DNA of 64,000 nucleotides from positions 2,820,501 to 2,884,500 of the forward strand of contig NZ_CP010978.1 in the NCBI RefSeq assembly GCF_000271665.2. The letters run 5' to 3'. Made by a program: the position numbers and the translations under genes. Positions within the stretch are counted from its first letter, which is position 1. Every line of letters starts with the position of its first letter. Below the pieces are notes generated by a model, which saw only the letters and a program-made list of their open reading frames with translations, did no database searches and had not been told where the DNA came from. The DNA is from Pelosinus fermentans JBW45. Its GTDB lineage: Bacteria; Bacillota; Negativicutes; DSM-13327. This document shows, piece after piece, positions 1 to 64,000 of this stretch.

Positions 1-3
1 AAC

Positions 4-24
4 CTTAGATAAGGCCTACTAAGG
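4..24. other. Short inverted repeat beyond hydA
   Basis: CCTTAG at 4-9 pairs with CTAAGG at 19-24, just past the hydA stop codon. It is where a terminator of the long minus-strand operon would sit, but the T-run that would confirm this would lie outside the window, so the call is weak. Confidence 0.3.
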
Positions 25-43
25 GTAATCTTGAAATATTCCT

Positions 44-1423
44 TCATCTTATCAACTTACGTAGCAAATAAATTCCCTGAGGGTCTCCGTCACACAAATT
101 GCCATTCTGAACAACCTGTTGCCCTCGCAAAAAAACGTGTAAAGCTTTGCCTTTTTGTTGAAACCCTTCATAAGGTGTATAGTCAACTCGCTGTTGCTGG
201 GCTTGGGCGCTAATTACTGAAACATCATTCACATCCCATACTACAATATCAGCATCACTGCCAGGTGCTATCGTTCCTTTACGAGGAAATAGTCCGAAAA
301 TTTTTGCTGGCTGAGTTGCAGTTACATTAACAAATGTATTTATACTGATTTTTCCTGGGACAACACCATAGGTGTAGAGGAGTCCTAAGCGATTCTCCAC
401 TCCTGGAATACCGTTTGGGATCATACTAAAGTCATGCAAACCAGCATCTTTCTGTCCATGAAAATTGAAAGAACAATGATCTGTGGCAACAACATCAAGC
501 ATTCCATCATGTAAGCCTTGCCAAAGAAAATCCTGATTTTCTTTCTTGCGCAAGGGAGGCGATATAACATATTTGGCGCTTTCAAAATGATCTTTGCTAT
601 AAAAACTTTCATCTAACAATAAATACTGAGGACATGTCTCAGCATAAACTCGATTACCCCTACATTTTGCATTCATCACAACTTGCAAAGCATTATTTGA
701 ACTTAAATGTACAATATAAACTGACGATTGGGCAGCATGTGCTAAAGCAATAATCCTGTAAACAGCCTCCTCTTCTGCCACAATAGGGCGAGATAGAGGA
801 TGATAATAAGGCGTTACATTCCCTTGACTGCGATATCGCTTTACTAAATTGTAGATCATATCCCCGTTTTCACAATGGACACAAACTAGCACGCCACACT
901 GTTTACTTTTAACTAAGGCTTGAAATAAAATATCATCATCAACCTGCAACAAATTTTTATAAGCCATATATAATTTAATTGAAGTTACCCCAGCGCTTTG
1001 TGATAACCAACCTATTTCCTCAGCTATATCATCATTCCATTCAGTTATGGCCATATGGAAGCCGTAATCTACATAACACGCTCCTTGAGCCTTAGCGTGC
1101 CAGTTGGTCAAAGCCTCCTTGAGGGTTTGACCTTTAAATTGGGTTGCATAATCAATAATTGTTGTTGTCCCACCCATGATTGCCCCTTGCGTACCACTGG
1201 TAAAATCGTCAGCAGTGACAGTATTGCCTACTGGCAAATCAAAATGTGTATGGACATCAACACCTCCGGGAAGTAAAAGATGCCCTTCTACATCCAAGAT
1301 TATATCCTCTGGTAAAATAATTTCCTTGCCGATAGCAACAATTTTTTCACCTTCGATACGAACATCGGCTTTATAATAATCAACAGCTGTTACAATGGTT
1401 CCACCACGCAAAACAATCCCCAC
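44..1423 (-). CDS. hydA: Dihydropyrimidinase/hydantoinase-family cyclic amidohydrolase
   Basis: A 459-residue metal-dependent cyclic amidohydrolase of the dihydropyrimidinase family. The binuclear metal site is visible: HTH at His58/His60, the lysine expected to be carbamylated (Lys150 in TSIKLYMAYK), His183 in CVHCEN, His239 in YIVHLSS and Asp315 in VVATDHCS. Length is normal. The start is GTG, supported by GGAGG eight bases upstream. It is the last gene of the ygeX-to-hydA run. In this context it is expected to open a purine-derived ring (imide or hydantoin-like intermediate) rather than dihydrouracil. The family assignment is firm; the exact substrate is inference. Confidence 0.9.
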   Translation of the reverse strand: MGIVLRGGTIVTAVDYYKADVRIEGEKIVAIGKEIILPEDIILDVEGHLLLPGGVDVHTHFDLPVGNTVTADDFTSGTQGAIMGGTTTIIDYATQFKGQTLKEALTNWHAKAQGACYVDYGFHMAITEWNDDIAEEIGWLSQSAGVTSIKLYMAYKNLLQVDDDILFQALVKSKQCGVLVCVHCENGDMIYNLVKRYRSQGNVTPYYHPLSRPIVAEEEAVYRIIALAHAAQSSVYIVHLSSNNALQVVMNAKCRGNRVYAETCPQYLLLDESFYSKDHFESAKYVISPPLRKKENQDFLWQGLHDGMLDVVATDHCSFNFHGQKDAGLHDFSMIPNGIPGVENRLGLLYTYGVVPGKISINTFVNVTATQPAKIFGLFPRKGTIAPGSDADIVVWDVNDVSVISAQAQQQRVDYTPYEGFQQKGKALHVFLRGQQVVQNGNLCDGDPQGIYLLRKLIR

Positions 1424-1442
1424 AATAGCGCCTCCATTAAAA

Positions 1443-1477
1443 CTACAGAGATACTCACCTTTGTAGTATCTCTGCAG
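1443..1477 (-). terminator. Hairpin between arcC and hydA
   Basis: Thirteen-base arms (CTACAGAGATACT and AGTATCTCTGCAG, one mismatch) flank a short loop. On the minus strand the stem is followed only by TAGTTTTAATGG, a poor U-run running into the hydA ribosome-binding site. It may be a partial terminator or an mRNA-stability/processing element that lowers hydA relative to arcC. Confidence 0.5.
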
Positions 1478-1515
1478 TCTATCTATTCGGTGTAAAACAA
1501 TTACCAGTTTAACAA

Positions 1516-2466
1516 CTATGAATATATATGTGTACCAGTTTTTCCAGATACCGCTGCTTCCAAAGACTCAGTATTAGTAATAATGGCTTTTTTACCGCCA
1601 CTTCCCAAGAAACTTATTACAGCCTGAATTTTAGGTAACATACTGCCAGGAGCAAAATGATTTTCTTGAACATATTGCTTCAATTCATTTAAAGTCACTT
1701 TCTCCAATGCTCTTTCATCCGCTTTACCATAATTCAGATACACTAAAGGTACACTTGTTGAAATAATAAGTACATCTGCATTGATTTGCGTTGCCAGCAA
1801 GCTGGAAGCGAAATCCTTGTCAATAACCGCGTCAATTCCCTTTAATGTACCATCAGCCTGTTTAATAACAGGAATACCACCGCCGCCAACTGCCACAAGA
1901 CAATATCCTTCTACAACCAACTTACTAATAATATCAATCTCGACAATTTCTTTTGGGAAAGGGGACGCAACAACACGACGATATCCTCTGCCAGCATCAC
2001 TTACCATCACCCAAGTAGGATTTTCCTCTTTGATCTTTTGAATATGCTCTTCCGTATAAAAAGAGCCAATAGGCTTTGTTGGATTTTCAAAAGCCGAATC
2101 CTTAGCATCAACAATCACCTGGGTGACAATGGTAACGGCAGACTTATCAATACCTCTTCTACTAAATTCATTATCCATAGCCTGCTGTATCTGATAACCA
2201 ATAGCCCCTTGCGTATCTGCACCGCAGCTTACCAAAGGCACAGGATGCATTCCTGCTATCTCGGTCGCAATTTCGGATCGTCTTAGAATAAAACCTACTT
2301 GAGGACCATTACCATGAGTGATGATTACATTGTAGCCTTTTTCCATCATGCCAGTAATACTTCGTGCAGTTTCACAAACAGAACTATACTGATCTTCAAT
2401 AGTTTGATGGGAATTGTCACTAATCAAAGAATTACCTCCTATAGCGATAACAGCCAGCTTATTCAT
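1516..2466 (-). CDS. arcC: Carbamate kinase
   Basis: Carbamate kinase makes ATP from carbamoyl phosphate and ADP in the cytoplasm. The 316-residue protein shows the amino-acid-kinase N-terminus (AVIAIGGNSLI), the ITHGNGPQVG substrate loop near residue 50, VAVGGGGIPV near residue 193, and DKDFASSLLA, all typical of ArcC. Its stop and start are separated from ygeW by only two bases, so the two are co-translated. With YgeW releasing carbamoyl phosphate from a ureido intermediate, this is the substrate-level phosphorylation step of the island. No arginine deiminase lies nearby, which argues against an arginine-fermentation role. Confidence 0.95.
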   Translation of the reverse strand: MNKLAVIAIGGNSLISDNSHQTIEDQYSSVCETARSITGMMEKGYNVIITHGNGPQVGFILRRSEIATEIAGMHPVPLVSCGADTQGAIGYQIQQAMDNEFSRRGIDKSAVTIVTQVIVDAKDSAFENPTKPIGSFYTEEHIQKIKEENPTWVMVSDAGRGYRRVVASPFPKEIVEIDIISKLVVEGYCLVAVGGGGIPVIKQADGTLKGIDAVIDKDFASSLLATQINADVLIISTSVPLVYLNYGKADERALEKVTLNELKQYVQENHFAPGSMLPKIQAVISFLGSGGKKAIITNTESLEAAVSGKTGTHIYS

Positions 2467-2468
2467 CC

Positions 2469-3473
2469 TTATCGGCCACCCATTAAGAGAGTCATAACGG
2501 CTTTTGCAGTATGAAGGCGGTTTTCAGCTTCATCATATACGATAGAATGAGGACCATCAATCACAGAATCTTCAACTTCATTATTTCTATCAGCAGGCAA
2601 AGCGTGCATATACATTACATTTTTATCTGCAGTTTCCATCTTAGCCTCAGTACACTTCCATGATTTTTGCGCTATAAGTTTATCATCAACAACAGAAACA
2701 GCACCAGAAGCAGCAACGCCTGTTTGGTCATTAACCCAATTGCCCCAGTTTTTAGGAATAACAATTTGTGCTCCTTCATAAGCTGCGGCCTCATCATTCG
2801 TGACTGTTACAGTACCGCCATATGTAGCAGCATTTTCCTTAGCCTGTTCAATGACCCAATCAGGAAGTTCCCAACCTTTAGGATGGGCCAGCCATACATC
2901 CATGCCATAACGAGGGAATGCCAACAATTGTGATACAGGCACAGAAATTGGTTTCTTATGACTTTCAGCATACGCCCAAATGATAGCAACCTTTACACGT
3001 TTTAAATCACCAAGTTTTTCTTTCATGGTCATTAAATCCGCTAATGCTTGAAACGGATGGTAGAGGTCACACTGTAGGTTCATGATAGGTTTATGGGACC
3101 ATTTAGCCATTTCATTCAGATATTTATTACCATAACCCCAGTTGCAATAACGGCAAGCAATAGCATGACCAAAACGAGAAAGGATAATAGCTGTATCTTT
3201 TGCACTTTCACCATGTGCAATTTGCATGCTGCTAGAATCAAGAAAACCTGCATGCCCACCAAGTTGAGCAAAGCCAGCTTCCATAGAGTTCCTAGTGCGA
3301 GTTGATTGCTCAAAGAACATTAAGAACATAGATTGATTTGGTAAATAATTCGTAGGAATACCCATAGCAAATTTTTTCTTAAGATCAAATGACACTTCGA
3401 GCATGGTATCTACTTCTTCTCTAGTGAAATCTTCCAAGTTGATGAAATGTCTCCCACGAAAAATGGTTTGCAT
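2469..3473 (-). CDS. ygeW: YgeW-type knotted carbamoyltransferase
   Basis: A 334-residue aspartate/ornithine carbamoyltransferase-superfamily protein. It has the carbamoyl-phosphate motif STRT (57-60, followed by RN), HPFQ at 139-142, and MHALPADR near the C-terminus. Its sequence matches the YgeW group of knotted transcarbamylases rather than OTCase or ATCase. Established knowledge: YgeW has no OTCase or ATCase activity and sits in purine-degradation clusters. Likely role: phosphorolysis of a ureido compound (for example a ureidopropionate-type intermediate) to carbamoyl phosphate for ArcC. The start ATG follows AGGGGG. A 64-bp AT-rich spacer separates it from ygeY. Confidence 0.9.
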   Translation of the reverse strand: MQTIFRGRHFINLEDFTREEVDTMLEVSFDLKKKFAMGIPTNYLPNQSMFLMFFEQSTRTRNSMEAGFAQLGGHAGFLDSSSMQIAHGESAKDTAIILSRFGHAIACRYCNWGYGNKYLNEMAKWSHKPIMNLQCDLYHPFQALADLMTMKEKLGDLKRVKVAIIWAYAESHKKPISVPVSQLLAFPRYGMDVWLAHPKGWELPDWVIEQAKENAATYGGTVTVTNDEAAAYEGAQIVIPKNWGNWVNDQTGVAASGAVSVVDDKLIAQKSWKCTEAKMETADKNVMYMHALPADRNNEVEDSVIDGPHSIVYDEAENRLHTAKAVMTLLMGGR

Positions 3474-3537
3474 AATAATAATCCCCCTAAATTTTTTATA
3501 TTTTATAGATAAAATTGTTTTTAATAAAAAACAAAAA

Positions 3538-4785
3538 TTATTTATTTACAAGGTTTGCAGTATGAGCAGGCATTTTAGCAGCATATTCGGCAGTATAAAT
3601 CATGGGGATAACTGCATATACTGCGGCACAATTGACCAATTCTTTCTTCCAAGTTCGTTCATTTGGTGCATGAGCCTGATCTTCATGTCCAGGTCCAAAA
3701 CCAATACAAGGAATACCATAACGCCCCATAATCGAAACCCCATTGGTAGAGAATGTCCATTTGTCTACTTGAGGCTCTTCTTTAAATAAGACTTTATAAG
3801 AATCAACTACGGCGTGGCAAACGGGATGTTCATCTTCAATCAACCATGTTGGGAAATAACATTCGGTAGGATAAACCAAGTTCGTATAAGAAGGTCTTTC
3901 ATATAGATACATGGTAACTTCTGCATTTGCAGCTTTTACAGAGGGAAGGTTTTTAATCTGCCCAATTGCATAGTCACCTGTCTCACCCACAGTCAATCGT
4001 CTATCAATAGAAATCCAGCAACTATCAGCCACAGCACATCGGGAAGGTGAAGTATGGAAAATTTCCGATACTGTCAGGCTACCTTTGCCTAAGAAATCAT
4101 GATCCACTAGATTTTCATGAAGAGCTTTCAAATCATTTAGAATATCAGCCATTTTGTAAATTGCATTATCCCCGCGTTCAGGAGCTGAACCGTGACAGCT
4201 TACACCTTTCGTTGCTACTTTGATTTCCATACGCCCTCTTTGACCTCTGTAAATCTTACCGTCTGTTGGTTCGGTAATCACAACAAACTCTGGTTTCAAC
4301 TTATCTTCATTAATGATATATTGCCAGCAAAGTCCGTCACAGTCTTCCTCTTGCACAGAGCCAACTACCACTAATGTATAGTCCCCTTCCAGCTTGAGAT
4401 CTTTAATGATTTTTCCCGCATACACCATGGAAGCCATGCCGCCCTCCTGGTCACTACCGCCACGGCCAATGATAATTTCGTCATCTTCATAACCTTCATA
4501 AGGATCATATTTCCAGTTTTCAGGATTGCCAATGCCCACGGTATCAATATGAGCATCCATTGCAATCAAATGTCTACCATGACCCATATAACCCAGAATA
4601 TTTCCCATAGGATCAATATCTACCCTGTCAAAACCGACTTTTTCCATTTCTTCTTTAATGCGAAGTATCACTTTTTCCTCTTGGCAGCTTTCGCTGGGAA
4701 TAGCAATCATATCCCTCAAAAACTTACTCATATCAGGTTCATACTTTTTTGATAATTCTAAAACATTGTTAAAATCGACTTTCAA
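3538..4785 (-). CDS. ygeY: YgeY-family M20 metallohydrolase
   Basis: A 415-residue M20/ArgE/DapE-type zinc amidohydrolase. Metal-site motifs are visible: AMDAHIDT (His79, Asp81), RGGSDQEGG with the bridging aspartate (Asp112), the QEED catalytic glutamates near 146-147, and a C-terminal [10 protein letters not shown] with the last histidines. It belongs to the YgeY selenium-metabolism-linked hydrolase group, which travels with ygeW, ygfK and ssnA. Probable role is hydrolysis of an amide in a ring-opened purine intermediate. The start is TTG, with GAGGGG eight bases upstream. The reaction itself is inferred from context. Confidence 0.88.
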
Positions 4786-4849
4786 AATGTCAGCCCCTCT
4801 CTAACTATTTTTTATAATATGTATCACTATTTTTGCTATCCTTAATTCT

Positions 4850-7800
4850 TTATGTAGCAGAATTAGGGGATAGAAATGGCAACGAAGTGGTAATACCTTG
4901 GAAAATGAGCGCCATCTGAACTGCTTCTCGCAAGGAAAGTATCTCTGTAAAGTCTTTCTTCAATGCCATCTCCTTGATTGCAAAATCAGGAGATAATTGA
5001 ATCGTAATGAATGGATTTTCAAATATTGCTCCATCTTTCTCTACAGAAAGCTTCGACTCTATGCTGTCCGCCCGTCTATAAATGGTATTTCCTTGGATGT
5101 AAAACGCATTATCTTTCTCTTGTTTAAAATCATTTTCTCTGAGAAATAACCTTGGCTTATCGACATATGGCTTCCCATTATGAACACAAAAGGAAGCACA
5201 ATTGCCACACTCATTACAAAAATCATCAAGATGGATAATCTGTCGATGCTGATTAATAGTATAACTTTCTTTCCCTACCACCATCAGTGTGCCATTCTGA
5301 CAAGCAAGTGTGGATAAGGTTGTTCTTATCGGTGAAATAATGTAGGTATAATTAGCCCGATTAGGACATACCTCAACGCACTTATCACAGAAAGTAGAAC
5401 ACTGCATACAACGAGCTGCTTCCTGACGAGCAGCCTCTTCTGTAAAGGTTTGCTCAATAAGGTTAAAACCAATGCGCTCAGCCACTGGAAGCCTATCAGG
5501 TCTAAGTTGGACTTCTTTTCTGGCGCGAACTTGTTTTACTTTTAAAATCTCTGCTTCAGAGAGTATTGTTCTTGGACAAATCCCTTGTTCAAAAACAATA
5601 CCAAGCTCTTGGCAAATCGATTCCGCTGCTCGGCGTCCATCCTCACAAGCCTGAATCACAATGGCTGGTCCCCGAGTAGCATCACCACCTGCATATACCC
5701 CTGTCTTATCTGTCATGCCTGTTTTAGCATCTACAGCAATTGTACCGTTTTTATGTTGAAATACGGAACTACCATTCAGAAAGGTAACATCCGGACTTTG
5801 TCCAATAGCGATAATAATAGAATCTGCTTTTATTACAAACTCACTACCTGGAATACTTACTGGATTTCTCCGACCGTCAGCATCGGCTTCACCTAACTGA
5901 TTACGTAAGCACTCCAGGGCCGCTACCCGGCCATCTTTTAGAAGCACTTGCACTGGCGTAGCAAGTGCTTCTAGTAAGTTGCCTTCTTCAAAGAGTTCTT
6001 GCTTCTCTTCATCTGTAGCGGGCATTTCCTTTTTAGTCCGCCGATAAACAACCGTTACTGGTTTACCTGTAATTTGCTGAGCGGTGCGAGCTGCATCCAT
6101 GGCAGTATTACCACCACCAATTACCAGAACATTGGAACCTAAATCCGGCTTTTCATCTTTGGCTACGAGCTCTAGCAGTTCAAGAGCAGAATAGACACCC
6201 TTTGCTTTCATTCCTGGAATGTTCAAACGAGCATCTTTCGCAAAACCACAAGCTACATAAACGGCATCAAAACCATCTTTTAACAACTCCTCTGGAGGGG
6301 TAGCAACAGGATGAGAAAGTACTATTTTTACCCCCATATCTGTTATACGATCAATATCCTTTTGTACTACATCCTGAGGGATCCTAAAAGCCGGAGCTAT
6401 CGTCGGCATGCCGCCTGCTTTATCCTTTCCTTCATAAATAGTAGCCTGAATACCATTTAATGCTAAGAAAGCTGCTGCTGCCAGCCCTGAAGGTCCCCCA
6501 CCAATGATTGCTGCCTTTTTATTGGTCATATTTTTTGTTAGTCTTGTAACCTGGCCTTTTTCAACAGCAAATCGTTTCAACGCTCTGATAGCTACTGGTT
6601 CATCATAGTTATTCCGAGTACAGCGGGTCTGACAGAGATGAGTACAAATATACCCGTTTATTGCTGGCAGAGGATTACGAGCTAAAATTACCTCTAGAGC
6701 CTTATCATATTCGCCATTTGCAATCATCCAAGCATATTCGGGAACATCTTGGCATACTGCACACTGTTCTATACAGGGAGCTGTTACACAATCAAACATA
6801 TCAAGATTAGATGCAACTTTAGGTAGATCATATGGATGATAACTTTTTTTATAACGTTTATTTATTAGTGCCTCTGCAGCTGCTTTCTCTAAATTAACCA
6901 TTTTATTGCTAGCAAGTTCCTCTAGACTTCTCGCGCCACGCTTTGCCATTTCATTTTTCAAGTTTTCTAGATATTGGACAAATCTAGAATAGCCGCCAGG
7001 TTTCAGTAGATCAGAAGCAACCGTTACGCTTTTTGCACCAGAAGCTAAAATATCTGTCAAATTAAAAGCATCTGCTCCCGCAGAATAGGAAACATGTAGA
7101 TCACCATGAAACTCTTTTAGAATTTTATCATATAGATTCATTGCAATAGGATATAACGCCCGACCTGACATATACATCTCATCACCGGGTAACTCACCCT
7201 TGTAATTTTTCATAGCTAATGTATTGGTTAATTTTATGCCAAATATTAATTTTTGCTCAGCAGCAACCTTCTGTAACATTTTGATCAATTCTAACGCACG
7301 CTTATATTGCAAGTCATGGGCAAAGACGGCATCGGGAATGACAATATCCTTATAACCTAAATCATCATGGATAATGCTCATTAACCTTTCTTTACCGAGA
7401 AGGGTAGGATTCAGTTTAACGGTGGTATGCATTTTTTTCTCTTCCATTAAGTAACAGGCAATTTTCCCAATTTCATCAGGAGGGCAGCCATGCATGGTAG
7501 AAAGAGTCACATTATTGGTAAGCTGAGTAGGAATTTCAAGATCTGCGAACTGCGGAAACTGATCTTCAAGAATAGCTCTAATCTGAGCAATTTCTTCTGA
7601 GGCATCCGTCATACGATTCATAAAGCGAGTCATAGCTGGGCTTTTTATTCCTTCCAGATTATAACCTACACTCATATTGAAGATAGTTCCAACAGGAAGA
7701 TGTGAAAAACCAAGCATGTTGTGTAAAATATGAATCAATGCCCAAGCTTTAATATATTCATTCGCAGATTGATCCAATTTCAATTCCTGAGACCATTCGA

Positions 7801-8128
7801 CGTTATAGCCCTCGTCCTCCATATCAATACAGGGTCTAGAGATTTCTAGTTCATCCATAATCTGAACTGTCTTAAGTTCAATAAACCGTCCACCAGACAG
7901 CCAGGTACAAATAATATTTTGAGTCAATTGCGTATGTGGACCTGCTGCAGTACCAATGGGAGTTGCCAGATAACTTCCAAACATATTTTCAACAGCATAA
8001 GGACTCTCTTTTGAAGGAATGTAGAACAAAGAATGATGTATCCCAAATATAGACTGCTTTTCCTCAAACTCCTTTAAAATCCATGTAAGCATAACTTCAA
8101 AAGGCTGAACTTTCATGGTGTGAGACAT
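4850..8128 (-). CDS. ygfK: YgfK, iron-sulfur flavoprotein ('putative selenate reductase' subunit)
   Basis: A 1,092-residue multidomain redox protein. The first ~430 residues resemble a dihydropyrimidine-dehydrogenase/DHODH-like barrel. A cysteine-rich segment follows (CIEQCAVCQD), as in glutamate-synthase small subunits. Then come FAD and NAD(P)H Rossmann motifs (AAIIGGGPSGLAAA, VLVIGGGNTAMDAA), and the C-terminal part carries cysteine groups (CMQCSTFCDKCVEVCP, CNECGNCASFC). The selenate-reductase name is historical; in purine clusters YgfK is tied to reduction of a purine-derived intermediate. GGAGG precedes the ATG. The size matches full-length homologues, with no internal stop and no selenocysteine codon. 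Confidence 0.9.
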   Translation of the reverse strand: MSHTMKVQPFEVMLTWILKEFEEKQSIFGIHHSLFYIPSKESPYAVENMFGSYLATPIGTAAGPHTQLTQNIICTWLSGGRFIELKTVQIMDELEISRPCIDMEDEGYNVEWSQELKLDQSANEYIKAWALIHILHNMLGFSHLPVGTIFNMSVGYNLEGIKSPAMTRFMNRMTDASEEIAQIRAILEDQFPQFADLEIPTQLTNNVTLSTMHGCPPDEIGKIACYLMEEKKMHTTVKLNPTLLGKERLMSIIHDDLGYKDIVIPDAVFAHDLQYKRALELIKMLQKVAAEQKLIFGIKLTNTLAMKNYKGELPGDEMYMSGRALYPIAMNLYDKILKEFHGDLHVSYSAGADAFNLTDILASGAKSVTVASDLLKPGGYSRFVQYLENLKNEMAKRGARSLEELASNKMVNLEKAAAEALINKRYKKSYHPYDLPKVASNLDMFDCVTAPCIEQCAVCQDVPEYAWMIANGEYDKALEVILARNPLPAINGYICTHLCQTRCTRNNYDEPVAIRALKRFAVEKGQVTRLTKNMTNKKAAIIGGGPSGLAAAAFLALNGIQATIYEGKDKAGGMPTIAPAFRIPQDVVQKDIDRITDMGVKIVLSHPVATPPEELLKDGFDAVYVACGFAKDARLNIPGMKAKGVYSALELLELVAKDEKPDLGSNVLVIGGGNTAMDAARTAQQITGKPVTVVYRRTKKEMPATDEEKQELFEEGNLLEALATPVQVLLKDGRVAALECLRNQLGEADADGRRNPVSIPGSEFVIKADSIIIAIGQSPDVTFLNGSSVFQHKNGTIAVDAKTGMTDKTGVYAGGDATRGPAIVIQACEDGRRAAESICQELGIVFEQGICPRTILSEAEILKVKQVRARKEVQLRPDRLPVAERIGFNLIEQTFTEEAARQEAARCMQCSTFCDKCVEVCPNRANYTYIISPIRTTLSTLACQNGTLMVVGKESYTINQHRQIIHLDDFCNECGNCASFCVHNGKPYVDKPRLFLRENDFKQEKDNAFYIQGNTIYRRADSIESKLSVEKDGAIFENPFITIQLSPDFAIKEMALKKDFTEILSLREAVQMALIFQGITTSLPFLSPNSAT

Positions 8129-8174
8129 GTAGATTTTCCTCCTTGATCCATTTGAATTTGATATAAAACATTAC

Positions 8175-9503
8175 TTACGCAACACTAGACTCCTGTTTTT
8201 TTATAATTCTACCAAACTCATTGAAGAAGGCATTTAATAGAATCGCAGCTAAGGTACCTCCCGTAATACCACTATGTAAAACAATTCCTGCCCACTCTGG
8301 CAAGGTATGGTAGAAGCTAGGAACAGCCAATGGAATCATACTCACTCCCACACTCACTGCCACAATCAGAGAATTTTTATTCCCTTCATAATTTACTTTT
8401 GCTAATGACTTAATGCCACTGGCAGCTACCATACCAAACATGACAATTCCAGCACCACCAAGTACAGGGTTAGGAATGGCAGCTACAAGAGCTGCCGCCT
8501 TAGGTAGAAGCCCCAAGACAATCAATATAAATCCACCAGAGGCAACAACAAAACGACTTTTAATGCCTGTCAAACTTACAAGACCAACGTTCTGGGCAAA
8601 TGCAGTATGAGGAAAAGAATTAAATATTCCGCCAATTAATGTACCAATACCATCAGTCCGAAGTCCCTTGGTTAAATCATTTGGTTGGAGAGGTTTTTTT
8701 ACAATTTCAGCGATAGCAACGAGATCACCCGTTGTTTCTGTCATTACTACAAGCATAACTACAGTCATGGCTAAAATGGAGGAAAATTCAAAGGTAGGCA
8801 GCCCAAAAGCAAAGGGCGATGTAACTCCAATCCAGTTTGCTTGAGATATTTTTGATAAATCTGTTATTCCTAGAGGTATGGCAATGATCGTACCAAAAAT
8901 CAATCCCAGGAGTACAGAAATATTACTTAAAAAGCCCTTACAATAACGATTTAATAGCAAAATAAATGACAGTACCACAAAAGCCAAACAAATATAGGTA
9001 CCATTTGCATAATTCGGAGCAGAAGGATTACCTCCAGCCGACCAGTTCACAGCAACTGGTAATAAAGAAATACCAATGATGGTAATGATAGTTCCAGTAA
9101 CAACCTGTGGAAAGAAACGCAGTAGTTTACTAAAATACGGACTAAGCAGATAAGTTATAACACCTGCTGCAATGGTTGAACCGAAAATACTAGTTAACCC
9201 ATGAGTCTGCCCGATAATAATCATGGGCGTTACAGCAGCAAACGTCACACCTTGCATCAAAGGAAGTTTACTACCAATATGGCCAAACCCAATACACTGA
9301 ATAATGGTTGTAATACCTGCCACAAATAGATCTGCATTAATAAGATAAATAAGTACGTCATTTGGTAATTTAAGCGCATTAGCAAGAATCAAAGGAACTG
9401 CAACAGCCCCAGCATACATCGCCAAGACATGTTGCAATCCATAGACAAAGGTCTGCCCTAATGGCAATTTTTCATCTACTGGATGACACACGTTTTCTGG
9501 CAT
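8175..9503 (-). CDS. NCS2-family purine (xanthine/urate type) permease
   Basis: A nucleobase:cation symporter-2 protein of 442 residues, strongly hydrophobic throughout with roughly a dozen membrane segments. It carries the NCS2 signatures QHVLAMYAGAV near the N-terminus and VVMTETTGD in the middle (the QN/ETTGD substrate region). I placed the start at ATG 9503 because GGGGTG lies six bases upstream; the reading frame stays open a further 17 codons without a ribosome site. It belongs to the xanthine/urate-transporting branch in look (UraA/UapA-like), distinct from the second permease at 15869. It lies in the catabolic operon between ssnA and ygfK, so it probably imports the pathway substrate. 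Confidence 0.88.
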   Translation of the reverse strand: MPENVCHPVDEKLPLGQTFVYGLQHVLAMYAGAVAVPLILANALKLPNDVLIYLINADLFVAGITTIIQCIGFGHIGSKLPLMQGVTFAAVTPMIIIGQTHGLTSIFGSTIAAGVITYLLSPYFSKLLRFFPQVVTGTIITIIGISLLPVAVNWSAGGNPSAPNYANGTYICLAFVVLSFILLLNRYCKGFLSNISVLLGLIFGTIIAIPLGITDLSKISQANWIGVTSPFAFGLPTFEFSSILAMTVVMLVVMTETTGDLVAIAEIVKKPLQPNDLTKGLRTDGIGTLIGGIFNSFPHTAFAQNVGLVSLTGIKSRFVVASGGFILIVLGLLPKAAALVAAIPNPVLGGAGIVMFGMVAASGIKSLAKVNYEGNKNSLIVAVSVGVSMIPLAVPSFYHTLPEWAGIVLHSGITGGTLAAILLNAFFNEFGRIIKKQESSVA

Positions 9504-9569
9504 TTCAATCACCCCATTATTTATTTCACCAACGCTGCTAATAGCAAAATACAATAATTTCTTCTGCTA

Positions 9570-10898
9570 TTATAATCTAGACCATAACTTAGAGCTTAGC
9601 TCCCGTGCTTTACTGCAGATCTCAACCTCATCCAGATCCACTAGTTTTCTTTCAAGCATAAGGATCTTTCCATTGATAATCGTTGTAACAACCGCTCTGC
9701 CTGATATACCAAATAAAATATGACCATTAACATTATTTTCATGTAAGGCAGTAGGCGGATCATAATCTACGATAATGACATCGGCATAACAACCGGGAGC
9801 TAATTTGCCAATAGGATGAGAAAAATACTGGCTGCTGATTGCGGGATTATTTTCAAATACCATGGTTGGTATTTCGCCCCATGCTACGCTAGGATTTCCT
9901 TGGTTATGCTTATGTAAGATATTGGCGACTTTAAATGATTCAAACATATCGCTGGTGTAACCATCTGTGCCCAAACCAACTGTAATGCCCTTTTCCATTA
10001 AGGCAAGAACAGGAGAACAGCCCACTGCATTTCCCATATTTGATTCAGGATTATGAACTACATTGGTACCTTTTACCCGTAAAATATCCATTTCACGTTC
10101 ATCTACATGAACGCAATGTATAGCAAGGGATTTGGGACCAACCATCCCAAACTCAGCCAAACGCTCTACAACTCGTTTTCCATATTTCTTTACTGAATCC
10201 ACTTGATCAGCAGCGTCTTCAGCCACATGAACATGAAAACCTATTTTTGATTCATCATTTACTTTAGAACACTTTGCAAGGGTCTCATTACTTAATGTCA
10301 TAGAGGCATGAAGACCAAACATACCTCTTGTCAAATCATCTTGCCGACTAGTAGCATAATTGATAAACTCGATATTTTCCTGTATCCCGTCTTCCATAAT
10401 TTGCTTACCATCCCGGTCCGATACTTCATAGCACAAACAGCTTCGTATGCCGGCAGCCTGAGTGGCCCTTGCCATTTCAAATAAGCTCTGCCGCACTGCC
10501 CCTGGACTAGCATGATGATCGAAAATGGTGGTCGTACCATTTTTGATACAATCAATCAATACAACCATTGCACTATAATAAATATCCTCTAATGTCAAAG
10601 CCTTGTCTATCCGCCACCATAAACGCTCTAAAATTTCCACGAAATTTTGTGGTGGAGCGTCTTTAGATGACATGCCACGAGCAAAGGTACTATATAAATG
10701 CATATGAGTATTTATCATTCCAGGCATGATGACCCTGCCTTTGGCATCCATAAATTCAGCATCAGGGTATTGCTGCCGCATCTTTTGAGTCAAGCCAACT
10801 TCAATAATCATATTTTCCTGAATTACTACACAACCATCAGCCAGATACGGCTGACACGTATCCCTCGTTATCACCTTGCCATTGCCAACAAGCAACAT
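9570..10898 (-). CDS. ssnA: SsnA-type aminohydrolase
   Basis: A 442-residue TIM-barrel amidohydrolase of the TRZ/ATZ family, matching the SsnA group. Metal ligands are visible: HMH (His65, His67), HVHVAED in the middle, HCVHVDE, and the aspartate in GLGTDGYTSD. The family deaminates or dechlorinates N-heterocycles; in this cluster an aminohydrolase on a hydroxylated purine or its opened ring is expected. AAGTGAGGGG precedes the ATG, and 26 bases separate it from ygeX. It differs from GuaD (14527), so the island has two aminohydrolases. The substrate is not defined by sequence. Confidence 0.88.
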   Translation of the reverse strand: MLLVGNGKVITRDTCQPYLADGCVVIQENMIIEVGLTQKMRQQYPDAEFMDAKGRVIMPGMINTHMHLYSTFARGMSSKDAPPQNFVEILERLWWRIDKALTLEDIYYSAMVVLIDCIKNGTTTIFDHHASPGAVRQSLFEMARATQAAGIRSCLCYEVSDRDGKQIMEDGIQENIEFINYATSRQDDLTRGMFGLHASMTLSNETLAKCSKVNDESKIGFHVHVAEDAADQVDSVKKYGKRVVERLAEFGMVGPKSLAIHCVHVDEREMDILRVKGTNVVHNPESNMGNAVGCSPVLALMEKGITVGLGTDGYTSDMFESFKVANILHKHNQGNPSVAWGEIPTMVFENNPAISSQYFSHPIGKLAPGCYADVIIVDYDPPTALHENNVNGHILFGISGRAVVTTIINGKILMLERKLVDLDEVEICSKARELSSKLWSRL

Positions 10899-10924
10899 GC
10901 CTATCCCCTCACTTACTTTTATAT

Positions 10925-12142
10925 TTACTCATTTGCAGGAAATTTACCATCCCACACAATATCACGGTACTTCTCAGGATCCGTATCGCCTTCTGTACTA
11001 AAGAGGAGTATTTTGGAGTTTTTATTAAGACCAAACTTAGCTCTTACCTCTTTCATCTTTTCATTGGTCATGATTGTAGCTAATAATCCAGCTGTAACCG
11101 CTCCTGATTCTCCTGAGATAACTTGAAAATCTTCCTTTATCGGGCTTCCCAAAATGCGCATTCCTCTTGCTGCCACCCAATCAGGACAAGAAACAAAGCT
11201 ATCACTATAATCTCTTAAAACATTCCAACTAATAGTGTTGGGTTCACCACAAGCCAAGCCAGCCATAATCGTATTAAGATCGCCTGTAACAGCATGAGGC
11301 TGACCATCATTCGCTAGGATAGACTGATATAAGCAATCCGCTTGATCAGATTCAACAATGATTGTTTGCGGCCGTTCTTCACCAAACACAGAGGAGAAAT
11401 ATCCTTGTACGGCACCTGCTAACGAACCAACACCGGCTTGAATAAAGATATGTGTAGGTTTGTCAACATTCATTTCCTGTAATTGTTCCAAAGCCTCAGC
11501 AGCCATGGTGCCATATCCCTGCATAATCCAAGCAGGTATTTCCTCATATCCTTCCCATGCAGTATCTTGGACGACTACCCAGCCATTTTTTTTGGCATTT
11601 TCAGATGTTAATCGCACAGCGTCGTCATAATTTAATTCGGTTATATATGCTACTGCTCCCTCTGCCTTAATGTTGTTGAGTCGTGTAATGGAAGACCCTT
11701 TAGGCATGTATACTACGGACTTTTGTTTCAATCGGCTCGCAGTCCAAGCCACCCCCCGCCCATGATTTCCGTCAGTTGTTGTAGCAAAAGTAATTTCGCC
11801 TAGCTGCTTACGTGTCTCATCCGAAACTAAATTTTTATAATCTAATTGGCTAATATCTTTGCCCAGACATTGTGCTAGATAATTAGCTATGGCAAAGGAT
11901 CCTCCCAGTACTTTAAAAGCATTTAAGCCAAAACGATACGATTCATCTTTTACATATACCCCTGCCACTCCTAAATGAGTAGCCAAATTCTTTAAATTAC
12001 GCAATGGTGTACGACTATATTCAGGAAAACTCTCATGAAATTTTTTAACTTTTTCTATTTCTTTCTGACTCAAAAAATTAATAGAAACCTTTGCTGTTTT
12101 TCCCAACAAATCATTCATAGCCCATTTTATTTTTTGTTCCAT
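10925..12142 (-). CDS. ygeX: Diaminopropionate ammonia-lyase
   Basis: A PLP enzyme that converts 2,3-diaminopropionate to pyruvate and two ammonia. The 405-residue protein has the fold-II pattern with the PLP lysine at Lys77 in FGLNAFKVLGG (the same number as in the E. coli enzyme), DGNHGRGVAW and a phosphate-binding glycine loop (QAGVGSLAG). I chose ATG 12142 because AAGGAG sits just upstream; the frame is open 16 codons further but without a ribosome site. It is the first gene of the run controlled by the sigma-54 promoter at 12186-12201, and is the pyruvate-forming end of the pathway. Confidence 0.93.
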   Translation of the reverse strand: MEQKIKWAMNDLLGKTAKVSINFLSQKEIEKVKKFHESFPEYSRTPLRNLKNLATHLGVAGVYVKDESYRFGLNAFKVLGGSFAIANYLAQCLGKDISQLDYKNLVSDETRKQLGEITFATTTDGNHGRGVAWTASRLKQKSVVYMPKGSSITRLNNIKAEGAVAYITELNYDDAVRLTSENAKKNGWVVVQDTAWEGYEEIPAWIMQGYGTMAAEALEQLQEMNVDKPTHIFIQAGVGSLAGAVQGYFSSVFGEERPQTIIVESDQADCLYQSILANDGQPHAVTGDLNTIMAGLACGEPNTISWNVLRDYSDSFVSCPDWVAARGMRILGSPIKEDFQVISGESGAVTAGLLATIMTNEKMKEVRAKFGLNKNSKILLFSTEGDTDPEKYRDIVWDGKFPANE

Positions 12143-12185
12143 ATACTTCTGCTCCTTTTCCACGATTATCCCATACGTATCATAT

Positions 12186-12201
12186 TGCAAGAACTATGCC
12201 A
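12186..12201 (-). promoter_or_regulatory. Sigma-54 (-24/-12) promoter of the ygeX operon
   Basis: The minus strand reads TGGCATAGTTCTTGCA, which matches every defined position of the TGGCAYRNNNNTTGCW consensus, with GG and GC in the required -24/-12 spacing. Transcription would begin near 12175, about 33 bases before the ygeX start codon. The gene immediately upstream encodes a sigma-54 activator, which is the expected partner. Confidence 0.9.
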
Positions 12202-12353
12202 AAAATCAGATAACAGCATAAATACTTATTCATATTAAGGCTCGCATAGGAAGAAGCAGCTAGATACTTAGTAATGTACATGTAATACCTAAAGCCAATC
12301 AGACAATATAAAGCAAAAATTTTTCCTATGATATAAGATAATTACCGTTTTTT

Positions 12354-12368
12354 TTATCAATATGATAT
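12354..12368. promoter_or_regulatory. Candidate activator site, copy 1
   Basis: TTATCA-ATA-TGATAT, a near-perfect inverted repeat, one of three related sites between the activator gene and the sigma-54 promoter. It lies about 150 bp upstream of the -24/-12 elements, a normal distance for an enhancer-type site, and its centre is 18 bp from copy 2. Confidence 0.65.
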
Positions 12369-12371
12369 TTT

Positions 12372-12386
12372 TTATCAATATGATAA
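12372..12386. promoter_or_regulatory. Candidate activator site, copy 2
   Basis: TTATCA-ATA-TGATAA, a perfect inverted repeat with three-base centre. Adjacent to copy 1, on nearly the same helical face. Confidence 0.7.
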
Positions 12387-12473
12387 ATATCGCATTTTAC
12401 ATTTTTTTATTCTCTCACCAACCTCTAATGAGAACTCTCAAGAGGTTTATATCAATTAAATTCTAAAAATTTA

Positions 12474-12488
12474 TTATCATTATGATAA
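12474..12488. promoter_or_regulatory. Candidate activator site, copy 3
   Basis: TTATCA-TTA-TGATAA, a perfect inverted repeat with the same arms as copy 2, 102 bp further upstream. Conserved arms with changed centre bases suggest a protein-binding dyad rather than chance AT-richness. Confidence 0.68.
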
Positions 12489-12535
12489 TTTTATTTTCGA
12501 TATCACTATTAGCTTCATTCCAAAATAAATACCAA

Positions 12536-14284
12536 TTATAATAACTCATTCAATTTTCGATATAAGGTAGCAACTCCAATTCCTAACTGTTTTGCAGCTA
12601 CCTGCTTACCTTTTGTAGTATTGCCATGAAAAGCAACAGCCTTCAATATATGCTCTCGTTCTACTTCTCGCAAAAGCCGAATACTTTCACCCTCGGCCTG
12701 CCCTATATCATTTTTATATTCACGAATATTGCGAGGTAATGTGTCCTCAGTTAATGTCCCTAATTCGTCTGCCATGTTAATCATAAACTCAATAGTATTT
12801 TCTAACTCACGTACATTACCAGGCCAAGGATAATGAATTAGAATATTCATAGTTTGCTGATCAATAGCCTGTACTTTCTTATGAAATAAACCACAGTATT
12901 TTTCTATAGTACTAGCTACAACCAATGGTATATCTTCTATTCTTTGCCCAAGAGCCGGTGCTTCAAGTGGAATCACATTCAATCTATAATATAAATCCTC
13001 ACGAAACTTATTTTCTTTGATTAAAGCTTTCAAATCCTTATTTGTGGCAGCTATAACCCGAACATCAAATGATATTAACTGATTAGAACCAATTCGTACT
13101 AGCTTTCGCTCTTGTAAAACCCTTAGCAATTTAACTTGTAAGTAAATTGGCATATCACCCACTTCATCTAAGAAAATAACGCCTTTATTCGCAAGTTCAA
13201 ACTTGCCAATTTTCCCACGTGGGTCTGCTCCAGTAAAAGCCCCTTTTATATAACCAAAAAGTTCACTTTCTAATAAAGTATCAGGTATAGCTCCACAGTT
13301 TACAGCAATGAAGGGTTTATCACTTCGATTACTTGTAGCATGAATGGCCCTAGCAATCAATTCTTTACCTGTACCACTCTGCCCTGTAACAAGTACTGTA
13401 GATGTAGAGTCAGCTACCTTGCGTATTTTATTTTTTAGTTGTTTAATTACTTCCGCTTCACCAATAATATTGTCTAAGCTAACCAATTTAGATACATTTG
13501 TTAAGCCATAAATGTCTGATTTTACACTTTTCATTTCGTCAAAAATAAAAATTTTATCATAAACTGCTAAACCTGGAGATACGCTTAATAAATTTCCCAT
13601 TAAGTAGAACTTTTTGTTTGCAATCATGATTTTATATTCCTCTACCCCTAACATCGAATCACCAGTAGCCTCAATGACAACTTTTTCGTTGATACAAGAT
13701 GAGGTTAATTGCAATTGCTTTAAAGCACTCTCATTAATTTGAATAATTTGATTACTTTGATTTAAGATCAGTACACCTTTGTCTACATTATTAATCACTT
13801 GCAGTAATAAATTAGTTATGACTTGGTTTCGTTCGTTCTCTCGATGCTCATAGGCTTTCGCTCCTATAAATCCTGCAATTTGCAGTATGAATAGTTGATA
13901 AAAATCTATATCATCTAATAATCTTTGCTTTTGCTCTTCATCAAAACAAATTAATCCAATTACCCCAATAATTTCATCATTTAATTTAATAGGAGTACAT
14001 AACTCCATTTTTTCATCACAGCAGCTCTGTTTGGAACACAACTTACAAAATATATGTTCACCAGGTTCTTTAATTAATTGGGTTTCACCCGTAGCCAGCA
14101 CTTGCTGATAAACAAAGCCTTCTTTCGACATATCAACATTTATTTGGTTAATGTATTGTCCTGTACCAGAAATACGAAATAAATTACTATCAACAATCTC
14201 CACATCCACTTTAATCACATGAGAAATCATATTTCCATACTGAATAACTACATCCTGAATTTCCTGTAAAATTGTTTTTTGCAC
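12536..14284 (-). CDS. Sigma-54-dependent transcriptional activator
   Basis: A 582-residue enhancer-binding protein. Residues 1-150 form a GAF-like sensory part with a cysteine group (Cys80, 83, 88, 89, 96). Residues ~155-260 look like a PAS domain (VDKGVLILNQSNQIIQINES). The AAA+ domain has Walker A GQSGTGKE (301-308) and the sigma-54 contact loop GAFTGA (348-353), then FLDEVGD. A Fis-type helix-turn-helix closes the protein (TKGKQVAAKQLGIGVATLYRKL). The start is GTG. No receiver domain, so it senses a ligand or redox state directly. It most likely drives the ygeX promoter immediately downstream; control of the xdh genes is possible but no second -24/-12 site was seen. Confidence 0.92.
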   Translation of the reverse strand: MQKTILQEIQDVVIQYGNMISHVIKVDVEIVDSNLFRISGTGQYINQINVDMSKEGFVYQQVLATGETQLIKEPGEHIFCKLCSKQSCCDEKMELCTPIKLNDEIIGVIGLICFDEEQKQRLLDDIDFYQLFILQIAGFIGAKAYEHRENERNQVITNLLLQVINNVDKGVLILNQSNQIIQINESALKQLQLTSSCINEKVVIEATGDSMLGVEEYKIMIANKKFYLMGNLLSVSPGLAVYDKIFIFDEMKSVKSDIYGLTNVSKLVSLDNIIGEAEVIKQLKNKIRKVADSTSTVLVTGQSGTGKELIARAIHATSNRSDKPFIAVNCGAIPDTLLESELFGYIKGAFTGADPRGKIGKFELANKGVIFLDEVGDMPIYLQVKLLRVLQERKLVRIGSNQLISFDVRVIAATNKDLKALIKENKFREDLYYRLNVIPLEAPALGQRIEDIPLVVASTIEKYCGLFHKKVQAIDQQTMNILIHYPWPGNVRELENTIEFMINMADELGTLTEDTLPRNIREYKNDIGQAEGESIRLLREVEREHILKAVAFHGNTTKGKQVAAKQLGIGVATLYRKLNELL

Positions 14285-14459
14285 AACAGCCTGCCCCCCA
14301 CTACTCTTTTCTCAGTAACTGCTAGAGCTGCTTTCTTGCTAACTATGGAAATCCATAAGCAATATGGAATAATTCCACATAGCAATTGCTTCTCCTTCAA
14401 CTAGTCCTAAAGCCTTAATAACATGGAACTGTCCGCCTTAAAGCAATCTAGTACTATAA

Positions 14460-14506
14460 GAAAAAGACTTGATCTTAAGGAGCTTATACTCTACTTGATC
14501 AAGTCT
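14460..14506 (-). terminator. Terminator after guaD
   Basis: AGACTTGATC (14465-14474) pairs with GATCAAGTCT (14497-14506). On the minus strand the stem is followed by TTTTTCTTATAG, so it ends the xdh-permease-guaD transcript before the activator gene. Confidence 0.75.
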
Positions 14507-14526
14507 ATTTTATCCTACAAAGCAGA

Positions 14527-15804
14527 TTACGGATGATCGACTTTTTTACCAGCTACATATCTGGCAATAATATCTCGATCGTCGCCGATATAAATAAACC
14601 GATGCAGTCGTTCTTCCAAAGACCGCTGATTCGGATCGACTACATAGTGATCATGAATGACTAATGCATCAAATTCGTATTCTGCCTCAAAGCTGCCTAC
14701 CTGACCAAAAAAGCTGCCGCCACCCTTGGTTGCCAGATAAAAAGCTTCTCGCATAGTAATAAAATCTTCCGTCTTCTGCGTTTCCAGCCATTTCAATTTG
14801 GACGCTTGCACAGTTTCTACCATCACCTGCGCTATGGACACCTGGTGTCCGCCCGCGACGTCGGAACCCAATCCAACCGAAACCCCTTGTTTAATAATCC
14901 TGCGAATAGGTGCTATCCCGCTGGATAGGTTAGCATTGGAAGATGGGCAATGAGCCACATATACATTATTCTTCGCCATCAGTTCTATTTCGGCAGCATC
15001 ACTATGGACACAGTGTGCCATAATGGTTGGCTGCTGGCCGAATAATTCAAATTGATTATAGACGTCTCCATAGTTCTGGCACTTCCGATGCAATTCTCTC
15101 ACCCAGGTGACCTCAGCAGTATTTTCTGATAAGTGGGACTGGACCGGCACCTGATACTTCTTGGCTAAGTAAGCCAGTCCCGTCATCAGTTCCGGTGTAC
15201 AGGAAGGTACAAACCTTGGCGTGACAATCGGCTTTACCAATGCATACCGACTGGCAGTGTCTTGCAAAAATTCCTCCGTATCGGCCAATGACTGCTTTGT
15301 TGTTTCTGTCAGTGCTGGCGGAGAATTCCGGTCCATATTGACTTTTCCCACATATCCTCCCAAACCTGCCCCTGCCAGCAGTTCCAGCAACTTAGCCGTA
15401 GCCTCTTTATGAATGGTGCCAAACAGTACAGCACGTGTGGTCCCCCATCTCCAAAGATCTACAACAACCGCCTTATAAACTGCTTCTGCATATGCCAAAT
15501 CGTTAAATTTAGCCTCTGCTGGAAAAGTATATTTTTCCAGCCATGGAAGTAATTCCAGATCAAGTCCCAAACCGCGGTTGACAAATTGCGGTGCATGGGA
15601 ATGCAAGTCCACAAATCCCGGAATTATCAGATCATCTCCATAATCGATTACAGGCAACCCTGTAAATTCTTCAGGAAGCTCAGTATACGTTCCTTTGATC
15701 CACTGTCCTTCAATTACAATATAACGATTTTCCAGAACTGTTAACTGACCAAAACTGGGTGTAAAAATGAAATTTCCTTTAATAATCATCACGTCATTAT
15801 TCAT
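14527..15804 (-). CDS. guaD: Guanine deaminase
   Basis: Hydrolyses guanine to xanthine and ammonia, feeding the xanthine dehydrogenases upstream. It is a TRZ/ATZ-family amidohydrolase with DLHSHAPQF (metal HxH), the VQSHLSENTAEV histidine strand, MAHCVHSD, and GLGSDVAGGH, the last typical of guanine deaminases. The start is placed at ATG 15804 with AAGGTGG upstream; a GTG four codons earlier lies inside the ribosome site and is less likely. The protein is 425 residues, normal for the family. It follows the guanine/hypoxanthine-type permease by 65 bases. Confidence 0.92.
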   Translation of the reverse strand: MNNDVMIIKGNFIFTPSFGQLTVLENRYIVIEGQWIKGTYTELPEEFTGLPVIDYGDDLIIPGFVDLHSHAPQFVNRGLGLDLELLPWLEKYTFPAEAKFNDLAYAEAVYKAVVVDLWRWGTTRAVLFGTIHKEATAKLLELLAGAGLGGYVGKVNMDRNSPPALTETTKQSLADTEEFLQDTASRYALVKPIVTPRFVPSCTPELMTGLAYLAKKYQVPVQSHLSENTAEVTWVRELHRKCQNYGDVYNQFELFGQQPTIMAHCVHSDAAEIELMAKNNVYVAHCPSSNANLSSGIAPIRRIIKQGVSVGLGSDVAGGHQVSIAQVMVETVQASKLKWLETQKTEDFITMREAFYLATKGGGSFFGQVGSFEAEYEFDALVIHDHYVVDPNQRSLEERLHRFIYIGDDRDIIARYVAGKKVDHP

Positions 15805-15868
15805 TATTATATTCACCCACCTTTTTTACTTAGAACCGCTCACAAAATCAAATATTCCCAGAACGTCA

Positions 15869-17221
15869 CTACTTCATCCAGAGGTGGATTGCGAAAATAA
15901 TGGATAAAACGTACATTAAAGGATTAATCTCTTTCACTCTGCCAGTAACCACTTTGAGCAGTGTATAAGCAATGAAACCGAAGGCCATGCCTTCCACAAT
16001 ACTAGACGTTAACGGCATCAAAATAATTGTTAAAAACGCCGGCAGCGCATTGGTAAAGTCGGTAAAATCAATGTGTGCAATTTCACCGATCATTAAAGCT
16101 CCCAAAATAATAAGGATGGAGGAAGTAGCAGCCCCTGGAACCAAAGCAGCCAAAGGCGTTATAAAAAGAGTGGCCAAAAATAATATCCCGGTAGTAACGG
16201 ATGCCAAACCTGATTTGCCTCCAGCCCCAACACCTGCCGCACTCTCCAGATAAGAAGTCACTGTACAGGAGCCCAAAAAGCTTCCCATCATAGCTGCCAA
16301 AGAACCCGCCAGCAAAGCTTTATTAATATCAGGCAGATTACCGTTTTTGTCAAGTAATTTAGCCTTACCGGAAATAGCAATTAACGTGCCGATATTATCA
16401 AACAGATCCACAATGGTAATCGTAAAAATAATGGATACCAGGCCATATCCAATGGCTGCCATAATATCCAATTGCCCCATAGTTTCAACCGGCATTGGCG
16501 GAATAAAGGAAATTAAATCGTTAATGCTTGTTGGCACTTTGGCAACCCCCATAAACATGCCGATTATCGTGGTCGATAAAATGCCAATCAGGAAAGCACC
16601 TTTTACCTTGCGTGCCAATAAAATACTGTTTATAATCAGACCGATAATCGCTAAAAGTACCCCAGGTTGTTTTAAACTGCCTAAGGTTACAATGGTGCCC
16701 GGGGATGGAACAATAATGCCGGCCCCCTTAAAGCCAATAAAGGCGATAAATAAGCCAAGGCCTACACCGATAGCGGATTTAAGCATGGTAGGGATCGCTT
16801 CAATGACCGCCTTGGTGATATTGGTTATGGCGAGTATAAAGAATAACACTCCTGATACAAAAACCGCGCCCAATGCTGTTTGCCAACTTAGGCCCATGCT
16901 GCCAACCATAACGAAAGCAAATACAGCGCCTAAACCTAATCCTGGCCCCATCGCAATGGGTAAATTAGCGTAAAGACCAATCAGTAAAGTAGCAAATACC
17001 GTGGAAAGAATGGTAGCCGCCGTAGCGCTGGTGTGAGGCATGCCAGCCGCGGCCAGAAATTGTCCTGGTATGACAAAAATCAGATAAGACATAGCAATAA
17101 AGGTAGTTAAACCAGCTAACATTTCAGTCCTTATATCTGTTCCTCTTTGCGATAATTTAAAATATCGGTTCAAGAAAACTTGTATATTGCCTTGATTTTC
17201 CGTTACTTGTGTTTTCAACAT
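15869..17221 (-). CDS. AzgA/PbuG-type purine permease (NCS2 superfamily)
   Basis: A 450-residue polytopic permease of the guanine/hypoxanthine/adenine branch. Family features are the N-terminal RYFKLSQRGTDIRTEMLAG, FIAMSYLIFVIPGQ, GLGAVFAFV, and the FDNIGTLIAISGKA segment with GSCTVTSYLESAAGVGAGG. Roughly 12-14 hydrophobic segments are evident. GGAGCG precedes the ATG. It sits directly before guaD, so guanine or hypoxanthine import is likely. No purine riboswitch core was found in the 116-bp leader. Confidence 0.9.
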   Translation of the reverse strand: MLKTQVTENQGNIQVFLNRYFKLSQRGTDIRTEMLAGLTTFIAMSYLIFVIPGQFLAAAGMPHTSATAATILSTVFATLLIGLYANLPIAMGPGLGLGAVFAFVMVGSMGLSWQTALGAVFVSGVLFFILAITNITKAVIEAIPTMLKSAIGVGLGLFIAFIGFKGAGIIVPSPGTIVTLGSLKQPGVLLAIIGLIINSILLARKVKGAFLIGILSTTIIGMFMGVAKVPTSINDLISFIPPMPVETMGQLDIMAAIGYGLVSIIFTITIVDLFDNIGTLIAISGKAKLLDKNGNLPDINKALLAGSLAAMMGSFLGSCTVTSYLESAAGVGAGGKSGLASVTTGILFLATLFITPLAALVPGAATSSILIILGALMIGEIAHIDFTDFTNALPAFLTIILMPLTSSIVEGMAFGFIAYTLLKVVTGRVKEINPLMYVLSIIFAIHLWMK

Positions 17222-17337
17222 GTACTTACGCTCCTTATTTTTAAATATGGCTATTTCATGCTAGATTTAAAATAATGAATTACTATGCACAGCACTTTCT
17301 CATAACGTAATCATCAATTCATCGTGACATTTTGAAG

Positions 17338-18156
17338 TCAGATTCCATTGCTTTCAAGAAAATCACGAAGTAAATTCATACAAACAGCTTTTCTGTATTC
17401 TGCCGAAATTCTACCTTTAATAGGAATAATTGCCTGATCATACGCTGCTATATACTCTTTCTTAACAACCTTGGCCTCTTTCGTCGTTTTACCGACTAAC
17501 ATTGCATCAATATCTGGCCGTCTGATGATAATATCGCTGACTGCGCCAAATGCAGTCATACAGTTCACAATCTTACCATCCGCGACATTCAAAATGGCAG
17601 CAAAGGAGACTCGAGAAATTGCCAACGCATCTCTAGCCCCCACTTTCTTATAATAATAATTACTGAGATTGATTCGATCTATCAGAATTTCAACAAGTAG
17701 TTCATCCGACTTAAGAGCAGTCTTCTTTCTACCCAGATAGAACTCTGCAATCGGAAGAACTCGTTCCCCCCTGCTGCTGACAAGGCGTAGTTTAGCATCT
17801 GTCGCAAATAAGATCAGTGCACTGTCCCCTTTAGCTGAACCATTACAGATATTGCCGCCAATCGTAGCTAGGTTTCGGATTGCCGGTGCCGCAATCTGCG
17901 CTGCTGCTTCCTTTAAAATCTCCGGTACCAACTCATTTTCAATAATCTCAGTAAAAGTGCATGCAGCACCAATTCGGAGATATTCTGTATCTTCTATGAT
18001 ATTTTTCATCTCGGATATTCTAGCAAGAAACAAAAATGTCGCATGTTCCTCTGGATCAATCATCAAATCGGTACCCCCGCTGTAAGGCGTCACCGATTCT
18101 TTGGCAAGGATCTTCAATGCTTCTTTCAAAGATGTTGCCTGGTAACCATTTACCAT
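17338..18156 (-). CDS. xdhB: Xanthine dehydrogenase FAD-binding subunit
   Basis: The FAD subunit of a three-part molybdenum hydroxylase, passing electrons from the 2Fe-2S subunit to an acceptor. In 272 residues it shows the FAD-binding PCMH pattern: YSGGTDLMID near residue 20, then AAQIAAPAIRNLATIGGNICNGS (residues ~83-106), and the CO-dehydrogenase flavoprotein C-terminal domain. Its start overlaps the end of xdhC by seven bases, and GGAGGGG precedes the ATG, so translation is coupled. Order A-C-B, the last of the three. Confidence 0.92.
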   Translation of the reverse strand: MVNGYQATSLKEALKILAKESVTPYSGGTDLMIDPEEHATFLFLARISEMKNIIEDTEYLRIGAACTFTEIIENELVPEILKEAAAQIAAPAIRNLATIGGNICNGSAKGDSALILFATDAKLRLVSSRGERVLPIAEFYLGRKKTALKSDELLVEILIDRINLSNYYYKKVGARDALAISRVSFAAILNVADGKIVNCMTAFGAVSDIIIRRPDIDAMLVGKTTKEAKVVKKEYIAAYDQAIIPIKGRISAEYRKAVCMNLLRDFLESNGI

Positions 18157-18620
18157 AAACCTTTCCCCTCCTTTGCTGCAATGCTAATCGCTTGTACGAT
18201 GGCATTATAACCAGTGCATCTGCAAAGGTTACCGGAAATCCCTTCACGTATCTCTGCCTCCGTCGGGTTTGGATTCTTGGCAAGGATACATTCGGACGCA
18301 AGTACCATACCCGGCGTACAAAAACCGCACTGTACTGCACTAACCGAGGCATATGACGTATCAAGAACTGCAAAACGCTCTGTTTTACGATAACCTTCAA
18401 TGGTCATAACCGTACAGCTTTCAACATACCCCATCGCCACCATACAGGAATTAACTAATTTACCATCAATAATGACAGAACAGGCACCGCATTCCCCTTC
18501 CTTGCAGCCACACTTTACTCCAGTGCAAGCAAATTCAGTGCGAAGTATATCGAGCAGACGCTCATTTGCTTTAGCAGTTGACACAACCTTTTGACCATTA
18601 AGAATAAAGTTTATCATCAT
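18150..18620 (-). CDS. xdhC: Xanthine dehydrogenase 2Fe-2S subunit
   Basis: A 156-residue two-cluster ferredoxin-like subunit. The plant-type cluster motif GCKEGECGACSV with a distal Cys and the second cluster motif QCGFCTPGM ... CRCTGYN are both complete, so both [2Fe-2S] centres should form. The start overlaps the xdhA stop by four bases (ATGA type). It links the molybdenum subunit XdhA with the flavin subunit XdhB. Confidence 0.93.
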   Translation of the reverse strand: MMINFILNGQKVVSTAKANERLLDILRTEFACTGVKCGCKEGECGACSVIIDGKLVNSCMVAMGYVESCTVMTIEGYRKTERFAVLDTSYASVSAVQCGFCTPGMVLASECILAKNPNPTEAEIREGISGNLCRCTGYNAIVQAISIAAKEGKGLW

Positions 18621-20731
18621 GTATTCACCCCCTGTAAAATTTTCATAACATCTTCCGGTGTGAATGGCACCTTATTTAAATTAGCACCAAGAGCATTTTC
18701 CATCGCTTCCACATAAGCAGGAGCCGCACCAACCAGAGGAAGTTCACCTGCCCCTTTGGCTCCATAGGGACCATGGGTATATGGATTGTTCATAATTTCA
18801 GCCACAAGATTTGGCACATCTACCGCTGTAGGAATGATATAATCGCTAAAGCTATTATTACGAATAATACCTTTAGCGTTATAATCCATTTGCTCCATGG
18901 AAGCATAACCAATTCCTTGCAGAAAACCGCCTTCCATCTGCCCCATGACAATATTCATATCAATGGGTACACCCACATCAAAAATACCCCATGCCCCAAG
19001 GATTTTTGTCGTGGCGGTCAGTGTGTCTACCTCCACTTCAATCGCATTGACCGACCAGGAATAAGTTGGATAGGCGTCGCCACTAAAGTCCTTAAGGTTA
19101 AAAGGAATTACAAAATCAGGTTCAACAAAATGCTCCTCTATCACTTGCTCTTTTCCTTCCTGCCATTCTTTCTTAAGTTTCTCTGCTGCACGCTGCAGCA
19201 ATCCTCCAACGGTCATTAAAGAACGGCTGGCTACAGTAGGACCTGAATCAGGCACACGATCTGTATCCGGATTATCAATATATACCCGATCATAAGAAAT
19301 ACCAAGGGTGTCCGCAACGATTTTACAAAACGTAGTTTTAAGCCCTTGACCAATATCCGCGTTGCTAGCGAGAATCTCTACTGTATTATCTGGATTTTTC
19401 CTAATCTTGGCCACGGCCTTAATAATGTCACGTTCGCCGCTGCCGGTAAAACCACAACCATGAAAGAACATCGATAGACCGATGCCTTTTCGGTACCGTC
19501 CAATCTGCTGCTGATATTGCTTACGCTTAGCACGATAATCAGTCAACTCATCAATCCGCTGAATCATCTCAGGCAGTGGCACATGGAAATGATATTTGCC
19601 GCTTGTGGAAGTAGAATCGCCTTGTTTAACCATATATTTTTCTTTCAGCTCCAAAGAATCCAGACCCATTTCCTTGGCGATATGATCCATAATCATTTCT
19701 ACGGCAAAGAAGGTCTGTGGCGCACCAAAACCGCGGTAGGCGCCGCAAGGTACCGTATTTGTCTTAACCGCACGCCCGCCAACGCGAAGATTATCGATGC
19801 GGTATACACCATTTGCACAAATCAAGCCACGCTGCAAAACAACTGCTGAAAGTGTAGTATAGGCACCGCTATTAAAGAGAACATCAATATCCATACCTGT
19901 AATTTCACCATTTTTAATTGCTACTTTATAGGTACTAAGGGATGGATGGCGTTTCGAAGTAAACTCCATATCTTCCCGTCGGTCAAAAATGACCTTAACT
20001 GGCTTATTTGCCTTTTTTGCTGCAACTGCGACCTGACAAGCGAGTATGGAAGGGAAGGCTTCCTTGCCGCCAAAGCCGCCGCCAGTAACATCTTGGATAA
20101 TCTGAACGTCTTTTCCCTCACAGCCGATCGCGTTGGCAACTGCACTATGCACATAGTATGGACACTGCATCGAACCACGTACCGTCATGCGACCATCCTG
20201 AGGATAGGCAATAAGCCCCTGTGTTTCCAGATAAGCCTGTTCCTGATAACCTGTCTGAAAAGTCTCGATAAAAACACGATCCGCTTCCGCTAAGGCCTTA
20301 TCCATATCTCCTTTTGTATAATTGTAATCAAAGAAAACTGTATCTGATGTCAGCATATCAAGAACTGGGATTTTCTCTTCATACACTACCACAATCTTAT
20401 GCAAAATTGTCTCAACGACTTGATCATCCGGGCCAACAACCATTAAAATTGGCTCACCTACATATTCTACCGTATCCTCGGCATAAACAGGCGTGTCATG
20501 AATTATAATTGCAACACGATTTACACCTGTTACGTCGTTTTTATCCACAATCAAATAACCCTCAGGCAATTCAGGAAGAATAATCTTGGTAATACGTGCT
20601 TTTGCCTTGGCAGAATGTAACATTCTGCCATAAAGCATGCCGTCCATCAGATGATCATCTACATAAAGAGCACTACCGTTTATTTTGGCTTCATGGTCTT
20701 TCTTCTTTATTGATCCGCTAATATTTTCCAT
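18617..20731 (-). CDS. xdhA: Xanthine dehydrogenase molybdenum-binding subunit
   Basis: The catalytic subunit, 704 residues, of the xanthine oxidase family. Cofactor-binding motifs GGGFGGKEA and CGAYRGFGAPQ are present, and the catalytic glutamate lies in GAKGAGELP near the C-terminus. It hydroxylates hypoxanthine/xanthine-type purines (or related N-heterocycles) using water. GTGGGAGGAG precedes the ATG. It forms an overlapping trio with xdhC and xdhB. Substrate could be purine, xanthine or nicotinate-like; the neighbouring permease and guaD favour purines. Confidence 0.92.
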   Translation of the reverse strand: MENISGSIKKKDHEAKINGSALYVDDHLMDGMLYGRMLHSAKAKARITKIILPELPEGYLIVDKNDVTGVNRVAIIIHDTPVYAEDTVEYVGEPILMVVGPDDQVVETILHKIVVVYEEKIPVLDMLTSDTVFFDYNYTKGDMDKALAEADRVFIETFQTGYQEQAYLETQGLIAYPQDGRMTVRGSMQCPYYVHSAVANAIGCEGKDVQIIQDVTGGGFGGKEAFPSILACQVAVAAKKANKPVKVIFDRREDMEFTSKRHPSLSTYKVAIKNGEITGMDIDVLFNSGAYTTLSAVVLQRGLICANGVYRIDNLRVGGRAVKTNTVPCGAYRGFGAPQTFFAVEMIMDHIAKEMGLDSLELKEKYMVKQGDSTSTSGKYHFHVPLPEMIQRIDELTDYRAKRKQYQQQIGRYRKGIGLSMFFHGCGFTGSGERDIIKAVAKIRKNPDNTVEILASNADIGQGLKTTFCKIVADTLGISYDRVYIDNPDTDRVPDSGPTVASRSLMTVGGLLQRAAEKLKKEWQEGKEQVIEEHFVEPDFVIPFNLKDFSGDAYPTYSWSVNAIEVEVDTLTATTKILGAWGIFDVGVPIDMNIVMGQMEGGFLQGIGYASMEQMDYNAKGIIRNNSFSDYIIPTAVDVPNLVAEIMNNPYTHGPYGAKGAGELPLVGAAPAYVEAMENALGANLNKVPFTPEDVMKILQGVNT

Positions 20732-20775
20732 ATTCTCCTCCCACGCGCATTCTAGTAATAGACATTTTCAAAAAT

Positions 20776-20802
20776 GCCAAAACCATAAATTATAGTTTTG
20801 GC
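20776..20802 (-). terminator. Terminator upstream of xdhA
   Basis: GCCAAAAC (20776-20783) and GTTTTGGC (20795-20802) form a perfect 8-bp stem. On the minus strand it is followed by ATTTTTG. It lies just past the mobA-like remnant and probably ended that gene's transcript, separating xdhD from xdhACB. Confidence 0.65.
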
Positions 20803-20813
20803 TGACAAATGAA

Positions 20814-21155
20814 TCAAGATAAAATCAAACTCTCCATATAATCTGAAAGCCGATTGTAATCTTCCTGGGTATCTGCATCTAACATGCAGCCCATATCCTC
20901 AACAGGAACGGTTACAATTTGGCTTTCCAGCTGGTGCCATACTTCTCGCAGACCGCCCTCGCCAGTAAAAGCAAGGATATGTTTTATACATTTGCACGAA
21001 ATCAAAGGCGGGTGTTTTCGGTATCCGTCAATTCATCATTTTTCCTTTTATTTTTAAAAGAGGTTTAAACGCTTTCATACGGCTGGATAAACCAGCAGCC
21101 AATAGAACACCATTGGTTCCAATGAAATATCACCTTCTCCAGTCCGAACATCACT
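20814..21155 (-). pseudogene. Broken MobA/MocA-like molybdenum-cofactor nucleotidyltransferase
   Basis: Two disjoint pieces of one NTP-transferase gene are readable. An N-terminal piece (about 21111 to 21028) has the nucleotide-binding signature GVLLAAGLSSRMKAFKPLL, then a stop at 21028-21030. A C-terminal piece (about 21023 to 20814), in another frame, has HPPLIS, then GEGGLREVWHQL, then EDMGCMLDADTQEDYNRL, the typical tail of this family. Roughly 100 central residues are missing, and the N-terminal frame also lacks an in-frame start (a stop lies shortly upstream). The family normally makes molybdenum-cofactor dinucleotide (MCD) for hydroxylases. Position between xdhD and xdhA fits that original role. 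Confidence 0.85.
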
Positions 21156-21185
21156 GCAATCTTTTCTTTTACAGCTGTTTGTGTT

Positions 21186-23741
21186 TTACTTTTTATAAAA
21201 GGTGTCTTGTAACGGCAGTTGCGTACGGAATTTGCCGTCTAGCCGATAATAAGCATGAGAACAAGCTGGAGCCGTCGGAATCAAACATAATTCTCCACAG
21301 CCTTTTGCTCCATACGTTTCAGGAATCTTGCCCTTCCCCTGCACCAGAATCGTTTCCAATTCAGGAGCTTCCGTTGCTCTCATAAGTCCTAAAGTGCCAA
21401 GTTTAGTCTTTGGATAACCACATTCCACTTTAAACTCTTCCGTCATCGCATAGCCCAATCCCATGATGATGCCGCCTTCAATCTGACCTTCAACAGCTTG
21501 GATATTAACAGGTGTCCCCACATCATAGGCTGCCACTACTTTTTCAACTTTCCCCTCTTTATTCAGAATAACAACCTGCGCTCCATAACTATAACTGACA
21601 TGACTGATGGGATTATCTTTAATAGCTCCCATTGGATCCGTCTTGACAGAATACTCTCCAGAAAATTCCCGACCTTCCAAATCTGCCAATGTTAATCCTT
21701 TATCCATTTCTGCTTTCAATTTCTCAGACCCTCGTCTAACCGCTTCACCAGTTACTACCGTTTGCCGCGAAGCCGTACTTGTTCCCGAATTAGGTGTACG
21801 TATCGTATCGGCTCTTTCGTGTACGATGCAGGAAGGATCTAAGCCCGTTGTCTCGCACAACACCGTCACACACATGGTTCCAATCCCCTGCCCCATACAA
21901 GCTGCCGAAGTTCGAATGTGAACCTTGCCTTGATCAATGGATAAAATACAACGGCCAATGTCCTTCTTGCCCACACCCGTGCCGCTATTTTTAAATGCTA
22001 TAGCAATCCCTGCATATGGGTTAGATTCATATACATCCTTAACTGCTTCTAAACATTCTGCCATGGCGACACTTTCATCGGCAATCTGTCCATTAGGCAG
22101 CACCTGTCCGGGCCTTATTGCATTGCGGTAACGTATTTCCCATGGGGAAATACCCGCCATTTCTGCCAGTAAGTTAATATTATTTTCCGTAGCAAAGCAG
22201 CTTTGTGTTACACCAAAACCTCGAAATGCTCCAGCAACCACATTATTGGTATAAACAGACATGCCAAAAATGTCAATATTCTGATAATTATAAGGGCCAG
22301 CAGCATGAGTACAGGCGCGATGCAATACAGGTCCTCCCAGGGATGCATAGGCACCTGTATCCGCAATAATAACCGCTTTCATACCTGTTAAATAACCATA
22401 TTCATCACAAGCTGTCGTAAATTCCATTTCCATGGCATGACGCTTAACATGATAGTCCAGACTTTCCTGCCGTGAAAATTTTACTTTGACTGGCTTTTTC
22501 GTATGCCATGCCATTAATGCGGCAAGATGTTGAACGCTCATATCTTCCTTACCGCCAAATCCTCCTCCCACCAATTGCGTCTGACAATGTACTTTTTCCA
22601 GGGGGATCTGAAGCATCAATGCAATTTCACGCTGTTCATCATACACAGACTGGGCACCAGAATATAAGAAAATGCCGTCTTCTCCTTCTGGCATAGCAAT
22701 GGCACATTCCGGTTCCATGAAACCATGTTCCTGAAATGGTGTTTTATATTTTCTAGTTACGACATATTTAGAATTTTTAATGGCTTCATCCGCATTACCT
22801 CGTTGAAGACTCGCACGACTCATAACATTTCCATCCGCATGGATTAAAGGAGCATCTGCCTTTAATCCATCGGTAGGACAGGTAATCGGTGTTAACTCTG
22901 TGTAATCAACTTCCACCAATTTACAGACTTCATCCAATTTATCTTTATCATAGGTTGCTACCAATGCCAATGAATCCCCTACATATCTAGTTGTTTGACC
23001 CTCAGCAATCATTACGTCCCAATCTTGCTTGGCATGACCGATCACATTATGGGGAACATCCTTCGCCAGTAAAATTTTCACGCAGTCTGGATGCGCTTCT
23101 GCTTTACTAATATCTATTTTGTTGACAACCGCTCTTGGATATCGGGACCGAACTGTTTTTGCATAAATCATTCCGGGTAACTTAAGATCATCGACAAAAA
23201 TACCAGTTCCATTTACTTTTTCTGCTACATCGATACGTTTGAATCTCTGGGCCACCTTTAATTCATTTGAAGAAATGGGAATGGACAGCTCATTCCTGAA
23301 ATATGCCGCTGCCAACAAAATGGCTTCTTCTATTTTTTTATAACCGGTACAACGGCAAAGGTTTCCTCTGATTGCTTTCTTTACCTCTGAAATCGTTGGA
23401 TTCAGGTTAACGTCCAATAATGCCTTTGCAGAAATAATCATACCTGGAATACAAAAACCGCATTGAACTGCACCTGCTTCACCAAAAGAATGTTCATAAA
23501 CAGTCCTTTCCCGCTCGCTTAATCCTTCTACTGTTAAAATTTGTTTGCCTACAAATTTTGAAACTTTTTGCACACAGGCTTTCACTGCTTTTCTATCCAC
23601 TAATACAGTACATGTTCCACAGGCGCCTTCACTGCAGCCGTCTTTTGCAGAAGTAATTTGCAAATCATCTCTTAAAAAAGCCAATAAAGGTTTGTCAAAT
23701 TGAGAAACTACCTCTTTACCATTGATATGCAAGGTAAACAT
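21186..23741 (-). CDS. xdhD: Selenium-dependent-type xanthine dehydrogenase, fused FeS and Mo domains
   Basis: An 851-residue molybdenum hydroxylase with the 2Fe-2S and molybdenum domains in one chain and no FAD domain. Cluster I cysteines are Cys36, 41, 44, 56; cluster II cysteines are Cys94, 97, 129, 131. The Mo part shows GGGFGGKED, GAFRGFGVTQ and the catalytic glutamate in GAKGCGELC. This layout matches the selenium-dependent xanthine dehydrogenase/XdhD group, where selenium is a labile cofactor, not selenocysteine. Without FAD it must hand electrons to a partner, plausibly YgfK or a ferredoxin. AGGAGG precedes the ATG. Confidence 0.9.
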   Translation of the reverse strand: MFTLHINGKEVVSQFDKPLLAFLRDDLQITSAKDGCSEGACGTCTVLVDRKAVKACVQKVSKFVGKQILTVEGLSERERTVYEHSFGEAGAVQCGFCIPGMIISAKALLDVNLNPTISEVKKAIRGNLCRCTGYKKIEEAILLAAAYFRNELSIPISSNELKVAQRFKRIDVAEKVNGTGIFVDDLKLPGMIYAKTVRSRYPRAVVNKIDISKAEAHPDCVKILLAKDVPHNVIGHAKQDWDVMIAEGQTTRYVGDSLALVATYDKDKLDEVCKLVEVDYTELTPITCPTDGLKADAPLIHADGNVMSRASLQRGNADEAIKNSKYVVTRKYKTPFQEHGFMEPECAIAMPEGEDGIFLYSGAQSVYDEQREIALMLQIPLEKVHCQTQLVGGGFGGKEDMSVQHLAALMAWHTKKPVKVKFSRQESLDYHVKRHAMEMEFTTACDEYGYLTGMKAVIIADTGAYASLGGPVLHRACTHAAGPYNYQNIDIFGMSVYTNNVVAGAFRGFGVTQSCFATENNINLLAEMAGISPWEIRYRNAIRPGQVLPNGQIADESVAMAECLEAVKDVYESNPYAGIAIAFKNSGTGVGKKDIGRCILSIDQGKVHIRTSAACMGQGIGTMCVTVLCETTGLDPSCIVHERADTIRTPNSGTSTASRQTVVTGEAVRRGSEKLKAEMDKGLTLADLEGREFSGEYSVKTDPMGAIKDNPISHVSYSYGAQVVILNKEGKVEKVVAAYDVGTPVNIQAVEGQIEGGIIMGLGYAMTEEFKVECGYPKTKLGTLGLMRATEAPELETILVQGKGKIPETYGAKGCGELCLIPTAPACSHAYYRLDGKFRTQLPLQDTFYKK

Positions 23742-23789
23742 AAATAACCTCCTATTCTATAACAATTCAACGATTTTTCCGTTAAAATT

Positions 23790-23818
23790 ATTATAAAATG
23801 GAAGTTATTTTCCATCAA
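23790..23818 (-). promoter_or_regulatory. Sigma-A-type promoter of xdhD
   Basis: On the minus strand, TTGATG (23813-23818) and TATAAT (23790-23795) are separated by 17 bases, close to consensus. The inverted repeat at 23798-23815 fills the spacer. Confidence 0.6.
23798..23815. promoter_or_regulatory. Inverted repeat inside the xdhD promoter
   Basis: ATGGAA-N6-TTCCAT is a perfect dyad lying between the -35 and -10 elements, the classic place for a repressor. The adjacent ModE-like regulator is a natural candidate, but the sequence is not the E. coli ModE consensus. Confidence 0.5.
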
Positions 23819-23860
23819 ATTCTTTGTCAAAAGAACTTGCTTCCTATTTAGTTCCAACTG

Positions 23861-24823
23861 CTAGAATAATCGGTCAAATTCATTTTTTGCATATTGGCGT
23901 ACATTGTGTTCAAATTCCTGATATTTTTCCAAAAAATCAATACCCTCTTTAGTCAAATATGTTTTTCCGCCCTTGCTGCCGCCATGTTTTCTTTCCACCA
24001 CTGCATACCCTAACTCTTGTTCTAATTCATTTAGCATGTTCCATGCTTTACTATAAGACAAGGCAATATGTCTGCAAGCACTCCGTACCGAGTGGGTATC
24101 CTGAATCAAAATCAAGAGCAGCTTTGTTCTTGAATTAAAAAACAGAGATTCTTTTTCAATACTAATTCTAACAAAAGGATGTAGAATCTGATGATTATGT
24201 TTTTTTAAAAGTTGATCTAATCGACCAATAGCATCCGTATCATGGAGGATACCCTCATCTTCTATCGCTATCCATTTCCTTTCCACTCCGATATTTTCAA
24301 TGGCTCCCCGCATTCCCATATTCCCCTCATACGTTAGAATCCTAGGAATCAATTCGGAAGATACCAAAAGGGGATGACCAGCTTTTCCATGATAAGATGG
24401 AGATATTAACTTTTCACCACATTCCATCATTCTTTGAATCGTATCGGGTGTAAATAGTGAAATATTTACTGGATTGAAGATTACCTGATCACATTTATTC
24501 TGTAAAAACTCAAGTCCGATTTTTGCAGAATCAAACATCTGTGAATTTTCATACTGTAAATTTCGCAAAAATATGACCCCATAATCTGCTAAATCATGTT
24601 CAATTTCTTCAGCTCGATGCCCCGTAATGACCACAATAGGCGAAATTCCAACTTGCTGAAAGGTTAAAACAATTCTTTTTACTATTGTAATAGAGCCAAT
24701 CTTCAATAGCGGATCTAGTTCGTTTCTTACTGACGCCTTTCCTGCTGCAACAATTAAGCCACCCGTTATTTTTTTTTCCTTTTGTTCATACTCAAACGAC
24801 TTACTCTGTCTAGGTAGTGTCAA
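23861..24823 (-). CDS. Fusion of MobA-like NTP-transferase domain with ModE-like DNA-binding domain
   Basis: Two domains in one chain of about 320 residues. The first ~210 resemble MobA/MocA nucleotidyltransferases: GGLIVAAGKASVRNELDPLL takes the place of the LAAG-x-SSRMG-x-K loop, then VVITGHRAEEIE, HGKAGHPLLVS, and EDEGILHDTDAIGRLDQLL. Residues ~220-320 form a LysR/ModE-type winged helix (FNSRTKLLLILIQDTHSVRSA ... GGSKGGKTYLTKEG). The start is taken as TTG 24823, eight bases after GGAGG; a GTG at 24832 abuts the ribosome site. It probably senses nucleotide or molybdenum-cofactor status and controls the xdh genes. The degenerate loop makes catalysis doubtful. Confidence 0.82.
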   Translation of the reverse strand: MTLPRQSKSFEYEQKEKKITGGLIVAAGKASVRNELDPLLKIGSITIVKRIVLTFQQVGISPIVVITGHRAEEIEHDLADYGVIFLRNLQYENSQMFDSAKIGLEFLQNKCDQVIFNPVNISLFTPDTIQRMMECGEKLISPSYHGKAGHPLLVSSELIPRILTYEGNMGMRGAIENIGVERKWIAIEDEGILHDTDAIGRLDQLLKKHNHQILHPFVRISIEKESLFFNSRTKLLLILIQDTHSVRSACRHIALSYSKAWNMLNELEQELGYAVVERKHGGSKGGKTYLTKEGIDFLEKYQEFEHNVRQYAKNEFDRLF

Positions 24824-24832
24824 ATTTGACAC
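24817..24832. promoter_or_regulatory. 16-bp perfect palindrome over the regulator's start codon
   Basis: GTGTCAAATTTGACAC is its own reverse complement and covers the start codon and the space between it and GGAGG. It could be an autoregulatory operator or an RNA hairpin that limits translation. Confidence 0.6.
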
Positions 24833-24939
24833 CTCCCTTTTTTATTTGAACTCTCACGAAAAATTCAAGTATCTCTTATGTGCAATGTCGAGAGAATGCT
24901 AGTAGCCCGCTCAAAGTAAGATAAAAGTCTAATAAAATT

Positions 24940-24969
24940 TTGACTTTATTCTGTTCTATTTTGTGATAC
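24940..24969 (+). promoter_or_regulatory. Probable sigma-A promoter of nudC
   Basis: TTGACT (24940-24945) and TGATAC (24964-24969) with 18-base spacing, about 40 bases upstream of the nudC start codon. The -35 is good, the -10 is weak. Confidence 0.45.
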
Positions 24970-25012
24970 TATAGTAACTAGAATATATTTGATTACTAAG
25001 GTGGTAAATAAA

Positions 25013-25801
25013 ATGGATATTAAAAATGCATATTGGTTTTTATTTCATGATGATGAGCTTTTAGTCAAAGAAGTGGAAGGAATCAGCACGATCCTTTCAA
25101 GTTCTGATATAGAATTATTAAGACTTAATCCCATCAACGTCCAGTGTATTGGTACTCTTCATGAACAAGAATGCTTTATTGCTCACTTAGATGAGACAAT
25201 ACCGGAAGAATTATTTTGGAAAAAAGTACGTCCTTTGTATGGAAATATGGAAGACGAATGTTTTGGGTTTGCTTGCCGCGCGCTTCATATCATAAACTGG
25301 ATGAAAACCAGTAAATTTTGCGGCTGCTGCGGAACTCCCATGAGTGTATCCCAGCAAGAACTTGCCATGCAATGTCCGAGCTGCGGTCATATTGTCTACC
25401 CTCGCATATCTCCGGCTATTATTGTAGCTGTTACAAAAGATGATCAAATCCTTCTAGCACGTTCCAATCGATTCCCACCTAACCGTTATAGTGTTATTGC
25501 AGGTTTTGTAGAGCCAGGTGAATCACTAGAAGATTGTGTTCAACGAGAACTAAAAGAAGAAGTCGGAGTTGAAGTACATTCTATCAGTTATTTTGGAAAC
25601 CAGCCGTGGCCTTTCCCCGATTCTCTGATGATTGCCTTTACAGCTCAATGTTCAACAGAAAAAATAACCATTGATAACCAAGAAATCGTAGAAGCCGGCT
25701 GGTTTTCTGCTCATAACCTTCCTGATATTCCCGACAAACTAAGTGTAGCAAGACGACTGATTGACTGGTTCGTAGAAAAACAAACAGTGAGCCACACCTA
25801 A
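25013..25801 (+). CDS. nudC: NADH/NAD-cap pyrophosphatase (Nudix)
   Basis: NudC hydrolyses NAD(H) to NMN(H) and AMP and can remove NAD caps from RNA. The 262-residue protein has the zinc ribbon CGCCG ... CPSCG, the Nudix box (GFVEPGESLEDCVQRELKEE, continuing EVGVE) and the downstream SQPWPFP-like NQPWPFPDSLM motif diagnostic of NudC. The start at 25013 is chosen because AAGGTGG lies eight bases upstream; the frame is open eight codons earlier. It is monocistronic and divergent from the MobA-ModE regulator. Confidence 0.95.
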   Translation: MDIKNAYWFLFHDDELLVKEVEGISTILSSSDIELLRLNPINVQCIGTLHEQECFIAHLDETIPEELFWKKVRPLYGNMEDECFGFACRALHIINWMKTSKFCGCCGTPMSVSQQELAMQCPSCGHIVYPRISPAIIVAVTKDDQILLARSNRFPPNRYSVIAGFVEPGESLEDCVQRELKEEVGVEVHSISYFGNQPWPFPDSLMIAFTAQCSTEKITIDNQEIVEAGWFSAHNLPDIPDKLSVARRLIDWFVEKQTVSHT

Positions 25802-25969
25802 CCTGACGTCGATTTAAAGTTCCCTGCCTTCACTCCTTTCATCATAATATTTGAAACTCTCCCTTTTTTGTTATCTATGTACTTTGAAACTTATACATTT
25901 CAATTTCCACTATAGTGATAAAAATCCTTTAGTCAAAAAAACAGTACGTCCATTTTGTTTTTTTCAAAA

Positions 25970-26040
25970 AATACCTCTTTAAGTAGTTTTGCATTGGACT
26001 CCAAGTCCATGTGCTGTCTTAAATGAGGTATTCTATTTTT
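25970..26040. other. Long hairpin with nested inner stem and flanking T-runs
   Basis: AATACCTC-TTTAAG (25970-25983) pairs with CTTAAATGAGGTATT (26018-26032), a 14-bp stem with a single bulge. The 34-base loop contains its own dyad TGGACT-CCA-AGTCCA (25995-26009). TTCTATTTTTAT follows on the plus strand and TTTTTTG on the minus strand. It may be a bidirectional terminator, or a small structured RNA, since it lies 170 bases past nudC. Confidence 0.5.
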
Positions 26041-26310
26041 ATCTACGGCTCTTAATTTCTATCATTTTCTCCATGAAGAAGTATCAATGCAATAATTACA
26101 ACATCGAAACGCAATGAGAATAATTACCCAAACTATATTATCAAATCTACAGAATCCCATGCTTCATTCCTCCTACAAACCGATATACTGATACAATATG
26201 TTATGTTTGATCCCATCATTAGGTCATTAGTTATTGCAAGCTATGCACTATCATCCTTGTAAAAAATGAGTGAGCAAAACCCAATACTAGGAAAGGAAAG
26301 CTGCAGTTTT

Positions 26311-26317
26311 TGTCGAA
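26311..26317 (+). promoter_or_regulatory. Spo0A-box match before GGDEF/EAL gene
   Basis: TGTCGAA preceded by TTTT, an exact match to the 0A-box core, 54 bases before the start codon. A single heptamer match can arise by chance; the location in a regulatory gap of a c-di-GMP gene makes it worth noting. Confidence 0.4.
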
Positions 26318-26371
26318 CATTAATTGTAGAGCACATTCCTAATATTCAATTTTTTATTGTGAGGCTTTAAT

Positions 26372-28978
26372 ATGAAACATCTTCATAAACTACGTGGATC
26401 TAAGACCTTATTAAATACGCTACGCAAAAAAGCAATCTCCACAGTTCTTTATGATACCGCACTTGGATTGCTAAATCATCTCGATCTAACAGGCTTACTT
26501 CAAAAGGTAGTTATAGAAGCTACACAGCTAATTAAAACAGAACATGGATATTACAATTGGGTAGAACTTGATCAAAACCAAATGATTCGAAAAGTGGGAG
26601 TAGGGGTTTATCAAAGTGATATAAATCGGATGATGCGTTTAGATCAAGGATTGATACAACGTACTATCGAATCTGAAAAGATTTCAATTATTGATGACTA
26701 TAGTACGTGGAAGAATCGGCTAAACGACCCTTTTTTTGATAAAATTCATACAGAAATGCAAGTACCTATAAAAATTGGCTGTAACATTGTCGGCGTTCTT
26801 GGTCTATCCTTTACAGAGCCTCATCGTAGATTTACGCTAAATGATGTTGCTGTATTCCAACAATTTGCTACCATTGCATCAATGGCCATTTATAACGCAA
26901 TTCTCTATCGTACAGCTCAGCAAGAAAACGAAGAACGAAAAAATATCCAGGAAAACTTACTGCAAATTACTGATGCCATGCAAGATATTGTGGGAATACT
27001 TAATCCTCAAGGAATTATTGAGTACATCACCCCTTCCTGTGAAAAATTAACGGGTTATAACCGTAACCAGTTAATAGGAACATGCTATCTTGATTTTATT
27101 CATCCCGATGACTTTGAAAAGGCTAGAACCTCCTTTTACTCCTTCTTAACTACAAATGAGCATCGCAGAGTCTGTTTTCGTTATGTTCACGCATCTGGAC
27201 AAGTAAGATGGCTTGAGAGTTTAAGGGAGAAAGTAGAAGAAAATGAAACTTCTGTCGTTTTTGTCGCACGAGATGTAACGGATAGAATTGAAGCAGAACA
27301 AGAAGCAACGATTCTAGAAGCTACCTACCAAGCTATTTTTAGCTCTGTAAACGATGGAATCATTATTTACGATGTAGAAAATCTATCCATTATTAAAGCT
27401 AATAAAAAAGCATGTGAACTTTTCGGCCTATTAAAAGACCAACTCGTACTTACAAAATTACAAGATTTTGGCACAGGAGAAATTCCTTATACACAAGAAG
27501 AAGCTTTAACTTGGTTCCAAAAAGCGATCCAAGGTGAGACACCTCTGTTTGATTGGAAACTCAAAAATTCCCATGGAAAGTATCTTGATGTCGAAGTAAG
27601 TCTTAAGCATATCATGCTGGGCGGTAAATGGTGTATGTTAACTGTAATCCGTGATATCTCAGAACGTAAATACGCAAAGGAAAAAATTTATCGTTTAGCA
27701 AATTTTGATATTTTAACAAAACTTCCGAATCGAACGCTCTTTAATGATAGATTACACATTGCTCTAGCTCATGCGAAACGAAATGGTGAACAGCTTGCTG
27801 TTTTGTTCCTAGATTTGGATCGTTTTAAAACGATTAATGATTCTTTGGGACATCAAGCTGGTGACTTGGTTCTGCAAGAAGTAGCTGAAAGACTGCAATT
27901 ATGTATTCGCGATGAAGATACTGCATGTCGCATGAGTGCAGATGAGTTTATTATTATATTGACGGATATTGAGAAATCGTCTAACATTACTAAAATTATT
28001 GCAAGATTGACCGCTACCCTCTCTATGCCATTTATCGTTGGTGACAATGAACTGCGTATTACCGCTAGCATTGGCGTCAGCCTTTATCCCCACAACGGTC
28101 ACACACCTGAAATATTGGTTAGACATGCGGAACTTGCTATGTATCATGGAAAAGAAAATGGTAGAAATAATTATCAATTTTTTACAGAATCATTAAACGA
28201 ACTTGTTACAGAGCGCTTATCTCTTGAGAATAGTCTCAGACTGGCAATTGAACGAAATGAATTTATTTTATATTACCAACCACAAATCGACATAACGACG
28301 AATAAACTAATTGGCGTTGAAGCCCTAATTCGTTGGAACCATCCACGAAATGGCTTAATATCGCCAGCAAGGTTCATTCCTGTTGCAGAAGACACGGGGC
28401 TTATTATACCAATCGGAGAATGGGTTCTCCGTGAAGTTTGCCAGCAACATTTCAAATGGCTGGAACTTGGCTTGCCTCAAATACAAATCGCTGTCAACGT
28501 CTCTGCTATCCAATTCCAAGAAAAACATTTTCTTTCTACTCTACAACAAATCTTAAGAAATTATAATATGAATCCCGCTTACCTGGAACTTGAATTAACA
28601 GAAGGAATATTAATGAGAGATGCCAATACCGCAACCAAAGAACTACATTTACTAAAAGAACTGGGTGTAAAATTATCAATTGATGATTTCGGTACCGGAT
28701 ATTCAAGTTTACAATACTTAAGCCAGTTCCCTATTGATAAACTTAAAATTGACCAAACTTTTATTCGAGCAATGGCCACGCATGTTTCAAGTCTTGCAAT
28801 TGTAGAATCCATAGTCTCTCTTGCCGAAAAACTACATATTAAAGTAATCGCTGAAGGTGTTGAAAATAACGAGGAGTTAAAGATTTTACAAACATGCGGC
28901 TGTACTGAAATACAGGGATATTATTTTTCAAAACCTTTATCTGCTGACAAATTCTTTGAATGGTATTATACTAGATAA
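26372..28978 (+). CDS. GAF-PAS-PAS-GGDEF-EAL protein, probable c-di-GMP phosphodiesterase
   Basis: An 868-residue cytoplasmic sensor without membrane segments. Order: GAF (~30-185), PAS (~195-310), second PAS (~320-430), GGDEF (~440-600), EAL (~615-868). The GGDEF active site reads SADEF, so cyclase activity is probably lost. The EAL domain looks complete: VEALIRW, AVNVSA, LELELTEG, IDDFGTGYSSL, LKIDQTFI, AEGVENNEE and IQGYYFSKP. Expected role is c-di-GMP hydrolysis, with the degenerate GGDEF possibly binding GTP as an allosteric site. It is monocistronic, bounded by the hairpin terminator at 29009. Confidence 0.9.
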   Translation: MKHLHKLRGSKTLLNTLRKKAISTVLYDTALGLLNHLDLTGLLQKVVIEATQLIKTEHGYYNWVELDQNQMIRKVGVGVYQSDINRMMRLDQGLIQRTIESEKISIIDDYSTWKNRLNDPFFDKIHTEMQVPIKIGCNIVGVLGLSFTEPHRRFTLNDVAVFQQFATIASMAIYNAILYRTAQQENEERKNIQENLLQITDAMQDIVGILNPQGIIEYITPSCEKLTGYNRNQLIGTCYLDFIHPDDFEKARTSFYSFLTTNEHRRVCFRYVHASGQVRWLESLREKVEENETSVVFVARDVTDRIEAEQEATILEATYQAIFSSVNDGIIIYDVENLSIIKANKKACELFGLLKDQLVLTKLQDFGTGEIPYTQEEALTWFQKAIQGETPLFDWKLKNSHGKYLDVEVSLKHIMLGGKWCMLTVIRDISERKYAKEKIYRLANFDILTKLPNRTLFNDRLHIALAHAKRNGEQLAVLFLDLDRFKTINDSLGHQAGDLVLQEVAERLQLCIRDEDTACRMSADEFIIILTDIEKSSNITKIIARLTATLSMPFIVGDNELRITASIGVSLYPHNGHTPEILVRHAELAMYHGKENGRNNYQFFTESLNELVTERLSLENSLRLAIERNEFILYYQPQIDITTNKLIGVEALIRWNHPRNGLISPARFIPVAEDTGLIIPIGEWVLREVCQQHFKWLELGLPQIQIAVNVSAIQFQEKHFLSTLQQILRNYNMNPAYLELELTEGILMRDANTATKELHLLKELGVKLSIDDFGTGYSSLQYLSQFPIDKLKIDQTFIRAMATHVSSLAIVESIVSLAEKLHIKVIAEGVENNEELKILQTCGCTEIQGYYFSKPLSADKFFEWYYTR

Positions 28979-29008
28979 TAAAAACATAGGTTACGAAAAT
29001 TATTATAA

Positions 29009-29044
29009 AGAGAAAACCATAGCATCATTGCCATGGTTTTCTCT
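29009..29044 (+). terminator. Terminator-like hairpin after the GGDEF/EAL gene
   Basis: AGAGAAAACCAT (29009-29020) pairs perfectly with ATGGTTTTCTCT (29033-29044). The following T-run is short, so termination may be inefficient. Confidence 0.65.
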
Positions 29045-29105
29045 TATGATTGAATCTAGTAACGTAATGGAAAGTCTACATTATAAAAGCACAAGGAGTT
29101 AATAT

Positions 29106-29789
29106 ATGTACAACATAATAAAAGATATTCTGTCTTCCCTACAGCAAAAATGGCCTGGATTGTATATTTTAATTGGATTCTTGATTAGCGGGTTGATGCT
29201 GGCAGAATTTGCTGAATTGGCATGGAAAACACTATTTGTACAGCAAATGGCTTTTTTTGATCATCTAATCATTGGTATTGTCCGTTATTATGCCAATCAT
29301 AACCTTGACAAAATCATGATTCATATTACAACGTTAGGTTCGGCTCCTTTCTACGGAGCATTATCAGTACTGATTCTGATCGGCCTTGCTTTTTTTCGAA
29401 AATGGCTGGAGGCTTCTGCGTTAACCGTTTGTCTGCTAGGCGGCGGGCTGCTTAATTATTTATTAAAACATCTCTTTGTACGTGCTAGACCCGATATGTT
29501 CCATGTTATTAAGGAAACAGGGTATAGCTTTCCCAGTGGTCATGCCATGGTTTCACTATGCTTTTATGGAATGCTTGCATATTTGATCAGCCTTAAAATT
29601 TCCTCATGGACTTGGCGATTTGTATTATTTATAGCAACAGCCATCTTCATTGTTATCATTGGAATCAGTCGCATCTATTTAGGAGTGCATTATCCCACAG
29701 ATGTTTTAGCAGGATACGCTGCAGGTTCTACTTGGCTATTTTTTTGTATATCCTTACTTATGTGGTGGGAACACAAAAATAATACATAA
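29106..29789 (+). CDS. PAP2-family membrane phosphatase
   Basis: A 227-residue integral membrane lipid or undecaprenyl-pyrophosphate phosphatase. The three acid-phosphatase motifs are in order: KHLFVRARP (C1, ~122-130), SFPSGHA (C2, ~140-146) and SRIYLGVHYPTDVLAG (C3, ~184-199). Five or six hydrophobic segments surround them. AAGGAG precedes the ATG. Substrate could be C55-PP, phosphatidylglycerophosphate or phosphatidate; sequence alone does not decide. The polysaccharide deacetylase downstream suggests an envelope role. Confidence 0.88.
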   Translation: MYNIIKDILSSLQQKWPGLYILIGFLISGLMLAEFAELAWKTLFVQQMAFFDHLIIGIVRYYANHNLDKIMIHITTLGSAPFYGALSVLILIGLAFFRKWLEASALTVCLLGGGLLNYLLKHLFVRARPDMFHVIKETGYSFPSGHAMVSLCFYGMLAYLISLKISSWTWRFVLFIATAIFIVIIGISRIYLGVHYPTDVLAGYAAGSTWLFFCISLLMWWEHKNNT

Positions 29790-29957
29790 TCGGAGTCTGC
29801 TACTCTAAACCGATTTATATCTAAACATATAAACCATTTCTCCCTGACTCTTACAGCTCTTTTATAGCGATTCTTCATTTGCATTTTATAGAAAAATGAT
29901 ATAAAATCCAAATGAACTAGTATTAAAAAATATCGTATATGAAAAGAGAGGAAGTTC

Positions 29958-30725
29958 GTGGTTACCAGACGTCAGTTTTTATTCGGTTGTGCCGGCACTT
30001 TGGCCGCCCTCTCAGGAGCATCATTTGCTTCAGAGTACAAAAAAATTAATAAAAGCATACCTATTTTACTATATCATAGAGTCGGTTATCAAACAGATAA
30101 TTATACCGTTAGCCCCACACGATTTGAAGACGATATGAGAACACTAAGCAGAGAAGGCTACACCTGCTTATCCCTCGCCCAAGTTAAACAATACTTACAG
30201 TCTACCCGATCTACACCACTGCCAGATAAATCCATTCTTATCACACTAGATGATGGTTATCTAGACAATTACATCAATGTCTTTCCAATTCTTCAGCAAT
30301 ATAATATGAAGGCTAGCTTTTACATCATTACTGGCATGATTGGAGAAGATGATCGATTGACAGCTTCTCAAATACGAGAAATGCAAGCAGCAGGTATGGA
30401 TTTTGGCTCCCACACCGTCACTCACCGATTCCTTAGTGAATTAACTCCTGCAGAAATGAAAATAGAGCTAACCAACTCTAAAATTGCCTTAGAACAACTT
30501 TTGGGAAAGAGCATAGACTTTGTCGCTTATCCTGGCGGCAGCTATAATACTCAAACACTTACCATTGCTAAGGAAGCTGGATATGAAGCAGGTCTTTCAA
30601 CCCACTATGGCTATGAAATGTTCCATAGCCCTTTTGAAATGAAACGGATTCCGCTTTTCCATTACGATCGGTCTATTACGTACGTAATGCTACGCAAAGG
30701 CCTCCTTCCTACCCTACTTCAATAG
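29958..30725 (+). CDS. Exported polysaccharide deacetylase
   Basis: A 255-residue NodB-domain (CE4) enzyme that removes acetyl groups from envelope or exopolysaccharide amino sugars. The N-terminus has a twin-arginine-type signal (TRRQFLFG, then a hydrophobic stretch ending near SFAS), so it is probably exported folded through Tat. Catalytic motifs: TLDDGY (Asp-Asp), SHTVTH (metal histidines) and YPGGSY. GTG start with GAGAGGAAG upstream. A perfect terminator follows at 30809. Confidence 0.9.
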   Translation: MVTRRQFLFGCAGTLAALSGASFASEYKKINKSIPILLYHRVGYQTDNYTVSPTRFEDDMRTLSREGYTCLSLAQVKQYLQSTRSTPLPDKSILITLDDGYLDNYINVFPILQQYNMKASFYIITGMIGEDDRLTASQIREMQAAGMDFGSHTVTHRFLSELTPAEMKIELTNSKIALEQLLGKSIDFVAYPGGSYNTQTLTIAKEAGYEAGLSTHYGYEMFHSPFEMKRIPLFHYDRSITYVMLRKGLLPTLLQ

Positions 30726-30808
30726 TTTGCCTTTCTGATCTCAAAATCGTTTTCACTAATAAGTAAAAGCATCTTGCCTTTTACTAAAATTAATTTTAAA
30801 CTATGCAG

Positions 30809-30845
30809 CCTGCTATCATTTTTCTAAATGATAGCAGGTCTTTTT
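30809..30845 (+). terminator. Rho-independent terminator
   Basis: CCTGCTATCATT (30809-30820) pairs with AATGATAGCAGG (30827-30838), followed by TCTTTTT. A strong terminator for the deacetylase. The rest of the 355-bp gap to 31081 shows no gene; only an eight-codon open frame behind AAGGAG at about 30921. Confidence 0.85.
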
Positions 30846-31080
30846 AGGTTAATGTCTCCATTTCTAGAATAGAGCAAGTTTACAAAACATCTATAAATTT
30901 TACAAATTAAGTAATTTTAGAAGGAGTTCATCCATAAAATGTGTAATATTAATTTAAGGTATTAGGTCTTAAATGATGAATAAATATACTTTTCAAATTA
31001 ATATTCATATAATTCTGAAATATGATTCAATAAAAGAACCATTGATAGTTTTTACATACCGCTACTTAAGGAGCCGCTGC

Positions 31081-33720
31081 ATGAAGACACAGACGCTACA
31101 GCACCAAATTAAATTATGGACAGTGTTGCTTATTGTTGTCCCCAGTTTACTGATCATGACGATTTATACGGTTGGACAGATTTCACTAGCTAAACAACAA
31201 AATCTAGAATTAATCGAGCAGCGAGTACATACTCAAAAGCGATTAATTGACTACTGGCTGGAAGAGAGATCTGAAAATATTCGTGACCTAAGCCGGACAG
31301 AAGCTTTTCGAACTTTAGACGAGTCACAAATGGAACGTGCTCTTTATTTCAAGCAGCAGCTTGATAATTATTTTGATTCATTTTCATACATTGATAAAAA
31401 AGGACTTTTTAAAATTTCTACTTTCACTTTAAAACAGCACAATTCTCCTGCAATCGATAATCCCTATTTTGAAGCGGCCAAGGCAAGAAAATCATATGTA
31501 TCAAATGTAGTGATTGAACCGAATAGTGGTCAGCCCATAATTAACATTTCTTCCCCTATCTATGATTATAATGGAGATTTCCAAGGGCTAATACTTGGAT
31601 CAATCAAAATCGTAACATTAGAAAAACTCTTACGCGAGAATTGGATTGGCCAAACAGGAGAAATCTTTTTGATTAACCGAGAAGGTACCATGCTTACCGA
31701 TCCACGGCACCTTAATTTGCAAGCTGACAAAGACATCGTCAAAGATGCAGCTAAAAGGAATTTTAAACTCACAGAAAATACATTTCGCTCTATAGCACCT
31801 GGCGAGTCAGGTACAACAACTTGGATTGATTATCTAGGAAATAAAGTTCTAGGTTCTTATCTAGACGTACCTGAGCGAGGTTGGACGCTAATCGGCAAGA
31901 TCAACGAAGATGAGGTGCTAGCCCCTATTTATAAACAACTGGCAATGATGACTAGTGCTACAGCCATTTTAATATTACTAATTCTCCCCCTGGCTAAGAA
32001 GATAACCAATCAGATTAAATTACCCATTGATTGGTTGATTCGGCAATCGAATCAAGTAGCAACTGAAAACTACCAACTGGTTGATCAATACAACGTCTCC
32101 AAAAATATGCCCTATGAATTAGACATCTTATGCGAAACATTCTTCAATATGAGTCACAAAATAAAAAACACCGTTAGTCTGCTCAAACAAAATGAAGCGA
32201 AGCTAGGAAATCATATGCTGGAAATACAAGAAATTAACGCTACCCTGGAAGAAGAAATGATGGAACGACAAGCAGCTCAAGCTGCACTCGTTAATCTAAA
32301 CATTGACCTGGAAAATAAAATTAATGAGCGAACACAAGATTTACAAGATATGAATGCAGCTCTCGAAGAAGAAATCATGGAGCGCCAAGCAGCCCAAGAA
32401 GCTTTGAATAAAAAAAACCAAGTTATCAAGAACATTGCTTATTCTGATAGTCTCACTGGCTTACCTAACCGCGCACTTTTAAATAAGCGTCTAAAGAAAG
32501 AAATGGAAAGAACTCGCTGCGGTGAATCAGCCGGCGCTGTCTTGTTCATTGATTTAGACGATTTAAAGATGGTAAACGATACCTTCGGTCATACATATGG
32601 TGATGCCCTAATAACCATGGCCGGAAAACGGATCGCGGAAACTGTTAGTGATCATGGTTTTGTTGGTCGCATTGGTGGAGATGAATTCATGGTAATTTTA
32701 TCTGGTGAACACGACCGTAAAAACATCGTTCATAGTGCTGACATGATTGTTGAAGCTTTCAACCAGGATATGGAAGCCCTTGGAATTCGCTTTCATACAT
32801 CAGCCAGCGTTGGCATTGCTGTATATCCTACTGATGGAGACACAACGGAGGAAATTTTCAAAAATGCAGACAACGCGATGTACGCAGCCAAGAAAGCGGG
32901 GAAAAACTGTTGGCGCTTCTACGAAACAACAATGCAAATAGAAGCCTATGACAAAATCCTGCTCATCAATAGTTTGCGTCACGCAATCGAAAATCAAGAG
33001 CTATCATTACATTATCAACCACAAGTAGACATGAACGGCTGCACGGTTGGATTTGAAGCATTACTTCGCTGGAATAGCCCAGAACATGGTGCAATATCAC
33101 CAGCCCGCTTTATTCCCTTAGCCGAACAAAATGGTCTCATACAAAAGATTGGAAATTGGGTTCTCAAAGAGGCAAGTCATTTCGCACGTAGATTAGTCGA
33201 TAACGGCTGGGGGCATATTCATGTTGCCGTTAATGTATCTCCCTATCAATTATGCGCCGATGACTTTATCGATGGCGTAAGAGAAGCACTCTTTAACGCA
33301 GGAATTGAACCTAACCAGCTGGAAATTGAAATCACTGAAAATGCCTTAATTGAATCATTAGAAGAAAGTACTCATATTCTTGAAAAAATTCGAATAATAG
33401 GAGTGCGCTTGTCTCTGGATGATTTCGGCACAGGCTACTCTTCCCTAACCTATCTTCAGCGCTTACCAGTAAAGACCTTAAAAATTGATAAAGCTTTCAT
33501 TGATATGATCTTGACGAATAAAGCACAAAAAGCCATTATTCGAACGATCATAGACATGGCTCACATTATGAAGATGAACGTGGTTGCTGAAGGTGTAGAA
33601 ACAGAAATACAAATTGCATATTTAGCAAAATGTCACTGCGATCTTTTGCAAGGATACATAATCAGCCCTCCATTACCAGAAGCTGAAGCGATCGATTTCC
33701 TTTCTTATTGTAAACAATAA
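31081..33720 (+). CDS. Membrane dCache-GGDEF-EAL protein (c-di-GMP turnover)
   Basis: An 879-residue membrane sensor. A membrane segment (~12-32) is followed by an extracytoplasmic double-Cache domain (to ~275), a second membrane segment (~283-300), a linker with a duplicated coiled-coil unit (EEEMMERQAAQAAL, then EEEIMERQAAQEAL), GGDEF and EAL. The cyclase site is intact (RIGGDEF) and so is EAL (FEALLRW, AVNVSP, LDDFGTGYSSL, LKIDKAF), so it may be bifunctional. The start ATG 31081 follows AAGGAG; the open frame continues 36 codons upstream without a ribosome site. Confidence 0.9.
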   Translation: MKTQTLQHQIKLWTVLLIVVPSLLIMTIYTVGQISLAKQQNLELIEQRVHTQKRLIDYWLEERSENIRDLSRTEAFRTLDESQMERALYFKQQLDNYFDSFSYIDKKGLFKISTFTLKQHNSPAIDNPYFEAAKARKSYVSNVVIEPNSGQPIINISSPIYDYNGDFQGLILGSIKIVTLEKLLRENWIGQTGEIFLINREGTMLTDPRHLNLQADKDIVKDAAKRNFKLTENTFRSIAPGESGTTTWIDYLGNKVLGSYLDVPERGWTLIGKINEDEVLAPIYKQLAMMTSATAILILLILPLAKKITNQIKLPIDWLIRQSNQVATENYQLVDQYNVSKNMPYELDILCETFFNMSHKIKNTVSLLKQNEAKLGNHMLEIQEINATLEEEMMERQAAQAALVNLNIDLENKINERTQDLQDMNAALEEEIMERQAAQEALNKKNQVIKNIAYSDSLTGLPNRALLNKRLKKEMERTRCGESAGAVLFIDLDDLKMVNDTFGHTYGDALITMAGKRIAETVSDHGFVGRIGGDEFMVILSGEHDRKNIVHSADMIVEAFNQDMEALGIRFHTSASVGIAVYPTDGDTTEEIFKNADNAMYAAKKAGKNCWRFYETTMQIEAYDKILLINSLRHAIENQELSLHYQPQVDMNGCTVGFEALLRWNSPEHGAISPARFIPLAEQNGLIQKIGNWVLKEASHFARRLVDNGWGHIHVAVNVSPYQLCADDFIDGVREALFNAGIEPNQLEIEITENALIESLEESTHILEKIRIIGVRLSLDDFGTGYSSLTYLQRLPVKTLKIDKAFIDMILTNKAQKAIIRTIIDMAHIMKMNVVAEGVETEIQIAYLAKCHCDLLQGYIISPPLPEAEAIDFLSYCKQ

Positions 33721-33724
33721 AATG

Positions 33725-33780
33725 AAGCTGCCCCTTCTGATTTACTTCAATTACGAAATAAACAAGAAGGGGCAGCTTTT
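33725..33780 (+). terminator. Rho-independent terminator
   Basis: AAGCTGCCCCTTCT (33725-33738) and AGAAGGGGCAGCTT (33765-33778), a perfect 14-bp GC-rich stem followed by TTTTA. Confidence 0.85.
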
Positions 33781-33912
33781 TACTATACAATAGTAGAGAC
33801 ATCTAATCAAATTGCGCAATAAGGAGATTTCTCAGCAGTCCATAATTTAATTGTTCAATCTAATAAACTTTAGTATAATCATTGATATAAACTATGATTG
33901 GACGTGAGAATA

Positions 33913-34797
33913 ATGGAGCTTCGTCATTTAGAATATTTTATGACCATGTACCAAGAACTTCATTTTACAAAAGCAGCTGAAAAATTAAATATTTCTCAAC
34001 CTACCTTAAGTCAGCAAATTCGTATTTTAGAAAGTGAGGTAGGCTCTCCCCTATTCGATCGAATTGGCAAAAAGGTTTTCATCACCAAAGCGGGTGATAT
34101 TCTTTATCATCATTGCTTACAAATTTTTGGAGAATTAAAACAAGCACACACTGCGATTGAAGAATTAGAAGGATTAAAGCGAGGTCATCTTGCTGTTGGC
34201 TGCTCTGGAAGTCATGTGCTAATCTCTTCTGTTGTAAAATTTCATACCCGCTACCCTGGTGTTAAAATATCCATTGTGCAACTATCAACAGAAGAAATAA
34301 AAGAGCAATTACTAACAAATGAATTGGATATTGGTATTGCCTTTCTTCCACTAGATGATCTTCAATTAGAAAACCTTCATCTCTATACCGAAGAATTATG
34401 TATTGCAGTGCACAAAGACAATCCACTTGCCAAACACTCAAACGTAGCTTTGGAAATGCTTAAATCCATCCCCATTGTTTTACTCCCTCCGAAATATATC
34501 ATCAGACAATTTATTGATCAAGCTACAGAAAAACTTGGTTTTCTATTAAATCCTATGATAGAAATAATGCCTTTCGAGCATTTATTAGAAATTGTAGGCC
34601 GTGATATTGCAGTAACAATTCTTCCTCGTTCTTATATTAATAGTTTCGGAAATGACAATATAACCTCCATCCCTATAGATGACCCTCACATGAAAAAATC
34701 CATGGGCGTTATCTATCGAAAAGACATCATTATTCCTGCAGCCACTGATAAATTTATAGAAGAATTAATACTTGGATTCAAAAATTTTCATTTCTAA
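33913..34797 (+). CDS. LysR-family transcriptional regulator
   Basis: A 294-residue LysR regulator. The N-terminal winged helix is typical (MELRHLEYFMTM, AAEKLNISQPTLSQQIRILE) and a periplasmic-binding-like effector domain follows from about residue 90. It resembles the CynR/CbbR-type subgroup. I start at ATG 33913; an upstream TTG adds five residues. It is followed after 70 bases by the exporter gene, on the same strand, so it may control that gene. Effector unknown. Confidence 0.9.
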   Translation: MELRHLEYFMTMYQELHFTKAAEKLNISQPTLSQQIRILESEVGSPLFDRIGKKVFITKAGDILYHHCLQIFGELKQAHTAIEELEGLKRGHLAVGCSGSHVLISSVVKFHTRYPGVKISIVQLSTEEIKEQLLTNELDIGIAFLPLDDLQLENLHLYTEELCIAVHKDNPLAKHSNVALEMLKSIPIVLLPPKYIIRQFIDQATEKLGFLLNPMIEIMPFEHLLEIVGRDIAVTILPRSYINSFGNDNITSIPIDDPHMKKSMGVIYRKDIIIPAATDKFIEELILGFKNFHF

Positions 34798-34870
34798 CAA
34801 ATTCCATAATGCCTCTTCCCCTTTCAGCAAAGCTATGATAAGATAAACAAATATTTAATTTTTGCAGAGG

Positions 34871-35814
34871 ATGACGATATTGAAAAACATAACAAACAAC
34901 CGCCGTATATACCTGCTACTGATCCTAGTTGTGATTCTCTGGGGGGTTAATGTGGTATCTATTAAGTATCTCACTCACTTTTTCCCACCACTAGCATTGG
35001 CTCCAATACGCTTATTTTTAGCAAGTGCCTTACTCTTGCCCTTTGCATGGCGACAGCATGGTTATAAGAAACTATCGAGCAGAGAATGGGGCCCCATCAT
35101 TGGTGTTTCGATGTTCTGTATTTTTCTTCATCAAATAGTACTCACCACCGGATTGACTGCTACCAGCGGAATACATGGGGTTCTTATTTTGGGACTCAAT
35201 CCCTTATTTACAACTATTTTTGCTAGCTTGCTGCTAAAAGAAGAATTTACCTGGGCGAAAGGAATCGCAATACTGTTTGGATTCAGCGGTTTATTATTAG
35301 TTGTTTCTGGCAGCTCCGAAGGCGGCGCTACACTGACTGGCGACGGAATGATGTTTATTGCAACCATCACCTTTGTCATAGGATCTTTATTTGTAAAAAA
35401 AGCTACTTTATTTGTCCCCCCTTTAATCGTTACTGCCTATAGTCACTGCTTAGCCGCCATTGGATTACTGATCTTGGGTCTCTTTGTAAATCCGATATGG
35501 AACTATCCAGGTGCTTACGATTTTTGGCCGATTGCAGTTTTACTATTTTCCAGCTTCTTTAGTACGGCGTTAGGAGCATTATGGTGGAATACAGCAATAC
35601 AGCAATACAGCAAGTTGGTGCTTCTACGTCCTCCCTTTTCCAAAATGGCTCTCCTATAATAGGAGTACTTGCATCAGCTATCTTCCTGGGAGAACAGCTA
35701 TATTGGTATCACTTTGTGGCTCTTTTACTTGTAATCTTAGGAGTCAGCTTAGGCACAGGAGTCATTCGTATTCCAACCCGTTTACTACTGCTAGGCAGCA
35801 AACTTCGTCATTAA
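34871..35814 (+). pseudogene. EamA/DMT-family exporter, frameshifted by an 8-bp repeat
   Basis: A ten-helix drug/metabolite transporter interrupted near its last third. The first frame (to 35659) gives ~8 membrane segments and runs off family homology after ALGALWWNTAIQQ. The second frame resumes at the same place with QQVGASTSSLFQNGSPIIGV and finishes the protein at 35814. The break lies in three tandem copies of AATACAGC (35588-35611). With two copies the frame is continuous, so the third copy is the mutation. The start is ATG 34871 or TTG 34880, the latter better spaced from AGAGG. Confidence 0.88.
35588..35611. repeat. Tandem repeat (AATACAGC)x3 in the exporter gene
   Basis: Three exact, contiguous 8-bp units. 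Eight is not a multiple of three, so each gain or loss changes frame; two units would give the uninterrupted exporter. Confidence 0.95.
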
Positions 35815-35834
35815 GAAAATATTTCACTACAAAG

Positions 35835-35869
35835 AAGGTCTTACGATAACCCGGTAAGCCCTTTTTTTT
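35835..35869 (+). terminator. Rho-independent terminator
   Basis: AAGGTCTTAC pairs with GTAAGCCCTT (one mismatch), followed by TTTTTTT. Ends the exporter transcript. Confidence 0.8.
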
Positions 35870-35938
35870 ATTTTTGCCCTAGTTAATTTTCTAGCATGCT
35901 ACAGTCATTAATTCTATAATATACATAGAGGTGATGAA

Positions 35939-37828
35939 ATGAAAAGATTAGGTGATTTTCTTATTTCGCCACATGGAAGTACCGAGATTGTCATGGGTAA
36001 TACGGCTATCGTCCGTGGAATGATTGAATCAGGCGTTAGAGTTGTCACATCCTATCCTGGTTCCCCCACACCAGAAATTGCTGCAGCTATAACAGCAATT
36101 TCCAAAGACAAAAACCCTCTTTATTTTGAGTTTTCCACCAATGAAAAGGTCGCCACAGAAGTTGCCTTTGGTGCTTCTATCAATGGGCACCTGTCAACCG
36201 TCTTTTTCAAAAGCGTAGGACTAAACGTTGCTGCCGACACCTTTGTTCAGCTAGGACACATGGAGGTAATCGGGGGCATGGTGATTGTAATCGGTGACGA
36301 CCCAGGAGCTAATTCATCGCAAAACGAACAAGATAATCGTCATTACGCCCGCCTTGCCTATGTTCCTATGTTAGAACCATCAACACCCACTGAAGCCTAT
36401 ACTATGTTTAAAAAAGCCGCTCAACTATCCATAGAACGTTATATGCCAGTGATTCTAAGAATGACTACCCATGTGTGCCACGCAAAAGAAAAAGTTACCT
36501 TTTCCTCGTGGACGCCTCTGCCCCTTAATCATTCATCCCGCTTTAACGTAGACAATGGCCCCTATATACCATTAACTACGAAGCTGGTCCTGCCTTTAAA
36601 ACGGCGAGCCCTAGAAAAATTAGCTCAATTTGCTGCCGATGCAGATACATCCTCTCTAAACACTGTTATTAACAATAACAATCCTCTTTATGGAATCATA
36701 ACTATGGGAGCACCCTTTCAATCCTTACAAGATGTATTAGAGGAAACAGCGCTAAAGCCCGATATCCTAAAACTAGGTATTATTCATCCTCTGCCGAAGC
36801 AGCTAGTTGCCGATTTTCTTCGTCAGCACAAGGAAGTCAAAATCGTAGAAGAATTGGATGACTTCATCGAGCAGCAAGTGAAGGCACTCGCTTATGATAT
36901 GGATATCTCCACGAAGATAATCGGTAAACAAGACTATGAAGACTGGCTGAATGAATATACCCCTGAAAAAGTATCTACAATTCTTCAAAAAACATGGCCT
37001 CACTTACTCGCGGATAAAAAGCCGCGCATCCCTCTTTTTCACTGGTCACCCAGGCCAGCACAGCTATGCCCAGGATGCGGGCATCGTTCCGCATTTCATG
37101 CTATTAAGCAGGCTCTTGATCCAAATGATATTACGGTTGCTGATATCGGCTGCCACACCCTTGGTATTATGGAACCTTATAATATGGGGCAAGTACTATT
37201 GTGCATGGGGCATAGCAGTGGTACTGCTGCCGGTCTTTCCCTCTTTAATAACAGCCGTAAGGTAGTTGCATTCCTGGGAGATTCCACCTTCTTTCACGCT
37301 GGTTTACCGGGAATTATTAATGCAGTTTTTAATCATCACAACTTCACACTGATTCTCTTGGACAACGGAACTACCGCTATGACTGGTCATCAAAGTCATC
37401 CTGGCGTCGGTTACAATGTTAATGGTCCAACAGAAAAGATCACAATACGACGTGTATTAGACGGCATTGGGATTACGAATATCCGTGAAATCGATGCCTA
37501 TGCACAAGCGCAGTTAACAGAAGCAGTCAAAGCAGCCCTTACTGAAAAAGGATTTAAAGTAATCATAGCCAAACACCCCTGCATGCTAAAAGCAATGAGA
37601 GAGCGTAATGCAGCAGGGAAACCACTGCCTCCCTCTGTAGAAATTACAACCGACTGCAATCAAAACTATACCTGCGTGAGTGCCTTCGCATGTCCAACAT
37701 TTCAGCACAACGATGACGGCAGCATAATCGTCCATAAGGATCTTTGTATCGGTGACGGTTCATGCAAACAAACCTGTCCGACAAAGGCCATCCTTCATAA
37801 ACGCCCAAAAAAGGAGGACAATAGCTGA
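35939..37828 (+). CDS. iorA: Indolepyruvate:ferredoxin oxidoreductase, alpha subunit
   Basis: The 629-residue catalytic subunit oxidatively decarboxylates aryl-pyruvates to aryl-acetyl-CoA and reduces ferredoxin, in fermentation of aromatic amino acids. N-terminal pyrimidine-binding domain (VTSYPGSPTPEI near 38), a middle transketolase-C-like domain, then the thiamine diphosphate domain (CPGCGHRSAFHA, GDSTFFHAG, LDNGTTAMTGHQ). The C-terminal ferredoxin-like domain has Cys573, 579, 585 and Cys603, 609, 613, but Asn576 and Asp606 occupy the second-cysteine positions. GAGGTGATGAA precedes the ATG. It overlaps iorB by one base. Confidence 0.94.
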   Translation: MKRLGDFLISPHGSTEIVMGNTAIVRGMIESGVRVVTSYPGSPTPEIAAAITAISKDKNPLYFEFSTNEKVATEVAFGASINGHLSTVFFKSVGLNVAADTFVQLGHMEVIGGMVIVIGDDPGANSSQNEQDNRHYARLAYVPMLEPSTPTEAYTMFKKAAQLSIERYMPVILRMTTHVCHAKEKVTFSSWTPLPLNHSSRFNVDNGPYIPLTTKLVLPLKRRALEKLAQFAADADTSSLNTVINNNNPLYGIITMGAPFQSLQDVLEETALKPDILKLGIIHPLPKQLVADFLRQHKEVKIVEELDDFIEQQVKALAYDMDISTKIIGKQDYEDWLNEYTPEKVSTILQKTWPHLLADKKPRIPLFHWSPRPAQLCPGCGHRSAFHAIKQALDPNDITVADIGCHTLGIMEPYNMGQVLLCMGHSSGTAAGLSLFNNSRKVVAFLGDSTFFHAGLPGIINAVFNHHNFTLILLDNGTTAMTGHQSHPGVGYNVNGPTEKITIRRVLDGIGITNIREIDAYAQAQLTEAVKAALTEKGFKVIIAKHPCMLKAMRERNAAGKPLPPSVEITTDCNQNYTCVSAFACPTFQHNDDGSIIVHKDLCIGDGSCKQTCPTKAILHKRPKKEDNS

Positions 37829-38415
37829 TGCCTGAAATAAAGATGGATATTTACATTATTGGAGTCGGCGGACAAGGCATTGGCCTGTTGAGTGAAGTGA
37901 TAATCAGAGCTGCTGACTATGCTGGATTTCCAGTGCGCGGAACCGATACCCATGGTCTTGCCCAACGTGGCGGTACCGTATCATCCTGTGTTCGTATCGG
38001 CTCACATGCCCATTCTGCTCTTATTCGGACAGGATGTGCTGATATGGTCATTGCCTTGGAAAAAAATGAAGCCTTACGCGGTCTTAACTCCCATTTAAGA
38101 GATGGTGGAACACTGATATATTACGATACCCAGTGGCAGCCTCTGCTGGTCAGACTAAAAAAAGAATGTCTTTTAAAATCAGAAGACATCAGCTCTGAGT
38201 GCCAATGCCGCAACATCCTGGAATACCAGATAGCACCTACAAAATTAAGTAACCCTAAAATGCAAAACATTGCCCTTCTTGCTAGCATTGCAAAACACAA
38301 TAAAATTCTTGGTATAACCCCGCTGCACTATGAATTAGCCCTTAACGATCTGCTAGAAGGAAATAAATTAGAGAACAATCTCTCCCTCTTCCGCTCCCTA
38401 ATAGCAGCATTATGA
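37828..38415 (+). CDS. iorB: Indolepyruvate:ferredoxin oxidoreductase, beta subunit
   Basis: The gamma-type (catalytic-domain) partner of IorA, 195 residues, with the family motif IGVGGQGIGLLSEVI at the N-terminus and DTHGLAQRGGTVSS around residue 43. AAAGGAGG precedes the ATG, which overlaps the iorA stop, so the two are translated together. It is slightly short but complete; a bidirectional terminator follows. Confidence 0.93.
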   Translation: MPEIKMDIYIIGVGGQGIGLLSEVIIRAADYAGFPVRGTDTHGLAQRGGTVSSCVRIGSHAHSALIRTGCADMVIALEKNEALRGLNSHLRDGGTLIYYDTQWQPLLVRLKKECLLKSEDISSECQCRNILEYQIAPTKLSNPKMQNIALLASIAKHNKILGITPLHYELALNDLLEGNKLENNLSLFRSLIAAL

Positions 38416-38421
38416 TGAATA

Positions 38422-38462
38422 AATCGGCTTGCATAACCCCAAAAGGGTGCTGCAAGCCGATT
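38422..38462. terminator. Bidirectional terminator between iorB and deoB
   Basis: AATCGGCTTGCA (38422-38433) and TGCAAGCCGATT (38451-38462) form a perfect 12-bp stem between two converging genes. The T-run is weak on either strand. Confidence 0.65.
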
Positions 38463-38473
38463 ACATGTGGTAA

Positions 38474-39658
38474 TTATTTTAAATCTTGTAAAAAACTAGT
38501 ACCGTATTCCGGCATCTTCACTTGAAAATTCTCTGCAATGGTTGCACCAACATCTGCAAAAGATGTTCGTAGAGGCAGTTCCTTGCCCTTAGCAAAACGA
38601 GGAGAATAAACAAGCAAGGGTACGTACTCTCGCGTGTGATCAGTGCCATGATAGGTCGGATCATTTCCATGATCGGCGGTAATAATCAACAAATCTGCAT
38701 TTGTCATCTTCCCAAATACTTCTGGTAAACGAGCGTCATACTCTTCTAATGCTTTCCCATATCCTTTAGGATCACGGCGATGTCCGAAGGAAGCATCAAA
38801 ATCCACTAAATTTATAAAACTAATTCCAGTAAACTCTTTATCCAAAATCTCAATCCACTTATCCATGCCATCCATATTGGAAACGGTATGAATCGATTCT
38901 GTAACTCCCTCACCATTATAAATGTCAGATATCTTCCCCAGGGCAATCACATCAAAGTCTGCATCCTTCAACTCATTCATCACAGTCTGACCAAAGGGCT
39001 TTAATGCATAATCATGACGGTTAGCAGTGCGGGCAAAGTTACCTGGCTCTCCCACAAATGGGCGAGCAATGATACGTCCTAACTTATAAGGTTCTTCAAG
39101 AGTAATTTCTCTGCAAAATGCACAAATCTCATACAGTTCCTTCACTGGAATAATATCTTCATGTGCGGCAATTTGCAGCACCGAATCAGCAGACGTGTAA
39201 ACAATAAGCGCCCCTGTTTTCACATGCTCCTCACCTAGCTCCTGAATGATTTGGGTTCCGCTTGCAGGCTTATTGGCAATTACTTTCCTTCCTGTTTTTT
39301 CTTCAATTTGGCGAATCAATTCATCAGGGAAGCCATTCGGAAATACACGAAAGGGTTTGGCGGTATAAAGCCCCATGAGTTCCCAATGTCCCGCCATAGT
39401 ATCCTTTCCTTTTGATAATTCCTGCATTTTCGTATAATAAGCAAGTGAATGGTTTACTGGCTCAATGCCTTGAATGTTTCTAATATTAGAAAGACCGAGT
39501 TTCCCCATATTTGGCATATTAAGACCTTCGCATGCTTTAGCAATATGCCCTAAAGTATCTACATCAAAATCACCAAAATCTGCCGCATCAGGCGCTTCCC
39601 CAATTCCAACAGAGTCCATCACAACTAAATGAATTCGTTTAAAACTTGTTGTAAGCAT
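38474..39658 (-). CDS. deoB: Phosphopentomutase
   Basis: Interconverts (deoxy)ribose 1- and 5-phosphate, linking nucleosides to the pentose pool. The 394-residue alkaline-phosphatase-fold enzyme has [18 protein letters not shown] at the N-terminus, [14 protein letters not shown] (with the phosphorylated Thr), [14 protein letters not shown], and [19 protein letters not shown] with metal ligands. The ATG 39658 follows AAGGAGG; the frame extends seven codons further. It stands alone, without the nucleoside phosphorylase that often accompanies it. Confidence 0.95.
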
Positions 39659-39794
39659 ATTTCCCTCCTTACCATACATTCTCTAAGATCATTCATATCA
39701 TGATGAAAGTAAAACATATAATGGTACTATTCATATATTTACCAAGAATATAAAACCTTCAACATATTGTCTAGAAATTCCTCCTGCACTCAAA

Positions 39795-41243
39795 CTATGA
39801 AATATCATTTTTATCCTTTTCCTCTTTTGCTTTTTGCAGCTTTTCCTGCTCAATCCCCAGCTCTCTTGCCGCTTCAAACTGCAAACGATTAATGAGAGGT
39901 CTTTTTTCTACTAGCCTTTTCTGGTACATACTTTGACCTGCATAAATTCCGGAAAATAAAACGACTAATAGTACTCCGGCTAACAGGCCAGCACCCTGTC
40001 CAGGAACTAAGGGCATACTAAAGATAACCAGAAGAATGCTGATGAAAGCCAACCAAGAAGTAATCGGATATCCTGGAAGCTGGCATTTTCCTTCAGGTGG
40101 ACAATCATTACCTCTTCGCAATTTATAATGAGTGGCAACAATTACTGCATAGGAAAAGAGCAATGCAAAGCCACCAGAACTTACTAAAAAAAGATATACT
40201 TGCTGAGGCAGCATAAAGCCAAGCCCAAGTCCTACAAGCATCGCGACCCCAGAGAAAAGAATTCCACGATATGGTACATTGCCCTCATCCTTGATCCATG
40301 AGGGAGCATGGCCTTCATCGGCTAAAGAGCGAATCATCCGACCTAGCCCAAACATAGCAGCTAACATAGTAGAAAGTATGGCTGTCACCAATACAATTCC
40401 AATTGCATTTCCTGCCCAACCCAAGTTCCATCTGAGCAAAGCTAAAGCCAGAGGACTTTCCTCAGCCGTCAAAACATTCGTTGGCACTAAGGGCAGCAAC
40501 ACAAGAATGGCTACGATATACAATCCCACTAATCCGACGACCGTATATGTGATGGCTCGCGGCACAATCCTAACAGGATCAGTCGTTTCTGATGCCGCCA
40601 AGCCAATAATCTCGAAACCAGCATACGTAAACATCACAATGAGCATACTTCCAGCAATGCCCCATATCCCTGCTGGAAAAAGCGGTTCATCTGCTATTGC
40701 TCCCAATCCTACAGGTTCAATTCCTGGCATAAAGCCGCCAATCAAAGCCACTCCCAAAGTAATAAAACCGATGATAGCAAATAGTTTGACTGCTGCTAAC
40801 CCACTCTCTAGCTTACTAAGCTGATTGGCTCCTAATAAGTTGAGCAGTGATACCCCGATAATGATGACAGCCCCTAATAAAGGCAGAGAAATGTTAGGAA
40901 GCCATGTACGCAAGATGATAGATACAGCAGTAGCTTCACTGGACATGGCTAAGACCAGACCGCTCCAATATACCCAGCCAACAACAAACCCTGCTCCAGG
41001 GCCATATGCTTTTTGCGCAAAAGTTCGAAAAGAGCCAGGTGCTGGATCAGCTACCGTCATTTCTGATAAAGCAAACAGTATAACATAAACAATGGCACCT
41101 CCCAATAGATAAGAGATAATAATTCCTGGTCCCGCTGTACGAATCGCTACTGCCGATCCTAAGAAAAATGATCCCCCAATCACAGTTCCAAGTGCCATCA
41201 TAGCTAATTGCCAAGCTGATAATCCATTTTCTCTTTTTTTCAA
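39795..41243 (-). CDS. APC-family amino acid permease
   Basis: A 482-residue polytopic permease with about 12 membrane segments. It shows the amino-acid-permease N-terminus (MALGTVIGGSFFLGSAVAI) and the conserved TYAGFEIIGLAASETTDP in the fifth to sixth segment. The C-terminus is a charged coil (EQEKLQKAKEEKDKND). It looks like the GabP/AnsP/LysP (AAT) branch. TTG start with TTAGGAGG seven bases upstream. Substrate cannot be named from sequence. Confidence 0.88.
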   Translation of the reverse strand: MKKRENGLSAWQLAMMALGTVIGGSFFLGSAVAIRTAGPGIIISYLLGGAIVYVILFALSEMTVADPAPGSFRTFAQKAYGPGAGFVVGWVYWSGLVLAMSSEATAVSIILRTWLPNISLPLLGAVIIIGVSLLNLLGANQLSKLESGLAAVKLFAIIGFITLGVALIGGFMPGIEPVGLGAIADEPLFPAGIWGIAGSMLIVMFTYAGFEIIGLAASETTDPVRIVPRAITYTVVGLVGLYIVAILVLLPLVPTNVLTAEESPLALALLRWNLGWAGNAIGIVLVTAILSTMLAAMFGLGRMIRSLADEGHAPSWIKDEGNVPYRGILFSGVAMLVGLGLGFMLPQQVYLFLVSSGGFALLFSYAVIVATHYKLRRGNDCPPEGKCQLPGYPITSWLAFISILLVIFSMPLVPGQGAGLLAGVLLVVLFSGIYAGQSMYQKRLVEKRPLINRLQFEAARELGIEQEKLQKAKEEKDKNDIS

Positions 41244-41409
41244 ATCCAGACCTCCTAATTCGTAAAGAAAATATCACATATTATCAGTATCTCCTTCACC
41301 GATTTAAGTTATGATCTTTATATGAAAAATTTCGAAATCAAAATTGATGGCGAGTGATATATTCATACTAAAATGAAATAGTATGATAATTTTCAACTTC
41401 TTGTGATTC

Positions 41410-41422
41410 TTATGAGTCATAA
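41410..41422. promoter_or_regulatory. 13-bp palindrome between divergent genes
   Basis: TTATGA-G-TCATAA is a perfect dyad in the 214-bp gap between the amino-acid permease (minus) and the YbaK-like gene (plus). It could be an operator; the binding protein is unknown. Confidence 0.35.
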
Positions 41423-41457
41423 TCAATATAATAATAGAAAAGCATAGGAGGTGCTTT

Positions 41458-41913
41458 ATGGATATTGTCAAAAACATCTTAGAAGCCAGTCACTTTGCTC
41501 ATGAATTCATTTATCACAATCAACCTCTGCTTACTGCTCAGGAAGGTGCTGATTACTTTAAAATTGACACTGGTCAGACTGCACCTACCCTAATTATTAA
41601 AACGGATAATAATTTTTTTGCCCTTATTATTTCAGGTAGTTCCAGACGTGTTAAATTAGAAGAACTCTCTTTTCTTTTAGGCTGTAAAAAAACTAGGATG
41701 GCAAACCGAGAAGAAGTTGAAGAAAAAACAGGCTTTGATGCAGGGAATCTTCCGCTGATCGGCATACCACTCCCCCACATTTTAGATAAACAGCTGTTTT
41801 CCTACCCTTGCGTCTATGGCGGTTCGGGCCAATTAAATCGAACCCTGAAAATTACACCTCTTGCCTTAACAAAACTGAATACGGTGATTGCAATTACAAC
41901 CGTGTTCAGATAA
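41458..41913 (+). CDS. YbaK/EbsC-type aminoacyl-tRNA deacylase
   Basis: A 151-residue protein of the YbaK/ProX fold, which hydrolyses mis-charged tRNAs in trans. The family core is seen: LIIKTDNNFFALIISGSSRR (about 41-60), LLGCKKTRMANREEVEEKTG and the GGSGQLNRTLKITP strand near the C-terminus. AGGAGG precedes the ATG. Length is normal. Which tRNA it edits (Cys-tRNA-Pro, Ala-tRNA-Pro or other) is not clear. Confidence 0.88.
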   Translation: MDIVKNILEASHFAHEFIYHNQPLLTAQEGADYFKIDTGQTAPTLIIKTDNNFFALIISGSSRRVKLEELSFLLGCKKTRMANREEVEEKTGFDAGNLPLIGIPLPHILDKQLFSYPCVYGGSGQLNRTLKITPLALTKLNTVIAITTVFR

Positions 41914-41945
41914 ATAATCACCTCTGTGGTGATTCCATCGAAACA

Positions 41946-41981
41946 AAAAACTACTCACATTTTTTAACATGAGTAGTTTTT
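41946..41981. terminator. Bidirectional terminator between the deacylase and ileS
   Basis: AAAAACTACTCA and TGAGTAGTTTTT form a stem flanked by A- and T-runs, so it works for both converging genes. Confidence 0.85.
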
Positions 41982-41987
41982 GTCATC

Positions 41988-44900
41988 TTACTGCTTCACA
42001 AGAGCCAGCTTCAGCGATTCGCCATTAATATTTACATCTGCATACTCCCGTGCTTCATCAAATACAATTTCCACAGCCAGGGTTTCACTTATAATATAGT
42101 CTTTATACTGCTTTACAACGTCTTCCAGAAGAGCATTTCCCGTCATATAGATCTTAATCTTATCCATGACTTCAAACGAACTGTCCTTTCTCATATTCTG
42201 GAGTTTACTAATTATTTCTCTGGCATATCCTTCAATTCGTAACGTTTCAGAGATATGGGTGTCGAGAACAACACCAACGTCACCTTCGCCTGCAAAGGCA
42301 AAGCCCTCCAAACCACTCATGGTAACCAATAAATTTTCAGCATTAAATTCAATAGGCGTACCATCAATTTCGATTACCATAGACTGACCACTTGCGATTT
42401 TCAATGCTAACTCCATTTGATCCATTTCTGAAATTGCTTTTCTGATCCCAGGTATAAATCTACCGTGGGTTTTGCCTAGTACAGGCGAATTGGGTTTTAC
42501 ATTATAACTTACATAGTCTGACATATTGGCATTGACTTCTACGTCTTTAAGATTCAATTCTTCCTTAATAATAGCAATGTAATAATCAGGTAGTTCCTTG
42601 GTGCTCAGCAGCATTTTGGAAAGAGGCTGCCTATTTTTTATATTAGCCAGATTTCTCGCGCTCCGGCCAAGACCGCAAATCTTGTAAGTCAATTCCATCT
42701 CTTTTTCCAGTTGCTTATCAACAAGCTTTTCATCGTATTCAGGCCACCTGCACAAATGAACACTCTCTGGTGCCTTTTCATCAAGCTGTACTACAAGGTT
42801 TTGATAAATTTCTTCCGTTATAAAGGGGACGAAAGGTGCTGCTACAATTACCAGATTTTTTAGCACGGTGTGTAGAGTAAGATAGGCATGAATCTTATCA
42901 TCAATCATATCCATCGCCCAGTAGCGAGTTCGATTTCTCCTTACGTACCAGTTTGACAGTTCATCGGTAAATTCTTGGATAAGCTCTGCGGCTTTCGTTA
43001 TATCATACGCTTCCAAACTTTCGTCCACTTTATGGATCATGGTATTTAACTTGGATATAATCCACTTGTCCATGACATGACTGCTTGTTCTTTCTTGGTA
43101 CTTGGTAGGGTCAAACTGGTCAATCTGTGCATACAGCACGTAGAAAGAATATACATTCCATAAAGTATTCAAGAATTTGCGCTGTACTTCAATTACTGCA
43201 TCTTCATAAAACCGTGAAGGAAGCCAAGGAGCACTGGCAGTATAAAAGTACCATCGCAATGCATCAGCACCTTGATTTTCTAAGACTGTAAACGGACTTA
43301 GAACATTCCCCTTATGCTTTGACATCTTAATGCCATTCTTATCCAGTACATGCCCAAGAACGATACAATTTTCAAAGGAACTTTTATCAAATATAGCCGT
43401 AGATATGGCAAGCAGGGTATAAAACCAGCCTCTCGTCTGGTCCACTGCCTCTGATATAAACTGCGCAGGGAAGTTTTGCTCAAACAATTCTTTATTTTCA
43501 AAAGGATAATGATGCTGGGCAAAAGGCATGGAACCGGAATCATACCAGCAATCAATCACCTCGCTCACTCGTTTCATCTCTTTACCACAAACTCTACATT
43601 GCAGCAGTACATGATCAATGTAGGGTTTGTGAAGCTCAATATCGTCAGATACCAGAATTGCTTTTTCCTTTAATTCGGCAATACTGCCAATACAATCCCG
43701 ATGCCCACAATCGCATTCCCAGATGGGCAAAGGAGTACCCCAGTAGCGTTCCCTGCTTAGCCCCCAATCAATAACATTCTCCAGAAAATTACCAAAGCGG
43801 CCTTTCTTCACATTGTCAGGATACCAATGAATAGTATCATTATTCTCTAAGAGTTTATCTCGCAGAGAAGACATCCTAACAAACCATGAATCCCGTGGAT
43901 AATACAAAAGTGGTGTATCACAGCGCCAGCAAAATGGGTAGGAATGAAGATATTTTTCTGCTTTGTAGAGAATGCCTCTCTCCTTCATGGTCTCAATAAT
44001 TTTCTCATCGGCTTTTTTAACAAACATTCCCTGCCATGGAGTAACTTCTTCTACAAAATTTCCCTGAACATCCACCAAATTAACCAAGGGAAGATCATAT
44101 TTCTGCCCTACCCGGTTATCATCTTCACCGTAAGCAGGTGCAATATGAACCACCCCTGTACCATCGCTGAGTGTTACAAAATCTCCATGAATAACATAAT
44201 AGGCTTTTTTCTCTGGTGTAACAAACGAGAACATAGGCTCGTATTCCTGATCAAGAAGCTCTTCGCCTTTAAACTCCCTAACGATCTCATATTCACCTTC
44301 AATCCTACTAAGCAAATCCTTGGCAAGAATCAAATGCTCTTCTTGATTGATAATTTCCACATAGTCATATTTTCTATTAACGGCAAGAGCTACGTTACTT
44401 GGCAACGTCCAAGGAGTTGTCGTCCACACCAGAATAGAAGCATTTTCATTCTTCAGTCTGAATTTAACGTAAGCAGAACTGTCCTTCACATCTTTGTAGC
44501 CTTGGGCAACTTCATGGGAAGACAAAGAGGTGCCGCACCTTGGGCAATAAGGGACAATCTTATGTCCTTTGTATAATAATTCTTTATCCCAAAGCTGTTT
44601 TAATGACCACCATACCGATTCAATATACTCATTTTGATACGTAACGTAAGGGTTATCCATATCAATCCAGTATGCTACCCGCTCAGACATATCCTTCCAC
44701 TGGCTGGCATAGGTGAATACGCTATCCTTACACTTCTTTATAAAGTTTTCTACACCATACTTTTCAATTTCTGGCTTGCCGGATATGCCAAGGTTTTTCT
44801 CGACCTCCAATTCCACTGGCAGGCCATGGGTATCCCACCCCGCTTTACGTAAAACCTTATACCCTTTCATTACCTTATAACGAGGAATCAAATCCTTAAT

Positions 44901-45089
44901 GACCCGAGTTACGACATGACCAATGTGAGGAGCACCATTAGCCGTTGGCGGTCCATCATAAAAGGTGAAATATTCATTGCCCTCATTCATTTGGAAATTT
45001 TTTTGGATAACATCTTTTTCATTCCAAAGAGTAAGAATGGATTTTTCCATTTCTACAAAATTGTTTTTAGGATCAACCTTTTTATACAT
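41988..45089 (-). CDS. ileS: Isoleucyl-tRNA synthetase
   Basis: A class-I aminoacyl-tRNA synthetase of 1,033 residues. HIGH appears as APHIGHVV near residue 50, and KMSKS as IKMSKHKGN near 590. The editing domain ([14 protein letters not shown]) and a C-terminal DUF5915 region mark the long eukaryote-like IleS type, often associated with mupirocin insensitivity. ATG 45089 follows AAAGGAG; the open frame upstream is the T-box leader, which happens to be read-through. Control by a T-box with an AUC specifier. Confidence 0.96.
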
Positions 45090-45131
45090 AGTAAAAACTC
45101 CTTTTATCAATATACCTACTACTTCCTCTAA

Positions 45132-45386
45132 TAAAAAAACTCCGCCCTGTTCAGGACGAAGTTTCACCTTCGTTATACCACCTTTTAACAATTCATTCAG
45201 GCACTACCATACCCTATCCTTTAACGCAGGATTACGAATTGACTTACTAGAAGGTTCAGTCATCAGCTCTCAGGTGATTTTCTTCCGATTATCCTGGCAG
45301 GTTCTCAGCACTCCCTACTCACTGTACATTCAAAATCATGAATACTCTTCCTGATCATAGCTTTTTAGATATCTCTATTAAAATCT
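45132..45386 (-). ncRNA. T-box riboswitch, isoleucine specific
   Basis: The leader between the sigma-A promoter and ileS has the T-box core (GGTGGTATAACG, 45171-45182), followed by a perfect intrinsic terminator (arms 45139-45162) with a seven-base U-run. Stem I carries the conserved AGTA and GGAAGAAAATCACC region; the AUC at 45276-45278 is the likely isoleucine codon. Uncharged tRNA-Ile would stabilise the antiterminator and allow ileS transcription. Confidence 0.9.
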
Positions 45387-45393
45387 TACTAAG

Positions 45394-45422
45394 AGTATAC
45401 GTCCTGATTTTTATAATGTCAA
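45394..45422 (-). promoter_or_regulatory. Sigma-A promoter of ileS
   Basis: TTGACA (45417-45422) and TATACT (45394-45399) with exactly 17 bases between, ahead of the T-box. Predicted transcription start near 45386. Confidence 0.85.
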
Positions 45423-45515
45423 TAGTCATATAATCAAAGATTCCACTCCCTATTATAGCACTTATCGTAATCCACGGCACATACGCAGAACTGTTTAGTG
45501 TTCTTTTGTATTTCT

Positions 45516-45543
45516 AAAAAAAATGGTTATAATACGGAATATA
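45516..45543 (+). promoter_or_regulatory. Promoter of the 48-residue protein
   Basis: TTGTAT (45516-45521), 16-base spacer, TATAAT (45538-45543), about 80 bases before the small gene's start codon. Confidence 0.55.
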
Positions 45544-45622
45544 ATGAAACGCTATCAATGAAAACAAATATAAATAGTTTACTAAAAATAATCTATATGA
45601 ACACTAAAGGAGGTACAATACT

Positions 45623-45769
45623 ATGGAAGAACCTAAAAGCCCCTCTATGAATGAGCAGGAAAAAGAACAAACCAGCGAACCTTCCGTTGAATCCAGCGAT
45701 CCAAAAACAAAACAAACCGTTCCTACCCTTTATCCTGACATAGAATTCATCAACAGAACGTTACCATGA
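45623..45769 (+). CDS. Small acidic/polar protein of 48 residues, function unknown
   Basis: A short gene with an excellent ribosome site (AAAGGAGGT) and its own promoter and terminator. It encodes 48 residues, rich in Glu, Ser, Pro, Thr and Lys, starting MEEPKSPSMNEQEKEQ and ending PDIEFINRTLP. No membrane segment, no cysteine, and likely unstructured apart from the C-terminal YPDIEFINRTLP, which could be a binding peptide. I do not recognise the family. The independent expression signals make it a real gene. Confidence 0.75.
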   Translation: MEEPKSPSMNEQEKEQTSEPSVESSDPKTKQTVPTLYPDIEFINRTLP

Positions 45770-45784
45770 CAGAATGCTTCAAGT

Positions 45785-45840
45785 GATCAAAAAATAAGTG
45801 GAGAAAGCCTTTTTAGGCTTTCTCCACTTATTTTTTGATC
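45785..45840. terminator. Very strong bidirectional terminator
   Basis: A 26-bp perfect stem from GATCAAAAAATAAGTGG to its complement, loop TTTT, with A/T-runs inside both arms. It separates the small plus-strand gene from the converging spo0E-like gene. Confidence 0.9.
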
Positions 45841-46008
45841 TTACTTACTTTCTCGTTGGCTTAATAGTCTCTGGTAGATAATAATTAAATCATCTAATTG
45901 CTGGCTTATTTTAATGACTTCTGCGTCTACCAGGCATTGTCTTCCTCCCATCTCATTTAATTGCCGGCGTGTTAATTCAATTTTTTCAACTATTTCACCA
46001 ATTCTCAT
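45841..46008 (-). CDS. Spo0E-like aspartyl-phosphate phosphatase
   Basis: A 55-residue protein of the Spo0E family, which removes the phosphate from Spo0A~P and delays sporulation. The family signature SQQLDDLIIIYQRL is present at the C-terminal half, after a first helix (IVEKIELTRRQLNEM). The ATG at 46008 follows AAAGGGGGG; the open frame extends 11 codons further. A Spo0A-box match lies in its promoter region at 46066, consistent with feedback control. Confidence 0.85.
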   Translation of the reverse strand: MRIGEIVEKIELTRRQLNEMGGRQCLVDAEVIKISQQLDDLIIIYQRLLSQRESK

Positions 46009-46065
46009 CTTTATCCCCCCTTTCCTTGTTAAATTTATCAAGAAAGTGAGGGGAAATGTTTATTT

Positions 46066-46072
46066 TTCGACA
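46066..46072 (-). promoter_or_regulatory. Spo0A box upstream of the spo0E-like gene
   Basis: TGTCGAA on the minus strand, exact core, followed by AAAA. It is 58 bases upstream of the start codon. A second, one-mismatch copy (TATCGAA) lies at 46106-46112. Confidence 0.55.
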
Positions 46073-46119
46073 TGAAATTTACTTATTTTTTACATTTCTC
46101 TACCTTTCGATAGAGGCAA

Positions 46120-46147
46120 TTGCTTAAAAAGCACATTATGATATAAT
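46120..46147 (+). promoter_or_regulatory. Promoter of the 80-residue protein
   Basis: TTGCTT (46120-46125), 16-base spacer, TATAAT (46142-46147), in the gap between the divergent spo0E-like gene and the next plus-strand gene. Confidence 0.55.
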
Positions 46148-46203
46148 TATTGCAATAAATTAGGTGAAAATTGTAAAATTAGAAAATGATTGGAGTAATG
46201 TAT

Positions 46204-46446
46204 ATGGCAATATGGCGAATTAATATGGACTCTAGAGATTTCGAGCAGTATCGTAAAAGACTAGTGAACCGAGGCTTTATTCCCACCAATTATTTTTCTG
46301 CTAATGGATTTAACATAAAAAAGATGAAAGAACTTGCATTAGCTGGAAAGATGGACGCTATGCAATGTGTTGTCGGAAACTCCATCAGGTGGTATTATTT
46401 CGAAGATCAAGCTGAGTTAGCTCGTCTTAGAGGAGAACTTTCGTAA
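46204..46446 (+). CDS. Small conserved-looking protein, function unknown
   Basis: An 80-residue soluble protein (MAIWRINMDSRDF...). It has a promoter, GGAG eight bases before ATG 46204, and a perfect terminator after it, so it is a genuine gene. Charged and aromatic residues (RWYYFEDQAELARLRGEL) suggest a small folded domain. An in-frame ATG six codons earlier lacks spacing to a ribosome site. I do not recognise the family. Confidence 0.75.
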   Translation: MAIWRINMDSRDFEQYRKRLVNRGFIPTNYFSANGFNIKKMKELALAGKMDAMQCVVGNSIRWYYFEDQAELARLRGELS

Positions 46447-46466
46447 GAACAATATCTTTTTCCTAT

Positions 46467-46507
46467 ATATTGAAAAGGCTGTCTGATCTAGACAGCCTTT
46501 TCAATAT
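46467..46507. terminator. Bidirectional terminator
   Basis: ATATTGAAAAGGCTGTCT pairs perfectly with AGACAGCCTTTTCAATAT, between the 80-residue gene and the converging superoxide dismutase gene. Confidence 0.9.
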
Positions 46508-46520
46508 CGTCCTATGCATA

Positions 46521-47195
46521 TTATTCCGAATCACGCTCTCCTATCACTAAAGGGAGTTCCCCTTCCATTGCCAATCTAAGACGATTCTCAACTTCATACC
46601 AATTAATTAATTTTAACCATTCTTTCACATATTCCTCACGGTTATATTGATAATCAAGATAATATGCGTGCTCCCATACATCGATTACTAAGATAGGAAT
46701 CGATCCCCATTGAGTAAGATTTTGATGCTTTTCTGCAGTAAGAATCTCCAGGTGGCTCCATGCTGGATTCCATACGAGTATTCCCCAGCCAGATGCCTCT
46801 ACTTTAATAGCTGCATTGACAAACTGATCCAGAAAAGCATCAAAGCTGCCAAAGTATTTATTAATTTCTTTGACCGTACATCGTCCCGGCTCACTTTCAA
46901 ACCCTTGCGGTGCCATAATCGTCCAGTAAACACTATGCAAGATATGTCCAGAACCGTTAAACGCCAACTCATTTTCCCAATATTTTATAAATGTAAAATT
47001 TTCTTTCTTTCTTGCATCTACCAAAGCTAATTCAGCCCTATTAAGACCATCTACATAGGACTTGTGATGATGATCATGATGATACCGAAGTGTTGTGGAG
47101 CTAATAATTGGCTCTAAGGCATCATATGGATAGGGCAATGGGGGCAGCTTATGTTTCCCCGCTGGAGTATACGCACGCAAATCTGTGTCAGACAC
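46521..47195 (-). CDS. Fe/Mn superoxide dismutase
   Basis: A 224-residue iron/manganese superoxide dismutase. It has LPPLPYPYDALEP, LRYHHDHHHKSYVDGLN (first metal His), a second His in GSGHILHSVYW, and DVWEHAYYLDY (Asp and His). I place the start at GTG 47195, 11 bases after GGGGAGG, giving the usual length; the open frame reaches 47270. It follows the DUF3231 gene closely on the same strand, which suggests association with spore or envelope, as for some Bacillus SODs. No signal peptide. Confidence 0.9.
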   Translation of the reverse strand: MSDTDLRAYTPAGKHKLPPLPYPYDALEPIISSTTLRYHHDHHHKSYVDGLNRAELALVDARKKENFTFIKYWENELAFNGSGHILHSVYWTIMAPQGFESEPGRCTVKEINKYFGSFDAFLDQFVNAAIKVEASGWGILVWNPAWSHLEILTAEKHQNLTQWGSIPILVIDVWEHAYYLDYQYNREEYVKEWLKLINWYEVENRLRLAMEGELPLVIGERDSE

Positions 47196-47273
47196 GATTT
47201 TTTCAACCTCCCCACTCAATCTCTTACCGCTGTGTCGTATTATATTTCTACAACGAGAGGGGGGTGACAAAAA

Positions 47274-48299
47274 TCAGCTAAAAATCTCCATATTTTGATT
47301 TTCAACCAGCATCTGACGATCTACTGCTTGTGGCGGTTCCTCAAGCCATCCATATTTAATCATTAGGTTTGCTCCATCCTCTGCGTAAAGAGCAATTTCT
47401 GCCATTAATCTAGTATAATCAATTGCCAAATCATAACATTGGCTTGTCGAAATCGCTACACCATAATTACCTATGCCCATCTGTATTAAGGCTGAAATAT
47501 GAAATAACATTAATTTTTCCGAAAAAGGCGACTGCGATACTGTCGTAATTAAGGGTTCCATAGATGATCCGCCAGTCAGATCATCTGCCTCCAGTCTCTT
47601 TGTAAATATTTCGATGTGTTTTTGCGCAATTTCTTTACCTCTTAGAAAATGAGACCGAATATCAGGCGAAGAGGCTGTTTGCCAAAAACCTGTTATCATT
47701 GCTTTTCCCATAATATTAGTTTGAATGTTCATAAAGACATGCATAATCTCTACAGCTGTCAAAGGGCGGCTTTCTTTAAATACATTACCTAAAAAAGCTT
47801 GCTGCTTTGCAAACTCCACATGCTTATTGGCTGGAATATATGGAGATCTAGCATAAATCCCCTTTTCTAACATCAGCTTAACGACTCTTTCGTTAAGCTC
47901 TATCGACTCATGTAGTGTTTGAATGTAAAATTCTCTTATATCCTGACGAGAGGCTGTGCTTAACGCTAATCCATAAGCAGCCAGCCCTACTCGAGACATA
48001 TTATTGAGATAATGCAATGTGAAAATGTCATCAAACAGTTTTTCCGCATTGGTATTTACATCTTCATTCGTAAATCCAACAGGACTAGCAAACTCCTCAT
48101 TTTGGTACGTACTGCGGATCCATGCAACATGATTTTGCGATAAAGATAGAGCAAAATCCAGCAATGGGCGAATTTCTTCGTCCTCAACCTTTGCTAAAAA
48201 GTATTTCAATACACACTTTGCTAAACTATCACTTTGATATTGGCTCCACATGATTGCGATTTCTGCAGAGGTTAAACGGATATGGCTGATGTTAGACAT
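47274..48299 (-). CDS. DUF3231 (CotF-related, ferritin-like) protein
   Basis: A 341-residue protein with two similar helical halves (each ~170 residues, LTSAEIAIMWSQYQSDS... and PLTAVEIMHVFMNIQTN...), the DUF3231 layout seen in spore-former proteins. Each half is predicted to be a four-helix bundle. No cysteines or clear catalytic motif. GGGGGTG precedes the ATG. Roles known for the family are limited to spore-coat-like proteins. It is cotranscribed with the superoxide dismutase. Confidence 0.82.
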   Translation of the reverse strand: MSNISHIRLTSAEIAIMWSQYQSDSLAKCVLKYFLAKVEDEEIRPLLDFALSLSQNHVAWIRSTYQNEEFASPVGFTNEDVNTNAEKLFDDIFTLHYLNNMSRVGLAAYGLALSTASRQDIREFYIQTLHESIELNERVVKLMLEKGIYARSPYIPANKHVEFAKQQAFLGNVFKESRPLTAVEIMHVFMNIQTNIMGKAMITGFWQTASSPDIRSHFLRGKEIAQKHIEIFTKRLEADDLTGGSSMEPLITTVSQSPFSEKLMLFHISALIQMGIGNYGVAISTSQCYDLAIDYTRLMAEIALYAEDGANLMIKYGWLEEPPQAVDRQMLVENQNMEIFS

Positions 48300-48359
48300 A
48301 CATACACCCCCATTTTTTTATTATTATAACCCTAGTTCTTTATTATTAACTACTTATGC

Positions 48360-48435
48360 AAAAAAAATAAAAGAAGGGGGGTATCACCCAACAATGAGAA
48401 GATATCCCCTAATAGGTATCCTCTCAATTGTTAGG
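48360..48435. terminator. Bidirectional hairpin region
   Basis: CCAACAATGAGAAGATATCC and its partner (GGTATCCTCTCAATTGTTAGG, imperfect) form a long stem. ATTTTTTTAG follows on the plus strand; CTTTTATTTTTTTTG follows on the minus strand, where it would terminate the patatin gene. Confidence 0.65.
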
Positions 48436-48475
48436 ATATTTTTTTAGCCAAGTCTTTTGGCATCGTCTGTTTTAC

Positions 48476-49504
48476 TTATATTGGGCGATTATGTACCGTG
48501 TTCGCTGGATCATCATACCATTCAAAATAACGCTCTGCACATTCACGCCCAGACTGAATGAGAGCATTCTTCTTTTCATCACTTAAATGGAATTCAATCG
48601 TTTTCACATGCAGTGTATTGATATAAATTGTTCTATGCCAATCATCACTGTGCAGATGCTGATTTTGTTGACTCTCCATATAAACATCAACAAGACCTTT
48701 TGTAAACTCAATCAAATCTTTTATTTCTTTTCTAGCAGGATCAGTCTGCTTGCGAAACTCAGCAATCTCACGACCAGAATCCAAACGAAATCCAAGAGTC
48801 TCTTTATTAAATACATAGAGGCCTGCAGCTTCATCATTTTGTTTTAATTGCTCATTATATTCCTTATAATATTCCGGTTCACTAAAATACTCATGGACAT
48901 ATTTTTCTCTATCGAATAATTTAATGGGATAATTATCAAGAACTCCACCATCTACGTATACATCATTGTGCTCACCTCTTTTTGCTGCAAAGAGCAATGG
49001 GATCGACATCGATATACGGACAGCATCTGCTACACAAAGATCGGGAGTATTCTCCACGGAGAAGACTTCAGAGAACCTAGTAGAAAGATTCGTGCCAATA
49101 AAAAACATCTCTCTAAAATCTAGTTCTTTTCCTGCTTCGGAAATCTCTTTAAAGGTGGCATCAGGATTCCCAGTTTTGATTTGAATCAGATCGCTTACCC
49201 AATTTCGAAAATAGTCTCCTTTATACCAGCCGAATTCTTTAAATAACCTAGTCGTATCAAGCACTACTCCAAAAGAATCATCTAGAAATTTCGTAAAATC
49301 TAAATTTTGTAAAATATCTTCAATTTCTTTGAAGCTAAAATTCAAACCGATCAGCAGCCCCATGATGGCACCTGTTGACGTACCACCAATACGTTCAATT
49401 TTCGGCAAGATCCCTCTCTCCTGTAATACGCTAAGAGCTCCAATATACGCGATTCCCTTCACTCCTCCCCCTTCAAAAATAAAATTGCGGAACGGATAAT
49501 CCAA
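48476..49504 (-). CDS. Patatin-like phospholipase
   Basis: A 342-residue serine lipid acyl hydrolase. The oxyanion GGGVKG and the nucleophile GTSTG (Ser about residue 43) lie in the first 50 residues, and the catalytic Asp is in DGGVLDNYP near 190. No signal peptide or transmembrane segment. TTG start with AAGGAGG seven bases upstream. It is monocistronic. The lipid substrate is unknown. Confidence 0.9.
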   Translation of the reverse strand: MDYPFRNFIFEGGGVKGIAYIGALSVLQERGILPKIERIGGTSTGAIMGLLIGLNFSFKEIEDILQNLDFTKFLDDSFGVVLDTTRLFKEFGWYKGDYFRNWVSDLIQIKTGNPDATFKEISEAGKELDFREMFFIGTNLSTRFSEVFSVENTPDLCVADAVRISMSIPLLFAAKRGEHNDVYVDGGVLDNYPIKLFDREKYVHEYFSEPEYYKEYNEQLKQNDEAAGLYVFNKETLGFRLDSGREIAEFRKQTDPARKEIKDLIEFTKGLVDVYMESQQNQHLHSDDWHRTIYINTLHVKTIEFHLSDEKKNALIQSGRECAERYFEWYDDPANTVHNRPI

Positions 49505-49549
49505 AACAACACCTCCTTCAATATATCTAGCATATTAAATGGATTAACA

Positions 49550-49672
49550 ATATATGCTTACAAATTTCAGTCGATTATATTGCAAAAAAAGAGAGAGCGA
49601 ATTCAACTCCAGAATTCGCTCTCTTTTCTGTAACAAGTGCCGCTATAGAAGAATAGTTGCTATCCTACTGTC
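49550..49672. repeat. Intergenic duplicate, copy A (with terminator)
   Basis: Begins ATATATGCTTACAAA, contains a stem (GAGAGCGAATTC / GAATTCGCTCTC, 49593-49623) flanked by A/T-runs, and ends GTTGCTATCCTACTGTCA, overlapping the HAD gene's stop codon. The same block recurs at 51575-51688. The hairpin is the HAD gene's terminator. Confidence 0.8.
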
Positions 49673-50349
49673 AAAAAACTCTTTTTAGCAAAGTCAGTAA
49701 ATTCACCAATAACCATATCCACACCCTTCAGCTGCCGTAGTCGATTATGAGCTTCCTGAGGGCCGATGGCTATAATCTGACCAATATTAGCGCGCCTAGC
49801 TGCTTCAATGCCTGCATCCGCATCTTCAAAAACAATGCATTGTTCTGGAGACAATCCTAGATTTTGAGCCGATTTTAAATAAATTTCAGGAAACGGTTTT
49901 CCTGGAAGCAAGCCATCATCATATACCACTTTGTCAAAATTAAACCACTTTTCTAAATGAAATACCTCAAAGTAGAAATTAACATTATTAATTTCTGACC
50001 CAGTAGCAATCGTGCAGGCAATATGATTCTCAATCAAATAATCAAGTAAATCAATGGCGCCCGGTGCCAATTTAACATGATCGGCATCTTTACGGCATAA
50101 GTCACGATATATCACTTCTTTTTCCTGACTTAGCGCTTCTCCTTCTTCATCGGAAAGCTGCTTACCAGCTAAATACGACATTGTAACTTTGTTAGGTCTG
50201 CCTAAAACAAAAGTAGCCATTTCATGATCGCTAACTGGGTATCCTCTCAATTTTTCAGCCATAGCAATCCAGGCACTGGTTTGCTTATCAGTATCCCAAA
50301 ACAACGTTCCATTAAAATCAAAAATTACTCCCGAGTACTTTTTAGACAT
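49660..50349 (-). CDS. HAD-superfamily phosphatase (beta-phosphoglucomutase/phosphatase type)
   Basis: A 229-residue HAD subfamily IA hydrolase. Motif I is FDFNGTLFWDT (Asp nucleophile, with Asn replacing the usual second-position Asp two residues on: DFNGT rather than DxDGT), motif II TIATGSE, motif III lysine in PGKPFPE, motif IV FEDADAGIEAA. The missing second Asp, normally the acid/base residue, is odd. GGGGG precedes ATG 50349. Substrate unknown. Confidence 0.85.
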   Translation of the reverse strand: MSKKYSGVIFDFNGTLFWDTDKQTSAWIAMAEKLRGYPVSDHEMATFVLGRPNKVTMSYLAGKQLSDEEGEALSQEKEVIYRDLCRKDADHVKLAPGAIDLLDYLIENHIACTIATGSEINNVNFYFEVFHLEKWFNFDKVVYDDGLLPGKPFPEIYLKSAQNLGLSPEQCIVFEDADAGIEAARRANIGQIIAIGPQEAHNRLRQLKGVDMVIGEFTDFAKKSFLTVG

Positions 50350-50664
50350 CAACTTTCCCCCATTTTCCTAGTATAATCTCCGATAAATTAGCCACACAAC
50401 CCAGCCAAAATTCTTCATTATCATAATCCTACTCTACTTTATTTAACATGATAAAACAAAACTCCTGCAAACTCTCTCACCAACGTTAACATAAGCACAC
50501 ACTTGTAGCAGCTAGCTATAAATATAAGAATGGACTGTGTTGAAACAAACGTTTCCTCACAGTCCACACGTCATTTTAATATATCTTGATCCGTAACATC
50601 AGCACCCGCGTCATTCATTGCACAATTATATTACTGTAAAAACAGCATCTTGGCAAACTTGCTG
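50350..50664. other. 315-bp intergenic region with one hairpin
   Basis: No gene seen. GGACTGTG (50532-50539) and CACAGTCC (50558-50565) with inner GAAAC/GTTTC pairing form a stable stem. The T-run is poor on both strands; it probably ends the serine hydrolase transcript. Confidence 0.55.
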
Positions 50665-51429
50665 CTATTTTCTCCGCAGGGCATTATAAATCTTCGCGGA
50701 TTCACTGGCAATAAAATTACTGGAATACGTATGATCCGCCGTAGTTGTAAAAAAGCTGATCAGAATCGGATCATGACCATCCTGAATTACTCCCACATCG
50801 CAAAGTATTTCATCCAGTTCACCAACTTTATGAAAGACTGGAGTCTGCATGTAGCGCGGAATTTCATCGTTATAAATCGTATTGGCCAACTCATCCTTTA
50901 ACTGCCCATTTTTGCTTTTATTCAGATACTTGCCAGTATAGATCTTCTCGAATACTTTTCCCATTTCGTAGGGCGTTGTTACACTATGATATTGGTATTT
51001 CTGAAAAGCATCTTTATTATGAATTTGGGTCTTGCGCAGTTTAAGGTCCTTGACTGTCTTAGTAAGAACATCCTGGTTATTAGTATCCATCTCATTTAAT
51101 AATTCCTGAAATGCGTTATTGTCACTCACCGTCATCATCAGCTCTATCTGCTGATCATATTGGCTGGCCTTGGCTGATCCGGCCTGAGGATATAAATATT
51201 TGTAGGTAGCTAAGGCAACTACTAATTTACTAGTTGAAGCTGTTGGAAATATTTCATCCTGGTTAAATTCGATAGTACGACCAGTATTTAAATTCTTGGC
51301 AAAGACTCCGACCCGGCCATCAAACTGTTTTAAGTCGTTTTTTATTTCTCGCTCAAGTGAGGAAGCTGCCAGTGCATGAGCAGTAAAGACAGTCACCAAA
51401 GCAAGCAGTATCGTAACCTTTTTTATCAT
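50665..51429 (-). CDS. Exported class A beta-lactamase-fold serine hydrolase
   Basis: A 254-residue exported protein with a cleavable signal peptide (MIKKVTILLALVTVFTAHALAA). Active-site motifs of penicillin-recognising enzymes are present: STSK (about 67-70), SDN (about 113), and KVGEL in place of KTG. The omega-loop glutamate pattern (E-x-x-L-N) of true class A beta-lactamases was not found before TTPYEMG. So a DD-peptidase-like or other serine hydrolase role is more probable than penicillin hydrolysis. GAGGTGG precedes the ATG. Confidence 0.82.
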   Translation of the reverse strand: MIKKVTILLALVTVFTAHALAASSLEREIKNDLKQFDGRVGVFAKNLNTGRTIEFNQDEIFPTASTSKLVVALATYKYLYPQAGSAKASQYDQQIELMMTVSDNNAFQELLNEMDTNNQDVLTKTVKDLKLRKTQIHNKDAFQKYQYHSVTTPYEMGKVFEKIYTGKYLNKSKNGQLKDELANTIYNDEIPRYMQTPVFHKVGELDEILCDVGVIQDGHDPILISFFTTTADHTYSSNFIASESAKIYNALRRK

Positions 51430-51574
51430 GTAACCACCTCGTCAAAATAATTTGGTCTTCAGGAAATTCATACGCTCTTTCCCTATGTATCCTATTTTCT
51501 ACCTATGTCAGTATAGAATAAAACTATGACCAAATTATGACAGCAATAGTGCTAACAGATTCACTATATATCCC

Positions 51575-51688
51575 ATATATGCTTACAAAGTCTACTATAT
51601 GGAAAAAAGAGAGCGAATTTAATTGAGAAATTCGCTCTCTTTTCTATAATCGTTCCAATAAGAAGATTGTTTGCTATCCTGCTGACAG
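51575..51688. repeat. Intergenic duplicate, copy B (with terminator)
   Basis: Second copy of the block at 49550-49672: ATATATGCTTACAAA, a hairpin (GAGAGCGAATTT / AAATTCGCTCTC, 51610-51640), and TTTGCTATCCTGCTGACA. It ends next to the stop codon of the downstream gene and acts as its terminator. Confidence 0.8.
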
Positions 51689-51692
51689 CACC

Positions 51693-52229
51693 TTACGGTT
51701 TGCAAATGATTTCAGCGATATAAGTATTTAAAATATTAGCTGAATAATCCGGGCGTATCACCACAGCGGTATCTACTCCCTTACCCGTGCCGCCTACGGC
51801 AATGATCTCTTCTCCATAGGGGATGAGTCCCGCATCAAGAGCCATGACAGCAACCTCTACGCCAACCTTAACCCCTTGGCCAAACATTCTAAGCGTACCT
51901 GCCATAATTTCTACAGGATACACCCCGCCGAATTTCTTGCTAATTCCCCGCTCTGCACCAGATAATACATGATTGGTTGTCAATACTTTCACATTTTTTT
52001 CAATCAGTATCTCACGTTGCTGAGGCGTCAATTCATTTACTCCGGGATCTTTAAAACCATTGACATGCGTTACACATACTATGTTTTCAGCTTTTCCCGC
52101 AAATAATTCGGCTGTTTTACCACTAACGGATGCTACCACAATTGACTTTATGCCATATTCTTCAGCTTTGCGCAATGCCAGCTCCACCGTTTTTTCGGTA
52201 TGAATAGCTCCTACAGATTTCCAGTACAT
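51693..52229 (-). CDS. Stand-alone pyruvate-kinase C-terminal-domain protein
   Basis: A 178-residue protein matching the pyruvate kinase alpha/beta (C-terminal) domain without the catalytic barrel. It begins TEKTVELALRKAEEYGIKSI and has VVASVSGKTAELFAGK, then VCVTHVNGF, VLSGAERGIS and GGTGKGVDTAVVI. In pyruvate kinases this domain binds effectors; free versions are known in Firmicutes and archaea, with no proven function. ATG 52229 is preceded by GGAG at nine bases; the longer open frame overlaps rarD. Confidence 0.82.
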   Translation of the reverse strand: MYWKSVGAIHTEKTVELALRKAEEYGIKSIVVASVSGKTAELFAGKAENIVCVTHVNGFKDPGVNELTPQQREILIEKNVKVLTTNHVLSGAERGISKKFGGVYPVEIMAGTLRMFGQGVKVGVEVAVMALDAGLIPYGEEIIAVGGTGKGVDTAVVIRPDYSANILNTYIAEIICKP

Positions 52230-52272
52230 ACTCATCATCTCCACATTATAAATTTTCATTTTACATTGTACT

Positions 52273-53217
52273 TTATCTATCTTTAAATAACATATTAAAC
52301 CTCTGCAGTAATATTTCACTTCTTAGAAAAAATTTGGTGCCAGCTAAAGAAAACACCAGCAAGGCTGCCCAAATTAGGCCAAATGATACAGCATGAACGA
52401 TAGTAAATGCCTCGTGGTATAAGAAAATTCCTAATAATAGTGAAATGGTAGGCGCTAAATATTGGATAAATCCAAGCATTGTTAGTGAAAGTCGGTTCGC
52501 ACTATTCGCAAATAATAATAATGGAATGGGCGTCACAATCCCCCCTCCGACTAAAAATAGAGAAGTAAGGGACAAACCGTCAAAACTTCCACTTCCATGA
52601 TAACCCAAATATAAAAGATACAAAAAAGCAAACGGGGCTACGATGAGTGTCTCCAACGTAATACTTGTAATCGGCGATAGAACAGCCTTTTTTTTGCATA
52701 ACCCGTACAAACCAAAAGAAAGAGCCAAGCAGATTGCAGCCCAGGGCACACTGCCAAAGTGCATTGTCATGTATAAAACACCGCTGGCTGCTAGTATAAC
52801 AGCAATGCTCTGCCCCAAAGACAGCCTTTCCCTAAAAAATAGAATGCCTAGCAGAATACTAACCAGTGGACTAATATAGTAACCTAAACTGGTCTCAATT
52901 ACTCGATTATTATTGACTGCCCAAATAAAAATAAACCAATTGAGGGTGATAAAGATCGTTCCAATCATCAATGCCAACAATTGAGTAGGAGCAGCAAGCA
53001 ACTGAGTGATTTCTTCATATAACTGTTTCTTGCGATTCATAAGAATCACCACCGCCAGCATGAACAGTAGAGACCAAAAAACGCGATGCGCTATAACCTC
53101 TTGCGCCGACACGTTAGAAACCAATTTCCAATAGATCGGCAATATCCCCCAAAGAAAGTATGCACCAATCGCTGAAGTGAGTCCTCTTTTTAGATTTTCA
53201 TTTTGTTCCATATTCAT
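52273..53217 (-). CDS. rarD: RarD-type DMT transporter
   Basis: A 314-residue ten-helix transporter of the EamA superfamily, RarD branch (start GLTSAIGAYFLWGILPIYWKL; WFIFIWAVNNNRVIETSLGYYISPL). Substrate not established for the family. Start is one of two close ATGs (53217 or 53211). It lies divergent from a tetR gene, and its promoter contains one of two palindromic operators, so it is probably the regulated target, as a possible efflux pump. Confidence 0.9.
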   Translation of the reverse strand: MNMEQNENLKRGLTSAIGAYFLWGILPIYWKLVSNVSAQEVIAHRVFWSLLFMLAVVILMNRKKQLYEEITQLLAAPTQLLALMIGTIFITLNWFIFIWAVNNNRVIETSLGYYISPLVSILLGILFFRERLSLGQSIAVILAASGVLYMTMHFGSVPWAAICLALSFGLYGLCKKKAVLSPITSITLETLIVAPFAFLYLLYLGYHGSGSFDGLSLTSLFLVGGGIVTPIPLLLFANSANRLSLTMLGFIQYLAPTISLLLGIFLYHEAFTIVHAVSFGLIWAALLVFSLAGTKFFLRSEILLQRFNMLFKDR

Positions 53218-53259
53218 TACCCCAATTCTTTCTTAATATCGTCAACTGTAATAAATAAA

Positions 53260-53289
53260 TTGATTTTTCAGGCGAATTTATGATATAAT
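53260..53289 (+). promoter_or_regulatory. Promoter of tetR gene
   Basis: TTGATT (53260-53265), 18-base spacer, TATAAT (53284-53289). The operator at 53296-53308 covers its predicted transcription start. Confidence 0.65.
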
Positions 53290-53295
53290 TCAATC

Positions 53296-53308
53296 GGACA
53301 AGTTGTCC
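53296..53308. promoter_or_regulatory. TetR operator 1
   Basis: GGACAA-G-TTGTCC, a perfect palindrome at the start point of the tetR promoter. Confidence 0.75.
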
Positions 53309-53315
53309 TTAATGA

Positions 53316-53345
53316 ATTATACCGGACAAACTGTCCGATTGTCAA
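53316..53345 (-). promoter_or_regulatory. Promoter of rarD
   Basis: Minus strand TTGACA (53340-53345), 18-base spacer, TATAAT (53316-53321), both consensus. Operator 2 occupies the spacer. Confidence 0.8.
53323..53337. promoter_or_regulatory. TetR operator 2
   Basis: CGGACA-AAC-TGTCCG, a perfect dyad with the same half-site (GGACA) as operator 1, 28 bp away centre to centre, inside the rarD promoter spacer. Confidence 0.78.
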
Positions 53346-53378
53346 TATACAATCTTTCATATTAAGGAGAATGTAAAA

Positions 53379-53978
53379 ATGAGTAAGGCACTTGACGCTA
53401 CCCAACTCTCTAAAGATGAGGTAATACGACGGCGAATTTTGGAATCGGCGCGAATGCTCTTTATCGAACAGGGTGTTGAGAGCGTAAACATGCACCAGAT
53501 TGCAAAAATGGCTGAAGTTGGTCAAGCAAGCTTATATCGTCGGTACACAGAAAAGGGCGATATTTGTATGGAGATCGTCCTAGAAGAGTGCCAGCCTTTA
53601 TTTGATGAAGTCAAAGCGTATCTTGATCAATCTACTGATATTCCCATTTTAGATCGACTTTATCAAGTAATCATAAAATTTGTGACTTTTACAGAGGCGA
53701 AGGTTCCCTGGTTATGCAGCGTCAGCCGCGCTACACCAGGCTATCGTCCACTACAATCGCCTCTATATCAATCCATGCGAAATACTTGCAGGGAATTGCT
53801 GAACGAGGCCGTAGAGCGGGGAGAAGTTACAGATGTAGATGTTTTCTATACCGTAGAGGTATTACTGGCAGCGCTCCACAACATTGATTTTCACATCCGG
53901 GATCAAGGCTTTTCGACTAAGCAAATTCTGCTAGGATTGCATCGACTCTTTATTGAAGGGTTGAAAAAAAATAATTAA
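53379..53978 (+). CDS. TetR-family transcriptional repressor
   Basis: A 199-residue TetR regulator. The N-terminal helix-turn-helix is typical (RRRILESARMLFIEQGVESVNMHQIAKMAEVGQASLYRRYTEKG in substance, residues ~17-60), with an all-helical ligand domain after it. AAGGAG precedes the ATG. The two GGACA-type palindromes in the divergent gap point to autorepression and repression of rarD. The ligand is unknown. Confidence 0.92.
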   Translation: MSKALDATQLSKDEVIRRRILESARMLFIEQGVESVNMHQIAKMAEVGQASLYRRYTEKGDICMEIVLEECQPLFDEVKAYLDQSTDIPILDRLYQVIIKFVTFTEAKVPWLCSVSRATPGYRPLQSPLYQSMRNTCRELLNEAVERGEVTDVDVFYTVEVLLAALHNIDFHIRDQGFSTKQILLGLHRLFIEGLKKNN

Positions 53979-54012
53979 TAAATCTTGCTTAGCATATTGC
54001 CTTATATATTAC

Positions 54013-54048
54013 AAAGGGAACGAATTCAGTTAAGAATTCGTTCCCTTT
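54013..54048. terminator. Bidirectional terminator between tetR and citF
   Basis: AAAGGGAACGAATTC and GAATTCGTTCCCTTT form a perfect 15-bp stem with a six-base loop and T-run, between converging genes. The stem has the GAATTC core also found in the hairpins at 49593 and 51610. Confidence 0.88.
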
Positions 54049-54073
54049 TGCCTATATAAATATTGTTTTCTTC

Positions 54074-55615
54074 TTATTGGTTCACCTGACGTACGACGTC
54101 AATGACACTGCCATCCCGATATTCTACCACTGCGACAATGCGGTCGCTTGTTTTTAGTTTTTGTGGCACTCCAGCGATCTTCTCGGCCATAGCTTTTAAG
54201 TCGTGAATATCTTTTACCGGTAAACCCGCTGCCAATAATTGCTGTAGTAACTCTGGACGCTGTGGATTGACGACCACACCTCGTTCCGTTACTAATACAT
54301 CAATGGTTTCCCCAGGAGTAGTGGCCGTTAGCACCTGCTCCACAATAATAGGCAGGCGACCTCGCAGCAGATTGGCAACGACAATCGTTACCTTGGCTCC
54401 AGCGGCAGCATCAGCATGGCCGCCAGAGCCACCCATGATCACACCATCGGAACCCGTGACCACATTCACATGAAAATCAATATCGATTTCCGTAGCTCCC
54501 AGCACTACCACGTCCAGCTTATTGATAGCGCATCCCGCATTAAAAGGACTGGCATAAAAATTTGCGCTTACTTCCAGATGATTGGGATTCGTTTGGATGG
54601 ATCGGATGGCTTCTAAGTCAAACCCCTGTACGTCAATGAGCTTCTTAAAGAATCCCTTTTCCAGCATTTCCACCATATAACCCGTAATACCACCCAGAGC
54701 AAAACTGCCTACGATGTGCTCTTGTTCCATCCTTTGCCGGACAAAATGAGCAACCGCTAAGGACACACCGCCAGCCCCTGTCTGGAAAGAAAAGCCATTT
54801 TTCAATAATCCCGCAGCCTCAATGACTTTTGCCGCCATAGCAGCAATCTTGAGTCCCACAGGATCCTTAGTGATTTTCGTAGTACCGGAGACAATCCCTT
54901 TGGGATCACCTGCACAATCCACCTTCACCACATAATCTACCCGGCATTGGGGTATGGAGATGGGCGCTAACGGATATTCTACGATATAGTCTGTAACGGC
55001 TACCACATGGTCTGCGTATTCCGCATCGGGAAAAGCATACCCTAAGGAACCGCAAGCAGCAGGTCCCTGCACGCCGTTGAGATTCCCATACTCATCAGCA
55101 GCAGGGGCAGCAATAAACGCCACATCAATCAGCAGCTGACCACATTCGATGGCTCGTGCTCTTCCCCCATGGGTTCTAAGTACAACAGGAATCGCAAGCA
55201 TCCCCTTTGATATCGCCTTGGCTACAGGACCTGACATATAATTGGTATCCAGAGCCGTTACTACACCGCTTTTCATATGAGCAATCAAGGTCTCGTGAAC
55301 GGGAAATACAGAGCTTAATGCCACTTTTAAATTTTTAATCCCTAATGCTGCAGCCGTTGCCAGTACCTGATTCACTACACCATCCCCATTGCGAAAATGA
55401 TGATGAAAAGACAAAGTCATACCATCAGTTATAGGAATTTGCTGAAAGACCGTTTCTAACGTATCAACCAACTTTTGTTTCCTAGGATGAATGGTCTTAA
55501 CCTTAGGAGCCTGTCGCTTCATGGCAGGCTGCGTTTCAAATGCTCCAACGTAAGGAATGGTCTCTCCATACCCTTCGATCACTTCGGGAATATCCCGGCC
55601 AATACTGTTCTTCAT
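54074..55615 (-). CDS. citF: Citrate lyase alpha subunit (citrate CoA-transferase)
   Basis: A 513-residue acetyl-ACP:citrate transferase of the citrate lyase complex. It has SFHHHFRNGDGVVNQVL, the FIAAPAADEYGNLNGV loop, GGITGYMVE and a glycine-rich GGSGGHADAAAGA segment typical of CitF. ATG 55615 overlaps the citE stop (ATGA-type) and is preceded by GGTGGAGG; the 51-codon open extension upstream is the citE coding region in another frame. Last gene of the citS-citDEF run. Confidence 0.95.
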   Translation of the reverse strand: MKNSIGRDIPEVIEGYGETIPYVGAFETQPAMKRQAPKVKTIHPRKQKLVDTLETVFQQIPITDGMTLSFHHHFRNGDGVVNQVLATAAALGIKNLKVALSSVFPVHETLIAHMKSGVVTALDTNYMSGPVAKAISKGMLAIPVVLRTHGGRARAIECGQLLIDVAFIAAPAADEYGNLNGVQGPAACGSLGYAFPDAEYADHVVAVTDYIVEYPLAPISIPQCRVDYVVKVDCAGDPKGIVSGTTKITKDPVGLKIAAMAAKVIEAAGLLKNGFSFQTGAGGVSLAVAHFVRQRMEQEHIVGSFALGGITGYMVEMLEKGFFKKLIDVQGFDLEAIRSIQTNPNHLEVSANFYASPFNAGCAINKLDVVVLGATEIDIDFHVNVVTGSDGVIMGGSGGHADAAAGAKVTIVVANLLRGRLPIIVEQVLTATTPGETIDVLVTERGVVVNPQRPELLQQLLAAGLPVKDIHDLKAMAEKIAGVPQKLKTSDRIVAVVEYRDGSVIDVVRQVNQ

Positions 55616-56481
55616 TGCATAACCTCCACCCCTAGCCTGCGTGCCAGCTTTAATATGTGCTCTGCTCGCGCCACAATGGGCGCATCCACCATTTTCCCAT
55701 GCAAGGAGGCTACACCCGAACCTTCCGATTCTGCTTTGCGGATAGCCTGCACTACCTCTTCTGCCCACTCGATTGTAGCAAGCGTGGGATTAAATACACC
55801 ATGGATCACATCAATCTGACGAGGGTTGATAGCGAGCTTCCCTTTGAAACCCAGTTCTTTACCTGTAAGAGTATCCTGATACAAACCAGCCTCATCGTTG
55901 GCATCGGTAAAGGGAGTATCAAGAGACTGAATTCCCGCAGCAGCGGCTGCATTGATTACCAAGGAACGGGCTGTGAAAATCTCCCTGCCCTCCTTCGTCC
56001 TTGTTGCGCCAAGACCCGCCGTATAATCTTCAGCTCCAAGGGCTAATGCTACTAATCGTCCCTTCGTTTGAGCGATTTGATAAGCCAAAGCAATACCTTG
56101 GGATGTCTCCAGGAGGGCAATTAACTGGACTGGCTGCTGTCCCGCCGTCTCTGCCTGTGCTACCAGATGGGTGACTTTCTCTATATCCTGGACACTTTCT
56201 ACCTTCGGTACGAGAAGAACATCCGGCTGGCAAGGAACAATCATCTGGATATCCTCCGCGCCAAAAGTATCCAGGGGATTGATTCTGACAACTTTCTCGC
56301 TATTACCATAGTCTACGGTTTTCAGCGCCTGCGCCACTAGGAACCTAGCGGCATCTTTCTCCTGAGGAGCAACGGCATCTTCTAAATCTAAAATCACAGA
56401 ATCTGCACCAAACACGCCCCCATTTTGCAGCATTCCCGGATTATTTCCAGGAATAAACAGCATGGTCCTGCGTAAATTCAT
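55612..56481 (-). CDS. citE: Citrate lyase beta subunit (citryl-ACP lyase)
   Basis: A 289-residue HpcH/HpaI-aldolase-family enzyme cleaving citryl-ACP to oxaloacetate and acetyl-ACP. N-terminus RRTMLFIPGNNPGML and VILDLEDAV, KVVRINPLDT, LLVPKVESV, ALLETSQGIALAY and GAEDYTAGLG are the family's substrate and Mg2+ motifs. It abuts citD (one base between stop and start region) and overlaps citF by four bases. Confidence 0.95.
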   Translation of the reverse strand: MNLRRTMLFIPGNNPGMLQNGGVFGADSVILDLEDAVAPQEKDAARFLVAQALKTVDYGNSEKVVRINPLDTFGAEDIQMIVPCQPDVLLVPKVESVQDIEKVTHLVAQAETAGQQPVQLIALLETSQGIALAYQIAQTKGRLVALALGAEDYTAGLGATRTKEGREIFTARSLVINAAAAAGIQSLDTPFTDANDEAGLYQDTLTGKELGFKGKLAINPRQIDVIHGVFNPTLATIEWAEEVVQAIRKAESEGSGVASLHGKMVDAPIVARAEHILKLARRLGVEVMQ

Positions 56482-56802
56482 TTATACCACCCCTTTCTTT
56501 CCTACAGCCCCTGCACGGGTTAAAGCTGTTAGTAAGCGAGCCCGAATGGTACAATCCAGTGCTCCTCTGTCAGCAACGGTAATATAGATATCACGGCTCC
56601 CCTGCTCCGCTACCACATCTAGTAAGGTTCGGCGAATGGCATCCCCATATTGATCTTTCACAATACTAGTAAGATCAATGAAGACACCACTGCCTGCTTC
56701 CCCTGGCGCTACCGTAATCATCACATCATTGGATTCTAAGGTACCGGCTTGCCCGACTTTACGTACTTCCTCTTCATTATCGGCTGCAACCATCATCATC
56801 AC
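56482..56802 (-). CDS. citD: Citrate lyase acyl carrier protein (gamma subunit)
   Basis: A 106-residue acyl carrier protein that holds the phosphoribosyl-dephospho-CoA prosthetic group. The attachment serine is Ser24 in AGTLESNDVMI. AGGGAG lies just upstream of a run of ATG codons (four Met in a row), so the precise start is uncertain by up to three residues. Order D-E-F as in Klebsiella. The genes for ligase (citC) and prosthetic group synthesis (citX, citG) are not in the window. Confidence 0.93.
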   Translation of the reverse strand: MMMMVAADNEEEVRKVGQAGTLESNDVMITVAPGEAGSGVFIDLTSIVKDQYGDAIRRTLLDVVAEQGSRDIYITVADRGALDCTIRARLLTALTRAGAVGKKGVV

Positions 56803-56819
56803 TCTCCCTATTCTCTAGA

Positions 56820-58145
56820 TTACAAAGTCAAACGCATTAAAATAGCTGCCATCACAACCATGCAAGCTCCGCCTAATCGTGTGGAAATTTGGGCAAAAGG
56901 CATGAGTTCAATTCGCCCCGCCGCTGACAGAATCGCTACATCACCCGTACCGCCTAATCCACTATGGCAAGCCGTTACCAGTGCCGCCTCCACAGGATAC
57001 ATATTCATCACCTTTCCCACATAAAAACCGGATGCAACCATGGCAACCACAGAAGCGGCGACTGTCGCAATATAGGCAGGACTAATGGCGGCAACAACAT
57101 CCTTCCAAGGAGTATACAAGGCTCCCACGCCAATGAGCAGCGCCCAAGTCAAATTCGCAGACACAAATTTATACATATGATACGCCCCTTGTTCCATTTT
57201 CTCGGGCATAATGCCTAGTGCCTTCACCAGAGCGGCCGAAAAGATCATAATGATCGCTGCGGGAATAGGGATAAACTTACTGGCTAACTGCCCCCAGATA
57301 TAAAAACAGCATGCAAGTAACAATCCGGCACCCATGAGAGAAAAGTTCACAGGTTTGTCAATATTCTGAGCAGCATGCATTCTCTCGTCATCCCCGGTTT
57401 TGACTAATACTCCGTTACCTGTTAGATGGGGTTTTTTAGCTCCCAAGGTCCGAAGGCCACCAGCCATCATAATGGCGATGACATTGCCCAGCATAGCCGC
57501 TGGCACCAAGTGAGGGATAAAACTCTCATAAGGCTGATTCAAGATTTCCGAATAGGCCATAGACAAAGGCAGAATTCCTTCCCCTAAGCCACCGGAAATA
57601 ATGGGGATCACAACATAGAAGAAGGAATGATGCGCCCCGAGTCCAGTCAGCATCCCTACGCCTACCCCTGCTACAATACTGCCGATAGAGCCAACCACAA
57701 TTGGAATAAACATCCGAATAAAACCTTGAATTAATACCACTCGCAGCATCCCTAAGATGCTTCCCGTGATTAGACATGCAATATAGAAATACAAGAAATT
57801 TGAGCCCTTCATAAAAGCGGTAATGGCTTTCATGGAGTCCACATTCAGTAACTGATAAAAAACCAGAATTGACGGTACAAAAATAGATAAAATAGCAGGT
57901 CCACCAATGTCTTTCAAAATCGGCACTTTGAGGCCAATATCCCCTAGTAACATTCCCATAATCATCATAATGGCGATGCCGCCAATCATATCCGCTGGTA
58001 GTTTCCCATTCAAGGATGCAATGTAGATCAGTGCAGCCAGAATCAAATATAAGGGAAGGGGCACGGAACCAATAGTAAAGGATTGTAAATAGGCCAAACT
58101 TTTTTGCAGCAGATTTTGAGATGAGGTTGTCGCTTCCATATTCAT
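56820..58145 (-). CDS. 2-hydroxycarboxylate (citrate) transporter
   Basis: A 441-residue transporter of the 2HCT family (CitS/CitP/MaeN). About 11 hydrophobic segments. The two re-entrant loop signatures GGLGEG (SGGLGEGILPLSMAY, residues ~190) and HSGLGGTGDVAIL (~395) mark the family. AAAGGAGG precedes ATG 58145. Genes for citrate lyase directly follow, so it likely takes up citrate with Na+ or exchanges citrate for acetate/lactate. Expected to be induced by the CitAB-type pair upstream. Confidence 0.92.
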   Translation of the reverse strand: MNMEATTSSQNLLQKSLAYLQSFTIGSVPLPLYLILAALIYIASLNGKLPADMIGGIAIMMIMGMLLGDIGLKVPILKDIGGPAILSIFVPSILVFYQLLNVDSMKAITAFMKGSNFLYFYIACLITGSILGMLRVVLIQGFIRMFIPIVVGSIGSIVAGVGVGMLTGLGAHHSFFYVVIPIISGGLGEGILPLSMAYSEILNQPYESFIPHLVPAAMLGNVIAIMMAGGLRTLGAKKPHLTGNGVLVKTGDDERMHAAQNIDKPVNFSLMGAGLLLACCFYIWGQLASKFIPIPAAIIMIFSAALVKALGIMPEKMEQGAYHMYKFVSANLTWALLIGVGALYTPWKDVVAAISPAYIATVAASVVAMVASGFYVGKVMNMYPVEAALVTACHSGLGGTGDVAILSAAGRIELMPFAQISTRLGGACMVVMAAILMRLTL

Positions 58146-58245
58146 AATATATTCCTCCTTTTCGATTTGCCTTGAGTATAGCATCTTACCGCTCTAACGC
58201 TAACACTATTGAAAGATATGGAACCATTATGTAAGTAATGTAAAG

Positions 58246-58280
58246 CAAAAAAAAATCCAGGAACGGCCATAGCCGAACCC
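58246..58280 (-). terminator. Terminator after the citrate response regulator
   Basis: GGTTCGGC-TAT-GGCCGTTCC type stem (58260-58279) followed on the minus strand by TGGATTTTTTTTTG. It separates the two-component genes from the citrate transport operon. Confidence 0.8.
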
Positions 58281-58298
58281 GAAATAAGATTGGGGAAT

Positions 58299-58973
58299 CT
58301 ATTGTTTTATATAACAAAACATTGTAACAGGACGTCCAACGGCACGATAAATCAGTCTCGCCTGCAGGGTACCTGTCTCCTTAAGAAAAGTAAGATATTT
58401 ACGTACAGACACCCGTGATACACCTACACATTTTGCCAACTCTTCTGTTGTAAAAGGTTTGGAATACTGTTTAGCCTGCTCAAGTATAGCGTTTAACGTT
58501 TCCCGCTCTATCCCTTTCGGCAGGTCACCCACTGGCAAATCACCTTTCGACAGAATCCGGCGATCAATTTCATTTTGATTTAAGACAGTACTGTCCTGAA
58601 TGAGCTGAATACGATCCCGATAAGCAATTAGTGCTGCATACAAACGCTCAAATTGAAAAGGTTTAATCAGATAGTCCACCACACCTTGCCTAAGTGAGTT
58701 CTGTATACTGGCACTATTACGTGCTGCCGTTATCATGATAATATCAATATTATGGCCTAAAGAACGAATACTTTGTAATAATTCCATACCATCAACAATG
58801 GGCATAAAAATATCAAGTAGAATCAGCGTGACTTCATTTAATTTTAAAAATTCAAGTGCCTCTGCACCATTGGACACCATTCCCACCAAAACAAAACCTT
58901 CTACTTGGTCTAGATAATGCTTATTCAACTCGGCAACCATAGGATCATCTTCCACAATCAAAACCTTGATCAA
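58299..58973 (-). CDS. CitB/DcuR-type response regulator
   Basis: A 224-residue regulator. Receiver domain with acidic pocket EDD (8-10), phosphorylation site Asp54 in LLDIFMP, Lys in DYLIKPFQ near 104, then a helix-turn-helix output (FTTEELAKCVGVSRVSVRKYLTFLKETG) of the CitB/DcuR/DpiA kind. It starts inside the kinase gene's end, overlapping by four bases. Probable regulator of the citrate transporter/lyase operon, whose promoter has a weak -35 (TTAGCG) and a good TATACT, as activated promoters do. Confidence 0.93.
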   Translation of the reverse strand: MIKVLIVEDDPMVAELNKHYLDQVEGFVLVGMVSNGAEALEFLKLNEVTLILLDIFMPIVDGMELLQSIRSLGHNIDIIMITAARNSASIQNSLRQGVVDYLIKPFQFERLYAALIAYRDRIQLIQDSTVLNQNEIDRRILSKGDLPVGDLPKGIERETLNAILEQAKQYSKPFTTEELAKCVGVSRVSVRKYLTFLKETGTLQARLIYRAVGRPVTMFCYIKQ

Positions 58974-60574
58974 GTCCCCACCCCCTCTTTACTTTGATAT
59001 ACAATGGTAACTTTAAATGATGCACCACTTCCCGGGGTAGTTACAACCTGAATGGTGCCGTTTAATCGTTCTACGGCCCTTGCAACAAGAAACAGACCAA
59101 ACCCACGACCTGAGGATTTTGTTGAGTATCCCTTAACAAAAATCTGTTCCACCAATGCCTGCTCTATGCCAGGACCACAATCCATCACTTCAATCGTCAA
59201 GGCACGATCCGTATATATCATTGATACAGCAACCTGACGTTTCGGCGAGTCTTTCACCGCATCAAGGGCATTATCAATCAAATTTCCTATGATCGTAACC
59301 AATTCATTCGTAACTTGAGCATCCTCTGGCTCTGGAAGAAAACTTTCCTCGGCTAATACCATATCAATTGCCATTTCTCTGGCCTTGCTGAACTTACTTA
59401 AGAACAAACCGCCAAGCACAGGATCATGAATACATTGACTCACAAATTCTGCCTCGGCAATATCCTGATTTGCAATTCGCGTGAGATATAGTTCGAGTTT
59501 GTCATAAAACTTCAAACGAACCAACCCCAACATCACATGTATCTTATTCATAAATTCATGGGCTTGGGATCGCAGTGCCTCGACATAACTATTGACATCA
59601 GTAAGTTCTTCTGCTAATTCGCGCATATCTGTCATATCGCGAAAGGAAGCGATAGCCCCAACAATTTCACCATTTACCACAACTGGAACTCGATTGGTCA
59701 AAATCGTAATCCCGTTAATCTTTTGTTCCTGATCCAACTCAGCCTGCCCCGTATTCATGATATCTTGCAAGCGGGTATGAGGAACATATTCACCGACTTG
59801 GCGTCCAATGGGATTACCCGGTATCCCAGCCAGCTTTAAGACCCGTATCGCTTCATCGTTCGCTATTGTTATCATACTATTTTTATCAACTGCCAAAATT
59901 CCTTCCCGCACGCACTGCAGCATAGCACTGCGCTCTTCAACCAATTGGGCAATAGCAACGGGCTCTAGACCAAATAAGGTTTTCTTAATATTGCGCGCTA
60001 ATAAAACAGCAGAACCGATACCAATGAGTAATCCTAAAAGAGTTGCAATATATATAATTTCATGACTCTCGGTCAACGCTTTCTCCACATCACCAAGTAA
60101 GATTCCCACAACCACTGCCCCTACTTGCCTCCCATCCTGGGCAAACACAGGAGAAAATGCGCGCAAAGACGGTCCATAGGTGCCTTCAGCGTATGAAATA
60201 TACTCATGGCCCTGCAACGCTGACGCTTCATCACCGCCCTTGATATGTTGCCCTACAAGGGCCGCATCTGGATGGGATTTCCTGATTCCTTGCATATCGA
60301 AGACCACAACGAACTCCACGTTAACAGCATTGCGAATCGTGTTAGCATATTCCTGAATGGCTGCTGTATCATTCGCTTCTAATCCTGAAATGACAGTAGG
60401 AGAATGAGTCATCGTCCTACAGATATCCAAGGCTTTCTGCCCGAGTGTAGCCCGTACATCTGACTCAACACGATTCGTAATCAGCGCATTCGCCGCCAAT
60501 AAAGATAATGCCACCACGCCGCAAACTAAAAGAATAATTTTGGTCTGCAAATTAAATATCGGCTTTGCTTTCAT
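58970..60574 (-). CDS. CitA/DcuS-type sensor histidine kinase
   Basis: A 534-residue membrane kinase. One membrane segment (~12-32), a periplasmic PAS/Cache-like sensor (~35-170, VVVFDMQGIRKSHPD and a glycine-rich ligand loop), a second membrane segment (~173-193), a cytoplasmic PAS (~210-315), and the SpoOB-type histidine box AHEFMNKIH (His339), then ATPase motifs (GNLIDNALDAV, MDCGPGIE, GRGFGLFLV). ATG 60574 follows GCGGAG at eight bases. Family members bind citrate or C4-dicarboxylates. Confidence 0.93.
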   Translation of the reverse strand: MKAKPIFNLQTKIILLVCGVVALSLLAANALITNRVESDVRATLGQKALDICRTMTHSPTVISGLEANDTAAIQEYANTIRNAVNVEFVVVFDMQGIRKSHPDAALVGQHIKGGDEASALQGHEYISYAEGTYGPSLRAFSPVFAQDGRQVGAVVVGILLGDVEKALTESHEIIYIATLLGLLIGIGSAVLLARNIKKTLFGLEPVAIAQLVEERSAMLQCVREGILAVDKNSMITIANDEAIRVLKLAGIPGNPIGRQVGEYVPHTRLQDIMNTGQAELDQEQKINGITILTNRVPVVVNGEIVGAIASFRDMTDMRELAEELTDVNSYVEALRSQAHEFMNKIHVMLGLVRLKFYDKLELYLTRIANQDIAEAEFVSQCIHDPVLGGLFLSKFSKAREMAIDMVLAEESFLPEPEDAQVTNELVTIIGNLIDNALDAVKDSPKRQVAVSMIYTDRALTIEVMDCGPGIEQALVEQIFVKGYSTKSSGRGFGLFLVARAVERLNGTIQVVTTPGSGASFKVTIVYQSKEGVGT

Positions 60575-60583
60575 TCGCATCAC

Positions 60584-60933
60584 TCCGCAATTAACAATTA
60601 TCGTTACGCTCCTACATTACTTACGCAATCTCATAGGAGCGAATACCACCATACTCTATTTCTCATAAAATGCGAAAATCCTTCAAATTCTTACAAATTT
60701 AAAAATTGTGAATTTTTCTATCAAAGAAGCCACGATGAGTTTCGTTATTTCCAGCCTAATGTAGCAATCCCTTACTAAGACTACTACCTCCTAAGAGGAT
60801 TAGTGGCAGAATTAGCGACTCCTCAGTTGTAAAAACAAAAAAGGGATTTTTGATGCCAGCCGGCTCGAAAATCCCTTTTCTGCATGTCTCCTTTTTGCGG
60901 GACAATGTTCCTGCCCCCAATCACTTCTTACAC
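60584..60933. other. 350-bp intergenic region with dyad and terminator
   Basis: Holds the dyad CGCTCCTA-N19-TAGGAGCG (60607-60641) in the leader of the sensor kinase gene, and the terminator (60839-60879) of the gmhB transcript. No gene seen. The dyad could be a CitB-like operator or attenuator. Confidence 0.55.
60839..60879 (-). terminator. Terminator after gmhB
   Basis: AAGGGATTTT and AAAATCCCTT arms with inner GCC/GGC pairing; on the minus strand followed by TTTTTTGTTTTT. Ends the PTS-gatZ-gmhB transcript. Confidence 0.85.
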
Positions 60934-61443
60934 CTATTTATCTCTCAAAATCTCCTGAACAAAATCATATAAGTTTCCTTCTACAAACAGATATCCGGGT
61001 ATTCCGGCTCCCTTTGCTGCATCAATATCTCGCTGCATGTCGCCAACCAAGAACGATCCATTAAGATCAACCGGCCATTCCAGACATGCTTGCTCAATGA
61101 GCCCTGGTAAAGGCTTACGGCAATTGCAAATGGAAGAGTACTTCTCCATCGTCCCTTCTGGATGATGGGGGCAGACATAAAAAGAATGAATGATCGCTCC
61201 CTGCCTTTCTACCTCTTGTGCCATAAACTCATGAAAATCATATACTGCTTCTTCCGTAAAAAAACCTCGGGCAATACCGCTTTGGTTCGTAACCACAAAT
61301 ACCCAATACCCCGCTTGGTTCAGCATCCGAATTGCCTCAATCGCCCCGGGCATCCAGGTCATTTCTCTTGGTTTACAAATATATCCTCGATCCACATTTA
61401 ATACACCATCGCGATCAAAAAATACCGCTGGTTTTTTATTCAC
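60934..61443 (-). CDS. gmhB: D-glycero-D-manno-heptose 1,7-bisphosphate 7-phosphatase-like HAD
   Basis: A 169-residue HAD-IIIA phosphatase of the GmhB/HisB-N type. Motif I FFDRDGVLNVD, motif II VTNQSGIARG, the zinc-binding CPHHPEG ... CNCRKP loop, and DMQRDIDAAKGAG are present. It normally dephosphorylates heptose bisphosphate for LPS core, consistent with a diderm host. Here it follows a sugar PTS and GatZ, so a sugar bisphosphate may be its substrate. GTG 61443 preceded by GGGAGAG is the best start; a TTG ten codons earlier has none. Confidence 0.88.
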   Translation of the reverse strand: MNKKPAVFFDRDGVLNVDRGYICKPREMTWMPGAIEAIRMLNQAGYWVFVVTNQSGIARGFFTEEAVYDFHEFMAQEVERQGAIIHSFYVCPHHPEGTMEKYSSICNCRKPLPGLIEQACLEWPVDLNGSFLVGDMQRDIDAAKGAGIPGYLFVEGNLYDFVQEILRDK

Positions 61444-61510
61444 GCCTTCACTCTCCCATCTAAAAAATCCCAACTACTACTGACTAGCATCTAAGAAAAC
61501 TCCCTCCCAT

Positions 61511-61558
61511 CATCAATTCCCCTCTTGAGAGGGGTGCCCAAAGGGCGGGGTGTGTTAG
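61511..61558. repeat. GC-rich double palindrome between gatZ and gmhB
   Basis: CCCCTCTTGAGAGGGG followed by GCCCAAAGGGC form two adjacent perfect hairpins, then GGGGTGTGTTAG. The pattern resembles REP-like intergenic repeats seen in Firmicute genomes. Only one copy is in this window, so the repeat call needs a whole-genome search. Confidence 0.6.
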
Positions 61559-61560
61559 AT

Positions 61561-62823
61561 TTAGTTGAGCAGCTTACTAGTTAACCCTTGCAAATTAAAA
61601 CATTGCACATATCGATCAATGGAATTTTTGATCTTATCCAGTATATAACGATTCCCATCGATTCCTAATGTCTTCATGTTTGCAAACAGTGTTGTGATTT
61701 CTCTCTTCACCTCTTCATTCTCATAGGTATAATGACCGCAGATTTCACATATGGTTGCGGTCAATTCTTCTTCTGCTAAAATTTCTTCCACAGACAAATG
61801 TACGTCATCACCAATCACCCATTTCTTCCATCGACCGCTGTTCACAGCTTCTTCCGACATCACCCGCTTTAAATTTGACGGATTCTCCAATCTGCCATTT
61901 TCAACTTCCTTCTCTTCTAAACGAAGGAGTTCCAAGTACGCTTTGGTTTCGATATAACCAAACTCCGGAGCTACATTCATAGCGGTTATATGCAAAGAAG
62001 GATGGTCAAGGATAATATAGTCCTCCAGATAGTCTCCGTTATGCTCTTTCAAACCGACTCCATATTTTTTAGCAGTATCCGCCAACAGCTTTGAGCTCTG
62101 ATAGCTAAACTCTCCCACATTTTTCGTCAATCGGGTCAACGTACCTGTCTGTCCCACGATAAATACGGGGATGGGAAGTCCTCTCTTAGACAGCTCGCCA
62201 GTCAGTTGTCGGATGAATAACTCATAATTTCCCTGACTCGTCAGCCCTCCATTCGTCTCCTCGGTACCCACTTCATAACCGATTTCCGGCAACTGCCGAA
62301 GCCTTCTTTCATTCTCCACATATGCAATGAGTTCTATCGTTCTGTTGATTACAACATCCATCGCGATGGATTTGCCCATCACATAAGGATCTTTGGTAGG
62401 ATCAATATGCAGCAGATCAAAATTGTGAATTAAATCTTCTACATAAGACTTTTTTGCCAATTCCATAGCAGTGGCTTCGGACAAATGACTGTTGCGTTCA
62501 TTATCCCGCTGCCAAGGTCCACCATGGTCCCGGCACAAATAGTAGAGACCTGTAAAATCTACCTCTTTAGCAATCTCTTCAATAGCCTCTTTAAACCCTT
62601 GCTGATCCCAATTGCAGACATAACCTCCCCCCAATTCTTTGGCATCGACTTGGTTGCGACTGGCGATAAACAGGATGGGAAAATCTTTTTCCTTTGCTAA
62701 TTCCAGGGATGCGACTATCAAATTTCTGGACATAGGCCCGATGCCTAACAAGGTAGTCCGAAAGCCTGTCTCTTCCAAGGTAAAAATCTTATCAATCACT
62801 TCTCGTATATTCATTTTATTCAT
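61561..62823 (-). CDS. gatZ: GatZ/KbaZ-like class II aldolase non-catalytic subunit
   Basis: A 420-residue member of the tagatose-1,6-bisphosphate aldolase accessory family (GatZ/KbaZ): LLGIGPMSRNLIVASLELA, LFIASRNQVDAKELGGGYVCNWD, YLCRDHGGPWQRDNER, and LLHIDPTKDP are recognisable. GatZ stabilises the catalytic GatY or may act on its own substrate. No GatY is in the window. ATG 62823 is nine bases after GGAGGAG. It follows the PTS IIC gene, whose stop lies 70 bases upstream. Confidence 0.85.
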   Translation of the reverse strand: MNKMNIREVIDKIFTLEETGFRTTLLGIGPMSRNLIVASLELAKEKDFPILFIASRNQVDAKELGGGYVCNWDQQGFKEAIEEIAKEVDFTGLYYLCRDHGGPWQRDNERNSHLSEATAMELAKKSYVEDLIHNFDLLHIDPTKDPYVMGKSIAMDVVINRTIELIAYVENERRLRQLPEIGYEVGTEETNGGLTSQGNYELFIRQLTGELSKRGLPIPVFIVGQTGTLTRLTKNVGEFSYQSSKLLADTAKKYGVGLKEHNGDYLEDYIILDHPSLHITAMNVAPEFGYIETKAYLELLRLEEKEVENGRLENPSNLKRVMSEEAVNSGRWKKWVIGDDVHLSVEEILAEEELTATICEICGHYTYENEEVKREITTLFANMKTLGIDGNRYILDKIKNSIDRYVQCFNLQGLTSKLLN

Positions 62824-62891
62824 TGTAATAATCTCCTCCATTACACCATTTATAACGCACTCGTAGTCATTGCGAGTACGAAGCAATCCCC

Positions 62892-63953
62892 TCATGCCTG
62901 CCTAGCGTATTCTTTGCTAACATCTACTTTTAAGGAATTCACCAGCAGTGCAGTAACCACAGTCCCGACAACAATCCCCAATATATAAAACAGTGGATTA
63001 TCAACCACGGGCAATACAATAGGACCACCATGGGGTGCATGATCCGCTACCTTACCCAAGGCGCCAATAACGGCCCCCACTGCCGACCCGGTCATAATAG
63101 AAGGCAACACTCGCAAGGGATCTGCGGCAGCAAAAGGAATGGCTCCTTCGGTAATGCCAATCATGCCCATAGCCAAAGCTGCTTTTCCAGCTTCTAACTC
63201 TTCCTCGCTATATTTCCTTTTCGCTAGTAAAGTGGCAAGCCCCATCCCTAAGGGAGGCGTGCAAATGGCAATACCAATCGGTCCCATAACGGTATATACC
63301 CCTTCTGCCATTAGTCCAAAAGCAAACATGCAGGCGGTTTTGTTGACAGGACCGCCCATATCAAAAGCAATCATAAGACCAGTAATAATAGCAATCACTA
63401 CAGCCCCTTGTTGGCTGATACTCTTTAATCCATCGGTAATTCCGCCCATAACGGAAGCAATGGGTTGTCCCAGTAAATAAATATAAGTAAGACCAACGAG
63501 TAAGGAACTCAAAATGGGAATCACAAAGATCGGCATAACGGGACGCAAGTAACTAGGAACCTTCCATCCCTTGATCCATTTCACGATATAGCCGGCAAAC
63601 AGCCCCATGACAATAGCTCCCAGAAAACCTGCTTTATAGGGACTGTCTGCTATCGGCTGGTTTGCCAGATAGCCGCCGATCATTCCGGGGACAACTCCCG
63701 GCTTACCCGCAAGACTATAGGCAATATAGCCCGCCAAAATCGGAATCATCAAGGTAAAGCCTGCCACACCGATGTTCAATATGTGATTTGCTAAGACACT
63801 CGTGACCTCCATACCTTTGGCTCCCGGTGTCCCCGTTGCTAACGCTCCGGCAATACAAATACCACCCACCACAACGGATGGAATCATATAGGAAACGCCT
63901 GTCATCAGATGGTTTTTCACTTTCTTTAATTCATCCATTACCAATTCGCTCAT
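62892..63953 (-). CDS. Fructose-type PTS EIIC permease
   Basis: The membrane channel domain of a fructose-family phosphotransferase system, 353 residues, with ~9-10 hydrophobic segments. Typical pieces are KNHLMTGVSYMIPSVVVGGI, GVVPGMIGGYLANQP, GFLGAIVMGLFAGY, FDMGGPVNKTA and GMIGITEGAIPFAA. The ATG overlaps the stop of the partial IIB gene. The sugar is not certain; the GatZ partner argues against plain fructose. Confidence 0.92.
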   Translation of the reverse strand: MSELVMDELKKVKNHLMTGVSYMIPSVVVGGICIAGALATGTPGAKGMEVTSVLANHILNIGVAGFTLMIPILAGYIAYSLAGKPGVVPGMIGGYLANQPIADSPYKAGFLGAIVMGLFAGYIVKWIKGWKVPSYLRPVMPIFVIPILSSLLVGLTYIYLLGQPIASVMGGITDGLKSISQQGAVVIAIITGLMIAFDMGGPVNKTACMFAFGLMAEGVYTVMGPIGIAICTPPLGMGLATLLAKRKYSEEELEAGKAALAMGMIGITEGAIPFAAADPLRVLPSIMTGSAVGAVIGALGKVADHAPHGGPIVLPVVDNPLFYILGIVVGTVVTALLVNSLKVDVSKEYARQA

Positions 63954-64000
63954 ACCTCTTCCCCCTTCTTCTCTGCTTTTTCGATCACAACAGCAGGATT
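63950..64000 (-). CDS. PTS EIIB, fructose type (C-terminal fragment)
   Basis: The last 16 residues (NPAVVIEKAEKKGEEV) of a gene that continues past the window edge. Its TGA overlaps the EIIC ATG (ATGA). Position and the tail sequence fit a fructose-family EIIB; the identification rests mainly on context. Confidence 0.65.
   Translation of the reverse strand, partial: NPAVVIEKAEKKGEEV

Follow-up and report, generated by a model that had tools for sequence, protein, structure and literature searches.

The synthesis of molybdoenzymes must match the cofactor supply in cells, and molybdate is sensed by ModE. The cofactor enzyme MocA (TIGR03310) is the CTP:molybdopterin cytidylyltransferase. In BirA and similar enzyme-regulators, as is generally known, a cofactor enzyme is joined to a winged helix. 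For the molybdenum cofactor the proposed sensor is an RNA, the Moco riboswitch (PMC2408646), and a recent study found regulation by cofactor level at torCAD of E. coli (PMC10845959). A MocA (EF2569) and a ModE-type protein (EF2572) of Enterococcus faecalis belong to one selenium/molybdenum hydroxylase cluster (PMC2432076).

The window, by which we mean the whole stretch of 64,000 nucleotides of Pelosinus fermentans JBW45 DNA that was analysed, joins in a single chain, the enzyme part of which is dead, what E. faecalis encodes by separate genes.

23861..24823, minus strand: fusion gene encoding 320 aa, a MocA-type nucleotidyltransferase domain in degenerate form with a C-terminal ModE-type winged helix
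24188..24769, minus strand: putative pseudo-MocA domain, residues ~19-212, with V32, D37 and N120 at the catalytic Arg, Lys and Asp positions
23861..24187, minus strand: ModE-type winged-helix domain, residues ~213-320

Judged by its sequence, the fusion is neither a MocA nor a ModE. It shares fold, sequence kinship over ~190 residues and a similar operon with MocA and with the DVU_1551-type NTP transferase (NF045665), but the catalytic Arg, Lys and Asp are gone, and it has a C-terminal winged helix where those proteins have nothing or a further C-terminal domain. With ModE (TIGR00637; 1b9m, 2ijl) it shares the winged helix, including SYSKAWN and GG..GG motifs, and a place in molybdenum metabolism; however, its DNA-binding domain is C-terminal, there is no molybdate-binding domain and the candidate operator is unlike the ModE box. 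As a system it would be a one-component regulator whose sensor is new, a MocA fold being combined with a ModE DNA-binding domain. The cofactor feedback on molybdenum genes that we propose resembles that of the Moco riboswitch, where the sensor is RNA, and compared with BirA, which is active, the core fusion clade appears catalytically dead.

The fusion gene is present as a single copy in its genome and starts with a TTG located 8 nt after GGAGG, giving the 320-aa protein; an alternative in-frame GTG at 24832 would give 323 aa. Using hmmscan, the N-terminal part matched Pfam NTP_transf_3 (E 4e-18) and TIGR03310 MocA (E 2e-23, model positions 2-181 of 188, under the curated cut-off), and the C-terminal part matched TIGR00637 ModE_repress (E 5e-16, also under the curated cut-off). 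Sequence relatives in the PDB include the MocA-like Sulfolobus protein 3d5n for the N-terminal half, while profile matches for the C-terminal half were to ModE only (2ijl, 1b9m, 1o7l). An AlphaFold model built with 28 relatives as input contains both domains (mean pLDDT 86, pTM 0.84). Structural alignment of its first domain to nucleotidyltransferases gave Z scores of about 20-23, among them 3d5n (Z 21.8, 2.0 A, 168 residues) and Rv0371c (Z 21.5, 2.5 A, 185 residues). Because VIA-align of the full model returned the nucleotidyltransferase half only, the DNA-binding half was modelled alone (pLDDT 85), and its top Foldseek match was E. coli ModE (1b9m). No Pfam match to a molybdate-binding domain was found anywhere in the 320 aa.

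The fusion of a MocA/MobA nucleotidyltransferase fold with a ModE-type winged helix is thereby confirmed as real, as the preliminary description had proposed, the domain searches of the two halves and the AlphaFold model being in agreement. Of the 'ModE/LysR-like' DNA-binding domain in that description only the ModE part stands. A LysR-type regulator was rejected on domain order and structure: the helix-turn-helix is C-terminal, the Pfam HTH_1 (LysR) match lies slightly under cut-off, there is no match to an effector domain and the nearest structure is ModE.

Scanning some 85,000 species genomes, we identified 31 loci with relatives, 28 of them full-length fusions. Identity is 67-83% for those of Clostridium, Sporomusa, Anaerospora and Desulfosporosinus, whereas remoter Bacillota and one metagenome-assembled genome (MAG) labelled Spirochaetes show 28-53%; several of the relatives come from MAGs. 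Among 398 sampled genomes of the phylum the full fusion is present in about 8, separate MocA-like and ModE-type domains are common, and the two are adjoining separate genes in two genomes (G330 and G284). The architecture together with its residue losses is common to 31 other fusions and is therefore more than a chance joining. Our literature search, which was not exhaustive, found no description of a MocA-ModE fusion. A 'Neobacillus' MAG contig (L011) encoding a protein ~98% identical to that of the window probably represents DNA of the window's genus that was binned wrongly.

To compare the catalytic residues we aligned 97 domains, 60 from stand-alone MocA-like proteins and 37 from fusions. 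The stand-alone proteins keep the three residues (SSRM Arg, FK-motif Lys and GDxP Asp) without exception (60/60), whereas at least one is missing in 32 of the 37 fusions (none kept in 23, one in 6, two in 3 and all three in 5). The window protein keeps 0/3, with V32 for the Arg, Asp37 for the Lys and Asn120 for the Asp of GDxP. Its loop reads VAAGKASVRNELD-PLLK, altered from LAAG-x-SSRMG just as first quoted; the 'LL-K' that was described as kept does not include the catalytic lysine, whose position is Asp37. The loop is shortened in the fusions of L006 and L023. On a quick tree from which the catalytic columns were left out, the 32 degenerate fusions and that of L027 fall on one side of a branch with 99% support, and the fusions with intact residues from L041-L043 and L044 fall elsewhere. 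L027, which is intact, and L029, which has lost the loop and kept Lys and Asp, are sisters on this tree, suggesting that catalytic loss was repeated or stepwise.

Seven pairs compared over the dead domain gave dN/dS values of 0.09-0.18, ruling out a decaying pseudogene; with dN/dS about 0.1, purifying selection on the domain is strong. All of the degenerate-fusion genomes covered by our MocA search (23/23) contain a further MocA-family match besides the fusion, often two genes 3' of it and with all three catalytic residues retained. The loss of residues, the purifying selection and the separate MocA together make the fusion's MocA domain look like a pseudoenzyme and not a decaying enzyme. The fusions with intact residues (L027, L041, L042, L043 and L044) are candidate bifunctional enzyme-regulators; most lie in maturation islands with XdhC, ModABC and radical SAM genes. 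Relatives keeping or losing catalytic residues would form a natural series that runs from an active enzyme to a protein that only regulates.

The fusion gene stands at the head of a molybdenum hydroxylase island, as had been noted from the outset, with hydroxylase and uric-acid genes downstream.

21186..23741, minus strand: xdhD, the presumed target, encoding a selenium-dependent xanthine dehydrogenase (TIGR03311 match above cut-off, 1319 bits)
20814..21119, minus strand: remnant of a stand-alone mocA, internally deleted, intact in sister genome G003
17338..20731, minus strand: second molybdenum hydroxylase with Mo, Fe-S and FAD subunits

The xdhD product has Fe-S and Mo domains in a single chain (XdhD type), and of mocA an N-terminal piece (LAAGLSSRMKAFKPLLK) and a C-terminal piece are left on either side of a large internal deletion. 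Further genes of the island include YgfK and SsnA (profile matches above cut-off) and, from inspection of ORFs, YgeW-, YgeY- and carbamate-kinase-like genes and permeases. This corresponds to the gene set of the reductive uric-acid pathway (PMC12507026), placing the enzyme under control in an island for anaerobic uric-acid degradation, a pathway that draws interest in relation to the purine balance of hosts (PMC12507026). A molybdenum hydroxylase gene, or mocA followed by a hydroxylase gene, lies directly after the fusion in about 20 of 29 informative loci. In L027, L028, L029, L031 and L034 the fusion is found among MoeA-like, ModABC, XdhC, YqeB or YqeC genes, some neighbour names being taken from sequence clustering and not from curated models. 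One neighbour in Hespellia (L028 4348-5514, minus strand) is a YqeB (TIGR03309 above cut-off) that carries a ModE-type winged helix at its N-terminus, a second fusion of a ModE-type domain with a molybdenum hydroxylase maturation factor. The window also contains a T-box leader at 45149-45367 on the minus strand (102 bits).

Our favoured reading, which we consider probable, is a one-component transcription factor in which the dead MocA sensor and the ModE-type domain on an inverted repeat, IR1, tie the hydroxylase to cofactor supply. A MocA-type cytidylyltransferase domain would have lost catalysis and become a sensor, the winged helix would bind IR1 as a dimer centred about -44.5 and overlapping the start of the -35 box, and expression of the adjoining hydroxylase would follow the supply of pterin cofactor, Mo-molybdopterin (Mo-MPT) or molybdopterin cytosine dinucleotide (MCD). 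The regulation would more probably be repression, lifted when cofactor is present, and a hairpin around the -10 box, IR2, would block translation of read-through mRNA so that xdhD is made only from the switched promoter. If true, a dead cofactor enzyme acting as a transcription factor with a single operator would make protein sensing of an unstable cofactor directly testable.

The residues conserved in the domain (N88, Y91, M96, S99, K101, G103, P142, H150, P151, G170, D189 and G191) belong to the acceptor half of the pocket. With nucleotide- and metal-binding residues lost and acceptor-side residues conserved, we infer that pterin is the ligand in preference to CTP; for Mo-MPT/MCD as the ligand we see the chances as even. 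Of the earlier suggestion that a former enzyme acts as a CTP/cofactor sensor switching xdh, the xdh regulator is supported by the lost residues, the maintained selection and an operator-promoter before xdhD, and CTP is not supported. The conserved acceptor-side residues could serve the fold or protein contacts instead of pterin. Unlikely, although the likeliest of the alternatives, is that with the same regulator and operator the dead domain senses a protein partner, such as apo-hydroxylase, XdhC, MocA or YqeB. MocA-type proteins and XdhC-type chaperones act side by side (general knowledge; PMC2997495), the fusion is in maturation operons in L027, L028, L031 and L034, and the ModE-YqeB protein of L028 would fit; yet the clustering of conserved residues in the acceptor half speaks against a partner, and no conserved partner gene is common to all loci.

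It is improbable that the ligand of the sensor is a purine substrate such as xanthine or urate, or some other small molecule, with the molybdenum link being of ancestry only. The island is a purine/uric-acid island (PMC12507026) and guanine and adenine deaminase genes flank several Clostridium loci; however, the degenerate relatives of L029 and L031 lie in molybdate-transport or MoeA-like contexts without nearby purine genes, and MocA-specific residues are retained. We give very little credence to a bifunctional or residual enzyme combining CMP transfer with regulation in the manner of BirA. Five fusions (L027, L041, L042, L043 and L044) do have all catalytic residues, the fusion is the only MocA found in the L027 MAG and the stand-alone operon mocA is broken in the window, but in the window protein V, D and N replace the catalytic Arg, Lys and Asp, and an intact DVU_1551-type NTP transferase is encoded elsewhere in its own genome. 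Returning to the cofactor-sensing regulator, its extension to a new class of protein sensors is held more tentatively, a little short of even: the MocA pseudoenzyme pocket would bind Mo-MPT/MCD and steer the ModE-type domain, the class would descend from still-active bifunctional fusions, and its operator and promoter would be nested in a hairpin that hides the ribosome site.

The gap between the fusion and xdhD is 119 bp and contains IR1, followed by a promoter near consensus, the transcription start being placed from its -10 box.

23816..23839, minus strand: IR1, candidate operator, CAAGTTCTTT-TGAC-AAAGAATTTG (CAAGTTCTTT-N4-AAAGAATTTG)
23790..23818, minus strand: xdhD promoter, TTGATG-17-TATAAT, the -35 box beginning with the last three IR1 bases (TTG)
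23742..23811, minus strand: IR2, long hairpin, left arm containing the -10 box and right arm the xdhD Shine-Dalgarno GGAGG

IR1 is the sole site with <3 mismatches in its own 5.38-Mb genome and is absent from three congeners without the fusion. Across the 398 genomes the exact sequence is found only in the window's own genome and a one-mismatch site in two others. With the exception of L020, every core-clade locus has IR1 directly after the fusion, and so do L033 (a near-perfect palindrome), L026 (a symmetric change in both halves) and L077. Its spacing to the -10 box is fixed in 27/27 sites (17 bp in 25 and 18 bp in 2), and the -10 box is TATAAT in 25/27. The sequence of IR1 is conserved with no two-sided changes among its variants, as expected of a protein site. 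There is no IR1 beside the fusion in L032, L034 or L039 or in fusions with intact active sites, and the L040 genome has IR1 only as a distant variant.

Most IR1 sites adjoin the fusion gene, and their conservation is partly explained by common inheritance of the entire unit. Three loci argue against mere co-inheritance. Clostridium sp. CMCC3677 (L013) has the fusion before xdhD on one contig and, on another, a second IR1-promoter ~80 bp before a complete xdhA-FeS-FAD operon. C. cuniculi has its fusion (L020) with neither a hydroxylase neighbour nor an adjoining IR1, and an exact IR1 with -35/-10 boxes and a hairpin away from it (L127 7320-9333), before an HGD-D/BadF pair that is a possible new target of the regulator. 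In Hespellia (L028), IR1 is upstream of the fusion and divergent toward YqeB/XdhC/ModAB genes. Regulation of the hydroxylase promoter by the fusion protein is very likely, and binding to IR1 would be its means; that IR1 is another transcription factor's site or a mere promoter feature, with the fusion acting elsewhere, is highly improbable, for although the geometry fits any factor binding next to the xdhD promoter, IR1 tracks the fusion across 24 genomes, is missing in the congeners without it and is kept with symmetric variation in the divergent members L033 and L026.

For the sign of regulation by the fusion we lean modestly toward repression relieved by cofactor over activation, given that a near-consensus promoter would need little help and that IR1 overlaps the -35 box. 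The position at -44.5 fits a class-II activator as well as a repressor.

Two other candidate operators were considered. The canonical ModE box ATCGnTATATA-N6-TATATAnCGAT was not found in the window at up to 3 mismatches. The palindrome GTGTCAAATTTGACAC at the fusion's start codon (24817-24832), initially put forward as an operator, was rejected: about 4 of some 28 relatives keep it (partly in C. uliginosum, C. frigoris and Clostridium sp. DSM 17811, weakly in C. psychrophilum), and perfect 16-nt palindromes number 4 in the window against 1.25 expected.

Folding of the read-through RNA across IR2 is much stronger than in shuffled sequences (z -6.25), with 0/200 shuffles as good, and the xdhD ribosome-binding site is wholly or nearly paired in 20/20 read-through sequences. 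It is mostly free in transcripts initiated at the promoter, exceptions including L007. We identified 14 pairs with two-sided change in IR2; the covariation score of 0.218 compares with 0.169 in shuffles, which ignore relatedness (0/500 as high), and sliding the partners by one column roughly halves it. The likely role of IR2 would be to insulate xdhD against transcription running through from the regulator gene. A known riboswitch at IR2, including the Moco riboswitch, was rejected: Rfam gave no match at gathering score around xdhD and IR2 and chance-level matches only at E up to 10.

Related arrangements were seen at other sites. Genome G377, which carries a degenerate fusion, has a perfect palindrome CAAGTTGTTT-TTCA-AAACAACTTG (L128 1216-1239) upstream of a DUF4213/DUF364 'heavy-metal chelation' gene. 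The C. cuniculi HGD-D (2-hydroxyglutaryl-CoA dehydratase D-like) and BadF-type activator genes adjoin genes that look like hydrogenase-maturation genes. Unrelated genes of C. cuniculi (L127 7320) and of C. nigeriense (L135) have similar layouts with the -10 box inside a hairpin, and in the window itself TTGATT-17-TATAAT, without IR1 and with its -10 box inside a hairpin, precedes the second hydroxylase gene (20776-20817, minus strand).
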